DNA of 36,417 bases from a virus (IMGVR_UViG_3300026518_000030:1-36417), one strand, 5' to 3'; shown: positions 1-36,417, counted from the first letter of the stretch. Notes: generated from the letters alone by a model not told the origin. A program made the numbers and translations.

Positions 1-138
1 TTCTTTAAGCGCGTTACGTTCGGCTTGCAGGTCGGCGTGTTTCTTCAAAATCGCGTCAATCGTTTGCTTTTGGCTTTCTATAACTTCGCTTAGTGATTTT
101 ATAGTTTCACTTGCGTTATGCGGTTCTAGCATTGTCAT
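1..138 (-). CDS. Coiled-coil small protein, N-terminal fragment (paralogue of 31178-31687)
   Basis: The first 46 codons of a leftward gene that leaves the window at base 1. The start ATG overlaps by one base the TAA of the gene ending at 138. The visible part differs from the first 46 residues of the 169-residue protein at 31178-31687 at one position only (Leu4 here, Pro4 there). That full-length copy is charged and heptad-rich throughout, a likely coiled coil. No function is recognised. Confidence 0.75.
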   Translation of the reverse strand, partial: MTMLEPHNASETIKSLSEVIESQKQTIDAILKKHADLQAERNALKE

Positions 139-338
139 TACTTAATCTCCTTAAGCTTATGTAGGACTGCGTTGTTGCCACGTTGGAAACCTAAAAGTTC
201 TGCGGATTCGAAAACAGAATAATCATCCATCCAAGGTTCGGGTTCTTCGATTTTCTCACCGAAGATTTTTTGTTCTTCTTTCTCCAACTCCCCGCTATAC
301 ACTATGCGGTACATCTTAAGTGCTGCGAGAATGGTTTC
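1..338. repeat. Direct repeat copy A, cut by the left edge
   Basis: These bases match 31550-31887 in the same orientation. The first 127 bases are identical, and only five mismatches occur up to base 338 (at 128, 249, 299, 317 and 330), after which the sequences diverge. The repeat covers the start of a coiled-coil gene and the 3' half of the gene upstream of it. Both copies are leftward, so a two-gene cassette has been duplicated with the structural region between the copies. Confidence 0.95.
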
Positions 339-452
339 CTCGTCCTGCACTGATGGCATGATGTTTTCACTACCGTCTTTGCTTAAGAATGTCATTGTGT
401 AATCTTTATTTGAGACTAAATCCAAAGCTTCCTGCGCTTTATTCTGTGTCAT
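138..452 (-). CDS. Hypothetical acidic phage protein, paralogue of 31687-32019
   Basis: 104 residues, unknown function. The start ATG follows a GGGAGC ribosome site and overlaps the previous gene by four bases (ATGA). The C-terminal 66 residues, from ETILAALKMYR onward, are almost identical to the product of 31687-32019 (two differences). The N-termini share only the MTQNK start and a short helix, so the two copies have a conserved C-terminal module and exchanged N-terminal segments. No enzyme motif or membrane segment is visible. Confidence 0.8.
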   Translation of the reverse strand: MTQNKAQEALDLVSNKDYTMTFLSKDGSENIMPSVQDEETILAALKMYRIVYSGELEKEEQKIFGEKIEEPEPWMDDYSVFESAELLGFQRGNNAVLHKLKEIK

Positions 453-658
453 TGGTTTGCTCCCGCTGGCTCTATGTTACTTAATCCAACCGCAGCACAA
501 TCAATGCGTCCTGCGTATAACGTATCTTGCTTAAGCCCGCTACGGCATTCTGTGCCTAATGCTATTGGCTGACTTTCCTTAATGGCAATCACTGCAAAGG
601 CTAGGCCAAATATAATCAGGGATGTTATAAAGATTAGTGCTTGGTTATGTTCGTTCAT
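449..658 (-). CDS. Small single-pass membrane protein
   Basis: 69 residues with one hydrophobic helix near the N-terminus (about residues 8-26, IFITSLIIFGLAFAVIAI), followed by a short polar tail holding two cysteines. A single inner-membrane anchor or an uncleaved signal is likely. The ATG follows GGTGAG and overlaps the gene before it by four bases; its own stop overlaps the next start by four bases. It belongs to the leftward operon. The family is not recognised. Confidence 0.65.
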   Translation of the reverse strand: MNEHNQALIFITSLIIFGLAFAVIAIKESQPIALGTECRSGLKQDTLYAGRIDCAAVGLSNIEPAGANQ

Positions 659-792
659 AATCTCACCATTTCTAATTTATCAAGAGTGTCTGTTATATCG
701 GTTTTAGCCAGTTTATTGCACATATCACGTATAGAAGTATGCATGACTTGATTAATGCTTTCGCCGTTGAATTGTAGTTTTAATTTAATCAT
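655..792 (-). CDS. Small hypothetical protein, 45 residues
   Basis: A leftward ORF starting MIKLKLQFNG and ending KLEMVRL. It has a good GAGGGC ribosome site six bases or so before the ATG. It overlaps both neighbours by exactly four bases (ATGA), which is the main reason to believe it is real. No domain is recognised; the sequence suggests a short strand followed by a helix. Confidence 0.6.
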   Translation of the reverse strand: MIKLKLQFNGESINQVMHTSIRDMCNKLAKTDITDTLDKLEMVRL

Positions 793-1026
793 TTGCCCTC
801 AACTATATATTTAAATAGGTACGTATTATCCTTGGCAAAATATCCAATCTTTTCTTGGAAACCTATAGCCTTACCAATAGCGATACGTTTCTTTACTAGA
901 TATGCTTTCTCTCTATCAATCTCGCTTGCGTGTGAGATATAAGAGCGAGCTGTAGCATAGTGTAGGCGCTCACCTTTTTTTTAAGTTACGTAGTAATGCG
1001 TAAAAGTGTTTAATTTCTTGTTCCAT
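789..1026 (-). CDS. Small hypothetical protein with an apparent frameshift in an A8 tract
   Basis: First gene of the leftward operon, with an AAGGG ribosome site. From the ATG the frame reads MEQEIKHFYALLRNLKKR and stops. If one A of the eight-A run (T run at 975-982 on the plus strand) is dropped, reading continues for a coherent, charged 78-residue protein ending YIVEGK. Its stop overlaps the next start by four bases, exactly as elsewhere in this operon. This could be a sequencing indel, transcriptional slippage, a +1 shift, or decay. The downstream part is protein-like (KAYLVKKRIAIGKAIGFQEK). Function unknown. Confidence 0.5.
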
Positions 1027-1052
1027 GTGAATTCCCTTCATTCGATATAAAC

Positions 1053-1081
1053 AAACTAATCCATAAAAAAGCCCTAGTCAA
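1053..1081 (-). promoter_or_regulatory. Candidate leftward promoter for the left operon
   Basis: On the minus strand, TTGACT (1081-1076) lies at the edge of the palindromic operator, in the same arrangement as the TTGACA of the promoter at 4250. At 17 bases' spacing the -10 would be TAGTTT (1058-1053), which is a weak match. The -35 and the shared operator are the stronger evidence; the -10 is uncertain. Confidence 0.4.
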
Positions 1082-1103
1082 TAACTTTTTGTTATTTATT
1101 TTG
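1077..1103. promoter_or_regulatory. Operator copy 1: 17-bp palindrome within a 27-bp repeated sequence
   Basis: Bases 1080-1096 form a perfect interrupted palindrome, AATAAC-TTTTT-GTTATT. The surrounding 27 bases recur exactly, inverted, at 4228-4254. Here the site lies between a leftward and a rightward promoter, the usual place for a phage control operator. The binding protein is unknown; the HTH protein at 1162 and the LexA-like protein at 1683 are candidates. Confidence 0.7.
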
Positions 1104-1104
1104 C

Positions 1105-1132
1105 TTGACATTATATATAGTGCCATTACAAT
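1105..1132 (+). promoter_or_regulatory. Rightward early promoter
   Basis: TTGACA (1105-1110) and TACAAT (1127-1132) are separated by 16 bases and lie 30 bases ahead of the first rightward start codon. The palindrome at 1080-1096 ends nine bases upstream of the -35, so a bound regulator would sit next to the polymerase. Confidence 0.75.
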
Positions 1133-1161
1133 AAGTTTATCTATGCCATAAAGGAGAAATA

Positions 1162-1338
1162 ATGGAGTTAAGAGAAATACTGCTTAAACTTGGTGTTGCG
1201 CGTCAAAATGTAAATGTCTACATGAAGCGAAGAATACCAGATTACTTAATAGCTGAGAGCTTCTTTTTTAAGAATAAGAGATTAAAGAAGCGATGGGAAG
1301 AACATAAAGAATGGGTTAAAAGTCAAATTAATGATTAA
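1162..1338 (+). CDS. Small basic protein, probable helix-turn-helix regulator
   Basis: 58 residues starting MELREILLKLGVARQNV. Residues 5-30 (ILLKLGVARQNVNVYMKRRIPDYLI) have the spacing of a helix-turn-helix; the rest is strongly basic and aromatic (KNKRLKKRWEEHKEWVK). The ATG follows AAGGAG at good spacing and is the first after the early promoter and operator, where phages often encode Cro- or excisionase-like DNA-binding proteins. The stop overlaps the resolvase start by eight bases. The family assignment is inference from the motif and position. Confidence 0.6.
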   Translation: MELREILLKLGVARQNVNVYMKRRIPDYLIAESFFFKNKRLKKRWEEHKEWVKSQIND

Positions 1339-1711
1339 AATATATGACGTTTATTTGCCTTTCCCAGTATCAGTAAACACTGCTTATGGTGGTAGAAAAG
1401 GGCAGAAACGATTTAAGAGTAAAGCATATAAAGCATGGTTAGCTGATGCGCCTAAATTAATATTGCCTGAGTGTGGATGTATTACATTCCCTGTAAAGGT
1501 TAGATACACATTTACAATGCCTGATAAGCGTAAAAGAGATTTGAGTAACTATATTAAGATAGTTGAAGATTATTTGGTAAGCGAGTGTGTATTAGAGGAC
1601 GATAATCATACCGTTGTTAATGAGGTTTCAATAAAAACCGATGGTGTTAATCGTGGCAACGGAAAAGTAAGGATAGAGATATATGACACGCAACGAAAAG
1701 AAGGTATATGA
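1331..1711 (+). CDS. rusA: RusA-like Holliday junction resolvase
   Basis: 126 residues, a normal RusA length. RusA dimers cleave Holliday junctions; in phages they resolve recombination or replication intermediates before packaging. The N-terminal PFPVSVNTAY and the signature RDLSNYIKIVEDYL are visible. Acidic residues D70, D80, D90 and D91 and lysine K76 fall in the order of the RusA active site. A basic stretch (PDKRKR, 64-69) precedes the active site. It sits with recombination genes further along (Rad52-like, SSB). Function is inferred from motifs. Confidence 0.85.
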   Translation: MIKIYDVYLPFPVSVNTAYGGRKGQKRFKSKAYKAWLADAPKLILPECGCITFPVKVRYTFTMPDKRKRDLSNYIKIVEDYLVSECVLEDDNHTVVNEVSIKTDGVNRGNGKVRIEIYDTQRKEGI

Positions 1712-1970
1712 CTTTATACGCCGCAACCTAATGAATGACGGTATATGCCCTTCATATGAAGAAATTAAGGATTATTGCGGCTGGAAGTCAAAAAGCAGCG
1801 TTAACCGTGTTGTGTTGCAACTTGAGAAGAAGGGATATGTAACGCTAAAATATGGCGTTGCACGCTCTATCAAGATTAAAGATAACTACGAAGAATTATA
1901 CAAAAGAGCCATGATGTTTATTGTAAGCAAAGGTCAATATGAGGAGTATATGGACTATGATAAAATATAA
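1683..1970 (+). CDS. LexA-type winged-helix DNA-binding protein without protease domain
   Basis: 95 residues. The N-terminal 65 resemble the LexA DNA-binding domain: MTRNEKKVYDFI, then GICPSYEEIKDYCGWKSKSSVNRVVLQLEKKGYV, a winged helix with the recognition helix around KSKSSVNRV. The C-terminal autopeptidase domain of LexA is absent and is replaced by a short helical tail, so it cannot self-cleave in the LexA manner. It overlaps the resolvase gene by 29 bases. It is the best repressor candidate in the window for the palindromic operators, but that pairing is inference. Confidence 0.7.
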   Translation: MTRNEKKVYDFIRRNLMNDGICPSYEEIKDYCGWKSKSSVNRVVLQLEKKGYVTLKYGVARSIKIKDNYEELYKRAMMFIVSKGQYEEYMDYDKI

Positions 1971-2121
1971 AGTATTAGTAGATAATGAGTATGTGAAGAA
2001 GGATATATGGCTACCACGTGTTATGGGAGTTGGTAGATTTGAGCAAGAGCGTATATCACAAGCTAAAGAGTTAGGATTTAGAGATTTTGGTATTAATGGA
2101 ATGACGTTAAAGAAAGCTTAA
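1957..2121 (+). CDS. Small hypothetical protein, 54 residues
   Basis: Starts MIKYKVLVDNEYV. The ATG at 1957 is chosen over an in-frame ATG at 1939 because GAGGAG at 1941-1946 then serves as ribosome site. It overlaps the LexA-like gene by 14 bases and is the last gene before a terminator. The C-terminal part (ISQAKELGFRDFGINGMTLKKA) looks like a small alpha/beta fold. No family is recognised. Confidence 0.55.
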   Translation: MIKYKVLVDNEYVKKDIWLPRVMGVGRFEQERISQAKELGFRDFGINGMTLKKA

Positions 2122-2156
2122 CTATTTTGTGTGAGTATAGTTTTACCCTGTTCCAT

Positions 2157-2184
2157 AGCCCCGCCATAGTGCGGGGTTCTTTTT
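2157..2184 (+). terminator. Rho-independent terminator
   Basis: Perfect six-pair stem CCCCGC (2159-2164) / GCGGGG (2171-2176), loop CATAGT, followed by TTCTTTTT. The stem is the same as in the terminator at 7576-7609. It closes the first rightward early transcript. Confidence 0.85.
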
Positions 2185-2367
2185 GAGTAGTGCTGGCTCG
2201 GCTTGACTTACGCTATAATACATATTTATAGACCAGCTATACTCAGAATGGGTAGTGTATTAACACCGTTGTCGAGATTTCAACGTGATAAGAACCTCTT
2301 GCTACGCGCTAGCTACGTACCCTTAAACCGTACTCAGTAAAAATAACATACCACCATAAAAAACTAC
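2185..2367. other. Non-coding interval with inverted repeats
   Basis: No convincing gene. GAGTA-GT-GCTGG (2185-2196) pairs with CCAGC-TA-TACTC (2233-2244) around TTGACT (2203-2208) and TATAAT (2214-2219). Those two boxes are too close to act together, so each would need another partner. GAGTATAG at 2133-2140 is an exact inverted copy of CTATACTC at 2237-2244. A direct repeat GCTACG occurs at the centre of 2310-2330. The interval may carry regulatory sites; nothing else was identified. Confidence 0.4.
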
Positions 2368-2395
2368 TTGCAATATATAAAAAGGTGTATAGTAT
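2368..2395 (+). promoter_or_regulatory. Candidate promoter for the gene at 2507
   Basis: TTGCAA (2368-2373), 16 bases, TAGTAT (2390-2395). The match to the consensus is moderate. It lies in an AT-rich patch ahead of a structured leader and the next gene, which needs a promoter because a terminator precedes it. Confidence 0.45.
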
Positions 2396-2506
2396 AACAG
2401 GTGCGAGGGCTTATTCTTTACTTAGCGGTTTAGAAGACAGCCTTTCCCCGATCATGGTTGCCCTCCGCCTTATCTTTAACAATCGGGGTTACTGATCGGG
2501 TTAAAC
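2396..2506 (+). promoter_or_regulatory. Structured mRNA leader with alternative pairings near the start codon
   Basis: GCGAGGGC (2403-2410) pairs with GCCCTC-C-GC (2460-2468) through eight pairs and one bulge. Inside its loop, CCCCGAT (2446-2452) is complementary to ATCGGGG (2482-2488) and, over six bases, to ATCGGG (2495-2500). The second copy ends six bases before the ATG of the next gene, where a ribosome site should be. The layout allows a pseudoknot or a switch between two states that cover or free the start. No known riboswitch class is recognised. Confidence 0.45.
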
Positions 2507-2944
2507 ATGACACAATCAAACGATAACAGAACACACATATACCGCATTAGGCGTAAGTCTGATGGGCTTTTCCTTGAGTGGGTTACGCGCATACCATCTT
2601 GTTATGGTGAGTGGGGTCCTACTGGAGTATTTTGGAAGAAGCCAGAGACCATAAGAAAACACTTATTAGAGCTTTGCACTTATCGTATGTATTGCGGCGA
2701 AGAAGGTTATGTTCATGACCGAAATTCGCGCAGATTTGTTAGAAAGCCACCTAAGACACAAGAAAAATTTTTACAGATTTGGCCTGCTGGAACACAATTA
2801 CATACAGTCGCAGTTATATATGATTGGCTGGATAAATACGAAGTTGTTGCGACTGAGATAAGCGTTCACGGGCAAGATACAATGGAAGCGCGTGACTTTG
2901 CATTATTTAAAGAGGATTTAGAAGGTAATTTAGCAAAAGCCTAA
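2507..2944 (+). CDS. Hypothetical phage protein flanked by structured non-coding DNA
   Basis: 145 residues, mixed composition, rich in Tyr, Trp and Arg (IYRIRRKSDGLFLEWV near the N-terminus). No signal peptide, membrane segment or catalytic signature is evident. The second half (KYEVVATEISVHGQDTMEARDF) looks like an alpha/beta domain. It stands alone: a structured leader with a poor ribosome site precedes it and about 380 bases without genes follow, so it appears to be a separate transcription unit. Function unknown. Confidence 0.7.
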   Translation: MTQSNDNRTHIYRIRRKSDGLFLEWVTRIPSCYGEWGPTGVFWKKPETIRKHLLELCTYRMYCGEEGYVHDRNSRRFVRKPPKTQEKFLQIWPAGTQLHTVAVIYDWLDKYEVVATEISVHGQDTMEARDFALFKEDLEGNLAKA

Positions 2945-3324
2945 ACTTATTTGCTCTCCCTCTGCCTAGAGGACAAAATAAAGCGATGCCCTAAAAGGTA
3001 AACTTTATTAGATAAAAATAGGATACTACAGGTCACCTTACCTGCTAGCAGACATAAAACAAGGTTTATCATTCGGGACTAGCCCGACCCGCTTTAGTTG
3101 ATTTGTATTCGTAATAAAAACTAAGCTAAAGCAGAAGCTACGATTTAATTGGTACTAGTTGGTGGAGAGACTGTGACCCACCCCAAGAGCGTATGGCCTA
3201 CGATAACGGCAGTAGTGGATAGAATGATTATAAAAGTTTTTAAAGGATTATTCTTAAGGGAGTAGTCTACCAAGAGAATACGGGCTGAACGCCTATGTTT
3301 AAAATTAATTAGAAAGGAAAAGTT
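2945..3324 (+). ncRNA. ORF-free, hairpin-rich block; candidate structured RNA
   Basis: About 380 bases without a plausible gene in a genome that otherwise overlaps its genes. Successive hairpins can be drawn: CCTCT/AGAGG (near 2960), ATAAAG/CTTTAT (2977-3007), CAGGT/ACCTG (3030-3045), CGGG-ACTAG-CCCG (3074-3086), GCTTTAG/CTAAAGC (3091-3132), GGTGG/CCACC (3161-3182), CTAC/GTAG (3198-3215) and AGAATGAT/ATTATTCT (3221-3254, one G-U pair). It does not match tmRNA, RNase P, 6S or tRNA as far as can be judged by eye. The strand is assumed from the neighbours. Confidence 0.4.
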
Positions 3325-3525
3325 ATGTTACTTAGTAGAGCTAGAAGATGTGCAAATGGGCACGAACCTGAGATTATTGAATGTGATTTATCTAAAGCTT
3401 ATGGAGGCGACAAATACAAGAGGATGTTTCACGTCAGGTGTAAGGATGGTGGGTGTTGCTTTGGTGATTATTATTTTAAAAGAGGTGATGCTGTAATGGA
3501 TTGGAATGATGGAAGGTTATTGTGA
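3325..3525 (+). CDS. Small zinc-ribbon-like protein, similar in layout to Lar restriction-alleviation proteins
   Basis: 66 residues. C9-x3-H13, then HVRCKDGGC (residues 36-44) and a terminal A-V-M-D-WNDGR motif. This follows the pattern of the Lar family, small phage proteins that moderate type I restriction (metal-binding N-terminus, VxCxxC hairpin, AxxxWNxR end). The usual CPFCG start is replaced by CANGH, so the match is imperfect. A good AAGGAAAAG ribosome site precedes the ATG. The metal-binding fold is likelier than the specific role. Confidence 0.5.
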   Translation: MLLSRARRCANGHEPEIIECDLSKAYGGDKYKRMFHVRCKDGGCCFGDYYFKRGDAVMDWNDGRLL

Positions 3526-3878
3526 TGGACTTTGAAGAATATCTAAGGCAAGCCAAAGAGCAGATAAAAAACACAGAGATAGTAAAGTATGAAAAGGTAG
3601 ATAATAGAAAAAAAGTCTATGATGAATGCAATGACTACTATTCTATAGGATGCACAAAGGACGCTTACGAAGGTGAGATTATAAAGCTTAATGGAGAGGA
3701 GTTTAATATCTATTATCAGAAATACGGGAATGGACGTACTGAGTATCAATTTAGGGATAAGCTGGACGCTATGGATTACTGGCTATCAGATAAACCATAT
3801 AGAGTAACGCAAAATTGGATGAAATATATACCACAGTGGTTAAATAAAGGAGATTATAATGACAGCAGTCAACCTTAA
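3525..3878 (+). CDS. Hypothetical phage protein, 117 residues
   Basis: The ATG at 3525 overlaps the previous stop by one base (TGATG) and has GGAAGG eight bases upstream; a GTG at 3522 would add one residue. The protein is polar and rich in Tyr, Asp and Lys (MDFEEYLRQAKEQIKN at the start; KYGNGRTEYQFRDKLDAMDYWL in the middle). No domain is recognised. Translationally coupled to the zinc-ribbon-like gene before it. Confidence 0.65.
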   Translation: MDFEEYLRQAKEQIKNTEIVKYEKVDNRKKVYDECNDYYSIGCTKDAYEGEIIKLNGEEFNIYYQKYGNGRTEYQFRDKLDAMDYWLSDKPYRVTQNWMKYIPQWLNKGDYNDSSQP

Positions 3879-4026
3879 CAAAGAGCTAGTAGAAGAAGCA
3901 AGGAAAGTATCTAAACAGCAAATGCGCTCGATAGCAAAGCAGATAGAATACTGGGCAAAGATAGGAAAGGCGATGGAAGATAACCCTAGTATTAGTTTTA
4001 ATGAGCTAAAGAAACAAGGGGGGTAG
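3859..4026 (+). CDS. ParD-like antitoxin protein
   Basis: 55 residues starting MTAVNLNKELVEEARKVSK. The layout, a short strand, then xLVEEARxxxxxxxRSIAxQIEYWAKIGKAMEDNP, matches the ParD-like family of predicted type II antitoxins (ribbon-helix-helix DNA-binding fold). AAGGAG lies eight bases before the ATG, and the gene overlaps the end of the preceding one. No recognisable ParE or other toxin is adjacent, so it is an orphan antitoxin or a phage regulator of the same fold. Confidence 0.7.
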   Translation: MTAVNLNKELVEEARKVSKQQMRSIAKQIEYWAKIGKAMEDNPSISFNELKKQGG

Positions 4027-4028
4027 GG

Positions 4029-4235
4029 GTGAGAGGATTGGTATGTGACCACATAAAAATACATTCATGGGATAATGCAGGGTGGGTTAATAAAAAAGGA
4101 ATCAAGAGGATTGTTAGTTATACTTTGTTTAACTTTTATGAAGTACCGCTAGGGCGTATGCAGTATAAAATGAAGTTACTATGTTTAAAGAGAAATAACG
4201 CCTTACCAACATGCTATAAAAATAATTCAAAATAA
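4029..4235 (+). CDS. Possible small basic protein, 68 residues
   Basis: GTG start two bases after the antitoxin stop, with a G-rich AGGGGGG stretch just upstream. The product is basic with several Cys and aromatic residues (VCDHIKIHSWDNAGWVNKKG at the N-terminus) and has no recognised domain. It ends at the edge of the second operator. It occupies the toxin position after the antitoxin, but nothing in the sequence resembles a known toxin. Could be a chance ORF. Confidence 0.35.
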   Translation: MRGLVCDHIKIHSWDNAGWVNKKGIKRIVSYTLFNFYEVPLGRMQYKMKLLCLKRNNALPTCYKNNSK

Positions 4236-4254
4236 ATAACAAAAAGTTATTGAC
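4228..4254. promoter_or_regulatory. Operator copy 2: inverted exact copy of 1077-1103
   Basis: 27 bases identical to 1077-1103 in reverse orientation, with the palindrome AATAAC-AAAAA-GTTATT at 4235-4251. It overlaps the -35 of the promoter at 4250 by two bases, so a bound protein would block or recruit polymerase there. Copy 1 has the same relation to the leftward TTGACT. Confidence 0.75.
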
Positions 4255-4278
4255 ATGTTATAAAACCTATCCTATATT
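4250..4278 (+). promoter_or_regulatory. Rightward promoter of the second early operon
   Basis: TTGACA (4250-4255), 17 bases, TATATT (4273-4278): close to a consensus sigma-70 promoter. The start codon of the first gene is at 4312 with AAGGGG before it. The -35 overlaps operator copy 2, so this operon (4312-7575) is probably co-regulated with the leftward operon. Confidence 0.85.
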
Positions 4279-4311
4279 GAGGATAACAAAACAAATGACA
4301 AGGGGAATACA

Positions 4312-4614
4312 ATGTCAGAAGAAACAAAACAAATTATCGAAGCAATAGACCATAACGATGATGCTGGTGAATGTGAGATTATAGCTTCACACTTTGAAGA
4401 TATGATTGAAGATATGAAAGCATTTATGGCTAAGCACCAAAACGCACGCAACGAGCTTTACAATAAAATTGATTATTCAGGCTTAGATATTTTGATCGAA
4501 GATATGATTGAATTGAAAGAAGCAGCGGAAGCACGTCAAGAAGAGCTTGAAAACGAAAATAGCTGGATGGACTACGGTAAATCACAACGCATTGATTACT
4601 ATGGGGGGCTGTAA
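4312..4614 (+). CDS. Hypothetical acidic helical protein, first gene of the second early operon
   Basis: 100 residues, strongly acidic and predicted mostly helical (HFEDMIEDMKAFMAKH; DILIEDMIELKEAAEARQEE). AAGGGG precedes the ATG. First gene after a strong, operator-controlled promoter, so it should be made early and abundantly; acidic early proteins of this size often bind host factors or mimic DNA, but nothing here identifies a target. Its stop overlaps the next start by one base. Confidence 0.7.
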   Translation: MSEETKQIIEAIDHNDDAGECEIIASHFEDMIEDMKAFMAKHQNARNELYNKIDYSGLDILIEDMIELKEAAEARQEELENENSWMDYGKSQRIDYYGGL

Positions 4615-4748
4615 TGGAACTTATAACCTTTCTTTTTATACCATTTCATAACGGCACATTTAACCTTTTTGCTTGCATGTTATGGTTTACGTTTTTTTTC
4701 TGGCTAGCGGGGTTTATAGCAACAAGGGAGTTTTGGAATGATGTTTAA
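4614..4748 (+). CDS. Small hydrophobic membrane protein, 44 residues
   Basis: Starts MELITFLFIPFHNG. Two hydrophobic stretches (residues 2-11 and 18-35, LFACMLWFTFFFWLAGFI) make one or two membrane passes likely. It overlaps the previous stop by one base (TAATG) and the next gene by 11 bases. A G-rich ribosome site lies upstream. Family unknown. Confidence 0.6.
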   Translation: MELITFLFIPFHNGTFNLFACMLWFTFFFWLAGFIATREFWNDV

Positions 4749-4923
4749 ACGCAAAATAAAGCTCACTGAGAGCGATTTAAGAAAGTTACTGTACCAACAG
4801 CACGTCACAACATTAAATGACGTTCACAGGGCTTTAATTTCGAAAGATGCTAAAGAGACAAAAAGCAGACGCTTAACAGCAATAACAGATATAAACACCA
4901 TGATTATGAGGGAATTGATATGA
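4738..4923 (+). CDS. Small basic hypothetical protein
   Basis: 61 residues (60 if the second ATG at 4741 is used), basic and helical: KIKLTESDLRKLLYQQHVTT. AGGGAG lies upstream within the preceding gene. It overlaps the next start by four bases (ATGA). No domain is recognised. Confidence 0.6.
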   Translation: MMFKRKIKLTESDLRKLLYQQHVTTLNDVHRALISKDAKETKSRRLTAITDINTMIMRELI

Positions 4924-5207
4924 CGAAGACTAAACACACACCAGCGCCTTGGGTATTAAAACCAGACCCTGACGCAGATAATAGGTGGGATATGGTTGTG
5001 GTTTCCGATCATAGATATATACAATGTGAAGGGCGCACTTATGAAGAGGCTCAAGCAAACGCACAACTAATAGTCGCCGCGCCTGAATTGCTTGAGGCTT
5101 TGAAGCTTGTAATGAAACACGCTATTTATGATTATGAAACAAACGACGATATTATAAATGCCGCGGCTATCGCAAATGCTGCAATAGCAAAAGCGGAGGG
5201 GAGATAG
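4920..5207 (+). CDS. Conserved-type phage hypothetical protein (HTPAPW / LIVAAPELLEAL motif)
   Basis: 95 residues. It carries HTPAPW near the N-terminus and ANAQLIVAAPELLEALKLV in the middle, a combination seen in many small hypothetical proteins of phages and prophages of Gram-negative bacteria. The function of that group is unknown. It overlaps its upstream neighbour by four bases (ATGA) and abuts the next gene directly. Confidence 0.75.
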   Translation: MTKTKHTPAPWVLKPDPDADNRWDMVVVSDHRYIQCEGRTYEEAQANAQLIVAAPELLEALKLVMKHAIYDYETNDDIINAAAIANAAIAKAEGR

Positions 5208-5411
5208 ATGAGCAACGTAGTTTACTTGGAAGATTACATTGATAATGGTAATCATGAAGTTGAGCTGGATTTTAACTGTAGGCCAGTATATGTGAAGAAC
5301 TACTATGACATGACAAAACGCCTAGTAATTAGTGAGATGGATTTATTAGCTGGTGGTGTGGGATTTATTAAACACATGTTTCCAGATGCGGAGGTTGAAA
5401 TTGAATATTAG
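5208..5411 (+). CDS. Hypothetical protein, 67 residues
   Basis: Acidic protein starting MSNVVYLEDYIDNGNHEV, probably a small alpha/beta fold. GGGAG of the previous gene's end serves as ribosome site; the ATG directly follows the preceding TAG. The next gene starts inside its last codons. No family is recognised. Confidence 0.6.
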   Translation: MSNVVYLEDYIDNGNHEVELDFNCRPVYVKNYYDMTKRLVISEMDLLAGGVGFIKHMFPDAEVEIEY

Positions 5412-5583
5412 TAAATTAACATATGAGCAAAACAGTCTTTTAAGGGGTCGTATATTTATAAAGAGCCTTAGAGGTACTTTTAAGAAAAGGGCTAGAATGT
5501 GGGCGCTTTATCGTAGATTAGAGAAGCTTGTGACAAGCGGATATTATCCAAACACAGTATATGGAGTTAGTAAATGGACTTAA
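5401..5583 (+). CDS. Small basic hypothetical protein, TTG start
   Basis: 60 residues starting at TTG 5401, chosen because GGAGG (5390-5394) stands six bases upstream; an ATG at 5386 in the same frame has no ribosome site. Very basic (RGTFKKRARMWALYRRLEKL), so nucleic-acid binding is possible. It overlaps the previous gene by 11 bases and the Rad52-like gene by 10. Family unknown. Confidence 0.55.
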   Translation: MNISKLTYEQNSLLRGRIFIKSLRGTFKKRARMWALYRRLEKLVTSGYYPNTVYGVSKWT

Positions 5584-6167
5584 CACTCTTGAAAAAATCA
5601 TTTCATTATAGGGATATTGACTGGAGGATAGGGCGCGTAACGGATGAGATAAAGGGCATAGCGTCAGTGCTTGCCTACATTGATGTTCGGGCGCTGTATC
5701 AGAAGTTTGATGACGCTTGTGGCGTTAATGGGTGGCAGATAACCTACCCGCATGTAGGGCAAAAGACTTGCTGTGAAATATCTGTTTTAATAGGCGATAG
5801 GTGGGTAACTAAATCTAATGGCGCTGGAGATACGGCGGTTGAGGGTGATAAGGGCGCTTTTTCAGATGCAGCAAAGAGGGCTGGCGTTCCTTGGGGTGTT
5901 GGCCGCTATTTGTACGATATGCCAGATATTAAGGTTAGTGTAAAAAAGGTTGGTAGAAATTATTACATAGAAAAAGAGGAGTACCCAAAGCTTAATAAAC
6001 TGGCAACCATGATGGGTAAGCTAAACGACCTAGAAACCATCCAGCAATTTAATGATATTGTTCCAGAGCTAAAAGAGTACAAGGAAACACTTGACTGGAA
6101 CACAAAGTATCAATTTGAGCAGTACGGCGCTAAAGTAAAGGAGTTGTTAGGTGGAAAACTTATTTAA
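5574..6167 (+). CDS. Rad52/22-family single-strand annealing protein
   Basis: 197 residues. Phage Rad52-like proteins form rings on single-stranded DNA and anneal complementary strands. The family core is visible: SVLAYIDVRALYQKFDDACGVNGWQITY, then ISVLIGDRWVTKSNGAGDTAVEGDKGAFSDAAKRAGVPWGVGRYLY (about residues 33-120), with the diagnostic KGAFSDAxKRA and GxGRYLY motifs. The C-terminal 60 residues are a variable helical tail. It is followed by a Gp157-like protein and SSB, a typical phage recombination cassette. Its end overlaps the next gene by 17 bases. Confidence 0.88.
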   Translation: MDLTLLKKSFHYRDIDWRIGRVTDEIKGIASVLAYIDVRALYQKFDDACGVNGWQITYPHVGQKTCCEISVLIGDRWVTKSNGAGDTAVEGDKGAFSDAAKRAGVPWGVGRYLYDMPDIKVSVKKVGRNYYIEKEEYPKLNKLATMMGKLNDLETIQQFNDIVPELKEYKETLDWNTKYQFEQYGAKVKELLGGKLI

Positions 6168-6522
6168 CGAAATATCGGAACTTGATACGACAATTGATGA
6201 TTTAAAGGCTACAAAGAAAAATATAGAAAACAGTATTAAGGCAGCAGAAAAGCGTAGGCAGTTGTTAGCTGAAAAGGCTGTTAATGAAATGCAAGAGAAC
6301 GGTGTTCTGAACACAGATGAGTGCGGGTATAGGTGGGGTGTCAGGCATAATCCACCAAAGCCGATAATTGTTGATGATAGCAAAATTCCAGATAAGTTTT
6401 GGAAAGTTAAGAGAGAGGTTGATAAAAGTAAAATAAACGCCGCTTGCAAGCTTGGTGAGAGTGTAGATGGTGTTATGTTGGATAACGGTTCGATAAGTTT
6501 AACAAAAGGAGCGAAGAAATGA
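6151..6522 (+). CDS. Gp157-like phage protein
   Basis: 123 residues, GTG start with AAGGAG upstream. An N-terminal coiled coil (about residues 5-50, [26 protein letters not shown]) is followed by [44 protein letters not shown], the pattern of the siphovirus Gp157 family (RxNPPxxxxxDxxxIPxxxxxxxxxxDKxxIxxxLKxGE). Members often sit beside annealing proteins and SSB, as here. The family's molecular role is poorly known; some are linked to phage resistance. Confidence 0.75.
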
Positions 6523-6992
6523 GCAGCGTTAATAAGGTAATCATAGTAGGTAATGTTGGTAATGACCCTGAAATTAGGTCAATGCAATCAGGTGATGAGG
6601 TGTGCAATCTATCAATAGCAACGTCTGATAGTTGGAAAGATAAATCAACTGGTGAGAAGAAAGAAAAAACAGAATGGCACAATGTTGTTGTATATGGAGG
6701 TTTAATCAATGTGATTAGAAACCACGTAACAAAAGGCTCTAAACTGTATATCGAGGGTGAGCTTCAAACCCGTAAATGGCAGGATAAAAACGGCAACGAT
6801 AGATACACAACCGAAGTTGTATTGCGTGGTTTTAATTCAAACATAGTTATATTGAGCTTTGCAGATAGGCCAAAAGACAATCGATATGATGAGGTAAAGC
6901 AAGCTGTAGAGAATACGCAAACATACGGCGGCGGTGGTGATTTTGACTCAGAAATCCCTTTTACTCGACACCTTGATTTTGTAGGAGGTTAA
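6519..6992 (+). CDS. ssb: Single-stranded DNA-binding protein
   Basis: 157 residues. The OB-fold (residues 1-110) is clear: [17 protein letters not shown], then [12 protein letters not shown] and [29 protein letters not shown]. It coats single-stranded DNA during recombination and replication. Unusually, the acidic partner-binding tip DSEIPF (residues 143-148) is not terminal: nine more residues, TRHLDFVGG, follow before the stop. In bacterial SSB the tip ends in Phe with a free carboxylate. It overlaps the Gp157-like gene by four bases. Confidence 0.92.
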
Positions 6993-6993
6993 G

Positions 6994-7179
6994 GTGAACT
7001 GGTTAATAAAACTACTCGGTGGATATACAAGAGATGAGTATAGAAAACTAGAAAATGATTCTATTAATGCTCTATGTTTTTGGGTTCAAAAAGTTGAGGA
7101 ACTAGAAAAACAACTAAATAAACATAAGCGCACCTATCACAGAGATAGTGCTGGACGATTTGCAAAGAAGGATACATAA
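6994..7179 (+). CDS. Small basic hypothetical protein with GRF motif, GTG start
   Basis: 61 residues. The GTG at 6994 has AGGAGG five bases upstream, embedded in the end of ssb. A hydrophobic start (NWLIKLLGGY), a central helix with heptads, and a basic C-terminus RDSAGRFAKK, a tail often seen in small phage DNA-associated proteins. No function is recognised. Confidence 0.6.
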   Translation: MNWLIKLLGGYTRDEYRKLENDSINALCFWVQKVEELEKQLNKHKRTYHRDSAGRFAKKDT

Positions 7180-7575
7180 ATGAAAATTAAAGAATTCAAA
7201 GCGTGGTTTGAGGGGTACAGTGAAAATATACCTGATTCACCAAATGCTGAACAATGGGAAAGAATTAAGGACGTTGTAAGTAATTTAGAGGAATTTGTAA
7301 CTCAAAATCAAGTTGCAATAAGGGCAGGATACAGTGAGAATACAGCAAGTGAGATTGGATATGAAAACCTCACCAAACCTCAGATACAGCAACGTATACA
7401 ATCATTACTACAGGAACGCTCTGCCAAGACTGAAATAACAGCCGAGAACGTGCTTAATGATATTCTAGCTACTAGGGATGAATATGATCGAATTGGTAAT
7501 TTGAGCAATGATATGTATTGTAATATGTTACATATTATCCGTAAAAAAGTCAATTTGGAGCATGGTTCCAACTAA
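7180..7575 (+). CDS. Terminase-small-subunit-like paralogue with a different N-terminus
   Basis: 131 residues. Residues 1-36 (MKIKEFKAWFEGYSENI...PNAEQWERIKDVV) resemble the start of phage hypothetical proteins with an EFxxWFxGxSE motif. From about residue 43 it is homologous to the terminase small subunit at 8252: AIRAGYSENTA, GYENLTKP, LLQERSAKTEITAENVLNDI against AIRAGYSEDTA, GYENLTKP, LLNERSKRREITADYVLDVI. It therefore looks like a fusion that captured a copy of the TerS core. It is the last early gene, before a terminator, apart from the late packaging genes. Its role is unknown. Confidence 0.75.
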   Translation: MKIKEFKAWFEGYSENIPDSPNAEQWERIKDVVSNLEEFVTQNQVAIRAGYSENTASEIGYENLTKPQIQQRIQSLLQERSAKTEITAENVLNDILATRDEYDRIGNLSNDMYCNMLHIIRKKVNLEHGSN

Positions 7576-7609
7576 AGCCCCGCGATTTAACTTGCGGGGT
7601 TCTTTTTTT
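7576..7609 (+). terminator. Rho-independent terminator between early and late genes
   Basis: Stem CCCCGC (7578-7583) / GCGGGG (7594-7599) with a ten-base loop, then TTCTTTTTTT. It starts right after the stop codon of the TerS-like gene. Its right arm also holds the -35 of the next promoter. Confidence 0.9.
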
Positions 7610-7620
7610 GTAGCTATAAT
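7592..7620 (+). promoter_or_regulatory. Promoter of the late (packaging and structural) genes, overlapping the terminator
   Basis: TTGCGG (7592-7597), 17 bases, TATAAT (7615-7620). The -10 is perfect; the -35 lies in the terminator's right arm. The first late start codon is at 7642 with AAAGGAG before it. Confidence 0.7.
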
Positions 7621-7641
7621 GGCGAAAACAAAGGAGTTACT

Positions 7642-7959
7642 ATGACTGGATATATTAACTGGATGGCCTACACACAAGCCACAAAAGACGGTGTAATACC
7701 AACCGAGGGCAATACGGTTTCTGATTATGTAACTGTGGCAACTGGAAACTCAAGCGCAGTAGCACCAGAGGGTGCTCAATACGCTTCTGTGACATGTGAT
7801 GTAGCATCAATAGTGGAAGCAAACATTATTAGCACTACAAAGAACCCTGACGGTGAAGCAATATTTAATGCTAAAGAGCTTTATGTTCCTGCTGGTGTAA
7901 CAATTCAAATCCCTAATATTGTAGTAGGCAAGACAACCCTAACAATTACGGATGTATAA
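7642..7959 (+). CDS. Hypothetical protein, probable virion-associated beta-rich protein
   Basis: 105 residues, rich in Thr, Val and Ala with an acidic charge, suggesting a beta-sandwich (VTVATGNSSAV...YASVTCDVAS...IQIPNIVVGKTTLTITDV). First gene after the late promoter, with an excellent AAAGGAG ribosome site, so it is expected in quantity. A decoration or fibre-associated protein would fit, but no family is recognised. Confidence 0.65.
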   Translation: MTGYINWMAYTQATKDGVIPTEGNTVSDYVTVATGNSSAVAPEGAQYASVTCDVASIVEANIISTTKNPDGEAIFNAKELYVPAGVTIQIPNIVVGKTTLTITDV

Positions 7960-8216
7960 TGCTAGACTTTTACAAATATTTAAGACAGCAATACCCAGAT
8001 TTTGAGGTAAATTACCAGAGCGCACGTGGAAATGAGGATGTTTACACAGTAAAGAATAGTAGCGGTCATATACTATACAATGGTGTAGAAAGGCCAAAAG
8101 AAAAAGCACGGAATATGATTGATTTTTTACAGTCTGTAATGCAGAAAGCCTTTATTGATAGTGTTGACATAACAGACCATAACAAATCACCGTGGAGTAG
8201 CGTAAATGGCCTGTAA
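7959..8216 (+). CDS. Hypothetical protein, 85 residues
   Basis: Starts MLDFYKYLRQQYPDFEVNYQ and overlaps the previous stop by one base (TAATG). The N-terminal half looks like a small alpha/beta unit (DVYTVKNSSGHILYNGVERP), the C-terminal half helical. The position between the late promoter and terminase suggests a packaging-region accessory protein. No family is recognised. Confidence 0.6.
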   Translation: MLDFYKYLRQQYPDFEVNYQSARGNEDVYTVKNSSGHILYNGVERPKEKARNMIDFLQSVMQKAFIDSVDITDHNKSPWSSVNGL

Positions 8217-8250
8217 AGGAAATAAAAAAAGCGTAAAGAAGGGCAAGTAA
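8206..8250 (+). CDS. Possible 14-residue lysine-rich mini-protein
   Basis: ATG to TAA encoding MACKGNKKSVKKGK, starting inside the previous gene's end, with GGAG about nine bases upstream. It ends one base before the terminase small subunit and could couple its translation. Similar tiny basic ORFs stand before terminase genes in some phages, but at this length chance cannot be excluded. Confidence 0.3.
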   Translation: MACKGNKKSVKKGK

Positions 8251-8251
8251 T

Positions 8252-8662
8252 ATGCCCGATAAACTAACAGACAAGCAACGCGCCTTTTGTGAAGAGTACA
8301 TTATAGACCTGAATGCTACACAAGCGGCAATAAGGGCAGGTTACAGTGAAGATACTGCAAAGCAAACAGGTTATGAAAACCTTACAAAACCTTACTTGTC
8401 AGAATACATAAAAACATTATTGAACGAACGCTCCAAGCGTAGAGAGATAACAGCGGATTATGTGCTTGATGTTATCCAAGAGACTTTAGAAAACTCACGC
8501 GCTGACGATGATAGGGCAAATACTTACAAAGGCGCAGAGTTGCTTGGTAAACATTTAAAGATGTTTACAGATAAGGTTGATTTAGGCTTTGACCAGAATG
8601 CCCCTCTAACAGTTAAGGTTGAGAAGACAGTCCGCAATGCCAGAGATAACGATAAGCAATGA
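8252..8662 (+). CDS. terS: Terminase small subunit
   Basis: 136 residues with the Terminase_2 family layout: LTDKQRAFCEEYIIDLNATQAAIRAGYSEDTA (helix-turn-helix region, residues 5-38), then a helical central part and a basic-to-acidic C-terminal tail (VKVEKTVRNARDNDKQ). It recognises the packaging site and feeds DNA to the large subunit. It overlaps the large-subunit gene by 26 bases. An earlier gene (7180-7575) carries a diverged copy of its core. Confidence 0.9.
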   Translation: MPDKLTDKQRAFCEEYIIDLNATQAAIRAGYSEDTAKQTGYENLTKPYLSEYIKTLLNERSKRREITADYVLDVIQETLENSRADDDRANTYKGAELLGKHLKMFTDKVDLGFDQNAPLTVKVEKTVRNARDNDKQ

Positions 8663-9917
8663 ATGTTCTGAATGGGCATTAGCATTAGACCCTAAGTATA
8701 AATACATATTTATCAAGGGTGGAAGGATGTCAGGCAAATCACACGAGATAGCCTCTTACTTGACTGAGCGTTCAATAACAGAATTAAATTTAAAAGTTGT
8801 TTGTCTACGTGAGATACAAAAATCAATCAAGCACTCATCAAAGCAGATTATCGAGCAGAAGATAAAAGATGGTGGTTTGGCGCAGTATTACAAATCAGTT
8901 GATAGTGAGATTAGAAAACTACACCCAAAGGATGACGGGCTTTTTCTGTTCCAAGGCATGAATGACCTTACAGCGGATAACGTGAAGTCACTGGAGGGTT
9001 TTAAAGTATCTTGGTTTGAGGAAGCCCAGAATATAAGCAGGAAGTCTCTAAAGACGCTCAAGCCTACTATTATGCGTATTGATGGCGCTCAAATGATATT
9101 CACATGGAACCCAAAATTCCCTGACGACCCGATTGAAGAGTTTTGTAATGAAATGCGCGGGGAAGATGATGTTCTAGTTATTCATGTTAATTATGACGAG
9201 AACGCTTTTTTAGGCGAAGGTATTATAAACGAAATCGAAAGAGACAAGAGAAAGTTTCCAGACGACTTTGAGCATATCTATTTAGGGCAATATGACACAT
9301 CTTTTCATGGTCATTACTATGCAAAGCTATTAGATGAAGCGGCAGCGGATGGGCGAATATCGAAAGTCCAACGTAAAACTGGTGTTGATATTATTACAGC
9401 ATGGGACTTGGGGCGTGCTGATAGTACCTGTATATGGGTAGCGCAGGTTATAGGCAAGGAGGTTCGTATTATAGACTATATAGGCGAGAGCTTCAAGGAT
9501 TTGGATTATTTCGCAGACTGGATAAAGCAGAACAACTATAACGGCCTTATAGGTTTGCCACATGATGCAGCACATAAGAGACTAGGAATGAAAGGCTCTA
9601 TTGAAGACCAATTAAAGCAAATGGGGTTAACTAATACGCGGGTATTACCTGCTTATTCAGTAGACGCTGGCAGACGACTAGCTAAAACGTTAATCAAGGA
9701 GGCTTGGTTTGATAAGGAGAAGACAAAGGACGGTATAACAGCGCTAAGGCATGAGCGCGCTGAGAAGGATGAAAAGACAGGAAAGTGGAAAGAAATCCAC
9801 GAGCAGGACGGAGCAGCGGCCTTTAGATACCTAGCGCACTATCTTGATAAGAAAGCGCCAGCCCAAAGGAGTGTTTCATTCAGGATAGAACCACAAGGCT
9901 CTTATATGGGGCTTTGA
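8637..9917 (+). CDS. terL: Terminase large subunit (ATPase and nuclease)
   Basis: 426 residues from the ATG at 8637; a TTG at 8619 would add six residues but has no proper ribosome site. Walker A is GGRMSGKS (residues 28-35) and Walker B VSWFEEA (124-130). The C-terminal RNase H-like nuclease is marked by ITAWDLGRAD (D257), RIID (D280) and GLPHDAAH (D310). It packages DNA into the procapsid. Terminase_3/PBSX-like arrangement. The stop codon overlaps the -35 of the next candidate promoter. Confidence 0.93.
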   Translation: MPEITISNECSEWALALDPKYKYIFIKGGRMSGKSHEIASYLTERSITELNLKVVCLREIQKSIKHSSKQIIEQKIKDGGLAQYYKSVDSEIRKLHPKDDGLFLFQGMNDLTADNVKSLEGFKVSWFEEAQNISRKSLKTLKPTIMRIDGAQMIFTWNPKFPDDPIEEFCNEMRGEDDVLVIHVNYDENAFLGEGIINEIERDKRKFPDDFEHIYLGQYDTSFHGHYYAKLLDEAAADGRISKVQRKTGVDIITAWDLGRADSTCIWVAQVIGKEVRIIDYIGESFKDLDYFADWIKQNNYNGLIGLPHDAAHKRLGMKGSIEDQLKQMGLTNTRVLPAYSVDAGRRLAKTLIKEAWFDKEKTKDGITALRHERAEKDEKTGKWKEIHEQDGAAAFRYLAHYLDKKAPAQRSVSFRIEPQGSYMGL

Positions 9918-10004
9918 CAATATATAATAGATGTGTAATAATATTCGCGATTAGCCATTTATACCTTCGGGAAGCTCGGCAATCCAAAACATTAAAGGAA
10001 TGTG
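9914..10004 (+). promoter_or_regulatory. Candidate promoter and structured leader of the portal gene
   Basis: TTGACA (9914-9919), 17 bases, AATAAT (9937-9942); the -35 contains the terL stop codon. Downstream, GATT-A-GCC (9949-9956) pairs with GGCAATC (9978-9984), enclosing CC-TTCG-GG, a stable UUCG tetraloop hairpin. AAAGGA precedes the portal start. It may boost portal and coat expression separately from terminase. Confidence 0.5.
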
Positions 10005-11930
10005 ATGGACGTATTAGAGCGGGCTAAAACCAACTTCAAGAAAGACAAGGATTCATGGTCTTCAATTTATAAGAAGGCTAAAGAAGACCTGCACTTTATT
10101 TCAGATGACCCATGCGCCCAGTGGGATGAGCAGGATTATAATAATCGAGTACAGACAGGCCGACCAGCATTAACTATTGACCAGCTAGGCCAATTCATTC
10201 ACCAAGTCGCAAATGATATACGAATGAACACGCCTTCGATTAATGTTATTCCTGCAAATAGCGAAAGCTCGGAACAAGTCGCAGAAGTCTGCAAGGGTTT
10301 AATTAGAGAGATTGAATATTATTCTAATGCCGATGATGTTTACGACACTGCATCTTTGAACTCTATCCGCTGTGGTATTGGATTCATAAGAGTTGATTTT
10401 GAATATGAAGAAGAGGGATTTGAGCAGCGTTTATGCATCAAGCGCGTGGTAAATCCGTTGGCGTGTTGGATTGATAGCGGTTCTATAGAGTGTGATGGGC
10501 GTGACGCTAAGCGCGGTTACGTGATAGATAAATATTCCATCTCAGAGTTTAAATCCAAGTGGCCTGATAAGGCGACAGTATGTTTTGAGCATTCTGATGT
10601 ATCGTATAGTGATGATGAAGATGAAATATCAGTATGTGAGTATTTCGAAATTGAAGAAGAAGTCGAGACAATCACAAGCGAAGATGGCACGGTAAGCCGT
10701 GATATAACGAAAAAAACTGTCAAGCGTTATATTATGTCTGGTGCTGATATTCTTGAGGAAGGAACGTTTCCTTCAAAATACATCCCGTTAATCCCAGTAT
10801 ATGGTGAGGAGGCGTGGATTGATGGTAAGCGTCAGCTTTATTCGCTTATTCGCAAGTCTAAATCTGCACAGCAAATGTTCAATTACTGGAAGTCGTTAGA
10901 GACAGAGCTTCTTATGAAAGCACCGCAAGCACCAGTAATGGCAGCAGAGGGGCAAGTGGAAGATTACGCGGATGATTGGAAAAACCCGTCTAAATCTATG
11001 GTGCTCCGTTACAAGACGACAGACGCGCAAGGAAACCCAGTAGCACCACCGCAAAGACTTGAGCCGCCGACTGTGCCTATTGGCATTGTTAATGCAGCCC
11101 AAGGAACTAAAGATGATATTAAGGCTACGATGGGTATTTACAGCTCTGGCCTAGGTGAGCGTTCAAATGAAACTTCAGGGATTGCTATTCAGCGTAGGCA
11201 ACAAGAAGGTGATGTTGCAACATTCCACTTCCAAGATAACCTTATACGCTCAATTACACAGTTAGGCCGCATATTAGTAAGTGCTATTCCAGAGGTTTAT
11301 ACTGGCGGGCGTATTCTTCGCATTTTAGGTATGGAAGATGAGCCTGTGAATATTGGTGTTAATGGTGCATTGGCTATCGAGCAGCCACAGACTATTGACC
11401 TGTCACAAGGCCGTTATGATGTGCGTGTAAAAACAGGCGGCTCATATACCACACGTAGACAGGAAGCAGCGGATTTTCTGTCTAATCTAATCAATGTTAG
11501 TCCTGAAATGATGCAGATTATGGGTGATTTATTATTTGAGAATTTAGACTTCTCAGGGGCTAATGTAATGGCTGAGAGAATGAAAAAGGTTGTAGACCCT
11601 AAATTCTTAGAAGAAGGGCAAGACCCTCAAGTAGCACAACTTACTGCACAATTACAAGAAATGGCGGCTATTATTGAGGGCTTGCAGGCTCAATTACAGT
11701 CTAAGCAGGAAGAGTTAGCTATCAAGGCGCAGGGTGAGCAAAACGATGCAGAAGAGGCTAGGGTAAAGGCTGAATTGCAGGTTTTAGAGCTTCGTTTAAA
11801 GCAAGAACAGCAGAAATTTGATAGTGCAATTAAGTCTCAGGAATTGCAGCTTAAAGAGCGTGAGCTAGCGCTGAAAGAAGCTGAATTGCAGATAGAAGCA
11901 ATACAGGGGAGAAGTGTAGTTGTCACGTAA
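10005..11930 (+). CDS. Portal protein, P22-like
   Basis: 641 residues; ATG at 10005 (a GTG three bases earlier is in frame). The N-terminal half has the P22-portal pattern (FISDDPCAQWDEQDYNNRVQTGRPALTIDQLGQFIHQVANDIRMNTPSINVIP), and the middle holds GERSNETSGIAIQRRQQEGDVATFHFQDNL. It forms the ring at one vertex through which DNA enters and leaves. The last 80 residues are a Gln/Glu/Lys-rich coiled coil, like the barrel helices of P22 gp1. It is followed by scaffold and coat, as in P22. Confidence 0.93.
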   Translation: MDVLERAKTNFKKDKDSWSSIYKKAKEDLHFISDDPCAQWDEQDYNNRVQTGRPALTIDQLGQFIHQVANDIRMNTPSINVIPANSESSEQVAEVCKGLIREIEYYSNADDVYDTASLNSIRCGIGFIRVDFEYEEEGFEQRLCIKRVVNPLACWIDSGSIECDGRDAKRGYVIDKYSISEFKSKWPDKATVCFEHSDVSYSDDEDEISVCEYFEIEEEVETITSEDGTVSRDITKKTVKRYIMSGADILEEGTFPSKYIPLIPVYGEEAWIDGKRQLYSLIRKSKSAQQMFNYWKSLETELLMKAPQAPVMAAEGQVEDYADDWKNPSKSMVLRYKTTDAQGNPVAPPQRLEPPTVPIGIVNAAQGTKDDIKATMGIYSSGLGERSNETSGIAIQRRQQEGDVATFHFQDNLIRSITQLGRILVSAIPEVYTGGRILRILGMEDEPVNIGVNGALAIEQPQTIDLSQGRYDVRVKTGGSYTTRRQEAADFLSNLINVSPEMMQIMGDLLFENLDFSGANVMAERMKKVVDPKFLEEGQDPQVAQLTAQLQEMAAIIEGLQAQLQSKQEELAIKAQGEQNDAEEARVKAELQVLELRLKQEQQKFDSAIKSQELQLKERELALKEAELQIEAIQGRSVVVT

Positions 11931-11993
11931 TTTTATCCCAACACTAAGATTTTCATTAAACGAGTATCAACGGACATAACAAAAGGAGAAAAT

Positions 11994-12773
11994 ATGTCAC
12001 TAGAAACCGAAGCAACCCCAGTCGCAGACAATGCAGACATCGAAATTGCAAGTGCAGAAGTAGAGAATGCAGCGGAAACACAACCAGATGAGCAGCCTAC
12101 AGAGGAAGCCTCGCAAGATAAATCCAAAGAGGAAGTTGACGTACCTTTTCCGAAAAAGGCGAAAAACGCCATATCGTACCGTGATAAGCAGATAGCTAAA
12201 GCTCGAGCACAGTATCGTGAGTTGGAAGCTAAATATAATGAATTAATGGCGCAGCAGCAGCCAGCGAATGAGGATAGTAGCCCTCGTGAAGAAAACTATG
12301 AATCATATTCTGATTATTTGGAAGCAAAGGTTCTTCACAAAATTAAATCAGAGCAGGCGCAACAACAGCAGCCTAAAGAAGATACAGCAAAAGCGCAGTA
12401 TAACGCACAAAGAGAACAAGAAATCTCAGTAAAGGCACAAGAATACATGAAGTCTATCCCTGATTATGCGGAAGTCTTCCAAGAAAACGCCGATATTATA
12501 GATTATCTACCCGCAGAAATTCAGCAGGTTTTCTATGATGCAGATGATGCAGCTCTAGCATTTTACAATCTGGCAAAGTCAGGTGAGCTTGTAAATCTAG
12601 CGGAAATGTCACCAACATTGGCGGCTATGAAAATCGCGCAGGCACAAGTTCCAGTACAAAGGCCAGTGTTGCCAAAGCATCAACCGATGCAAGGCGCAAA
12701 AGGCACAGGGAGAAGCGGCAAGTCTCTTGTTGATATGACCCCTGATGAAATCGCAAAAAAATACAAGCTATAA
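11994..12773 (+). CDS. Scaffolding protein
   Basis: 259 residues. An acidic, disordered N-terminus (rich in Glu, Ala and Thr, residues 1-50), then charged helices and Gln-rich coiled coils (YRDKQIAKARAQYRELEAKYNELMAQQQ), and a basic C-terminal end (LVDMTPDEIAKKYKL). Composition, size and position between portal and coat fit the P22-type scaffold that guides procapsid assembly and then exits. Strong AAAGGAG ribosome site. Sequence conservation in this class is low, so the call rests on context. Confidence 0.8.
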   Translation: MSLETEATPVADNADIEIASAEVENAAETQPDEQPTEEASQDKSKEEVDVPFPKKAKNAISYRDKQIAKARAQYRELEAKYNELMAQQQPANEDSSPREENYESYSDYLEAKVLHKIKSEQAQQQQPKEDTAKAQYNAQREQEISVKAQEYMKSIPDYAEVFQENADIIDYLPAEIQQVFYDADDAALAFYNLAKSGELVNLAEMSPTLAAMKIAQAQVPVQRPVLPKHQPMQGAKGTGRSGKSLVDMTPDEIAKKYKL

Positions 12774-12787
12774 AGGAGAAATAAACT

Positions 12788-14026
12788 ATGGCTAACACAA
12801 TTAGTAACATTAAGGATGTCGGAGGCGTTATTGCGAAAGCTGGCGCTAAGGTATTCGAAGATAATCTAGGATTTGCCAAATCTATTGGCAAAGCTGATGA
12901 AAGTGACTTTAATGGTAAGAACGGTTATAAAGCAGGTGATACAATCTATGTAAACCAGCCTATGCGTTCACGTCCTACAAGCGCTTTTGACCAAACATCT
13001 ACAATTCAAGACGTTGTAGAAACAACTGCACCCCTTCCTTTGGATATTATCTCATCACAAGCTTTTGAGGTTAATTCTGAGGAGTTTGCAACTGATATCG
13101 GCATGAACCGAGTAATGCAACGTATCATCAAGCCTGCGGCTATTTCTATGGCGCACGATTTTGAAAATAAGTTGCTTGCAAAAGCCATTGATGGCGTATT
13201 TAACTCAGTTGGTACAGCAGGTTCAAACCAGTTTGATGTGGATTCAATTTTAGCGGCTCGTGAGCTTCTGAATAAAAACCTATGTCCGAAAGACGACAAG
13301 CGCTTTTTCTTGCATGATTCCACAGCGGGTCGCAAGGCGGTTAATGCTCGTAAGAGTCTTTTTCAGTCTTCCGCTGAAATTGCCAAGCAGTACAAGCAGG
13401 GTTTTGTTGGTATGGCTGACGGCTTTACATGGCTAGAAAGCGAAATGCTGAAAACTCACACAAACGGTAATGATGTGGCCTTTGAGGTTCGCACAACTGT
13501 TTCAACTGAGGGCGCAACATCACTTGTTGTTGAGGGGCTAACTACTACAACTGGAACAGTGACAAAAGGTACAGTCTTCACGATTGATAGCGTTTATGCT
13601 GTTCACCCACAAACAGGTGAGACACAATCCCACCTACAACAGTTTGTAGTGACTGCTGATGCAACTGCGGATGGTTCAGGTTATGCTACACTAAGCATTA
13701 GCCCAGCTATTTACACAAGCGCATCTGACGGTCTTCAAAATGTATCCGCTTTCCCTGCTGATGGTGATACAATCACCCCTGTTGGTTCAGCATCTACAGG
13801 CTACAAGCAGAACCTTGCTTTCCATGAAAGCGCGTTCCGCATGGCGACAGTGCCTCTTATTATGCCTAAGAATGCTGAATTTGCAGCGCAAGAGACATAT
13901 AAGGGTATGACGTTCTCAGTTGTTTATGACTGGGATCAGTTGAAGCGCTCTATGGTTCTTCGCTTGGATGTTCTTGGCGGTCTATGCTTTGAGCGTCCTG
14001 AGTGGGCTGTCAAGGTAACTGCATAA
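12788..14026 (+). CDS. Major capsid (coat) protein, P22-like
   Basis: 412 residues, about the length of P22 gp5 (430). MANTISNIKDVGGVIAKAGAKVFEDNLGFAK and GDTIYVNQPMRSRP at the N-terminus, with the telokin-like insertion region in the middle (VEGLTTTTGTVTKGTVFTIDSVYAVHPQTGETQSHLQQFVV, about residues 240-290), follow the P22 coat family. It forms the icosahedral shell with the HK97 fold. AAAGGAG lies ten bases before the ATG. Confidence 0.93.
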   Translation: MANTISNIKDVGGVIAKAGAKVFEDNLGFAKSIGKADESDFNGKNGYKAGDTIYVNQPMRSRPTSAFDQTSTIQDVVETTAPLPLDIISSQAFEVNSEEFATDIGMNRVMQRIIKPAAISMAHDFENKLLAKAIDGVFNSVGTAGSNQFDVDSILAARELLNKNLCPKDDKRFFLHDSTAGRKAVNARKSLFQSSAEIAKQYKQGFVGMADGFTWLESEMLKTHTNGNDVAFEVRTTVSTEGATSLVVEGLTTTTGTVTKGTVFTIDSVYAVHPQTGETQSHLQQFVVTADATADGSGYATLSISPAIYTSASDGLQNVSAFPADGDTITPVGSASTGYKQNLAFHESAFRMATVPLIMPKNAEFAAQETYKGMTFSVVYDWDQLKRSMVLRLDVLGGLCFERPEWAVKVTA

Positions 14027-14032
14027 TCGAAT

Positions 14033-14061
14033 GGGGTGACTGGCATTTAGTTGGTCGCCCC
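14033..14061 (+). terminator. Hairpin after the coat gene (weak terminator or RNA-stability element)
   Basis: GGGGTGAC (14033-14040) pairs with GTCGCCCC (14054-14061) through eight pairs, one of them G-U. The following run is only CGCTTT, so termination is probably partial. Such hairpins after a coat gene can lower expression of later genes or protect the coat mRNA. Confidence 0.5.
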
Positions 14062-14080
14062 GCTTTAAAAGGAGAATGTA

Positions 14081-14224
14081 ATGCTTACTTTTAAAAAAGA
14101 CGACAAAACAAAGTTTATTGAAAAAGACAGTAAGTTGATCCCTATTTTGGAAGCAGACGGCTGGGCAGTGGATAAGCCAAAGTCCGAACCTAAAAAGAAG
14201 AAAAAGAATGACGACAGCAAATGA
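14081..14224 (+). CDS. Small lysine-rich hypothetical protein
   Basis: 47 residues starting MLTFKKDDKTKFIEKDSK and ending in a run of lysines (PKKKKKNDDSK). Excellent AAAGGAG ribosome site. It lies between coat and the gp4-like gene and overlaps the latter by 17 bases. Short ORFs with a K-rich tail are common at this site in P22-like gene clusters; the role is unknown. Confidence 0.65.
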   Translation: MLTFKKDDKTKFIEKDSKLIPILEADGWAVDKPKSEPKKKKKNDDSK

Positions 14225-14891
14225 TATAATCAAGTCAGCATTTCGCATCGCGGGGGTAACTGTAAAAGGTGAGTCCCCCGATAGCGATGAAGTCCAAGAC
14301 GCTTTGGAAACCCTAAATGATTTAATTAATAGTTTATCGAATGATAGCTTATTTATTTATTCTAGGACAACTGAAAGCTTCTCGCTTACTGGCGCATCGT
14401 CATATACTATCGGTTCTGGTGGTGATTTTGACACTGTTAGGCCAATGAACATAGTTTCTGCTTACGTAAGGCAGGGGACTACAGATTACCCCGTTGATAT
14501 TATCACGGATGAAGAATATGCAAATATATCGCAAAAGAGCATTAATACGCGCCCTTACTTTTTGAACTACAATCCAACCTATCCTCTGGGCACAATTAAA
14601 GTTTATGGCCTTGGTAGCGGATATACACTTTTCCTAGTAACTGAGAAACCGCTAACGACACTCACCCTAAATGGTGTTGTATCCCTTCCGCAAGGATGGT
14701 TAAGGTATCTTAAAAACCAATTATCACTAGAAATCAGCGCAGAATACGGGCAACCGCCAAGTGAAGCTGCATATGCGATTGCTAAAGATGCGATGGGTTT
14801 GATAAAACGAAGCGCGGCGAAGAATAGAACAATGGACGCTAATCCTTTAGCGAAAGCAACGAATAACATTTATACGGGGTGGGGCGATTGA
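14208..14891 (+). CDS. Head-tail adaptor, P22 gp4-like
   Basis: 227 residues. MTTANDIIKSAFRIAGVTVKGESPDSDEVQDALETLNDLINSLSNDSLFIYS is the conserved N-terminal helix pair of the gp4 family, and LPQGWLRYLKNQLSLEISAEYGQPPS the conserved later helix. In P22 gp4 binds under the portal ring and seals it for gp10 and the tail needle. Position after coat and before a gp10-like protein supports the call. It overlaps both neighbours. Confidence 0.85.
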   Translation: MTTANDIIKSAFRIAGVTVKGESPDSDEVQDALETLNDLINSLSNDSLFIYSRTTESFSLTGASSYTIGSGGDFDTVRPMNIVSAYVRQGTTDYPVDIITDEEYANISQKSINTRPYFLNYNPTYPLGTIKVYGLGSGYTLFLVTEKPLTTLTLNGVVSLPQGWLRYLKNQLSLEISAEYGQPPSEAAYAIAKDAMGLIKRSAAKNRTMDANPLAKATNNIYTGWGD

Positions 14892-16291
14892 AGATAGGAT
14901 TAGTGGGAGGTTCTTACGTACAGAGGTCTTTGCCGTTTGACGCGCAGAGGAGTGTAAACTTGTATCCTATCTCAGACCAAGATGGCGCTGAAATCGCATC
15001 TTTACAAGGTACTGCTGGCTTATCGCTATTCACTAGTATATCAAGCGGAGGGATAAGAAACGGGTTTTACTCTGGTAAGGGGCGAGCTTTCTTTGTAAGT
15101 GGCGCGGCACTGTATGAGATAGACGAGATTGGAATGAAAACCTTTAGGGGTAACTTAGGCACGTCTACAGGCAATATATCAATGGCAGAAGATATAAATT
15201 CTCTTGCTATATGTGACGGAACAAAGCTTTATTCTTTAGAATACTCATCTAATAATTTTACGTCAATTTCTGCGACTGGCCTTCCTTCAAGTGTAGGTTA
15301 CGTGTCTAACATTGACGGTTATTTCGTAGTGAATGAAAATAACACAGGCAGATTTCATATATCAGCAATCAATGATGTATCATCATGGGGTTCGCTAGAT
15401 TTTGCCACAGCGGAAAGTGAACCTGATAATCTAGTATGTGCAATTAACGCTATTGGTCAACTTTGGCTTATGGGTACAAAAACGACCGAGATATGGGCAA
15501 ACACAGGGGCTTCTACATTTCCTTTTGGAAGAATTGCAGGGGCGGTTATGCAGGTCGGTATTTCTTCGGCACATAGCGCAATAGAGATAGACAACACGCT
15601 AATGTGGGTTGGTTTGGATGAGTATGGAGAAAGTATAGTATATAGGGCTTCTGGCTTTACTCCCCAAAGGGTATCTAATTCTATGATTGAGCGCAGAATA
15701 CAAGAAGCGGGAGAAAAGGAAGAAATAAAAGCGTGGGCTTATCAGGAGGATGGGCATTTATTTTATATATTGACAGGTGGCGGGCTTGAGACTTCACTTG
15801 CTTATGATTTAACTACAGGTTTGTGGCATGAGCGGGCATATTTAAACACGGATGGTAATTTCGAGCAGCATTTAGGTTCATGCCATATTTACGCCTTTGG
15901 GAAGCACTTAGTGGGCGATAGAAGAAACGGCAATATATATGAGCTTAGTTTGAGCTATTATTCAGATAACGGCGATGAAATAGCGAGGGAAAGAACATAT
16001 ACCCATATAATTGACGAAGGACGCAGAATTAGATATAATGCTCTTGAAATTGGATTTGAAACGGGTGTAGGACTACAAACAGGGCAAGGTTCAAATCCTC
16101 TAGTTTCCTTGCAGCTTTCTCAAGATGGCGCTCGCACATGGTCTAACTGGATTACCAAATCAATTGGTAAGGTTGGCAAGTACCAGACTAAAGTAGTATT
16201 TAGACGACTGGGAATAGCCGAGCAAATGACTTTCAAAATCAGAATTACAGACCCAGTTAAGGTTAATATCACGGGGAGTTATCTTTCATGA
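14888..16291 (+). CDS. Packaged-DNA stabilisation / tail hub protein, P22 gp10-like
   Basis: 467 residues from TTG 14888 (MKIGLVGGSYVQRSLPFDAQRSVNLYPI), preferred because GGGG lies just upstream and the family begins this way; a GTG at 14879 would add three residues. The motif SLPFDAQRSVNLYP and the later LWLMGTKTTEIWANTGASTFPFGRI are typical of P22 gp10. It closes the portal channel and carries the tail. Beta-propeller-like repeats fill the rest. It overlaps gp4 by four bases. Confidence 0.87.
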   Translation: MKIGLVGGSYVQRSLPFDAQRSVNLYPISDQDGAEIASLQGTAGLSLFTSISSGGIRNGFYSGKGRAFFVSGAALYEIDEIGMKTFRGNLGTSTGNISMAEDINSLAICDGTKLYSLEYSSNNFTSISATGLPSSVGYVSNIDGYFVVNENNTGRFHISAINDVSSWGSLDFATAESEPDNLVCAINAIGQLWLMGTKTTEIWANTGASTFPFGRIAGAVMQVGISSAHSAIEIDNTLMWVGLDEYGESIVYRASGFTPQRVSNSMIERRIQEAGEKEEIKAWAYQEDGHLFYILTGGGLETSLAYDLTTGLWHERAYLNTDGNFEQHLGSCHIYAFGKHLVGDRRNGNIYELSLSYYSDNGDEIARERTYTHIIDEGRRIRYNALEIGFETGVGLQTGQGSNPLVSLQLSQDGARTWSNWITKSIGKVGKYQTKVVFRRLGIAEQMTFKIRITDPVKVNITGSYLS

Positions 16292-16716
16292 CAACAAACC
16301 CGCCACCTATTTATGATATTTTAGTTGAAGAAACTGGAAAGCCAAAACTTTCTTGGATTAGCTTTTTTGATCAAATGTATAAAGGCGATGCCGGCACATC
16401 ATGGACACCGACATTTTCAGGTATGGGGACTTCTGGAACGCCCACTTATGCGGGTAAGTATATTAGAATAAGTGATTATTTGAAGTATTTCGTTATTACG
16501 GTAACACCAGCGACAAATACAAGTTCCACTTCCGCAACGACTTACTGCGATAACTTCCCATTAAATGTATCTACTGACGGGTTTTGCATTGCGGTAGGTG
16601 GCTCTGTTGGTGTTGGGTTAGGTATTGTTCAAGCATCAACGAATAGAATATACACGCCAGCATGGACGAATGTGACCGTACCTGTAACGATTATGGGGAT
16701 AGTGGAGGCATCATGA
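16288..16716 (+). CDS. Hypothetical structural protein, tail-associated
   Basis: 142 residues. Short N-terminal segment (PPIYDILVEETGKPKLSWISFFDQMYKGDAGTSW) resembling anchoring peptides of virion proteins, then a Thr/Ser/Gly-rich beta region like that found in phage fibre or spike proteins (FCIAVGGSVGVGLGIVQAST). It overlaps the gp10-like gene by four bases (ATGA). No exact family is recognised; tail decoration is inferred from composition and position. Confidence 0.6.
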   Translation: MTTNPPPIYDILVEETGKPKLSWISFFDQMYKGDAGTSWTPTFSGMGTSGTPTYAGKYIRISDYLKYFVITVTPATNTSSTSATTYCDNFPLNVSTDGFCIAVGGSVGVGLGIVQASTNRIYTPAWTNVTVPVTIMGIVEAS

Positions 16717-17171
16717 CGTATGAGATAAGAGGCGCTGGTATTGAGCAAGCAAAGGATGTTTTAAACCTTTTATATCCGCATTATTACGATGAAAGTATTC
16801 AAAAGAAAAACGGTTTAACTTTCGATATGGATACAGCTATTGGCACGGTTCTTGAGTGGATTGAAGGGTGTAAATGCGTTGTTGCATATAAGGACGGTAA
16901 GCCAGTTGGTTTTATGGTCTGGTATTTCATTAAGACAGTTTTTGAAGAGCAGGAAGCTGATTTAGTAATGTTCTTTGTTATGCCAAAAGAGCGCGGAACA
17001 GGCCTAAGTAGGGATTTAGCAAAGATATTTGATGAGGACTGTAAGGCGGGCGGCGTAAAGGCCGCGTATAACGGTTCTAGCTCAGGGGTGAGTGATAAGT
17101 TATATCATAATCTATTTGCTAAATATGGGTTTGATGTTTTGGGTACGGAGTTGGTGAAGTTCTATGAGTAG
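16713..17171 (+). CDS. GNAT-family acetyltransferase-like protein
   Basis: 152 residues. ATG at 16713 (GGAGG upstream, ATGA overlap) is preferred to an ATG 51 bases earlier. GNAT fold elements: MTYEIRGAGIEQAKDVLNLLYPHY, then VVAYKDGKPVGFMVWYFI, EADLVMFFVMPKERGTGLSRDLAKIFDE (acetyl-CoA loop, x-R-G-x-G) and YHNLFAKYGFDVLGTELVKF. It would transfer an acetyl group to an unknown substrate, host or virion protein. Its position within structural genes is known in some podoviruses. Confidence 0.8.
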   Translation: MTYEIRGAGIEQAKDVLNLLYPHYYDESIQKKNGLTFDMDTAIGTVLEWIEGCKCVVAYKDGKPVGFMVWYFIKTVFEEQEADLVMFFVMPKERGTGLSRDLAKIFDEDCKAGGVKAAYNGSSSGVSDKLYHNLFAKYGFDVLGTELVKFYE

Positions 17172-18219
17172 TTTCTTTAAAAGTGTTGTTAGAGTTGCTG
17201 CCCCCATTATAGGAACGGCTCTTGGTGGGCCATTAGGGGGGGCGCTCGGCGGCGCTATAGGGGGTGCGGCAACAGGGGGCGGCTTAAAGGGCGCTTTAAC
17301 TGGTGGTTTAGGCGGGTCTTTGTACGGGGGTGCTGGCTCATTAGGAAGCGCAGCAAGCGGGGCTTTAGGATTAAGTGGTGCTGCATCATCTGTGTTAGCG
17401 GGAGCGACTAGTGGTGCTGGTATTGGTTTGGCTTCTGGTGGTGATTTAAAGAGCGCATTAACTGGCGGCTTAACTGGTGGTATTGGTGGTTATACGAGCA
17501 GTCTAAGTGGTGGAGTGCCAAGCTTAGGTAATTCAGGAACTGCCGAGGGGCTTCTTAATGCGGGAACAGGCGCAGTAAATGGGTTTTCAACTGCAACACG
17601 AAGCGGTGGTTTATTGAGTAATTTAACAAGTGGACTGGGGCTATCAGGTGGTGGCGGCAGTTCTTCATTATCAGGAGTTTTAGGAGGTGGTAGTATGAAC
17701 CCGTTTAAGTTAGGGGCTTCGTTGTATAGTAATTATAGCGATAGGCAAGCAAATGATGAAATAATAGACATGCTTCGTCAAAAGTATGAGCAAGGCCAAG
17801 GTTATTTAAGCCCTTATCAAGAATCTGGGCAGCAAGCCAATACGCAGCTCTCGCAGGCTTTAGCAGCAGGATTTAATCCAAGCGACTTAGAAAATGACCC
17901 TTCTTATCAGTTTAGATTACAGCAGGGTCAGAATGCTTTAACACGCAGTTTAGGCGCTAGTGGATTGTCTCAATCTGGAGCGGCGCTGAAAGCCGCACAG
18001 GATTATGGACAGGGCATGGCATCGAATGAATATCAAAACGCTTATGGTCGGTGGTTGGCGCAAAACCAGCAACTAGCAGGATTGGCTGGTCAGGGTTACG
18101 GTGCAGCACAAGATTTAACAGGATTGAGTGGTGACTTAGGTGCAGCAGAAGCTGCAATAATAAAAGCTAACCAAGAAAGCAAGAATAAATTACTTTCAGG
18201 CTTGTTAGGGGGTTACTAA
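17164..18219 (+). CDS. DNA transfer (ejection) protein, glycine-rich
   Basis: 351 residues. Residues 10-180 are Gly/Ala/Leu-rich and weakly hydrophobic (APIIGTALGGPLGGALGGAIGG), a form that can insert into membranes. The C-terminal half carries DPSYQFRLQQGQNALTRSLGASGLSQSGAALKAAQDYGQGMASNEYQNAYGRW, the conserved core of phage DNA-transfer proteins. It is ejected with the genome and probably helps form the channel into the host. First of three ejection genes here; overlaps the GNAT gene by eight bases. Confidence 0.82.
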   Translation: MSSFFKSVVRVAAPIIGTALGGPLGGALGGAIGGAATGGGLKGALTGGLGGSLYGGAGSLGSAASGALGLSGAASSVLAGATSGAGIGLASGGDLKSALTGGLTGGIGGYTSSLSGGVPSLGNSGTAEGLLNAGTGAVNGFSTATRSGGLLSNLTSGLGLSGGGGSSSLSGVLGGGSMNPFKLGASLYSNYSDRQANDEIIDMLRQKYEQGQGYLSPYQESGQQANTQLSQALAAGFNPSDLENDPSYQFRLQQGQNALTRSLGASGLSQSGAALKAAQDYGQGMASNEYQNAYGRWLAQNQQLAGLAGQGYGAAQDLTGLSGDLGAAEAAIIKANQESKNKLLSGLLGGY

Positions 18220-19409
18220 TGCAGATGGGTTTAGGACGTGCAGCGATATTAGGAACGAATAGGAAGTCTATTGCAGATTTCACGCGAGAAGAAGAAGAAT
18301 TCAACGCTCGTAAGAAGCAGCGCGCTATGGCTGAACAAATGGGTGAATTACAACTTCAGCAAACTAAGCGTGACCTAGCTACACCAGCCGAGAGGTTTGG
18401 CGGTAATAATCAGTTTAGCTTAATTGCCAATGTTGCATACAAGGATGCGTTAGCTAAGACGGGTGATCCTGACTTAGCCGAAAAAATGGCAATAAACACA
18501 GCGTTAAAGTCGAAGCCGCAATGGACAATCATGCCAGACCCATCCGACCCCTATGCGCCCCCTATACTGCGTCAAACAGTGGGCAACCCAGTATTTGATA
18601 TTGACGACCCCATGGCAGCTTCACAGGCGGCAATAGGTCAAAGACGGGACGATATAGGCGCTAACCCAAATCAGCTCCCTGAATACCGAACAGGCGGCTT
18701 TAACCCTGATGCTGATCTACAGGTTAAGGACATGAACGAGGCAGATGTTTTGGCGGCTATTGAGGGTAGCACCCCTCTAAATACTCAAGGGGTTATGGAT
18801 GCAATGCAAAGCCCACAAGATATGACAGCCCCGACAAGACCAAGTGTGCCACAGCCTAACATTGACCCCCGCGCTATGGGTGCGCACGATGTGCAGAAGG
18901 ATGTTGCCAAGGATTTTATGAAGCTTCCAGCTGAGCAACAAAGACTTCAAATGCAAACACAACAGAAGTTGATGGAAGATCAAGCACTTGCCGAACAGAA
19001 AAAACAAAGAGAAAACCAAGAAAAGCTAACAACTTATAAAACGTTTGATATAGGGATAAAAAATATCGAAGATAAAATGTCAGAAACAATGACAAACCCC
19101 ATCACTGGCAATATACCAGCGATGACACCAGCGCAGCAAGGGGCAGAAGGTTCCGTAAAATTGTTAGCGCCCATTATGAAACAACTATTCAGGTCTGCGG
19201 GCGAGGGTACATTCACGGATAAAGACCAAGACATGTTAATGGGAATGCTACCAACAAGAACGGATTATCCGTCTGTTAGAAAACAAAAGATAGAAGTAAT
19301 CAAGCAAGTAGTGGCGGTGAAGCTCGGTATAGACCCGCAGCAATTAGATGGCGTGTATGGACAAACAAACAATATCAACGCAAAAAGTGACCCTTTAGGT
19401 ATTAGATAA
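18219..19409 (+). CDS. Internal virion / ejection protein 2
   Basis: 396 residues, polar, Gln/Met/Asp-rich and mostly helical (DFTREEEEFNARKKQRAMAEQMGELQLQQTKRDL near the N-terminus; a charged coiled coil around residues 220-275). The start overlaps the previous stop by one base (TAATG). In P22-type phages three ejection proteins are encoded together after the tail hub; this is the middle one. The call is by position and composition, not a motif. Confidence 0.65.
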   Translation: MQMGLGRAAILGTNRKSIADFTREEEEFNARKKQRAMAEQMGELQLQQTKRDLATPAERFGGNNQFSLIANVAYKDALAKTGDPDLAEKMAINTALKSKPQWTIMPDPSDPYAPPILRQTVGNPVFDIDDPMAASQAAIGQRRDDIGANPNQLPEYRTGGFNPDADLQVKDMNEADVLAAIEGSTPLNTQGVMDAMQSPQDMTAPTRPSVPQPNIDPRAMGAHDVQKDVAKDFMKLPAEQQRLQMQTQQKLMEDQALAEQKKQRENQEKLTTYKTFDIGIKNIEDKMSETMTNPITGNIPAMTPAQQGAEGSVKLLAPIMKQLFRSAGEGTFTDKDQDMLMGMLPTRTDYPSVRKQKIEVIKQVVAVKLGIDPQQLDGVYGQTNNINAKSDPLGIR

Positions 19410-21544
19410 TGGATATACAAACAATAAGACAAAGCTATCCGCAGTATAATGATATGAGCGACCAACAACTCGCTGATGCGCTTTATAATAAGCATTATTC
19501 TGATATGGACAAGTCTCAGTATTACCAAAAGATAGGAATTCAGGAAAAGCCGCGCCGTGAAATGGATTTCTCTGAAAGAATGGGCGAAAACTACCAAAGA
19601 AGAATTAAGAAAATGGAAGAAAGCGCACAGGCTTATGTGGGCGGCGAGCAAAGTATGGCTGAAACAGTGGCGCAGCAGGGGCTTCAATATGCCCAGCTTG
19701 CACCTGATATTGTAACAGAGGGGTTTGTTTCGGGATTTAGGGCGCTTCCTGATTTTATAGAGAAACCAATTAGAGAGGGGGCATCCAATGTCTATTCTAG
19801 TGTTGCGGATACTGATATTGGTCGTGCAGCGGGTAGCGGCATATCTAATGTCATTGGTGCATATCAGGATTTTGCAGAAGAGCACCCGCGCGCAGCAAGA
19901 AACATCGGGGCTATCGGTAATGCTGGGAATATCGCGCTCGCACTTACACCAATCAAAGGCGGGAGTGCTACTGCTAGAGCTGGGGAAGCGGGAAAGCAAA
20001 CACTAAAAACAACAGGGAAGATAGCGGCAAAGACAACCAATGTCGCCATGAAACCGCTTATAAAGAGCGGCTCTTGGGCAGCAAAAAAACTCGATGATGC
20101 GGCTGAGGCGGTAGGCGTTGGGATTAGCAGGAACTTGAGCAGGGCAGATATTCCAGCCCCATTGCAAAAACTAGGCGATGCCGAGCTTCTTTTTGTTAAG
20201 ACCTTGGCAGATGAGGGGGTAGGCTTTGATGATGCGTTGCAATCACTAGCACTGGCAAAGCAGTATAAGGCAACGCCTAGCGTGGGAGTGACTGCTAATA
20301 TCCCACAAATGCAAACACAGGGATATTTGATGTCAAGGGGTTCTGCTGGTTCAAGGGTGGCTGCGAAGGCTATCAAGGACATTGATGAGGTTCAGATACC
20401 AAGCTTAAATAAGGAACTAATAAAGCGGGCGACTGGCGGGCAGGACTTACCCGCTGAACAATTTGGGACTGTGGTTTCGCAGGAAGCTAAAAAGCTAGTT
20501 GATGCAAAGAAGATGAGATTAAAAACAAGGGCTGCACCACACTACAAGCAAAGCGTTGGCGTTGATAAGATGGTTCCTATAGAAAATGCACAAATGAAAA
20601 AGGCGCTAGGGAATAGATTGGTCGTGAAGGCATTGGATGATTTTAGAGCTGACCCTTACACGCTATCATCTGTCGCGGATGAATTGGTTGATTTAGGTAT
20701 TGACGCTGGGGATATTACGAACCTCCCCTACAACTCAACAGTATCGATGCACGCGGCGCGTGTTAGCCTAAGAAGGGCAGCGGATGAGGCCTTCAGGTCT
20801 GGCGATAAAGTTAAATATGGTGCGGTTAAAGGCGCAATGAGAGAGTTGGATGATGCTATAGAAAGTGCGTTTCCATCGTACAAAACAGCAAGGGGTATAT
20901 ATAGTGAAGATGCTGGCGCGTTAAAGGTGTTAATGGAAAGCCCAGTTGGTAAAATGTCTACATTTGCAGAGGGTAACTTTAGTAAAATAGCAGACGACTT
21001 AGCGAAGAAAGACCCTGCATATATTCGCAAGTTTATGAACGGTATCGGTGACAATCAAAAAATGCGCGATGCTGTGGCTGGGGCTTATATTAACAGAATA
21101 AGGGAGGAATCGCGAAATCAAGGGCGGCGGTTCGGTGATGCTCTATTTAGGTCAGAAGGCTCAGCAGAAAGGCTAAAGGCGCTTGTCGGAAGTAAAAGAT
21201 TTAATCAAATGCAGAAAGTCAATGAGGTTCTGGATAGCTTGGTAGCTACAAGGGGAATCCCATCGCAATCTATAACGGCAGCGGCGCAAAGCGTAAAGGG
21301 TGATATTGCTATGCCAAAGGATGCGCTGTCATGGATTAAAAATAAGGTTTCGCCTGATTTGATTAACTTAGTGCAAAAAGACCCAGCAGCAGCCGCTCGA
21401 TATAGTGAGCTAATGTTTACAGATGAAGGTTATAGATTCCTGTCAAAAATATCTGGAAAGACAAAGGAAATAAGCCCAAAAGACGTAGATAAAATGGCTA
21501 ATTTCTTAAACAAGAACGCGCAAGCAGTAATGGAGAGCAACTAA
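19409..21544 (+). CDS. Large ejection / internal virion protein
   Basis: 711 residues. The N-terminus IRQSYPQYNDMSDQQLADALYNKHYSDMDKSQYYQKIG is a short repeat unit found in large phage internal proteins that enter the host. A long Ala-rich helical body follows, with a hydrophobic stretch near residues 165-180 (NIGAIGNAGNIALALTP). It corresponds to the third, largest ejection protein of P22-like phages (P22 gp16 position). One-base overlaps at both ends couple it to its neighbours. No lytic transglycosylase motif is seen. Confidence 0.7.
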   Translation: MDIQTIRQSYPQYNDMSDQQLADALYNKHYSDMDKSQYYQKIGIQEKPRREMDFSERMGENYQRRIKKMEESAQAYVGGEQSMAETVAQQGLQYAQLAPDIVTEGFVSGFRALPDFIEKPIREGASNVYSSVADTDIGRAAGSGISNVIGAYQDFAEEHPRAARNIGAIGNAGNIALALTPIKGGSATARAGEAGKQTLKTTGKIAAKTTNVAMKPLIKSGSWAAKKLDDAAEAVGVGISRNLSRADIPAPLQKLGDAELLFVKTLADEGVGFDDALQSLALAKQYKATPSVGVTANIPQMQTQGYLMSRGSAGSRVAAKAIKDIDEVQIPSLNKELIKRATGGQDLPAEQFGTVVSQEAKKLVDAKKMRLKTRAAPHYKQSVGVDKMVPIENAQMKKALGNRLVVKALDDFRADPYTLSSVADELVDLGIDAGDITNLPYNSTVSMHAARVSLRRAADEAFRSGDKVKYGAVKGAMRELDDAIESAFPSYKTARGIYSEDAGALKVLMESPVGKMSTFAEGNFSKIADDLAKKDPAYIRKFMNGIGDNQKMRDAVAGAYINRIREESRNQGRRFGDALFRSEGSAERLKALVGSKRFNQMQKVNEVLDSLVATRGIPSQSITAAAQSVKGDIAMPKDALSWIKNKVSPDLINLVQKDPAAAARYSELMFTDEGYRFLSKISGKTKEISPKDVDKMANFLNKNAQAVMESN

Positions 21545-23550
21545 TGGCGGTACTATACACACCACACTTTGTACAGTTTTTTGATGATGATGGAGAGCCT
21601 TTAGCGGGTGGCTTACTTTACTCGTATGCAGCAGGGACAACAACACCCAAGGCCACATACACAACAGCGGCGGGGGATGTAGAAAACTCTAACCCTGTAG
21701 TTTTAGATGCTTATGGTCGAGCGGTTATATTCATTAGTGGCGCGTATAAATTTGTGCTTCAGGATGCAGACGGGGTTACAATCGAAACAACCGATAATGT
21801 GACTGCCTTTAACGTGACTTCAGAAACAACAGAAGGGTTCTTTGAGAGCTTTTCGGGTGACAGTATAGAAACAGACTTCACGCTTTCTGAAAACTTGGGG
21901 AGTGATGAAAACGCCTTAATGATTTTCACTGAGTTAGAGGCAACAACCAACGGGACTTTTGCAAGCGATACTGGGTGGACAAAGGGGACGGGATGGACAA
22001 TTGGTTCTGGTGTTGCAACGGCAACAGGAGCGATTAGCACAGACCTTGAGCAAACGGCAGGAATAACACTAGTTGAAGGAAAAACATACTCTTGCACGTT
22101 TACAATAACAAGAAGTGCAGGTGATGTTACATTGTCCATTGGTGGGACTGACGGTACAGCTAGAGACGCGGACGGGACTTATACTGAGAATATTGTATGT
22201 GGTTCAACGCAAACTGTTAAATTTGCTGCAAACGGTTTTACTGGGACGGTAGATAATGTCTCTATTAAGGAAATTGGCGGCGCACAAATAGCAGCACCTA
22301 CTAAATATACAATTAGTGGGACTTCATTAATATTTAGCACCCCACCCGCTACTGGAAATAATAATATTTTAGTTTATGCTCCATATACATTGATTAACGC
22401 AGCGGGTGCGGCACAAATAGCGGCAGACGAAGCAGTAGCAGCACAGGCGGCGGCAGAAGCAGCGCAAACCGCGGCAGAATTAGCTGAAAGTAATATTGCT
22501 GGGCTGGAGGCGACTTCTACAACGTCACTAGCTATAGGAGCTGGAAGCAAGGCGTTTACGATAGAGGCTGATAAGGGATTTATCGCGGGGATGTGGATTT
22601 TAGCAACAAGCGATGCAGACCCCACCAATTACATGCATGGTTATGTGGCCTCTTATTCTTCAACTACACTTACAGTGACAGTGACCAATGTTGGTGGTTC
22701 TGGGACATTAGCAGATTGGACAATACGGCTATCAGGAACTCGTGGGGCACAGGGTGCAACAGGCACTGTGAGCGGGGCTACATATGCAACAGTTGCGAGT
22801 GATGATAAAGTATTATTTTTGGATACAGACGACAGTGACGGGTTGAAGTATGACACGCTTTCTAACGTACTATCAAACGCATCTGGAAGTCTTATTGATG
22901 TTCAAGTTTTCACATCTTCTGGCACATGGACAAAGCCGACAGGGTGCACCGCCGTTGAGGTTTGGGCTATTGGCGGCGGTGGTGGCGGCGGTGGCGCGGA
23001 CGATACGGGAGGTAACCCAGCAGCTGCTGGTGGCGGCGCTGGTGGAACAACTGCTTTTTCGTATATTAGTAGCGGACTAGGTTCAAGCGAAACTGTGACC
23101 ATCGGCGCGGGGGGCGCTGCTGGTAACACTACAGGCTCAGATGGTGGTGATGGCGGCGCGTCTTCTTTTGGCACTCATGCTTCTGCAAACGGTGGGCTTG
23201 GTGGCAAAGGCACTGGTTCAACATCTAGCGGTGGTAACGGTTATGCTGGTGGCGCTGGAGATCCAACAGGAACGGGCAATGCTGTTTATGAAGGGCAAGC
23301 AGGTACGGGTGGCGGTGCTTCCTATTATAACGTAACATTTGAAAGTGCTACGGGTGGTGTTGGTGGTTCTTCAACACATGGCGGCGGCGGTCGTGGTGGT
23401 TTAATGGGCAATGTAGCCGCAACAGCTACCGCACAAGACGGCGGAAACTATGGCGGCGGTGGCGGCGGTGGTGCCGTTCAAGGCACAACGTCTGGTCAGG
23501 CTGGCGGTGTTGGAGCTGGTGGTTTGGTAGTCGTAAAGGCTTACAGGTAA
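21544..23550 (+). CDS. Tail fibre with carbohydrate-binding-like and glycine-rich tip domains
   Basis: 668 residues. Residues 1-90: virion-anchoring domain (FDDDGEPLAGGLLYSYAAGTTTPKATYT and NPVVLDAYGRAVIFISGAYKF). About 130-245: beta-sandwich like a carbohydrate-binding module (FASDTGWTKGTGWTIGSGVATATG...DNVSIKEI). About 290-315: Ala-rich coiled coil. The last 190 residues are a glycine-rich domain (WAIGGGGGGGG, many GG repeats, ending GGLVVVKAYR), resembling the polyglycine-rich receptor-binding tips of some phage adhesins. It probably binds a host surface receptor. Confidence 0.85.
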   Translation: MAVLYTPHFVQFFDDDGEPLAGGLLYSYAAGTTTPKATYTTAAGDVENSNPVVLDAYGRAVIFISGAYKFVLQDADGVTIETTDNVTAFNVTSETTEGFFESFSGDSIETDFTLSENLGSDENALMIFTELEATTNGTFASDTGWTKGTGWTIGSGVATATGAISTDLEQTAGITLVEGKTYSCTFTITRSAGDVTLSIGGTDGTARDADGTYTENIVCGSTQTVKFAANGFTGTVDNVSIKEIGGAQIAAPTKYTISGTSLIFSTPPATGNNNILVYAPYTLINAAGAAQIAADEAVAAQAAAEAAQTAAELAESNIAGLEATSTTSLAIGAGSKAFTIEADKGFIAGMWILATSDADPTNYMHGYVASYSSTTLTVTVTNVGGSGTLADWTIRLSGTRGAQGATGTVSGATYATVASDDKVLFLDTDDSDGLKYDTLSNVLSNASGSLIDVQVFTSSGTWTKPTGCTAVEVWAIGGGGGGGGADDTGGNPAAAGGGAGGTTAFSYISSGLGSSETVTIGAGGAAGNTTGSDGGDGGASSFGTHASANGGLGGKGTGSTSSGGNGYAGGAGDPTGTGNAVYEGQAGTGGGASYYNVTFESATGGVGGSSTHGGGGRGGLMGNVAATATAQDGGNYGGGGGGGAVQGTTSGQAGGVGAGGLVVVKAYR

Positions 23551-23657
23551 TGGAGTTATTCGCCTACATATTCTTCCCATTAATGGTGATGCTAAAATGC
23601 GGTTGGCATAATAAGATTGCAGCCTACGGCGCGTGGGGTTTTGTATGGTTAGTTTAA
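23550..23657 (+). CDS. Small hydrophobic protein, 35 residues
   Basis: Starts MELFAYIFFPLMVMLKCGWHN; the first half is a short hydrophobic segment. It overlaps the fibre stop by one base (TAATG) and the next gene by 13 bases, the pattern of the whole operon. It may be a membrane accessory of the lysis cassette. Family unknown. Confidence 0.5.
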   Translation: MELFAYIFFPLMVMLKCGWHNKIAAYGAWGFVWLV

Positions 23658-23992
23658 TAATCGCAGCATATGCAATATCTGCAATACTTCATTTAATTGC
23701 GATAATAATAGGTGTTGCTTGCATATACGCTGGTGATGATATTTTTAAAAACTCAAAACCGTCTAATATATTTGTAAGTAGAACAGAACAAAAATACTGG
23801 ACTGTTTGTTTCGGTACTAGCGGTAATATATTCCTTTTATATTGCTTGGTCGTTTACACAATTAACTATGATGATATGGGAGTAGGCTCTTTAGACATAC
23901 CTTTTACAGTAGGTCATATATTGTGTGTGATACCTGCTATTATATGGCACTCTATAACATATCGAGATATTAAAAGCGGGGTGTTAAAATGA
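23645..23992 (+). CDS. Membrane protein of the lysis region
   Basis: 115 residues from the ATG at 23645. Three hydrophobic stretches: residues 2-28 (SLIIAAYAISAILHLIAIIIGVACIYA), about 60-72 (IFLLYCLVVYTI) and about 85-102 (FTVGHILCVIPAIIW). GTGGGG upstream serves as ribosome site. It overlaps the next gene by four bases (ATGA). The position suggests a holin, antiholin or membrane accessory; no family signature is recognised. Confidence 0.6.
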   Translation: MVSLIIAAYAISAILHLIAIIIGVACIYAGDDIFKNSKPSNIFVSRTEQKYWTVCFGTSGNIFLLYCLVVYTINYDDMGVGSLDIPFTVGHILCVIPAIIWHSITYRDIKSGVLK

Positions 23993-24309
23993 TGCAGCGC
24001 ATAATTGAGCAAATAGAGTTATTGTTTTTTATCATAAGCTGGGTTGTTGTCATGACGTTTGTTAAATTCGTGGCCGACCCTAAATCAAGAGGATGGAGAA
24101 GTTTTCTTTATGCTGTGACTATCAGTGTACCTTTTAGTGTGTTGATAGGCGGCGTTGCACTTGAGAATGGATTTACTGAGATGAACTCAATAGCTATAGC
24201 TGTGGTGTTCTCGTTTTTGTCTGATAGGGTTATTATATGGCTTACTAATGTGGACATTTATAATGCGCTCAATGATGTGCTAGAGAGAATAAAGGATAAA
24301 TTTCTATGA
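23989..24309 (+). CDS. Probable holin, three membrane segments
   Basis: 106 residues with three likely transmembrane helices (about 10-30, 40-58 and 66-86) and a charged C-terminal tail (DVLERIKDKFL). Holins gather in the inner membrane and open holes that release the endolysin. It lies directly before the amidase and overlaps it by four bases, the standard holin-endolysin order. The class is judged from topology and context only. Confidence 0.65.
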   Translation: MMQRIIEQIELLFFIISWVVVMTFVKFVADPKSRGWRSFLYAVTISVPFSVLIGGVALENGFTEMNSIAIAVVFSFLSDRVIIWLTNVDIYNALNDVLERIKDKFL

Positions 24310-24776
24310 GAGATATAAATAAAGTTTTTATTCATTGCTCAGATAGTGACTATTCGCATCATGATAATATAGAGACAATTAGAAAATGGCACGTAGAAGA
24401 GCGTGGTTGGTCTGATGTCGGTTATCATTACTTCATACGCAATGACGGTACTATTGAAAACGGTAGGCCGATTGATAAAATACCAGCAGCACAATCAGGG
24501 CATAATACAGGCTCTATAGCCATATGTTTAAGTGGTAAGGATGTTTTTACTGAAAAGCAATTCACAGCACTTAGGGAGCTTTGTAGGCAGTTAAACAACA
24601 AATATAAAGTTACTTTCCATGGGCATTGTGAGGTTTCTAGTAAGACATGCCCTAACTTTGAATATCGCTCAGTCCTTAACTTAGACTTAGACGGCAATAT
24701 GCCTATTGTTATGTTTAAGGTTGAAGGTGAGTTGTCATTTTGGCAAAAGCTTTTAAAATGGCTAAATCTATGTTAG
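24306..24776 (+). CDS. Endolysin: N-acetylmuramoyl-L-alanine amidase, T7-lysozyme-like
   Basis: 156 residues, close to T7 lysozyme (151). Amidase_2 fold with zinc ligands H10 (FIHCSDS), H107 (TFHGHCEV) and C115 (KTCPNF); K113 and a Tyr in GYHYFI (40 or 42) match the catalytic pair of the T7 enzyme. It cuts the amide bond between muramic acid and the stem peptide. No signal peptide, so export needs a holin. The C-terminal WQKLLKWLNLC is amphipathic and may bind the membrane. T7-type relatives can also inhibit RNA polymerase; not testable here. Confidence 0.9.
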   Translation: MRDINKVFIHCSDSDYSHHDNIETIRKWHVEERGWSDVGYHYFIRNDGTIENGRPIDKIPAAQSGHNTGSIAICLSGKDVFTEKQFTALRELCRQLNNKYKVTFHGHCEVSSKTCPNFEYRSVLNLDLDGNMPIVMFKVEGELSFWQKLLKWLNLC

Positions 24777-24798
24777 AATTCGCAAAAAGGAGAAAACT

Positions 24799-24996
24799 AT
24801 GGAATCCCTATTTACATTTATTACAGATGGCACTTTTGCAGATTGGCTAGCAGCTATCACTGGTGTTGTTACAGCAGCAACAGCAATAACAGCCCTTACA
24901 CCTACCAAAACGGACAATAAGATAGTGAGCGCCTTGCTTAAGGTTCTCAACATTCTCGCTGGTAACGTTCTGCATAACAAGAATGCAGATGATTGA
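24799..24996 (+). CDS. Small membrane protein, holin-like
   Basis: 65 residues with a hydrophobic centre (WLAAITGVVTAATAITALTP, residues 16-35) and a second weakly hydrophobic helix (IVSALLKVLNILAGNVL). Similar short proteins next to endolysins in phages of Gram-negative bacteria are annotated as holin-like. AAAAGGAG precedes the ATG. A terminator hairpin starts seven bases after its stop. With the gene at 23989 there would be two holin candidates, perhaps holin and antiholin. Confidence 0.6.
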   Translation: MESLFTFITDGTFADWLAAITGVVTAATAITALTPTKTDNKIVSALLKVLNILAGNVLHNKNADD

Positions 24997-25177
24997 GAAA
25001 CTAGCCGCTTTCATAGCGGCTTTTTTTGCGCTGTTTAAGTTAGGTCAAGCGACTAGCGATAACAAGAAACTAGAGGAGCAACTCAAGGGTAATGAGGAAG
25101 TCAATAAGATACACAACCGTATTGATACTGACAGCGCTTACCGTGATAGGATTAGGGAGTTGTTCAGGGGTAAATGA
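24983..25177 (+). CDS. Rz-like inner-membrane spanin
   Basis: 64 residues; ATG 24983 or 24989. An N-terminal transmembrane helix (about residues 6-20, LAAFIAAFFALFKL) is followed by a charged coiled coil (SDNKKLEEQLKGNEEVNKIHNRI), the layout of an i-spanin. The o-spanin gene lies in another frame overlapping its 3' half, as with Rz/Rz1. It is short for the class. The codons for its membrane helix form a strong terminator-like hairpin (25003-25027). Confidence 0.72.
   Translation: MQMIEKLAAFIAAFFALFKLGQATSDNKKLEEQLKGNEEVNKIHNRIDTDSAYRDRIRELFRGK
25003..25027 (+). terminator. Terminator-like hairpin inside the spanin gene
   Basis: AGCCGCT (25003-25009), loop TTCAT, AGCGGCT (25015-25021), then T7 ending at 25027: a seven-pair perfect stem with a U run. 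It starts seven bases after the holin-like gene's stop and lies within the transmembrane codons of the spanin. Confidence 0.7.
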
Positions 25178-25283
25178 TTATTGTTCGACTTATCTTGTTG
25201 TTCCTACTTTGGAAAGCGGTACTGAAACGCAAAAAACGAACGTAGACAAGAATAACGCAGTTTATCATGAGAGGTGTGGATGA
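25092..25283 (+). CDS. Rz1-like outer-membrane lipoprotein spanin
   Basis: 63 residues, encoded mostly in a different frame inside and beyond the i-spanin gene. A basic N-terminus (MRKSIRYTT), hydrophobic core and lipobox LGSC (cysteine 24) give a classic type II signal peptide; the mature lipoprotein is about 40 residues. It would span the periplasm with the i-spanin to fuse the membranes at the end of lysis. It lacks the proline richness of lambda Rz1. It overlaps the next gene by four bases (ATGA). Confidence 0.8.
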   Translation: MRKSIRYTTVLILTALTVIGLGSCSGVNDYCSTYLVVPTLESGTETQKTNVDKNNAVYHERCG

Positions 25284-26053
25284 GCAGTCCGAAAATACTC
25301 TATTATGACGTAGAAATAGGACGAGCCACATTTGAGTTTAAGGCTTACGATAGAAAGCTGCACACTAAATACCTTCCCTCACATTCAATAAAGCACCCTA
25401 AATGGATGATATGCGCTGCATGGAAGTGGTTGCATGAACATCATACTACTGGTGTATCTGTGCTTAATGATGCGAAACGCTTTGCAGATAATTATATGGA
25501 TGATTACTTTGTGGTTAAAACTCTAAGAGATGAGATAGAAAAAGCCGACATAATCATAGTCCACAATGCTAATAACTTTGACTGGAAAGAGCTTAAGGCA
25601 AAGATAATATATCACAGGCTACCACCATTAAAAGAACCAGTTATGATAGATACGTTAAAGGCTGCGCGTGAAAGTCGCTTTATGGCTAATGATATGCGTT
25701 ATCTATGTGAGTATCTGGATGCTGATATTAAGAAGGGCAGAGCTGCCGATACAGAAGCGCTTGATAATGGATGCCCTATCGCAATTAAAGAAGAAACGCG
25801 ATATTGCATGAAAGATGTAAGGGCAGGAATAGAGCTTTATAAAATACTAAGACCATACATGAAGAACCACCCTAATACAGCTCTTATGAAAGATGGTGTG
25901 CATCATGATGAATGTAAATATTGCTCAAGCTCTAATTTGATAAAGCGCGGTTACAGATACATGAATGCTGGAAAGTATCAATCCTACCACTGTAAAGATT
26001 GCGGTGGTTGGATGCAGGGTAAAAAGAATTTAAAGCATGTTAATTTAAGGTAA
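25280..26053 (+). CDS. DEDD-type 3'-5' exonuclease-like protein with C-terminal zinc ribbon
   Basis: 257 residues; the ATG at 25280 follows GAGGTG. RNase H-like exonuclease motifs: ILYYDVEIG (D and E of Exo I), IIIVHNANNFDWKEL (Exo II, FD) and YCMKDVRAG (Exo III, Y and D). The C-terminus holds CKYCSSSNLIKRGYRY and YHCKDCGG, a four-cysteine zinc ribbon. It probably degrades single-stranded DNA or RNA ends. The location between spanins and tail fibre is odd for a nuclease; the polymerase at 32459 has its own exonuclease domain. Overlaps the o-spanin by four bases. Confidence 0.8.
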   Translation: MSSPKILYYDVEIGRATFEFKAYDRKLHTKYLPSHSIKHPKWMICAAWKWLHEHHTTGVSVLNDAKRFADNYMDDYFVVKTLRDEIEKADIIIVHNANNFDWKELKAKIIYHRLPPLKEPVMIDTLKAARESRFMANDMRYLCEYLDADIKKGRAADTEALDNGCPIAIKEETRYCMKDVRAGIELYKILRPYMKNHPNTALMKDGVHHDECKYCSSSNLIKRGYRYMNAGKYQSYHCKDCGGWMQGKKNLKHVNLR

Positions 26054-26070
26054 AGTGTGGTAGGTTTTAT

Positions 26071-26250
26071 ATGTGGTATGCAGTCTTATTTATAGTCATA
26101 TCGGGACAGCCAAGATTAATTTTAGAAGATACGCCGTACAGACAATTAAGTGATTGCAACACCGCCACTAATGAATTAGTAGAATTATATAGCAGTCATG
26201 TGGATTTCATGGCTGTTAAATGCGTGAATATAGACGGTGAGAACATATGA
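26071..26250 (+). CDS. Small secreted or membrane-anchored protein
   Basis: 59 residues starting MWYAVLFIVISGQPRL: a short hydrophobic N-terminus that could be a weak signal or anchor, then a polar part with two cysteines (SDCNTATNELVEL and VKCVNIDG) that could form a disulphide in the periplasm. It overlaps the tail-fibre start by four bases (ATGA). Small proteins of this type are frequent in phages; the role is unknown. Confidence 0.6.
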   Translation: MWYAVLFIVISGQPRLILEDTPYRQLSDCNTATNELVELYSSHVDFMAVKCVNIDGENI

Positions 26251-29200
26251 GTTTAGGGTTTGGTTTAGGGTTTAGTAAGCAAAAGGGTTTAGCGCCTGTA
26301 TTTTCAGCAAATGAAAAATCAACACCTAATGCTTCGTTATATAGCGGTGACGAGGGTATAGTTGTTGTAGATAGCACAGCGACAACGCCGTATACACGTA
26401 CTAACTTTGAAACTGTATTTTCGTTCTATAGCAACAACAATAACCGCTTTGAGCTTTTCCATCGTGACGCAGAGACTTTTCAAATCATCGTCACAGTAGG
26501 TGGAGTATCACAGACTGCTGAGATTATAAACACGATAGCTGGTGTGTTCTTGCCGTATCGTCAAAGATTTGTCATACGTTGGAAAGATGGCTCACTGCAA
26601 ATATACATGAACGGCGAAGAAATATATTATGTTGAAAGCGGCCTAAGTTTCCCTGACACTGTATCTAACATTTATTTAGCGCAGCGTGTAGCTGATTTGC
26701 AAGGCGATATAAACTATATTGCTTTATATAATAAAGGCTCAACAGAGAACTTTGCGCGCAACTTAAGCAAGAACTCAACCGGCATTATAACTTCACTTAC
26801 GCATGACGCAACTAGGCGCGGTGTTATATTCGCAGGGCAATCAAATTCAGTTGGTGTTGCGTCAACTGGCTCTCACACTTACAACAACACTAATAAGCTG
26901 CTTACAAATTCTGGTGACTATGAAGATTATTCAGACCCAGCCGATGATGATACAGATACTTTGATTGGTAACTCAGTGTTATCAGATACGGCTGCGCTTG
27001 GATACCAAGGGCTTGTGGTTGACGCTCTTAAAACTGCAAATAGTGATTATGAGTGGTTTGCTGTAACAGGCGCGAAGGGCAATACAGAGATTGCTGATTG
27101 GATACCATACACAACATCATTTACGGTAGCTGACAGGGTTATAGCCGACACTTTCCACGCTTTAGTCAATCGCGCTCTAATGGCAAAGCAAGCAGGTAGT
27201 TTAAACTATACTGTATGGCACCAAGGAGAGAGCGATGCCATTGCTGGTACGTCTAAAGCTGATTATAAAGCGGCTGTGCTTGAGATGCTAACCGAATACA
27301 GGAAAGTAGTAGGAGCGCATCCTATTATACTTGTATCGCTCCATAAGTGGGTTGATACACTTAATTCTACTCACGGAGCAACTCAAGCGGAATGGGCAGC
27401 TATTCAAACAGCGCAAAGTGAGCTTGCAACAGAAAACTCATGGATAACACTAGTAGATATTTCAGACATAGAAGCCACTCAAGATGATGGTTTACACTTG
27501 GCGCAAGCAGAGCAAGTGATAGTGGCAGAGCGTATCAATGCGGCTATTAAGCAAGACTTAACTGCTAACCCTGCATTCTATCGATCATTCACTAGCCAAA
27601 CATCGACTATTGACATTACTTCAACTCGGACAACTACAGCACCTTATATTGATGAGGACGGTGAGTGGAATTTAGCAGCTGCTAATGAGCCTATATTCAT
27701 GCGTGCCTTTAAATCAGGTGAGCTTGTGGGGCTTATGTCACAGGTTGACCGTACAAACAAGGTTGAATATGCACGCCCTAGCGCTGATACAGTAACAGAC
27801 CACTTCGACACTGGCAGCGGTTCAGTAAGCGTTGTGACAGACGCAACAGCGCCTATTAAATCAACATTTACGAATAATGACCAAGTTTGGCAGGTTGCAG
27901 CGAGTGGCAGCGATGTGACGCTAGAATGGGCTGGTGCAGTAGGTAACACCAATAAGCATAATATGCAGCTTATGTATGTTATAACGGCTGGTAGTGATGA
28001 TTTATCTTGTACGCTATCTATCGGCGGTGAGGGCGAGCTAGTCCTGAATGCGCGTGTATGGGCTTGGGGTTCAAAAGTCGGCATAACACCAGCATCAAGC
28101 ACTGACAAGATGCGCCTAGTTGTGCCAGACGGTGCAACAATTAATTTCTTTTTTGCTGATATGCAAGAGGACAACCCAAGCGGTACAAAATACTTACCAC
28201 ACCTTACGATGCCTATTGATACAGCAGGAGCAGCAGCAGCGCGTGGTGATGAAATTGTATCTATTGGTGGTTTTGGTACGATGGGCAGCCAAGGTTCATT
28301 TTACGCACGTGCTACGCTTTGGGGTGGTGAGACAGGGCAAGATGGTTTTGCTTTATCTGACAGCAGCGGTGTGACAAGCAATGTCATATCGAAGCGTATG
28401 GTTGATAATGGCGATGAGAAGTTTTACTTCACGGCGGGCGGTGTAGATGAAGCCATTGTTAATTATGGCGTGCGTGAAAGAACGCCAAGACATAACGCCT
28501 TTGTGTGCGCGTGGGATAGCTCAAACGTGTTTGCTTATGAGCAAGGCGCGGAAGTTTTAAATGAGACTGTGACAGCATCACCAACAGGGCTTGATCGGTT
28601 CTATTTGCGCGACACTCAAAACTCATCGTTGCGCTCTACATTAATCTTGCATGATTTGCAGATTTTCAACAGCAAGCTTTCAGCGGCGAATGCACAAGAA
28701 GTATCTATTGGCAAGCGCTTGAATGTGTTCTTAGTTGGTTCGCAATCAAACATTAATAAAATCATGCTTTACCCTAACACTAATATTGTTTTCAGAGGTG
28801 ATGGTGAGGTTGAAATGCTTAATGAAGCATTTAAGTACATACCTGACTTGATGATTGAAAGCTTGTTTGAGCCTAATACACAAAGTGCTGCTGCGATGCT
28901 TAAACGTAACGCACAAACAGCGGAAGATGCTGCGTCTAAAGACACATACCTTTATGATGAGGACACAGGAACACTTGGCAATGTTTGGGATATTGCAATT
29001 AATGACCACTTAGCGGTATGTGGTGTGACATCGACAAATGTTAAGGCGATTGGCTGGGATCAATGGCAGTTTGATTTATCAGCAGATCAAAGCGACCCTA
29101 CAACTATTCCTATTGATTTGTGGAAAGAAGGCACAAAATTTGTGTTTGCTTACCTACGCTCACTATTCCCTAACGCAACAATATACAATCAGTTGCCAGC

Positions 29201-30419
29201 GGGTAGACAGTCAACAGACGAAGCAAGTGTAAACGCATTTAGAACGGCACAGCTTGAAATAGCAGACGAACTCGCATACGTGCTTAACTTCTCATCACCT
29301 GCCGACTTTAGCTATCAGGACGTGGCGCATTATCAAGACGCTGATTATATCACAATCGGGCTACGTTGGTTGCGCTACTACATGAAAGCAAACAGCATCA
29401 TTGACTTACACGGCGTTTATGGTGCGACAATCACAGGCGCAAGCGGTATAATTGGCAATACATATATCGATGTTGATATTACTCACGATGCTGGTACAGA
29501 CTTTACGCCTACAAGCTCAATTCAAGGTTTTGGAATTTATAAGGATGGCGAAGTGATAACGCTTTCTAGTCAAGACCGACAAGACGCTGACACAATTCGA
29601 TTGACGCTTGGTGAAGCGGTTGAAGATGCGAGTTATGAGCTGTTCTATTTGTTGGGGAACAATTACACTTGGTATGACAGCACAGTGCGCGACAATTCAG
29701 GCTACGCAATGCCTTTGAACTTTGTTACTAATTTTGACGTAACTGTTAGTGACTTCTTTGGGGCACTAGACAATCAAGCGGCTTATATGGATGCAGCCGA
29801 TAGCTCAAAGACATACTCGAGTGGTTCAAATGTGAGTGACATCGACACTGTAAGCGGAACTGTATCAGGCTTTAATATATCAGGTACAGAACCAGTGTTT
29901 TCCACTGACCATCTTGTATTAGATACAGATACAATACTTGATTATGACACAGACTATGGCGCGACTGGCAATCAAACGATTGTATTTGCGATTGAAACAC
30001 CGCCAACACTTCCGTCATTTGGTTCATTCATCACGTTCACTAATACCGTTGGAACTGTAACAGCGAACGCTCAATTGTACCTACGTTCAAATGGTAACTT
30101 AGTGTACTCACAGAATGAAGCAGCATCAAACCAGACAATCACAACAGGAATCGGAGCAAGTGAAAAGCTTATAATTATGCTGGACTTCGTTTCAACATCT
30201 AGCGTTGACGTATATGTGAACGGACATAACACAGCTACAATCAACTTTGATCCTCATGATACATATTCAAGCAAGGTGCGCGTGAAGGTTGGTGCATCGC
30301 AAATTGATAACGGCATAGGTAAGCTTTACGGCTACCTACATACACTTGATAGCTTAACTCCTACGGAACGTGAGGGCGCGTTTGATGCTATGAATGGTCG
30401 TTATGGTTTTGGCCTTTAG
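26247..30419 (+). CDS. Giant tail fibre/spike with two esterase-like domains and LamG-like modules
   Basis: 1390 residues. Order: short virion-binding start (MSLGFGLGF); LamG-like domain (about 30-175); SASA-type carbohydrate esterase (about 190-440) with AGQSN (S199), HQGESD (325-330) and DDGLHL (D414, H417); beta linker; second LamG-like domain (about 660-820); a second SGNH-type domain (about 825-1060) with VGSQSN (S832 or S834), GWDQW (936) and DVAHY (D1025, H1028); final LamG-like domain (about 1190-1390). It probably deacetylates and binds surface polysaccharide during adsorption. The first esterase is well supported; the second is degenerate in block III. Confidence 0.87.
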   Translation: MSLGFGLGFSKQKGLAPVFSANEKSTPNASLYSGDEGIVVVDSTATTPYTRTNFETVFSFYSNNNNRFELFHRDAETFQIIVTVGGVSQTAEIINTIAGVFLPYRQRFVIRWKDGSLQIYMNGEEIYYVESGLSFPDTVSNIYLAQRVADLQGDINYIALYNKGSTENFARNLSKNSTGIITSLTHDATRRGVIFAGQSNSVGVASTGSHTYNNTNKLLTNSGDYEDYSDPADDDTDTLIGNSVLSDTAALGYQGLVVDALKTANSDYEWFAVTGAKGNTEIADWIPYTTSFTVADRVIADTFHALVNRALMAKQAGSLNYTVWHQGESDAIAGTSKADYKAAVLEMLTEYRKVVGAHPIILVSLHKWVDTLNSTHGATQAEWAAIQTAQSELATENSWITLVDISDIEATQDDGLHLAQAEQVIVAERINAAIKQDLTANPAFYRSFTSQTSTIDITSTRTTTAPYIDEDGEWNLAAANEPIFMRAFKSGELVGLMSQVDRTNKVEYARPSADTVTDHFDTGSGSVSVVTDATAPIKSTFTNNDQVWQVAASGSDVTLEWAGAVGNTNKHNMQLMYVITAGSDDLSCTLSIGGEGELVLNARVWAWGSKVGITPASSTDKMRLVVPDGATINFFFADMQEDNPSGTKYLPHLTMPIDTAGAAAARGDEIVSIGGFGTMGSQGSFYARATLWGGETGQDGFALSDSSGVTSNVISKRMVDNGDEKFYFTAGGVDEAIVNYGVRERTPRHNAFVCAWDSSNVFAYEQGAEVLNETVTASPTGLDRFYLRDTQNSSLRSTLILHDLQIFNSKLSAANAQEVSIGKRLNVFLVGSQSNINKIMLYPNTNIVFRGDGEVEMLNEAFKYIPDLMIESLFEPNTQSAAAMLKRNAQTAEDAASKDTYLYDEDTGTLGNVWDIAINDHLAVCGVTSTNVKAIGWDQWQFDLSADQSDPTTIPIDLWKEGTKFVFAYLRSLFPNATIYNQLPAGRQSTDEASVNAFRTAQLEIADELAYVLNFSSPADFSYQDVAHYQDADYITIGLRWLRYYMKANSIIDLHGVYGATITGASGIIGNTYIDVDITHDAGTDFTPTSSIQGFGIYKDGEVITLSSQDRQDADTIRLTLGEAVEDASYELFYLLGNNYTWYDSTVRDNSGYAMPLNFVTNFDVTVSDFFGALDNQAAYMDAADSSKTYSSGSNVSDIDTVSGTVSGFNISGTEPVFSTDHLVLDTDTILDYDTDYGATGNQTIVFAIETPPTLPSFGSFITFTNTVGTVTANAQLYLRSNGNLVYSQNEAASNQTITTGIGASEKLIIMLDFVSTSSVDVYVNGHNTATINFDPHDTYSSKVRVKVGASQIDNGIGKLYGYLHTLDSLTPTEREGAFDAMNGRYGFGL

Positions 30420-30486
30420 TAAGCTCTAGGTATGCTTTGTATTTGGGCTTAATGTTTTCACCTTTCAAAAACCTACATTGTACCAT
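30388..30486 (-). CDS. Possible 32-residue protein, convergent with the tail fibre
   Basis: Leftward ORF starting MVQCRFLKGENIKPKYKAYL. The start overlaps the stop of the preceding gene by one base, with GAGGAG upstream. Its last 32 bases run antisense to the end of the tail fibre gene. It would be the last gene of the leftward accessory operon. Short and unknown. Confidence 0.4.
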   Translation of the reverse strand: MVQCRFLKGENIKPKYKAYLELTKGQNHNDHS

Positions 30487-30608
30487 CACTCTTGCTCCTC
30501 AAAAAATGAAACGTAAAACCAACAATCAGTGCAAAGATTAGGGAAAAGTAATGTTCTTGTGTACAAATCAGGCATGTATCGCCGACAATTAGGGTTTTCA
30601 CATTCCAT
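30486..30608 (-). CDS. Small four-cysteine (zinc-finger-like) protein
   Basis: 40 residues. C3-x4-C8 near the start (MECENPNCRRYMPD) and C26-x2-C29 later (PNLCTDCWFY) could bind one zinc ion. It overlaps the stop of the gene before it by one base (TGATG). Function unknown; small zinc proteins of phages often bind nucleic acid or host proteins. Confidence 0.55.
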   Translation of the reverse strand: MECENPNCRRYMPDLYTRTLLFPNLCTDCWFYVSFFEEQE

Positions 30609-30988
30609 CACCACTCCCCCTTAAGTATCTTTAGAGCTATTTCAATTTCATCACTAGGATTAAGCCCGTTGGCAATTTCAACTTGAGCGCTATTCAGGTG
30701 AAACTCAACCCTATCAAGCTTCTCTTTGGTGATGAGGTGAGGCTGTCGTGGAGCGATAATGTTTAAGCTCTCATAAGCAAGTGCAATTTCTTCTTTTGTC
30801 GCTGTTTTATTATCAATGGCGTGAAGAATAGTGTAATAATGTTTAGAAATATCTTTTTCTAAATCAGGTGCGGGCTTATCCTGCAAAGCTGCGCGGATTA
30901 GCGCAACCCTTGGCGCTTCATATTCGTTCATTTCTAATAGTAAAGCTATTTCATTTAAAGCTTCCAAAGCCTTTTCTTTATCGCTCAT
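30608..30988 (-). CDS. Hypothetical helical protein, 126 residues
   Basis: Mostly helical, acidic (KEKALEALNEIALLLEMNEYEAPRVALIRAAL at the N-terminus; DEIEIALKILKGEW at the end). GGAAGGA lies upstream of the ATG, preceded by the TGTCGAATTCGACA palindrome and the three-way-junction element. No domain is recognised. Confidence 0.65.
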   Translation of the reverse strand: MSDKEKALEALNEIALLLEMNEYEAPRVALIRAALQDKPAPDLEKDISKHYYTILHAIDNKTATKEEIALAYESLNIIAPRQPHLITKEKLDRVEFHLNSAQVEIANGLNPSDEIEIALKILKGEW

Positions 30989-31008
30989 TTTCTAGTCCTT
31001 CCTAAAGG

Positions 31009-31022
31009 TGTCGAATTCGACA
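31009..31022. promoter_or_regulatory. 14-bp perfect palindrome sharing the TGTCGAAT motif
   Basis: TGTCGAATTCGACA, about 20 bases upstream of the start at 30988. Its half-site CCTGTCGAAT (read leftward) is the same as in the inverted repeat at 32357-32368 / 32417-32428 ahead of 32339. It may be a protein-binding site or part of an RNA leader. Confidence 0.5.
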
Positions 31023-31039
31023 GGTTTAAAATTAAGTGC

Positions 31040-31115
31040 GGGGCGGCGGTGACTGCGTTATTGATTATTACCGCAGCGGCACTCCGTAGAGCAAAGTTGG
31101 TCTACACCGCGCCCC
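31040..31115 (-). ncRNA. GC-rich three-way-junction-like element
   Basis: GGGGCG-G-CGGTG (31040-31051) pairs with CACCGCGCCCC (31105-31115) apart from one bulged G. Within it, CTGCG/CGCAG (31053-31057/31072-31076) and GTAGA/TCTAC (31086-31090/31101-31105) form two further hairpins. The GC content is far above the surroundings. It lies in the 189-base gap between 30988 and 31178 and would be in the leader of the gene at 30608 on the leftward transcript. Not a tRNA: no T-arm or anticodon arm fits. Strand assumed. Confidence 0.45.
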
Positions 31116-31149
31116 TTCCCGTTAGGGAATTTGTTTAAACATATACAAC

Positions 31150-31176
31150 ACATATAATTACATATAGATTATATGT
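31150..31176. repeat. AT-rich inverted repeat after the coiled-coil gene
   Basis: ACATATAAT (31150-31158) and ATTATATGT (31168-31176), nine-base perfect arms with a nine-base spacer, just after the stop at 31178. No U run follows, so it is not a standard terminator; a protein-binding site or weak hairpin is possible. Confidence 0.45.
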
Positions 31177-31177
31177 A

Positions 31178-31687
31178 TCACTCCTTCTCTTTATGTTTGT
31201 AGTTGTTGATTGCTTCCGTTACTTCGCCGCAAACGTTTAAAGGAATGGGTTTTTGATCATGCATATAGCAATCAACCCATTCCAAAGCATCACACAGCGC
31301 ATCGGCTTGTGCTTTAACCTTTTTAATCTCACGCTCTAAAAGCTCTATAGTAGCATCACGGGAGGCAACCCCGTCTGTGCTTTCACTTGTTTTGCACTCT
31401 ACCTTTTTACCGTCCAGTGTGTAGGCGTAGCCCATTTCTAAGCGCTCACGAAGCCGCTTGTTTTCTGCTTTAAGTGTCGTTATTTCTTTTGCATTATTCT
31501 CTTCAATCTTTAAGCAATCTCTAATCTGACTATCTAGCCGCTCGTTTTCTTCTTTAAGCGCGTTACGTTCGGCTTGCAGGTCGGCGTGTTTCTTCAAAAT
31601 CGCGTCAATCGTTTGCTTTTGGCTTTCTATAACTTCGCTTAGTGATTTTATAGTTTCACTTGCGTTATGCGGTTCTGGCATTGTCAT
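31178..31687 (-). CDS. Coiled-coil protein (full-length paralogue of the gene at 1-138)
   Basis: 169 residues, charged and heptad-rich from residue 10 to 85 (KKHADLQAERNALKEENERLDSQIRD) and again around 115-135, so a long coiled coil. The C-terminal region contains DALEWVDCYMHDQKPIPLN. The start overlaps the preceding stop by one base. A diverged copy starts at the left edge of the window. Function unknown. Confidence 0.75.
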   Translation of the reverse strand: MTMPEPHNASETIKSLSEVIESQKQTIDAILKKHADLQAERNALKEENERLDSQIRDCLKIEENNAKEITTLKAENKRLRERLEMGYAYTLDGKKVECKTSESTDGVASRDATIELLEREIKKVKAQADALCDALEWVDCYMHDQKPIPLNVCGEVTEAINNYKHKEKE

Positions 31688-31887
31688 TACTTAATCTCCT
31701 TAAGCTTATGTAGGACTGCGTTGTTGCCACGTTGGAAACCTAAAAGTTCTGCGGATTCGAAAACAGAATAATCATCCATCCAAGGTTCGGGTTCTTCAAT
31801 TTTCTCACCGAAGATTTTTTGTTCTTCTTTCTCCAACTCCCCGCTATGCACTATGCGGTACATCTCAAGTGCTGCGAGTATGGTTTC
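31550..31887. repeat. Direct repeat copy B
   Basis: Partner of 1-338: identical over its first 127 bases and with five mismatches in 338. Covers the 5' part of the coiled-coil gene and the 3' half of the acidic protein gene at 31687. Confidence 0.95.
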
Positions 31888-32019
31888 ATAGTTTGTAATT
31901 ACAACCACAGAACATCTTCGTTCGTATTCTGTCATTTGCTTATCAGTAATGGCGCACCCATGTTCTGGGTCTACCGTTTTCCACATATCCAATGCATCTT
32001 GAACTTTATTCTGTGTCAT
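31687..32019 (-). CDS. Hypothetical protein, paralogue of 138-452
   Basis: 110 residues. The ATG at 32019 is chosen because GGGAGC precedes it and it overlaps the previous stop by four bases, exactly as in the paralogue; an upstream in-frame ATG at 32049 lacks this. The C-terminal 66 residues are near-identical to the paralogue. The N-terminus differs (MTQNKVQDALDMWKTVDPEH), with two cysteines. Function unknown. Confidence 0.78.
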   Translation of the reverse strand: MTQNKVQDALDMWKTVDPEHGCAITDKQMTEYERRCSVVVITNYETILAALEMYRIVHSGELEKEEQKIFGEKIEEPEPWMDDYSVFESAELLGFQRGNNAVLHKLKEIK

Positions 32020-32339
32020 TTTTTTGCTCCCTTCGGGGTGAAAACACAACCGTCGGTCGATGTTGTTCTAACACCATATTTCTCTGACAAAAGTTTCATG
32101 TAGTTTCTGCTGGCTTGTCTGTCATACCTTTTATATCTCTCAGTACGTAACCCAAGAGCTTTTGAAAGACCGTCTTTACATCTAGTGCTAAAAACTGTGC
32201 CATTCACAATGTCTCTGGCTTTTTCTTTACCTAACTCAATAAAAAGCGCGTCATTTTCTTTTATATTGTTAAGCTCCTTTAGAAGTGTGGATACTTCTTC
32301 TAATTCTTTTTTAAATAGTTTATGTCTTATTTTGTCCAT
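32016..32339 (-). CDS. Hypothetical basic protein, 107 residues
   Basis: First gene of the accessory leftward operon. A helical N-terminus (LFKKELEEVSTLLKELNNIKEN) is followed by a basic part (LRTERYKRYDRQASRNYMKLLSEKYGV). GAGGT precedes the ATG and directly follows the closing arm of a long leader stem. DNA binding is possible from charge alone; no family is recognised. Confidence 0.65.
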   Translation of the reverse strand: MDKIRHKLFKKELEEVSTLLKELNNIKENDALFIELGKEKARDIVNGTVFSTRCKDGLSKALGLRTERYKRYDRQASRNYMKLLSEKYGVRTTSTDGCVFTPKGAKK

Positions 32340-32428
32340 AATTTTACCTCATAAAAGATTCGACAGGCGGTTTATGCGCTTGGAGATGCTCGTTAACATA
32401 GGTTGATGTTAAAATTGCCTGTCGAATC
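32340..32428 (-). promoter_or_regulatory. Structured leader with 12-bp inverted repeat
   Basis: On the leftward transcript GATTCGACAGGC (32428-32417) is a perfect inverted partner of GCCTGTCGAATC (32368-32357), 48 bases apart. Inside lies a second perfect hairpin, TTAACAT/ATGTTAA with a six-base loop (32412-32393). The first arm coincides with the expected transcription start; the second is followed by TTTT and then the ribosome site. It could be an attenuator, a riboregulator, or paired protein operators. Confidence 0.55.
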
Positions 32429-32434
32429 TAAAAA

Positions 32435-32462
32435 ACTATACACGATTTTGAACAGTTGTCAA
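32435..32462 (-). promoter_or_regulatory. Leftward promoter of the accessory operon
   Basis: On the minus strand TTGACA (32462-32457), 16 bases, TATAGT (32440-32435), close to the sigma-70 consensus. The -35 includes the TGA stop codon of the polymerase gene. Transcription should start at about 32428, where the leader's first arm begins. Confidence 0.8.
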
Positions 32463-34474
32463 ACAATTAGTTTGCTCGCTTCAGCTATGTAGAAATCATA
32501 ATCCACTTTAGAAAAGTCAAAAGACCTTACATCGTTACATTCATTTACAAGATAACCGACATGCTTTGCTGTAACGCGAGTAGAGTGTACGGACTTGTTC
32601 TTGGTACAAACTCTCTCGTCCCATTGCCAGCCGTTCTGGTTCATGACCTCCAGATATTCCTGCTCGCTAACCTTAGAGTTCTTCTTAGGTGCTCCAGGTT
32701 TACCTGTCGGTGGTCTTTGTACTGTCAACGGTTGACCGCCTTTAGCTACGTAGTACCTGCTTGTTCTCTGTATTTCCTGCTCACCTAACATGATGTTGTC
32801 TGCCTTGGTGACTTTAAGACCGATCATAAAATCATAAGGGTTCATGCAGCTTTTTATGTATGTCTCAACGTCTACGCCTTGCGTCATGTAAAGGACTGCT
32901 GCTCTAGCGCTCACCGCGTTCGATAGGTTTTTATGCCATGCAGGAGGTTGTTGTTCAGATATGCTTTTGTGGTAGTTTAGAGGATCTGGTGTCCAGTAAG
33001 CCCCTTTCAACTTAACGCTACCGTCTGTTCCGACCGCAATGTAGCTGTTAACGTCTCTTATGTACATTTCACTATACAGAACATCTTCTAGTACCAAACC
33101 AGTGTATTGTTCCCACCAACGCCATATAGCAACCGCCTGATCTCTATATTCCTCACGCATCGTGTAAGTGATACCGTCCGTATTGATCTGAATAAGCTGC
33201 AGCGTAGGGACTTTTATGAGTTGTTCAGCCAGCATACACAGCATTAACTGACCGTTGATGGTGATTGTCATGGTAAATTGAGGATCATAGAACGGGCTAA
33301 ACGCGCTGTTACTTTTACCGTAGACACCGTTGCTTGCTAGTTTCAATGCATTTGCCTGAACACACTTTTTACCTAGCTTCTTCTGCCATTCTTTACGTTC
33401 TCTCGGTAGCTCAGAGTAAACGTTGACGAAAGGCTCACCCAAATGCGCAGGGCTCAGTCTGTTAGCTATAGCAACACTAGGATATAGTGACGCAACGTCA
33501 ATGTCCTCAATGATCCAACCGTTACCAGCTTTGAATGATTTACGTTCAACAGAACCGTGAATGCCACCAACGCCGAAGTGGAAGCCTATACCTCCTACAT
33601 TTGCGACCAGATCCTTAAACACACCTTTTGTCTTTATGATCTTCTTTTCATCGTACTCGTCGTGAGTGAGTGTCTGGGACTTAAGGTAATTTAAAACTCT
33701 GTTGAACTCAGGTTGCTCGAACTGAATGTAAGGAAATATAACATCTTTGAGGTTTATGTGAGTTCGAGGTGTTTGTCGAGTTTGCCTACGTCCGCTGCTA
33801 TAATCGTAGCAGAGGTCTTTTCCAAGCTTGTTGATAACCTTTTGCTCACCGATCTTAGTGTCGTTCCAGTTCATAACGTCCACACCAAATTCTTCAACCA
33901 GCGAAGCTCTAAACTCCAAGGCTGTCATACTGTGTTTAGTAAAGTCCTTGGTTCTTGTGACATCATGGACGTTGTAGGGTTTCAGGTAATGGTCTACCTG
34001 TTCTAAAGACAGCTGAGTTCCGTTGGGTACTGGCATGTCTACGACAGTTTCCGAACGCATGTTGATCTGCAACCATTTAAGAGACGTTGACTTAGCTTTA
34101 TTATCAAAGTGATACATCTTGTAGAGGTCTATCTGAGGGGTAAGTCTTTTGTCAGCCCAGACTTGATGGTTTCCTCTACCGAAGCTGTTAATGATCGTCA
34201 TTGCTTTATCGTAGAGCTGTGTGACGGAAGCGTTAGGATTCATCCAAAACTCGTGAATAACAGGGTAGTCAAACCCTAAGTTATTAAAACCTATCATAGG
34301 TATTTGAGCAGCATGCAACCAGTTAAACCACTGGGTAAGATATTTACGATCATCTCTGTAATCTGAGATCTCCCAAACCGCTTTCTCATCACTATTAAGA
34401 GCTTCGCAAGCGAGCGTAAAGCAGTTTGGAAAGGTTTCTATATCGTAAATATATGCTGCATCAAGACTAAACAT
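32459..34474 (-). CDS. Family B DNA polymerase with 3'-5' exonuclease
   Basis: 671 residues from the ATG at 34474; a longer reading to 34528 would overlap mazG by 62 bases. Exonuclease motifs: YIYDIETF (D11, E13), GFNNLGFDY (D69), YNVHD (Y167, D171). Polymerase: motif A DVASLYP (D326), motif B KLASNGVYG (K378), motif C QINTDG (D433). The first Asp of the usual DTD is Asn431, as in some phage relatives; the second, catalytic one is kept. The phage replicative polymerase. The last gene of the leftward replication module; its stop overlaps a promoter. Confidence 0.92.
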   Translation of the reverse strand: MFSLDAAYIYDIETFPNCFTLACEALNSDEKAVWEISDYRDDRKYLTQWFNWLHAAQIPMIGFNNLGFDYPVIHEFWMNPNASVTQLYDKAMTIINSFGRGNHQVWADKRLTPQIDLYKMYHFDNKAKSTSLKWLQINMRSETVVDMPVPNGTQLSLEQVDHYLKPYNVHDVTRTKDFTKHSMTALEFRASLVEEFGVDVMNWNDTKIGEQKVINKLGKDLCYDYSSGRRQTRQTPRTHINLKDVIFPYIQFEQPEFNRVLNYLKSQTLTHDEYDEKKIIKTKGVFKDLVANVGGIGFHFGVGGIHGSVERKSFKAGNGWIIEDIDVASLYPSVAIANRLSPAHLGEPFVNVYSELPRERKEWQKKLGKKCVQANALKLASNGVYGKSNSAFSPFYDPQFTMTITINGQLMLCMLAEQLIKVPTLQLIQINTDGITYTMREEYRDQAVAIWRWWEQYTGLVLEDVLYSEMYIRDVNSYIAVGTDGSVKLKGAYWTPDPLNYHKSISEQQPPAWHKNLSNAVSARAAVLYMTQGVDVETYIKSCMNPYDFMIGLKVTKADNIMLGEQEIQRTSRYYVAKGGQPLTVQRPPTGKPGAPKKNSKVSEQEYLEVMNQNGWQWDERVCTKNKSVHSTRVTAKHVGYLVNECNDVRSFDFSKVDYDFYIAEASKLIV

Positions 34475-34760
34475 CCTTAACGAACACTCCGTCAACCATG
34501 CGACCTTTACGGTCTTTGATCTCGTCATATGCTGCGGAGATACACCCTTCGATGTTCATACGCATTTGAGCAGCTAAGATGGTAAGGACAACTACACAGT
34601 CTCCTATAGCGTCTTGGATCTCCTCGTAATCATTGCGAGCAACCCCATGCGCAAGCTCACCGACTTCTTCAGTCATTTTGAGCATTTGTGCTTGAGGTGA
34701 AGACCCTTCGATCAGGTTGCGATCTTCAGCCCATTGTCGTATTTTTTCAAACTCTGTCAT
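34467..34760 (-). CDS. MazG-like nucleotide pyrophosphohydrolase
   Basis: 97 residues. The metal-binding EEVGE (31-35) and the D-x2-GD motif (D50, G53-D54) of the MazG/dUTPase superfamily are present in the expected helices. It would hydrolyse NTPs or dNTPs to monophosphates, or act on alarmone-type signals as proposed for phage MazG. It overlaps the polymerase start by eight bases and abuts thyX directly. Confidence 0.87.
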   Translation of the reverse strand: MTEFEKIRQWAEDRNLIEGSSPQAQMLKMTEEVGELAHGVARNDYEEIQDAIGDCVVVLTILAAQMRMNIEGCISAAYDEIKDRKGRMVDGVFVKDV

Positions 34761-35468
34761 TTAGACCTCTTCTTTTAGTGTGTGGGTTTTGAAAACTTTA
34801 ACTGCTTCAGGATACACGGGTTCTAACAGATCCAGTATAGCTTGAGCGTAAACAAAAATCTCATATTGAGCATGAGGATGTAAACGCTCGCTAAGGAACT
34901 TAAAGCAGTTATGAAGGTTCATTGTAGCGAACATGTGTGAATACGTACCTACAGGTAGAACAGAACGAGCAAGCTCGCGAGGACACCCTTCTTCGAGTAA
35001 AAACTTATAGCGTTGAAAAGCTTCTTTATTTTGCTCGCGTATGTGCATCTTTATTAAAAGTGCGTTTTCATGTACCTCGTCAGTACGCATTTGCTTATTG
35101 TCCTTGGACTGTGTTGTAATCTGTTCAACTTCAGGAACGTAGAACTCTTCAGGTAGCTCACGATAGCGAGCAGAGAGTTCATTGTAGCTTTGAGTACGGT
35201 GACGATGCCACTGACGCAGGACAAAGATAGGCGCTTTCACCTCAAACGTGACGGTTACTGTCTCAAACGGCGTGCTATGACCGTTCTTGTACAGATAGTT
35301 CATAAGACGTGCGTCACCTTTCGTATCTTCACCTGCTCTCCATGCCGCATCGTATGAAACTCTAGCACCTCTTACGATTGACGTGTCTGAACCCATGTAG
35401 TCAACAAGTCTCACGAAACCATGATCTAAGACATCTATATGTTTGTTTATGTTAGTTCTCTCTGTCAT
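34761..35468 (-). CDS. thyX: Flavin-dependent thymidylate synthase
   Basis: 235 residues from the ATG at 35468, which has AGGAG seven bases upstream; the frame stays open to 35660 but that would cover the kinase gene. The ThyX signature RHRTQSYNELSARY (89-102) is complete. It makes dTMP from dUMP with FAD, NADPH and methylene-tetrahydrofolate. GHSTPFETVTVTFEVKAPIFVLRQWHRHR is the conserved FAD and substrate region. It serves dNTP supply with the neighbouring kinase and MazG. Confidence 0.95.
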   Translation of the reverse strand: MTERTNINKHIDVLDHGFVRLVDYMGSDTSIVRGARVSYDAAWRAGEDTKGDARLMNYLYKNGHSTPFETVTVTFEVKAPIFVLRQWHRHRTQSYNELSARYRELPEEFYVPEVEQITTQSKDNKQMRTDEVHENALLIKMHIREQNKEAFQRYKFLLEEGCPRELARSVLPVGTYSHMFATMNLHNCFKFLSERLHPHAQYEIFVYAQAILDLLEPVYPEAVKVFKTHTLKEEV

Positions 35469-35469
35469 T

Positions 35470-36042
35470 TCATACTCCTGTAAATTTCTTAAATAAAGCT
35501 GTACCTTTAGTGAATAAGTCATATAGCGAATCATTGTTTTCGATCTCATGATGTTCGACACCTCTGTGAGACAGATCCACGTAATTCCGAGAGTCGTTAC
35601 TAAAGTCACGCCCTTCACGTTTGATCGTCCATAGTTGGACGTTTTCAGCTCCGAACGCATCTACAACAACTTCGGCTTCCTCAACAAAACCACTGTCAGT
35701 AACCAAGAACCACTTCTGGTTTGAAGCTTTAATGCGTTCAACAAGCATTTCTCCAAATACACCTTTACCGTGAAGTGGCTTAAGGAACGTTTCGGACAAT
35801 GCGATTTGAGCTTCTCTTGGTGTCTTGTCGAACAGACGTGAAGCTTTAAGGTCTTTGTGTTCTGGCGTGTCGTAATGGTCATCCCATTCTTGCTGTGACA
35901 TTCCGTAAATCGCAGGAACTCCAACCTTCAAAGGTTTAGCAAATTTCTCGATTGTAGTGTCGATCTCAAAATACCCAGTAAGTAGTTGCGCGAGAGTGTC
36001 TTTACCGCTCCCTGGAGCGCCGTTGATTAAAATTATTTTCAT
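35470..36042 (-). CDS. Deoxynucleoside monophosphate kinase
   Basis: 190 residues. P-loop GAPGSGKDT (8-16) followed by LAQLLTGYFE; VGVPAIYGMSQQEWDDHYDTPEHKD and FLVTDSGFVEEAEVV fit the phage dNMP kinase family (T4 gp1-like). It phosphorylates dNMPs to dNDPs, the step after ThyX. Its stop is two bases from the thyX start. AGGT precedes the ATG; the gene upstream ends four bases away. Confidence 0.85.
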   Translation of the reverse strand: MKIILINGAPGSGKDTLAQLLTGYFEIDTTIEKFAKPLKVGVPAIYGMSQQEWDDHYDTPEHKDLKASRLFDKTPREAQIALSETFLKPLHGKGVFGEMLVERIKASNQKWFLVTDSGFVEEAEVVVDAFGAENVQLWTIKREGRDFSNDSRNYVDLSHRGVEHHEIENNDSLYDLFTKGTALFKKFTGV

Positions 36043-36045
36043 GGT

Positions 36046-36225
36046 TCACCTGTTTGTTTTGTAGAATTTAGGAGTTTCGTTCAGCTTCTCGACCATAAAG
36101 ATCGCAAGCATCACGTCATAAACTTCGGCTATGGTTACGTAGCTTGAAGCTCTGGAAGTCGTACCTTGTTTGTAGTCAACGATATGGTACGTACCATCGT
36201 CCTCAATGTAGTCAAATCTTTGCAT
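36046..36225 (-). CDS. Small hypothetical protein, 59 residues
   Basis: Starts MQRFDYIEDDGTYHIVDY and continues with a helix (VTIAEVYDVMLAIFMVEKLNE). GAGGT precedes the ATG. Placed just before the dNMP kinase in the replication module. No family is recognised. Confidence 0.65.
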   Translation of the reverse strand: MQRFDYIEDDGTYHIVDYKQGTTSRASSYVTIAEVYDVMLAIFMVEKLNETPKFYKTNR

Positions 36226-36248
36226 GATATACCTCGTTAGTTAAATAT

Positions 36249-36272
36249 TGGCAGACTTTAAGCGGTCTGCCA
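36249..36272 (-). terminator. Hairpin between the last two leftward genes
   Basis: TGGCAGAC (36249-36256) and GTCTGCCA (36265-36272) form eight perfect pairs with an eight-base loop. No strong U run follows on the leftward transcript (ATATTTAAC), so it may be a weak terminator or processing site. Confidence 0.5.
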
Positions 36273-36284
36273 GCGCTCTTTAGG

Positions 36285-36417
36285 TCAGTAGGGTATGTAG
36301 TCACATAGCGAACAATAACTACATCCGTTCCGTGCCGTGTGTGTTACCGACCTGAAGCCACATTCTGCGCATTTTAGGTCTGGTAGTTTCCCTGCGCGAA
36401 CCCTGTTGCTGGCGGCG
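36285..36417 (-). CDS. Zinc-ribbon protein, C-terminal fragment cut by the right edge
   Basis: 43 visible residues ending in CAECGFRSVTHTARNGCSYC followed by SLCDYIPY. Two CxxC pairs (CAEC and CSYC) and one further Cys could bind zinc. Only the end is present, so the full protein and role are unknown. Part of the leftward replication module. Confidence 0.6.
   Translation of the reverse strand, partial: AASNRVRAGKLPDLKCAECGFRSVTHTARNGCSYCSLCDYIPY

Follow-up and report, generated by a model that had tools for sequence, protein, structure and literature searches.

The locus described here raises the question of why a phage would carry the same 27-bp sequence twice, in mirror image, at the starts of two sets of early genes. 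It was found in a window of 36,417 bp, which is one entire contig (C495) of a 586-contig assembly and which profile and fold searches assign to a phage with P22-type portal and coat proteins, a terminase, a family-B-like DNA polymerase, ThyX and MazG. Judged by their sequence and placement, the two copies in this marine phage are most likely a lambda-like pair of repressor-binding sites.

A 27-bp inverted repeat and its two predicted early promoters

Bases 1077–1103 (GTCAATAACTTTTTGTTATTTATTTTG; copy 1, minus strand) are the exact reverse complement of bases 4228–4254 (copy 2, plus strand), with all 27 positions identical in opposite orientation, and each copy holds the palindrome AATAAC-N5-GTTATT, at 1080–1096 and 4235–4251, respectively. 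The identity claimed in the initial annotation is therefore exact, and it is far beyond chance: nowhere else in the window does an exact inverted repeat with arms at distinct positions reach 15 bp, and the longest inverted repeat in each of 40 dinucleotide-preserving shuffles of the window measured 13–18 bp. A search for the palindrome without mismatches, extended from the window to all 4.79 Mb of the assembly, returned these two copies only, and with up to one mismatch allowed the count was 28 against 36 for a reversed control, hence no enrichment. Neither copy has another AATAACN5GTTATT or TAACN5GTTA in its vicinity, such that tandem operators per promoter are absent, and an exact search of the viral contigs with AATAACAAAAAGTTATTGAC gave 0 matches. 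Neither form of LexA-type operator (CTGT-N8-ACAG or GTTC-N7-GTTC) was matched, and the operator is defined as AATAAC-N5-GTTATT by inspection. Two related palindromes, TTGCCAAATCTATTGGCAA and TTACCAAATCAATTGGTAA, three mismatches apart, lie inside structural genes at 12873 and 16152 and may be due to chance.

Rightward promoters had been proposed beside both copies, and a promoter scan bears this out, as the two best sigma-70-like promoters of bases 1–6000 are those with TTGACA at 1105 and at 4250, both matching the consensus at 11 of 12 positions. The first (TTGACA-16-TACAAT, 1105–1132, plus strand) would be the equivalent of P_R, and the palindrome of copy 1 ends 8 bp before its −35 box. The second (TTGACA-17-TATATT, 4250–4278, plus strand) shares 2 nt of its −35 box with the palindrome of copy 2, and its gene content suggests an equivalent of P_L, since it precedes a short early ORF and an annealing-protein operon, as P_L does in the related contigs L019 and L010 (see below). 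Of the three transcription units originally claimed, these two are firm and the third is weak: the possible leftward promoter (TTGACT-17-TAGTTT, 1053–1081, minus strand), seen by sequence inspection, combines a good −35 with a poor −10 box (TAGTTT), matches about 8 of 12 positions and falls under the threshold of the promoter scan. At copy 2 and at this leftward promoter, the centre of the palindrome lies 7 bp upstream of the −35 box. That spacing would also fit an activator site about 42 bp upstream of the starts at 4250 and leftward, which could recruit polymerase in a class II-like manner and switch between early gene sets, and the poor −10 box of the leftward promoter would be in keeping with a need for activation. 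We nevertheless consider activation improbable, as the promoters at 1105 and 4250 are near consensus and need no activator, and operators in the relatives of this phage lie inside the spacer between −35 and −10, where repression alone is plausible.

Behind copy 1, the first gene (1162–1338, plus strand) encodes a 58-aa protein and occupies the position of cro in relatives, which makes it a candidate Cro-like repressor. It is followed by a gene for a RusA-like Holliday junction resolvase (1331–1711, plus strand; PF05866, 1.1e-8; phrog_34, 6.8e-23) and one for a winged-helix protein (1683–1970, plus strand; phrog_3502) with a homologue at L019:8145–8432; the initial annotation of the latter as a protease-less LexA-like protein holds, with a match to the LexA DNA-binding domain (PF01726, 5.7e-10) and no peptidase domain. 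The first leftward gene (789–1026, minus strand; from the ATG at 1026 to a stop at 789) carries a frameshift at 979–986, in a run of 8 A/T bases after which the other frame continues to a total of 79 aa, and the frameshift is probably a sequencing or assembly (homopolymer) error. Behind copy 2, the operon begins with a gene for a 100-aa early protein with no significant Pfam match (4312–4614, plus strand) and includes genes for a Rad52/Erf-like single-strand annealing protein (5574–6167, plus strand; PF04098, 3.5e-15; phrog_1097, 1.3e-39) and a single-strand DNA-binding protein, SSB (6519–6992, plus strand; PF00436, 3.6e-36). Further along lie two neighbouring genes of the terminase small subunit type (7180–7575 and 8252–8662), which share a 72-bp stretch at 79% identity.

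The early region also contains long non-coding stretches, at 2122–2506 and 2945–3324 in the window, L019:4434–4895 and L010:3455–3790. Compared with shuffled sequences, predicted RNA folding was stronger for L010 (z −3.6) and L019 (z −3.4), weaker for 2122–2506 (z −2.0) and absent for 2945–3324; these stretches could be antitermination-type or other leader RNAs, and an Rfam search of the whole window returned no convincing RNA family.

Probable operator pairs in related phages and operator-like sites in unrelated ones

The first 8 kb of the window matched nothing among the phage records searched, and a scan of genome contigs with terminase alignment yielded relatives at 32–40% identity only. 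A terminase search returned phage contigs at 61–69% identity, and four relatives (terminase 63–68% identical) include the early control region. All four (4/4) carry an inverted palindrome pair at two outward early promoters, each with its own sequence, the pairs being inferred from sequence as in the window. L019 (with G012) has GGACA-N3..5-TGTCC in arms at 2411–2446 and 4197–4232, with a CI-like gene (3783–4145, minus strand) and a Cro-like gene (~4230–4433) between or at the pair, both named by position and appearance only, as neither matches Pfam. G007 has TTCACC-N5-GGTGAA at P_L (1203) and P_R (35479), so that the pair spans the joined ends of its contig, which are identical over 21 bp, and HTH_3 proteins in both the CI-like and Cro-like positions; its pair does not by itself exceed the best shuffled score and was assigned from the two outward promoters and additional upstream sites. 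L010 has GTTCT-N7-AGAAC at 2986–3019 and 3227–3260, a distance of ~0.2 kb, and L014 has TTTAC-N5-GTAAA at ~478 and ~791. Neither of these two has a cI between its sites, and both have a Cro-like gene beside them, that of L010 matching HTH_3. The pairs of L019 and L010 were recovered by a looser recurring-palindrome scan, a stricter scan having missed both, and that of L014 was found by inspecting the divergent region and the repeat list rather than by scans. More distant contigs (G409–G415) showed no convincing palindrome pair.

The geometry of these pairs can be compared with that of the window. Upstream operators in the relatives end 7–8 bp before the −35 box (5/5), compared with 8 bp for copy 1. 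In L019 and L010, a leftward P_L precedes the annealing-protein operon and P_R precedes the cro-like gene; the matching operon of the window (the 4312 gene, Rad52-like, SSB) reads rightward from behind copy 2. The relatives place operators within the spacer between −35 and −10, whereas copy 2 of the window instead lies at the −35 box (about −42), and L019 and G007 have two operators per promoter where the window has one per site. As all four pairs are inverted and consist of different palindromes, we conclude that the layout is conserved and the operator sequence is not, a situation also seen in heteroimmune lambdoid phages, which likewise share a layout with differing operator sequences. The expectation that AATAAC-N5-GTTATT would be enriched in related phages thus failed, with the core occurring 0 times in 176 kb from 16 terminase-relative loci, because operator sequence varies from phage to phage.

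The conserved layout also bears on whether the repeats might be the ends of a mobile or invertible segment, an insertion or a switchable promoter block. Exact 27-bp inverted repeats flanking ~3.1 kb would suit such an element. The copies are, however, palindromes in their own right and located at promoters, the families listed include no profile of a recombinase, integrase or transposase, and a layout kept with different sequences in relatives is unexpected for terminal repeats. We therefore consider a mobile or invertible segment very improbable and interpret the repeats as operators.

Sites of the same type do occur elsewhere. In a scan of viral contigs, AATAAC-N5-GTTATTGACA (AATAACN5GTTATTGACA) was found at 20 loci, so that the placement of copy 2, with the palindrome overlapping the −35 box, is found in other phages. 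Another TAACN5GTTA lies within 60 bp at 14 of the 20 loci, where the density of the loci themselves predicts 0.89, a count of 14 that includes near-duplicate contigs (e.g. L023, L037, L040) and comes from a search pattern that itself fixed the −35 placement. Neighbouring genes encode a Peptidase_S24/BetR repressor (L023; L027 and L040 have similar sequences), YdaS/P22_Cro (L033) and Phage_CI_repr (L022). Two or more operators are the rule in phages with the TAAC motif; the window has a single one per site. Arrays of TAAC-N5-GTTA, often 20–28 bp apart, stand at promoter-like sites in L023, L024, L025, L027, L029–L034, L036–L038 and L040, and judging from their sequences, such arrays in unrelated phages and prophages represent a widespread operator type. 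As the core motif is absent from the 176 kb of terminase relatives, this operator type would be shared with unrelated phages and not passed down among the relatives. The claim that the palindrome is an operator common to early promoters gains from both comparisons, namely the same layout with other palindromes in four relatives and the overlap of the motif with −35 boxes in CI/Cro control regions of unrelated phages.

A candidate ligand and no recognisable CI

Which protein would bind the pair is best approached through the genes behind copy 1. The 58-aa product of 1162–1338 is by inference the likeliest ligand. Inspection shows an HTH-like sequence, LREILLKLGVARQNVNVYMKRRIPD (L-G-V-A-R-Q-N-V...IP), and a single-sequence prediction gives a four-helix model with pLDDT 74; the HTH assigned to this protein in the initial annotation was left unconfirmed by profile and fold searches, which returned no usable Pfam match up to E 10, no fold match and a best PHROG match that is insignificant (E 0.037). 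Close relatives of the protein were found neither in the viral contigs, nor in phages, nor in 149 other genomes of the same family. That its HTH is unconfirmed speaks for a different ligand of the same operator pair, either the LexA-like winged-helix protein of 1683–1970, which has a PF01726 DNA-binding domain without a peptidase and whose gene sits in the operon behind copy 1, or some other unrecognised phage protein. The family of the LexA-like protein overlaps the wing domains of replication initiators, and the L019 homologue is encoded ~4 kb inside the right (replication) operon of a phage that has an unrelated operator and CI-like and Cro-like genes of its own. The two recognition helices differ, and the LexA-like protein may still be the ligand. 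Because the L019 homologue lies so deep in its operon and the operator there is quite different, we regard the LexA-like protein as the less likely ligand, and a ligand other than the 58-aa product as unlikely overall.

The initial annotation had also noted the absence of a CI-like repressor, which holds as far as profiles can tell. No CI, HTH_3 or Peptidase_S24 match was found by Pfam among the 47 predicted proteins of this open-ended contig, nor among the 25 of 61 PHROG families listed, and integrase or plasmid-type maintenance genes were likewise without a Pfam match among the predicted proteins, the contig ends being open. Bases 1–338 repeat bases 31550–31887 at 98.5% identity (338 bp), such that the left contig end duplicates an internal stretch, which points to mixed strains, a duplicated gene block or a contig end left unresolved. 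As the contig is thus open-ended, the absence of cI from the phage is only likely.

The repeats, the promoter matches, the shared geometry and the operator diversity of the relatives, and the lack of CI and integrase profile matches were observed directly, whereas we infer that a protein binds the pair, which protein this is, and that it represses rather than activates. We consider it probable that the copies form an O_L/O_R-type operator pair for the early operons, with the 58-aa product as the most likely ligand and Cro-only control. A small dimeric repressor would bind AATAAC-N5-GTTATT, at the −35 box or shortly before it, and block RNA polymerase. Copy 1 would govern the P_R-type promoter at 1105, and with it the 58-aa gene, rusA and the LexA-like gene, possibly together with the weak divergent leftward promoter, and copy 2 would govern the promoter at 4250, with the operon of the 4312 gene, Rad52-like and SSB, whose counterpart in two relatives is that of P_L. 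The likeliest repressor, the Cro-like 58-aa protein encoded first behind copy 1, would then act by negative feedback to shut down the early operons together. With no recognisable CI, control looks to be Cro-only, and the phage would be virulent or have lost lysogeny.

Comparison with known control regions

Like the lambda-type immunity region (O_L/P_L, CI, O_R/P_R, Cro), the window has control genes flanked by two early promoters with palindromic operators, a small protein encoded first behind a P_R-like promoter, and an operator sequence specific to the phage. Unlike that region, it has one operator per place, no CI was found, 3.1 kb of other genes separate the copies, and the annealing/SSB operon reads rightward, as does the cro-like operon, with the second operator downstream of the latter. 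With two defining features lacking, the cI gene and tandem operators, we describe the locus as a variant of the CI/Cro immunity region rather than a member. A precedent for single-site Cro control is the telomere phage PY54, whose Cro is reported to bind one 16-bp palindromic site only; PY54 has cI, the presumed target of a Cro that does not repress itself, whereas no cI was found in the window (PMC4488713). In CP-933P, a small Cro analogue and a repressor (YdaS/PaaR2) bind a set of inverted repeats lying across divergent promoters, and a further promoter at another position is also under their control. That system differs from the window in its many overlapping repeats, CI analogue, toxin-antitoxin operon and motif half GTTTAGTAA (PMC8630535). 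The S. aureus phage SA97 is described as having lost part of its lysogeny module, with cI absent and no lysogens formed; it keeps an integrase and an antirepressor and is without a recognised Cro, in contrast to the window, where the operator pair is kept and an integrase was not found (PMC4632378).

We tentatively suggest, as a possibility we hold at somewhat below even odds, that the window represents an uncultured phage lineage in which CI was lost and a phage-specific small repressor and operator pair were kept, coordinating the early operons by feedback in lytic growth, with sister phages keeping a full CI/Cro switch of the same geometry and other operator specificities. If true, a single phage group would hold a natural series, from full CI/Cro control (L019, G007) to apparently Cro-only control (L010, L014 and the window), that shares its promoter geometry and differs in its operator sequences, and that would allow the role of Cro to be tested without a lysogeny decision, along with the divergence of operator specificity between close relatives.
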